Shown here: piece by piece, positions 1 to 6,357 of the stretch | Layout of the letters: every line of letters starts with the position of its first letter | How positions within the stretch are numbered: the first letter of the stretch is position 1 | Origin: Candidatus Zhuqueibacterota bacterium | GTDB taxonomy: Bacteria; SM23-31 | Assembly (NCBI GenBank): GCA_022562855.1 | Contig: JADFON010000115.1 | Coordinates: 1 to 6,357, forward strand | Length of the DNA: 6,357 bases | Direction: 5' to 3' | Translations under genes and position numbers: made by a program | The notes under the pieces: generated by a model | What the model was told of the DNA's origin: nothing | Seen by the model: only the letters and a program-made list of their open reading frames with translations | The model's database searches: none

Positions 1-255
1 CATCTTTCCAGAAGCGATATGCAATTTTAAGATACTTTCTTTTTTACCTTCAAGACTTTCTAATACCCTTTGATCGATTCCATAAATAACGCGATTCTTT
101 TTGAGTTCATTAAGTATTAATTCAGAAGAAGCAGTCCCAACATTTCCGGGGAATATTACTGTGACGAAAGCCTTCATTTTATCTGATGAAATATTGACAA
201 TTATTTCAGGCTTACTTTCTTCAGTTATATCATTTTTTGTTTCATTTTCGCTCAT
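1..255 (-). CDS. FapA/DUF342-family protein, N-terminal part (runs off left edge)
   Basis: The frame is open for 85 codons from an ATG at 255 to the window edge, so only the N-terminus is visible. After an acidic, polar stretch (MSENETKNDITEES) comes a beta-rich segment containing IIVNISSDKMKAFVTV and then SSELILNELKKNRVIYGID. This layout, a strand ending in S-D-K-M-x-A followed by a helix and V-x-YGID, is what I know from the N-terminal domain of the FapA/DUF342 family, cytoplasmic proteins linked to flagellar assembly or polymer handling. Function in this organism is not known. An in-frame ATG at 300 would add 15 residues (MLVRCLNYNKLDALS), but it follows a stop codon directly and has no Shine-Dalgarno site. 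The ATG at 255 has only a weak GGA upstream, so the start is uncertain. The gene lies downstream of the decayed lipoprotein gene on the same strand. Family assignment is from memory of the motif. Confidence 0.6.
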   Translation of the reverse strand, partial: MSENETKNDITEESKPEIIVNISSDKMKAFVTVIFPGNVGTASSELILNELKKNRVIYGIDQRVLESLEGKKESILKLHIASGKM

Positions 256-428
256 TGATAATGCGTCCAATTTATTATAGTTCAAACATCTGACCAGCAT
301 TTACAAATGGTCAATATAAATAAAGTGGTATAGAAGCGAATGAGGAAGCGTTACTCACTTTTAACCATCATAGGCTTTATCGTTCTTTGACCGCCCGATA
401 TTAAGTGGGTCGCGAGCATTTTTCGGGC

Positions 429-805
429 TCAGTGAAATAGATGGTCAGCCTTGCGGTATTCTTCATTTTCAAACGCTGCCAAGGAAGCGCGCGTTAAGCG
501 GGATGCCTGACGTATTAATTTGTGCACTTCGTTATCGGGTTGTTTCTTTTCGTATTTTACAGCCTTTCAAGAAAACGCCTCAAACGGAGAATCAGGTTCT
601 TCAGACGTTTAATATTTATATCTGTAATTACAGGGTTAGATTCTGGTTCTGTACCAACGGTTAATGTTGATAATTCAATTTCGAGAGAATTGAATTCAAC
701 CAACTGTTCGTCATTTTAATTGTCTGGACCAAGTGGTGATGCACTGCATCCGTAGATCATAAAAGCCGCAAAAATAATAGTCGCCAAACATGAACTCCTC
801 TTCAT
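429..805 (-). pseudogene. Decayed small lipoprotein gene (nonsense codon plus frameshift)
   Basis: Translation would start at ATG 805, preceded by AAGGA nine bases upstream. The first residues form a lipoprotein signal peptide: MKRSSC, a hydrophobic core, then the lipobox IYGC with Cys20 followed by SASPLGPDN. Codon 30 is TAA (716-718). The same frame then stays open for 52 codons (715-560) of protein-like sequence, ending in an amphipathic basic helix (IKRLKNLILRLRRFLERL) and a TAA at 557-559. In the frame shifted by one base, the helical sequence continues at once: KYEKKQPDNEVHKLIRQ, then ASRLTRASLAAFENEEYRK, then ADHLF, to TGA at 429-431. Restoring one base near 557-560 and replacing the internal TAA would give a lipoprotein of about 125 residues. 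Codons ARKML follow the last TGA in frame, so even that stop may be secondary. I do not recognise the family. True decay and assembly error both fit. Confidence 0.6.
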
Positions 806-872
806 ACTTTGTTTTCCTTGGGAGTACTAATCCCTCTCTTATGTTTCTCTTTTCCTATCCTTTGTCACCTTA

Positions 873-959
873 TCAGCGGTTACAATACCAGGTCTCATGT
901 TCTGAGAAGTAGAAGAACCGGCTGTATATCTTGCACTTCCGGCAGTATTTGGATTTCAT
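873..959 (-). CDS. Possible zinc-ribbon micro-ORF (28 codons)
   Basis: This frame encodes MKSKYCRKCKIYSRF followed by FYFSEHETWYCNR and then TGA TAA. CxxC at residues 6-9 and W-Y-C at 24-26 resemble a short zinc ribbon of the form CxxC-x16-CxxC. The fourth cysteine would fall exactly on the TGA at 873-875, and TAA follows directly. An in-frame ATG at 971 would add MHRK. Neither start has a Shine-Dalgarno site, and the product is very small, so this could be chance. It lies 67 bases upstream of the decayed lipoprotein gene on the same strand, so it could equally be part of a decaying transcription unit. I do not assign a function. Confidence 0.3.
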   Translation of the reverse strand: MKSKYCRKCKIYSRFFYFSEHETWYCNR

Positions 960-1083
960 TTTACGGTGCATTAGGCGAGAGAGTAGTGATTGTAGAGAAA
1001 ATAGGGTGATTTTTATCCAAATTCAAGTAATATTTCCACCTGTTTTATAGGGGTATTCCCGTTATATTATTCTAAAATAATTA

Positions 1084-1113
1084 TTGGCATGGAAAAAGCG
1101 CCGTTATCATTAT
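1084..1113 (+). promoter_or_regulatory. Putative sigma70 promoter of the small RNA
   Basis: TTGGCA at 1084-1089 and CATTAT at 1108-1113 are separated by 18 bases, each matching the consensus at four positions. The predicted transcription start, about 1120, lies just before the sequence that folds as the structured RNA and ends at the terminator at 1300. TATCAT at 1105-1110 is an alternative -10 box, but with a short spacer. Confidence 0.4.
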
Positions 1114-1120
1114 TAAATAA

Positions 1121-1300
1121 TGTTGGACAAAACAGCCCTCACGTGCGCCTGCGCCGTTGTCAGTGGGCATTTGAGACATGTCGCTTGGGAGTGGTGGATG
1201 GAGTATTTGCCGATGAGGGTTCGGTAAAACAATATGTCCGTAAAAGTCCGTGAAAGACCCAAAGGATCACAGACCACCCTACGGCGCCGGTCTTTTTTTT
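1121..1300 (+). ncRNA. Candidate structured small RNA, 6S-like shape
   Basis: No coding frame covers this segment, yet it is bounded by a promoter-like sequence and an intrinsic terminator and can fold as a long rod. The ends pair: GCGCCGT at 1151-1157 is perfectly complementary to ACGGCGC at 1281-1287, with partial extension outward. Next, GTGGGC (1163-1168) pairs with GACCAC (1272-1277) with one mismatch. An unpaired region follows on both sides, then TTGGG (1185-1189) with CCCAA (1258-1262). The tip can be TGCCGA (1208-1213) with TCGGTA (1221-1226) around a seven-base loop. A closing stem, central bubble and terminal hairpin in about 180 nt is the architecture of 6S RNA, which sequesters sigma70 RNA polymerase. 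The 3' side (GATCACAGACC, then CTACGGCGCC) also recalls the 3' side of E. coli 6S RNA. It is not tmRNA, SRP RNA or RNase P RNA by their signature motifs. The 5' end is approximate and identity as 6S is unproven. Confidence 0.45.
1271..1300 (+). terminator. Intrinsic terminator of the small RNA
   Basis: AGACC at 1271-1275 pairs with GGTCT at 1289-1293, and eight T residues run from 1293 to 1300. An alternative stem uses AAAGACC (1253-1259) with GGTCTTT (1289-1295). Either way a GC-rich helix is followed directly by a T run. Because ACGGCGC is also needed for the closing stem of the RNA, the two foldings compete. Confidence 0.6.
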
Positions 1301-1348
1301 GTGCTATGCAAGTGGGGGATACTGTTGGGGGATTGAATTTATCGCAAA

Positions 1349-1388
1349 TAAAAAAGGACTCAGAATGTATTCTAAGTCCTTGTTTTTT
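1349..1388 (-). terminator. Strong intrinsic terminator of the tRNA operon, probably bidirectional
   Basis: AAGGACTCAGAAT (1354-1366) and ATTCTAAGTCCTT (1369-1381) form a 13-pair stem with a single G-T wobble and a tiny loop. On the minus strand the stem is followed by TTTTTTAT, placing it 10-15 bases after the 3' end of tRNA-Asp. On the plus strand it is followed by TGTTTTTT (1381-1388), so it can also stop transcripts that read through from the small RNA, which converges on the tRNA operon here. Confidence 0.85.
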
Positions 1389-1395
1389 ACTTTAG

Positions 1396-1469
1396 CGGGC
1401 CCGACGGGACTTGAACCCGCGATCTTCGGCTTGACAGGCCGACGTGTTAACCAACTACACCACGAGCCC
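1396..1469 (-). tRNA. tRNA-Asp(GTC)
   Basis: The 74-nt cloverleaf is complete. The acceptor stem pairs GGGCTCG with CGGGCCC (one G-T pair), with discriminator G at 1396. The anticodon arm is TCGGC-CTGTCAA-GCCGA with anticodon GTC. The T arm contains GGTTCAAGTCC, and the D arm has the usual AGTTGGTTA. CCA is not encoded (CTA follows the discriminator), so it must be added after transcription. It is the second gene of the operon, after tRNA-Val. Confidence 0.95.
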
Positions 1470-1540
1470 ACTTTTATTTTCTAATCTTTTTCTAAATAGG
1501 TATTTTTCCGTTATTCAATAGTTTTTTGTAGGTCACTGTG

Positions 1541-1615
1541 TGGGCGATACTGGATTCGAACCAGTGACATCCTGCTTGTAAGGCAGGCACTCTAAACCAA
1601 CTGAGCTAATCGCCC
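1541..1615 (-). tRNA. tRNA-Val(TAC)
   Basis: The 75-nt cloverleaf has acceptor stem GGGCGAT paired with ATCGCCC and discriminator A. The anticodon arm is CCTGC-CTTACAA-GCAGG with anticodon TAC, which reads GUA and related valine codons. The T arm contains GGTTCGAATCC. CCA is not encoded. It is the first gene of the operon; 71 AT-rich bases separate it from tRNA-Asp. Confidence 0.95.
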
Positions 1616-1697
1616 TCTTAACTTCTACATTTCCGCCAGAAGTGGATCCCTCCAAAATACCAGTGGGCGGGTAGCGCCTGGCTGATTTGAGACACAG

Positions 1698-1726
1698 AAT
1701 TTACACAATTACGGTATTATTGTCAA
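1698..1726 (-). promoter_or_regulatory. Sigma70 promoter of the tRNA-Val/tRNA-Asp operon
   Basis: Read on the minus strand, a perfect TTGACA (1721-1726) is followed after exactly 17 bases by TAAATT (1698-1703). The start of transcription would be near 1691, leaving a leader of about 75 nt before tRNA-Val. The leader contains a six-pair hairpin, ACTTCT (1621-1626) with AGAAGT (1638-1643), close to the mature 5' end of tRNA-Val. No other gene needs this promoter. Confidence 0.8.
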
Positions 1727-1813
1727 GGTGATAAATAACGGCTTTGACGGGGATTTTGATATTCTTTGCCAATCGTGGAAAACACCTGACGAATTTTACT
1801 AATTCAAGCAGGT

Positions 1814-1842
1814 TTGGATATGAAACGCCCCATTTATATAGT
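1814..1842 (+). promoter_or_regulatory. Weaker candidate distal promoter of the metal-uptake cluster
   Basis: TTGGAT (1814-1819) and TATAGT (1837-1842) are 17 bases apart. The -10 box is good (five of six) but the -35 matches at only three positions. It would give a leader of about 120 nt. The nearer promoter at 1909-1937 is the better candidate. Confidence 0.3.
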
Positions 1843-1908
1843 GTATTAATATTAGCAAGAAGGGGATGTTGTATTCGGAGTCATGTGGAACGGTAATAGA
1901 ACTTTCGC

Positions 1909-1937
1909 TTGATTTTCAGTGTTTCATAGCATATATT
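1909..1937 (+). promoter_or_regulatory. Probable sigma70 promoter of the metal-uptake cluster
   Basis: TTGATT (1909-1914, four of six) and TATATT (1932-1937, five of six) are spaced by exactly 17 bases. Transcription would begin near 1944, about 25 bases before the ATG of the first gene of the cluster. A repressor bound to the AT-rich sequence just downstream would block it, but no clear operator palindrome is visible. Confidence 0.55.
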
Positions 1938-1968
1938 CAATCAAATTATTAATGGATAGTATAGAACA

Positions 1969-2355
1969 ATGTCATTAAAGTCTACCTCTGTTTCAAATCT
2001 GTCAAAAGTATTTATCGTATATTTTGCTTGTTTTATATTACTTGTAGAATTTCCTTTTCTACACGGGTTCCCCGGCAACGCAGACTCTGCAGTAAACGCA
2101 CAAAGCGGTGAAATTCATTCGCATGGTTCCGAAGAACCGCAAGAAAATGTCCGACATTTTCACAGCTTCAGTGAGTTATCTTACCAGATTTGCTTTTTGT
2201 GCGCATTAAATGCTTCACTTTTTACAAATTATCTTGACAGCAACAATACCAATTATAATAGCAGCTCTTCCATCCTGCAGTTTTCATGGGATGAGAGCCA
2301 TCAATCCACAAACCTGAAGCACCTTCCTTTGCTTCGGGCTCCCCCAGTTGTATAG
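1969..2355 (+). CDS. Small exported protein with HxH, HxH and CxxC motifs (DUF2946-like)
   Basis: The 128-residue product has a hydrophobic segment at residues 13-31 (VFIVYFACFILL...), probably an uncleaved anchor or signal peptide, so the rest should lie in the periplasm. That part has likely metal ligands: His32, H50-S-H52, H63-F-H65 and C75-F-L-C78, followed by a low-complexity Asn/Ser-rich stretch (about 87-100) and the ending PLLRAPPVV. Spaced His residues, a Cys pair and a terminal RAPP recall small DUF2946-type proteins found near metal genes; I hold this similarity loosely. Placed first in the cluster, it may bind metal in the periplasm or help the outer-membrane protein that follows 152 bases later. 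The start has no good Shine-Dalgarno site, but the signal-like N-terminus begins properly there. A nearby ATG at 1952 is out of frame. Confidence 0.65.
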   Translation: MSLKSTSVSNLSKVFIVYFACFILLVEFPFLHGFPGNADSAVNAQSGEIHSHGSEEPQENVRHFHSFSELSYQICFLCALNASLFTNYLDSNNTNYNSSSSILQFSWDESHQSTNLKHLPLLRAPPVV

Positions 2356-2464
2356 CTTCCAAATCATTTTTTCTATTTTATTAACCAAGATTTCTTTATA
2401 CATATATTTATTACCTTTTTCAGGTTGTAAATGCAGTATTGTTCTGGTTTTACCACCTGAGAAA

Positions 2465-2477
2465 TCATTTTAAATGA
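2465..2477. repeat. Perfect 13-base palindrome upstream of the outer-membrane protein gene
   Basis: TCATTT-T-AAATGA is a perfect 6-1-6 inverted repeat 30 bases before the ATG at 2508. It could be part of an operator or promoter, but it does not match a Zur box known to me and it is AT-rich, so chance is a fair explanation. Confidence 0.25.
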
Positions 2478-2507
2478 ATTTAAAAGGCAGTATATCAGGA
2501 GACAACA

Positions 2508-3848
2508 ATGAACCGGATACAGTTTTACATTGTCCTGTTCGGTCTGATTTTAATTTCAATTTTTCCATTATATGCACAAGACATACAAGAAAAACAGCAG
2601 GTGACTTCTGAAGAAGTACAAAAGCTTAGAGAAGATCTGCAAAAATTGATCGACCAACAGGTAGTTAAATTAGAAGAGCTTGAAAAGTTGATTTCTGAAA
2701 TTCAGGCAAAATTGGAAGGGCAGGAACAGGAAGACGAACTACAGGCATTGCTTGCCGCGATGGAACAGCTGGGTGCACAGGAGAAAGAAGTAGAGGAGGG
2801 TGTAGGGAAGAGATTCTTCAGTGGTCTCAGGCAAATGCAAATATTGAATCCCAATATCAGTTTATTAGGCGAATTCTATGGAGGAGTGAGTTCTTCCAGA
2901 AATGATCTGATTATTAATCCTGATGGGAACTTGTATGCAAACAGCGGATTTTTTATTCGTGGACTTGAGGTAAATATCGATTCCCCTCTTGACCCTTTTA
3001 CCAGAGGAAAATCGACTATATCTTTTTCAGGTGATGAGATAGAGGTGGAATTGGGTTTTTTGGAATGGATAAATCTTCCTTTGAGGTCAAATATCCGGGC
3101 TGGAAAAATCAGACCTGAATTCGGCTCTTTTAACCGGTATCACGCCCATGCTCTTCCGCAATTCGACAGACCCAGGGCGCTGGCGAACCTGTTTGGTTTG
3201 GAAAGCATGGCGGGTCTGGGTTTCGCGTCAAGTTTTTTGCTTCCACCGCTATTTGCGAGCGTAAATTCATTAGAAATAGGCGTCATAAAAGGAGGAAGCG
3301 GTTTCAGTTTTACTGATAAAGGAAAATACGGTTTAATTTATACAGCCGATCTCAAAAATTTTTACGACATCTCTCCAGATACCTATTTTGAATGGACAAT
3401 AAGCGGCGCTGTGGGTAAAAACGATCCCGATGAGAGATTTAATTCCTATATCGGAGACTTGGGTTTGACCTACAAATGGGCGCCGTCCGATCGTTTGCGG
3501 TACAGGACGGTTGAATGGAGAACCGAATTTATACTGAGCAAAAGGGAGTCCGCGACCGGTGATATAAATACATTTGGATTTTACTCATCTTTGCAAAATA
3601 GATTGAGCAGGAGATATGTTGTTAGTTCTCGTGTCGGTTATTCCGAACTTCCTTTTAACAGCGATTATCATGAATGGGACTTTACAACGACACTTGATTA
3701 TTGGCAAAGTGAGTTTGTTTTTTTGAGATTACAGTATAGCTATTTTGATAGAAACATATTTGTAGATAATGAAAAAATGCCAAATAACAGTTCATTTTTA
3801 ATTCACGTTGTGTGGGCGATGGGTCCGCATAAACATGAAACATATTAA
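2508..3848 (+). CDS. Coiled-coil plus beta-barrel outer-membrane protein, probable zinc/metal channel
   Basis: The 446-residue product starts with a clear signal peptide (residues 1-23, MNRIQFYIVLFG... ending LYA, cleaved before Gln24). Residues about 33-97 are a charged coiled coil (EEVQKLREDLQKLID and similar heptads), which in trimeric porins lies in the periplasm. From about 113 (LNPNISLLGEFYGG) to the end the sequence alternates polar and hydrophobic residues with many aromatics, as in a beta barrel. A striking segment is RYH212-A-H214-ALPQFDRP, resembling a conserved H-x-H...P...D-x-P motif I recall in putative outer-membrane proteins next to ZnuA genes. The C-terminus, WAMGPHKHETY, is also His-rich. 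The start is fixed by AGGAG seven bases before the ATG. The binding-protein gene follows after 38 bases, so the two are probably co-transcribed. Metal transport is inferred from context; a general porin role is possible. Confidence 0.75.
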   Translation: MNRIQFYIVLFGLILISIFPLYAQDIQEKQQVTSEEVQKLREDLQKLIDQQVVKLEELEKLISEIQAKLEGQEQEDELQALLAAMEQLGAQEKEVEEGVGKRFFSGLRQMQILNPNISLLGEFYGGVSSSRNDLIINPDGNLYANSGFFIRGLEVNIDSPLDPFTRGKSTISFSGDEIEVELGFLEWINLPLRSNIRAGKIRPEFGSFNRYHAHALPQFDRPRALANLFGLESMAGLGFASSFLLPPLFASVNSLEIGVIKGGSGFSFTDKGKYGLIYTADLKNFYDISPDTYFEWTISGAVGKNDPDERFNSYIGDLGLTYKWAPSDRLRYRTVEWRTEFILSKRESATGDINTFGFYSSLQNRLSRRYVVSSRVGYSELPFNSDYHEWDFTTTLDYWQSEFVFLRLQYSYFDRNIFVDNEKMPNNSSFLIHVVWAMGPHKHETY

Positions 3849-3886
3849 CAACGTTTATAAATGGTATTTTTAAAGGGAGATTTAAA

Positions 3887-4966
3887 ATGTCACACAGAGT
3901 AATAAAAAATCTGCTTGTAATAGTAGTAGGTGTAATGTTTTTGACCCAATATGCGCATAGTGTTTCAGGAAATTCCGGTAAATTAGTGACTGGTGAGCGA
4001 GATTACGCTGGTATCAAGATTGTTTGTTCTTTTTCACAATTTGCTTCTATTGCAGAGTTTATCGTTCAAGATAAAGGAGAAGTGCATTATATTTCTCAAG
4101 GAGATCAGGATCCGCATTTTGTACCACCTAAACCGAGTTTTGCGATGCTGCTTAACGGAGCCGATATGTGGGTAACCACGGGACTTGATCTTGAGATCTG
4201 GTCGACTACCCTTTTGGACAAGGCTCGGAACAGGCAAATATTGGATGGAGAAATCGGGTTTGTCTCGGCTTCGGATGGAGTACGCATGCTGCAAGTTACC
4301 GAGATAGTGTCCCGCACCGAAGGCGATGTACATCCAATGGGTAACCCGCATATCCATACCGGACCGCTAAACTGGAAAGTTATCGCGACGAATATCGCAA
4401 TAGGTTTGAACAAGATCGATCCAGAAAACGGCAATTTTTATAACCAACGTCGTGATGAATTTATAAATAAAGTCGATATTGCTTTATTCGGTGAGGAACT
4501 GGTCGATTTGCTTGGAGGCGCTGCATTGTCAAAACTTGTGGAAAACAATACGATCATGAAATTTCTCGAGGGGGAATATCAAGGCGAAAAACTGAAGACT
4601 AAACTTGGAGGCTGGCTTAAAAAAGCCTTGCCGTTCAGAGGCAAAAAAATAATGGCGTACCATAAGAGCTGGGCTTATTTTGCCGAAACGTTCGGGCTTG
4701 AAATTGTCGGGTATATCGAGCCGAAGCCGGGGATACCTCCTTCTGCAAGACATGTCCAGAATATGATAAAACTGATAGAAGACCAGAATATTTCAATAAT
4801 GATCGTCGCAAGTCACTTTGAACGAAATTCCCCGAGAAAAATCGAAGAAAAAACCGGAGTTAAAGCAATTTTTCTTCCTTTAGCTGTTCACGGTGTTCCG
4901 GAAGTGACCGACACGTTCAAAATGATCGATTACTGGATCGATGCGATAAATGCAAATATAAAATAA
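3887..4966 (+). CDS. ZnuA/TroA-family metal ABC transporter substrate-binding protein
   Basis: The 359-residue periplasmic protein should capture a divalent metal, most likely Zn2+, and deliver it to the ABC permease. Residues 5-25 form a signal peptide. The A-1 family signatures are present: QDPHF with His77, GNPHIH with His155 (His157 adjacent), and YHKSW with His259, the three usual histidine ligands. IEPKPGIPPSARH at 277-289 is the family's EP...PS motif. The fourth ligand is not obvious; the FLPLAVHGVPE segment (329-339) offers His335 or Glu339. Between about 200 and 252 there is an extra Gly/Lys-rich segment (FGEELVDLLGGAALSK... GGWLKKALPFRGKK) that marks a subclass, and there is no long His/Asp-rich loop as in E. 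coli ZnuA. AGGGAG lies about eight bases before the ATG. Binding of Mn2+ or Fe2+ cannot be excluded. Confidence 0.9.
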   Translation: MSHRVIKNLLVIVVGVMFLTQYAHSVSGNSGKLVTGERDYAGIKIVCSFSQFASIAEFIVQDKGEVHYISQGDQDPHFVPPKPSFAMLLNGADMWVTTGLDLEIWSTTLLDKARNRQILDGEIGFVSASDGVRMLQVTEIVSRTEGDVHPMGNPHIHTGPLNWKVIATNIAIGLNKIDPENGNFYNQRRDEFINKVDIALFGEELVDLLGGAALSKLVENNTIMKFLEGEYQGEKLKTKLGGWLKKALPFRGKKIMAYHKSWAYFAETFGLEIVGYIEPKPGIPPSARHVQNMIKLIEDQNISIMIVASHFERNSPRKIEEKTGVKAIFLPLAVHGVPEVTDTFKMIDYWIDAINANIK

Positions 4967-4970
4967 TCAT

Positions 4971-5129
4971 GTCTCGCAAAGACGCCAAGGCGCAATGGCA
5001 CGTAATTGCTGTTAAAGCCTAAAAACTTTGACACAGAAAGACACTGATTAGATATGATTACCACTGAATTTTTTAAGTAATGATTTTTTCAGCGTAAATC
5101 ACATGAAATCAGTGTAAATCAGTGTCAAA
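4971..5129. repeat. Palindromic intergenic repeat element (REP/MITE-like)
   Basis: The sequence between the binding-protein and permease genes has two repeat-like parts. The first begins GTCTCGCAAAGACGCC (4971), a motif I recall as common in dispersed intergenic repeats. The second is a long imperfect palindrome: GACACTGATT (5040-5049) is exactly complementary to AATCAGTGTC (5117-5126), an outer TTTGACAC (5027-5034) can pair with GTGTCAAA (5122-5129), and AAATCAGTGT is repeated in tandem on the right arm. It has no coding frame. The remaining bases to 5228 hold only AT-rich sequence. Its copy number in the genome is unknown. Confidence 0.6.
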
Positions 5130-5228
5130 AAAATAATATTGTTTATTCTACGCTGCCTGGTCTCTTTGGAAGATTGCGAAGTAATATTAGATTTTAATTT
5201 TTTACTAAGTCTGACCCTGTTTTAGTTA

Positions 5229-6050
5229 ATGCTTGAAACGTTTACATACCTTTTGCCTCCGTTTACGATTTGCCTCCTGATGGTGGGTATTCTAAGCTAC
5301 TTCGGGAATCACATTCTTGCCCGGGGCATCATTTTTATCGACATATCTCTTGCCCAGATTGCCGCGCTTGGTTCGATGATAGGTATACTTATCGGTTTTG
5401 GCGCCGAATCGACCGGGACGGCGATTTTTTCTTTTGCATTCGCAATCGTCATCGTTTCCTTGTTTCCTTTATTGAATTTTGAAAAAGAGGGTATACCTGA
5501 AGAAGCGATTATTGGATTCGCCTACGGGCTTTCGCTTGCTCTTGCGCTCATATTGGCGGAGTATATTCCGGGTGGGTCGAACTTTATCAAGAAAACGCTT
5601 ACCGGTAACATATTATGGGTGACCTGGAGCGAAATACTTGTGAGTTTTCTCTTGTTTTTCGGGGTGGGCATTGTTCATGTCTTTTTTGGAAAGAGATTCA
5701 TAAAAATGTCCACCGGTCAAATCGACGGATGGTCGAAATCCAAACAGATGACGATCAATCTATTGTTTTTTGTGACCTTTGCAATCGTGATAGTTAAAAC
5801 AGTGGCGATTGGAGGGATATTTGTAATATTCACTTTTTTGATCGCCCCGGCGTCTATTGCAGCATTTTTTGCGAATTCGTGGAAATGGAAAATCCTGATT
5901 TCATGGATCGCCGGTTTTGTCGGTTCAGTCCTTGGTATTATAGTCTCATATTACCTGGATATGCCCAATGGACCGGCGATAGTATGTACACTTGGTTTAC
6001 TGTTAATTGTTACCTGGATCTGTAAAAAGCTATTTTTTAGAAGTGCATAA
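5229..6050 (+). CDS. ABC-3 family metal permease (ZnuB/TroC-like)
   Basis: The 273-residue inner-membrane protein is made of roughly eight or nine hydrophobic helices and is of normal length for the family. Family landmarks include GILSYFGNHIL-x-RGIIFIDISLAQIAALG (residues 20-48), EEAIIGFAYGLSLAL (91-105), LTGNILWV (124-131) and the glycine-rich V-x-IGGIFVIFTFLIAPASIAA stretch in the second half. It would form the channel for the metal released by the binding protein. The start at 5229 follows an in-frame TAG two codons earlier and fits the family N-terminus, but no Shine-Dalgarno sequence is visible before it, which is odd. The gap of 262 bases to the binding-protein gene suggests a separate promoter or a disturbed operon. 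A second, related permease gene follows after 21 bases. Confidence 0.92.
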   Translation: MLETFTYLLPPFTICLLMVGILSYFGNHILARGIIFIDISLAQIAALGSMIGILIGFGAESTGTAIFSFAFAIVIVSLFPLLNFEKEGIPEEAIIGFAYGLSLALALILAEYIPGGSNFIKKTLTGNILWVTWSEILVSFLLFFGVGIVHVFFGKRFIKMSTGQIDGWSKSKQMTINLLFFVTFAIVIVKTVAIGGIFVIFTFLIAPASIAAFFANSWKWKILISWIAGFVGSVLGIIVSYYLDMPNGPAIVCTLGLLLIVTWICKKLFFRSA

Positions 6051-6071
6051 TAAGGAGCATGGAGAGGGACA

Positions 6072-6357
6072 TTGTCTATATTTGAATTTATGATCGCCCC
6101 TTTTGCGGCGTGTATGGTGCTGATCGGGATACTCGGCTATTTCGGTATACATGTTTTGAAACGTGAGATTATTTTCATAGATATTGCCATGGCGCAAATT
6201 GCCGCACTGGGCATGACTTTTGCCTTTTTGTTCAATATCGATTTTCACAGTAACCTGGCGTACTTGTTTTCGGTCGGTTTTACAACCATAGCGGCGTCGA
6301 TCTTCGCAGCAATAAAAGACAAAGACCTTCATGTCCCTTTGGAAGCTATTATAGGGT
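6072..6357 (+). CDS. Second ABC-3 family metal permease, N-terminal part (runs off right edge)
   Basis: Ninety-five codons are visible. The start is taken as TTG at 6072, because GGAG lies seven bases upstream and the next in-frame ATG (residue 7) has no Shine-Dalgarno site; an ATG at 6059 is in another frame and stops after eight codons. The product, beginning MSIFEFMIAPFAAC, aligns without gaps to the first permease: over 44 residues up to FIDIAMAQIAALG about 26 are identical. Shared blocks are GIL-x-YFG-x-H, IIFIDI and AQIAALG, and the later PLEAIIG corresponds to PEEAIIG. It is therefore a tandem paralog. Two different permeases side by side recall TroC/TroD or MntC/MntD systems, in which they form a heterodimer; two independent homodimers are also possible. 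The C-terminal half and any following ATPase gene lie beyond the window. Confidence 0.88.
   Translation, partial: MSIFEFMIAPFAACMVLIGILGYFGIHVLKREIIFIDIAMAQIAALGMTFAFLFNIDFHSNLAYLFSVGFTTIAASIFAAIKDKDLHVPLEAIIG

Follow-up and report, generated by a model that had tools for sequence, protein, structure and literature searches.

Little is known of how zinc passes the outer membrane where TonB is not used, and a gene cluster from a Candidatus Zhuqueibacterota bacterium raises the question of whether a metal may be led through both membranes by a porin of its own and by permeases that lack a dedicated ATPase. The cluster occupies positions 1969-6357 of the window, meaning the whole stretch of DNA analysed, which is the entire 6,357-bp contig C121 of a 2.5-Mb MAG that is 80% complete. 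The original prediction, made from the sequence alone, was of a metal cluster of five open reading frames in one orientation, and all five were found where predicted, on the + strand:

1969..2355, + strand: small His/Cys protein, 128 aa, with an N-terminal hydrophobic segment, HSH, HFH and CFLC motifs and a C-terminal RAPPVV
2508..3848, + strand: outer-membrane barrel, 446 aa, an N-terminal helix followed by a 16-strand porin domain (AlphaFold2)
2595..2783, + strand: the barrel protein's N-terminal coiled-coil-like helix, about residues 30-92 (DSSP on the model: helix 3-92)
3111..3212, + strand: barrel loop 3, residues 202-235, with N209, H212 and H214 (H212-H214 codons 3141-3149)
3822..3845, + strand: barrel C-terminus GPHKHETY, which follows the last strand and by topology lies in the periplasm
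3887..4966, + strand: ZnuA/TroA-type metal-binding protein, 359 aa, PF01297 E 1.2e-39, candidate ligands H77, H155, H259 and E278
4967..5228, no strand: spacer between znuA and permease 1, 262 bp, containing an inverted repeat of 42 nt and also a dispersed repeat
5229..6050, + strand: first ABC-3-type permease, 273 aa, PF00950 E 5e-21, of the ATPase-less clade
5310..5342, + strand: permease 1 codons H28 to D38, a residue pair whose conservation is confined to the ATPase-less clade
5715..5735, + strand: permease 1 cytoplasmic loop 163-169, the ABC-3 coupling-helix site, coil in the model, motif A and G absent
6072..6357, + strand: start of the second ABC-3-type permease, TTG start at 6072, 95 aa, then the contig end

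Conservation and linkage of the cluster

Gene order and orientation are the same in all 80 named loci, which come from many phyla, so that the arrangement is beyond chance; the cluster is present in at least ten bacterial phyla. A profile search for barrels across 386 genomes gave 91 matches, and the family is present in about one fifth of the sampled genomes (80/386). The original prediction named as a danger that barrel homologs might lie mostly away from metal genes. The opposite was found: ZnuA adjoins the barrel in every one of the 80 named loci and in 71 of the 91 profile-search matches (78%), at a median gap of 137 bp. Among the 20 matches that have no ZnuA, ten are weak hits and several reach the end of a contig; L187-L192 are homologs that lack a neighbouring ZnuA. 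In one genus, the permease and the barrel even lie within a single open reading frame.

The binding protein of the window belongs to PF01297, with H77, H155, H259 and E278 invariant in the ZnuA alignment as candidate ligands. The third ligand position is a His, as in Zn-type proteins, and the three invariant His residues agree with the ligand set of that type. Its closest solved relatives are the zinc-uptake binding proteins 1pq4/2ov1. A small protein of divergent sequence, recognised by an [RHY][AGSD]PP tail, lies upstream of the barrel in 72 of 86 loci, as against 0.7% of comparable open reading frames; in a 40-sequence family alignment the tail R and PP are invariant and two His residues nearly so. 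Rfam matches were confined to two tRNAs, none of the loci listed showed a recognisable regulator gene within the cluster, and 60 upstream regions gave no clearly enriched palindrome resembling a Zur box, although the motif of these phyla may be one of their own.

The outer-membrane barrel

The single-chain AlphaFold2 model of the barrel (mean pLDDT 88.5) has 16 antiparallel strands, a long loop 3 and no plug, and thus presents the 16-strand porin fold in predicted form; its best match in the PDB is OprP/OprO (Z 28.1). To judge from this model, the barrel is a porin-fold family without a name or a profile model of its own. None of the 63 members scanned revealed a named family in Pfam or NCBIfam: Porin_O_P (PF07396) is reached by one of the 63 (E 0.003) and not by the window barrel, which scores 19.7 bits against BBP2 (PF07642), below the gathering cut-off of 26.2. 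Plasmid searches with two barrels as query gave no match. That the barrel lacks an N-terminal plug, as had been proposed, is borne out by the model and by the lack of a Pfam match to the plug domain PF07715. Identity as a TonB-dependent receptor is excluded by the missing plug and by the presence of 16 rather than 22 strands.

The broader proposal of a route without a recognisable TonB-dependent receptor is supported by three genomes (G034, G038 and G388) that hold the cluster and yield zero plug domain matches at E 1e-6; because no plug match occurs there, such a receptor seems to be unneeded in these organisms. The window's own genome has TonB-dependent receptors elsewhere, with six plug matches.

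Conserved histidines mark the barrel at two places. The HAH expected at H212/H214 is present within NRYHAHALP, in the loop 3 that lies between model strands 5 and 6, the usual constriction of a porin. Among 63 homologs N209 and H212 are invariant and H214 is nearly so, and the N..H.H pattern recurs in 84 of 86 loci. The second place is the C-terminus, where the last strand of the model ends at residue 438 and G439, P440, H441 and Y446 are nearly invariant among the 63 homologs; at least two His residues fall among the last 10 residues in 81 of 86 barrels. The conservation of His at both sites persists despite an overall identity to the window barrel of only 26-53%.

Permeases and the absent ATPase

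Permease 1 belongs to PF00950 (E 5e-21), and its fold matches PsaBC (Z 27.4 over 264 aligned residues). The fragment of permease 2 taken alone falls below the Pfam cut-off (E 0.014) and is 49-53% identical to the permeases of relatives. The original prediction had assumed an ordinary ZnuA-ABC-3 importer; the conserved metal cluster that spans the envelope and brings its own non-TonB outer-membrane protein has stood, yet the ATPase is mostly missing. Its gene is absent from 78 of the 80 loci homologous to the window, whose own contig ends early, and from all clusters with window-type permeases as well as most clusters overall. No linked ATPase was found beside any permease of the ATPase-less clade, and one adjoins the barrel only where the permeases fall outside that clade. 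The ATPase beside L196 is a BtuD that belongs to a neighbouring BtuFCD set.

In a tree built without the coupling columns, the ATPase-less permeases are monophyletic (bootstrap/SH-aLRT 100/99). In these columns, the A and G of the A-x-x-x-G coupling helix are both kept in 16 of 17 ATPase-linked permeases and 28 of 43 single permeases, compared with five of 38 second permeases and none of 39 first permeases; the helix motif is likewise absent in the window, as read from permease 1, since permease 2 ends before the loop. When both of these residues are substituted in IsdF, the ATPase FhuC no longer binds (PMC10147376). The clade has meanwhile acquired residues of its own near TM2, H28 in 117 of 117 and D38 in 116 of 116 ungapped permeases, neither of which is among the three commonest types at its position in 17 ATPase-linked permeases.

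Whole-genome scans extend the picture. With an alignment of true ZnuC proteins as the probe (TIGR03771 was dropped as too unspecific), no ZnuC was recognised in 16 near-complete or complete genomes in which ABC-3 permeases occur solely in these clusters. No ATPase matches the ZnuC profile above about 147 bits in six near-complete genomes (G065, G070, G162, G177, G195 and G299). A very divergent ATPase could escape such scans, as the linked ATPase of L199, at about 3e-32, scored weaker than the whole-genome cut-offs. Nor was an orphan ZnuC seen in 25 two-permease genomes, where every canonical-type ZnuC stands beside its own permease. Because the ATPase gene is missing and the coupling helix degenerate, these sequences suggest that the inner-membrane step is probably not that of an ordinary ABC importer.

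The proposed route, its rivals and its relatives

On balance, though by a slender margin over an even chance, the cluster appears to serve the uptake of a divalent metal, most likely zinc, across the whole envelope, with its own porin and with ABC-3-derived permeases that have no dedicated ATPase. We infer the metal, its direction, its hand-over and the ATP-independence of its entry as follows. The 16-strand barrel would act as a metal-selective porin in which ions cross the loop 3 constriction at the conserved N-x-x-H-x-H and then exit by way of the His tail at the periplasmic C-terminus. The small His/Cys protein may buffer the metal in the periplasm or hand it on, and ZnuA would bind it by three His and one Glu. 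Loaded ZnuA would then dock on the permease pair, through which the ion would enter the cytoplasm, driven perhaps by a coupled ion, or else by the membrane potential together with metal binding in the cytoplasm. More tentatively, and rather short of an even chance, these ABC-3-type permeases may as a whole clade, in at least ten phyla, have given up ATP hydrolysis and now carry or conduct metal in dependence on a binding protein, supplied by their own His-lined porin; metal would then cross both membranes with no call for TonB or an ATPase.

A serious contender, whose probability lies not far below one half, is an ordinary ATP-driven importer that shares a ZnuC or BtuD-type ATPase from elsewhere, with the roles of the porin and the small protein unchanged. 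Sharing of this kind is known: the FhuC of Staphylococcus works with several permeases (PMC10147376). Most two-permease genomes hold a canonical ZnuC and many a complete ZnuABC whose ATPase is open to borrowing, BtuD occurs in several single-permease genomes, the coupling A and G persist in the majority of single permeases, and the fold of permease 1 is still PsaBC-like. Against sharing stand the loss of the motif in all first and most second permeases, the six near-complete genomes without a match above the 147-bit level, the lack of orphan ZnuC in the 25 two-permease genomes, and the invariant His and Asp that the clade has acquired.

Rather unlikely, but worthy of consideration, is that the substrate is another metal (manganese, nickel, cobalt or copper) or a metal chelate instead of free zinc: PF01297 covers both Mn and Zn types, no palindrome resembling a Zur box is clearly enriched in the 60 upstream regions, and small Cys/His proteins could favour copper, whereas the three invariant His residues of ZnuA and its closest solved relatives fit zinc uptake. 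It is improbable that the barrel has nothing to do with metal and is a structural or general coiled-coil porin set beside metal genes by circumstance. Its fold does resemble those of general porins and L187-L192 lack an adjoining ZnuA, but the linkage in all named loci and in most profile matches, the maintenance of His motifs at two sites and the joining of barrel and permease in one genus speak against this. Least probable of all is efflux or sensing, in which the ATPase-less permease would release metal or be a receptor for loaded ZnuA. The absence of the ATPase would suit it, as would the analogy that transporter-fold proteins of other families act as sensors (PMC11109136); however, a binding protein and a dedicated porin suit uptake, and the loci listed contain no recognised regulator gene.

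Comparison with known systems sets the preferred reading, metal uptake through a porin and ATPase-less permeases, in context. ZnuABC, AdcABC and PsaABC share the binding protein family (PF01297) and the permease fold with this cluster, which differs in having no ATPase gene, in the lost coupling A and G, in the invariant His and Asp gained near TM2, in its two different permeases and in its operon porin. OprP/OprO (phosphate, pyrophosphate) and DcaP share the 16-strand barrel and long loop 3 (Z 28.1 and 23.4), whereas the barrel is about 10% identical to them, has no Pfam membership, is linked to metal genes and carries conserved His where they have an Arg ladder. DcaP also has a coiled coil. 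Porins reported for metal uptake, MnoP (Mn, Bradyrhizobium), RopAe (Cu, Rhizobium) and MspD (Zn, Mycobacterium) (PMC6011978, PMC13098993), are outer-membrane proteins whose reported role resembles that proposed for the barrel, the comparison being one of descriptions; no report was found that places any of them in a ZnuA operon. The outer-membrane zinc step of ZnuD and of Caulobacter ZnuK/ZnuL is TonB-dependent (PMC4176598), and these receptors are plugged, unlike the plug-free, 16-stranded barrel. Solitary BioY/BtuM S-components are relatives of ABC importers reported to transport without an ATPase module (PMC11109136), but they differ in fold, have no binding protein and carry vitamins rather than metals.

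Neither this cluster, nor a zinc-specific porin, nor an ATPase-less ABC-3 permease was found described in the literature, a search of open-access papers only and hence weak evidence; both the pore family and a metal ABC-type permease without an ATPase seem not to have been described before. The barrel family offers a testable answer to how zinc may cross the outer membrane without TonB, and for the fate of an ABC permease after ATPase loss the permease clade provides a natural experiment, with H28, D38 and the lost A-x-x-x-G as candidate residues. Annotation would also be corrected, as such loci are now probably labelled "metal ABC transporter" and "hypothetical protein". The small His/Cys protein has features similar to those of DUF2946 proteins such as CC2720 and PA0433, which are small and occur in metal operons (PMC4176598, PMC9431628), whereas matches to PF11162 are weak, reaching E 0.1 in three of 40 cluster proteins and not in that of the window.

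Gene content of the cluster and its distribution

The window is an entire 6,357-bp contig of a MAG that is ~80% complete, and it carries the following features:

minus strand, upstream of the cluster: tRNA-Asp and tRNA-Val
1969-2355, + strand: small His/Cys protein, 128 aa
2508-3848, + strand: outer-membrane protein (the barrel), 446 aa
3887-4966, + strand: ZnuA (PF01297), 359 aa
5229-6050, + strand: permease 1 (PF00950), 273 aa
6072-6357, + strand: permease 2, first 95 aa only

The start of a FapA_N-domain protein (1-300, minus strand; PF20250, E 7.7e-10) is cut by the contig end, and no convincing gene lies at 300-1390. Two repeats lie in the spacer between znuA and permease 1 (4967-5228): an inverted repeat of 42 nt (76%) and one of CGCAAAG type, of which the window's genome has two looser copies at other sites; because the corresponding spacing in a related locus, L013, is only ~12 bp, a small mobile repeat has probably been inserted here.

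A neighborhood survey, proposed to test whether homologs of the barrel always accompany ZnuA, shows that most do. Used alone, the window barrel sequence matched 11 of 41 genomes; a profile of 11 barrels gave 91 matches (split matches merged by hand) in 80 of 386 sampled genomes. When barrel positions were compared with PF01297 matches in the barrel-bearing genomes, ZnuA lay within 3 kb of 71 of the 91, at a median gap of 137 bp; the chance expectation, estimated from genome size, is well under 1%. Ten of the remaining 20 are weak matches and several others lie at contig ends. In the named loci ZnuA follows every barrel (80/80), with one or two ABC-3 permeases then nearly always present, contig permitting, but as these loci were picked for likeness to the window, 71/91 is the fairer figure. 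They come from KSB1, Bacteroidota, Gemmatimonadota, Krumholzibacteriota, Planctomycetota, Calditrichota, Poribacteria, Glassbacteria, Deltaproteobacteria, Omnitrophota, and others.

Several arrangements depart from this pattern. Loci L187, L190, and L192 pair a small RAPP/HAPP-tailed gene with a barrel and have no ZnuA in view, two of them at contig ends; in G229, the whole genome lacks a PF01297 match at 1e-10. More distant barrels at L188, L189, and L191 are solitary and remote from metal genes; the family may also function outside metal clusters. On one Gemmatimonadota chromosome (L109) the barrel-ZnuA-permease unit is doubled in tandem. At L197:4103-6409 (G099), permease and barrel are encoded in a single 769-aa open frame, separated by a stretch that resembles a signal peptide; this may be a fusion or a case of translational read-through. 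G237, a genus-mate, has a 766-aa frame at the barrel.

The barrel, the small protein, and ZnuA

No model in Pfam or NCBIfam recognizes the barrel family. An AlphaFold2 model (63 homologs, mean pLDDT 88.5) has an N-terminal helix, ending at residue 92, that a disordered link joins to 16 strands, and its best matches among solved structures are OprP and OprO (Z 28.1), followed by general porins and DcaP, with which it shares the predicted porin fold. The histidines singled out in the original prediction, H212 and H214, fall in this predicted model within the 34 residues that connect strand 5 to strand 6; this is loop 3, the loop that enters the pore in 16-strand porins. Across the 63 barrel sequences N209 and H212 never vary and H214 hardly does; the N..H.H motif is found at 84 of 86 loci, and at least two histidines occur among the last ten residues, past the last strand, in 81 of 86 barrel proteins. 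The further expectation of a cluster without a TonB-dependent receptor also stands: no plug match lies inside it, the six in the window's genome are all elsewhere, and G034, G038, and G388, all three with the cluster, yield no plug match at 1e-6 anywhere in the genome.

The small protein is barely conserved in sequence across loci. Upstream of the barrel, 72 of 86 loci nonetheless encode a protein that is His-rich or has CxxC and whose C-terminus reads [RHY][AGSD]PP, against a background of 0.7% among other His-containing ORFs of the same size in the same loci. In an alignment of 40 R-tailed small proteins, R and PP are invariant, partly by construction as the set was selected by the R tail, and two histidines are nearly so. 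These proteins resemble DUF2946 proteins, although the DUF2946 model gives at most a weak match, to 3 of the 40. A DUF2946 gene occurs in a Caulobacter zinc-efflux operon (PMC4176598) and adjoins a TonB receptor gene in Pseudomonas (PMC9431628).

In ZnuA, H77, H155, H259, and E278 are invariant among seven relatives, and the closest solved structures are the zinc-uptake binding proteins 1pq4/2ov1. A third-position His is typical of Zn-type binding proteins. A ~50-aa insert (GG..L...GGW), which could be a docking element, splits the Pfam match in the window ZnuA (3887-4966) and about 50 relatives. In the proposed route, metal would enter from outside via the His-lined porin, pass its C-terminal His tail, be buffered by the small protein, and be bound by ZnuA for transfer to the permease pair.

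Permeases without a dedicated ATPase

The cluster is not classed as a ZnuABC importer because two defining features, the linked ATPase and the coupling motif, are both missing. Among the named loci, only L106 and L129, related to each other, have an ABC ATPase inside the cluster; further clusters with one are L018, L193, L194, L195, L197, L198, L199, and L212. The ATPase at L196 was rejected as a cluster partner, being a BtuD that adjoins BtuC and BtuF. In a tree computed without the coupling-loop columns, permeases of ATPase-less clusters occupy one side of one branch (SH-aLRT 100 with 81 rows; bootstrap/SH-aLRT 100/99 with 55 rows), with ATPase-linked and canonical permeases all on the opposite side; ATPase linkage changes once on this tree, whose root was not inferred.

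In canonical and ATPase-linked permeases, the coupling helix that contacts the ATPase carries an SFDxExAxxxG-like motif (A 17/17, G 16/17). Both residues are present in 28/43 single permeases, in 5/38 second permeases of two-permease clusters, and in 0/39 first permeases, the type to which window permease 1 belongs; transmembrane residues on either side of the loop are better conserved than in relatives. When both residues were substituted in IsdF, the ATPase FhuC no longer bound (PMC10147376). In a predicted model, made for window permease 1 alone, the coupling loop is a seven-residue coil within an otherwise PsaBC fold (Z 27.4). The ATPase-less clade has also acquired two invariant residues, a His (117/117) and an Asp (116/116), which in the window are H28 and D38; ATPase-linked sequences have F/Y/L at the first position and G/S/T/A at the second.

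The main rival explanation is that these permeases use a borrowed ATPase. Among 24 genomes scanned with PF00950, ABC-3 permeases are confined to these clusters in sixteen near-complete or finished chromosomes (G034, G038, G065, G070, G155, G162, G177, G195, G199, G209, G297, G299, G388, G389, G390, and G391). The best ZnuC-profile matches in these are, on inspection, BtuD or other types in G038, G155, G209, G297, G388, and G390, fall in the BtuD range (221-230 bits, neighbors only partly resolved) in G389 and G391, and reach at most ~153 bits in the remainder. Across 25 genomes with two-permease clusters, canonical-type ZnuC always adjoins its own ABC-3 permease, other ZnuC-profile matches adjoin FecCD-type permeases, and no orphan ZnuC was seen. 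A dedicated partner is therefore missing, but a shared or very divergent one may still serve: even the linked ATPase of L199 scores only ~3e-32. The evidence from missing ZnuC and that from motif loss coincide only in part: where no ZnuC occurs at all, the clusters are mostly of single-permease types, often with the coupling motif kept, while hosts of motif-lost types often own a separate ZnuABC.

An ATP-free inner-membrane step is plausible, since the membrane potential and the very low level of free zinc in the cytoplasm make zinc import thermodynamically favorable. For vitamins, transport without the ATPase module has been reported for solitary BioY and BtuM (PMC11109136). Every part of the cluster has known relatives (porin fold, ZnuA, ABC-3 permease); if it does turn out to work without ATP, the whole would count as a transporter of a new kind. 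A search of open-access papers turned up no description of such a cluster, though this is only weak evidence that none exists.

Some permeases are further elaborated: those at L102:10246-11598, L113:10097-11404, and L115:10286-11665 bear a ~150-aa C-terminal extension of no Pfam family, and the single permeases at L103:10460-11608 and L105:10130-11428 have long His-rich insertions between transmembrane helices.
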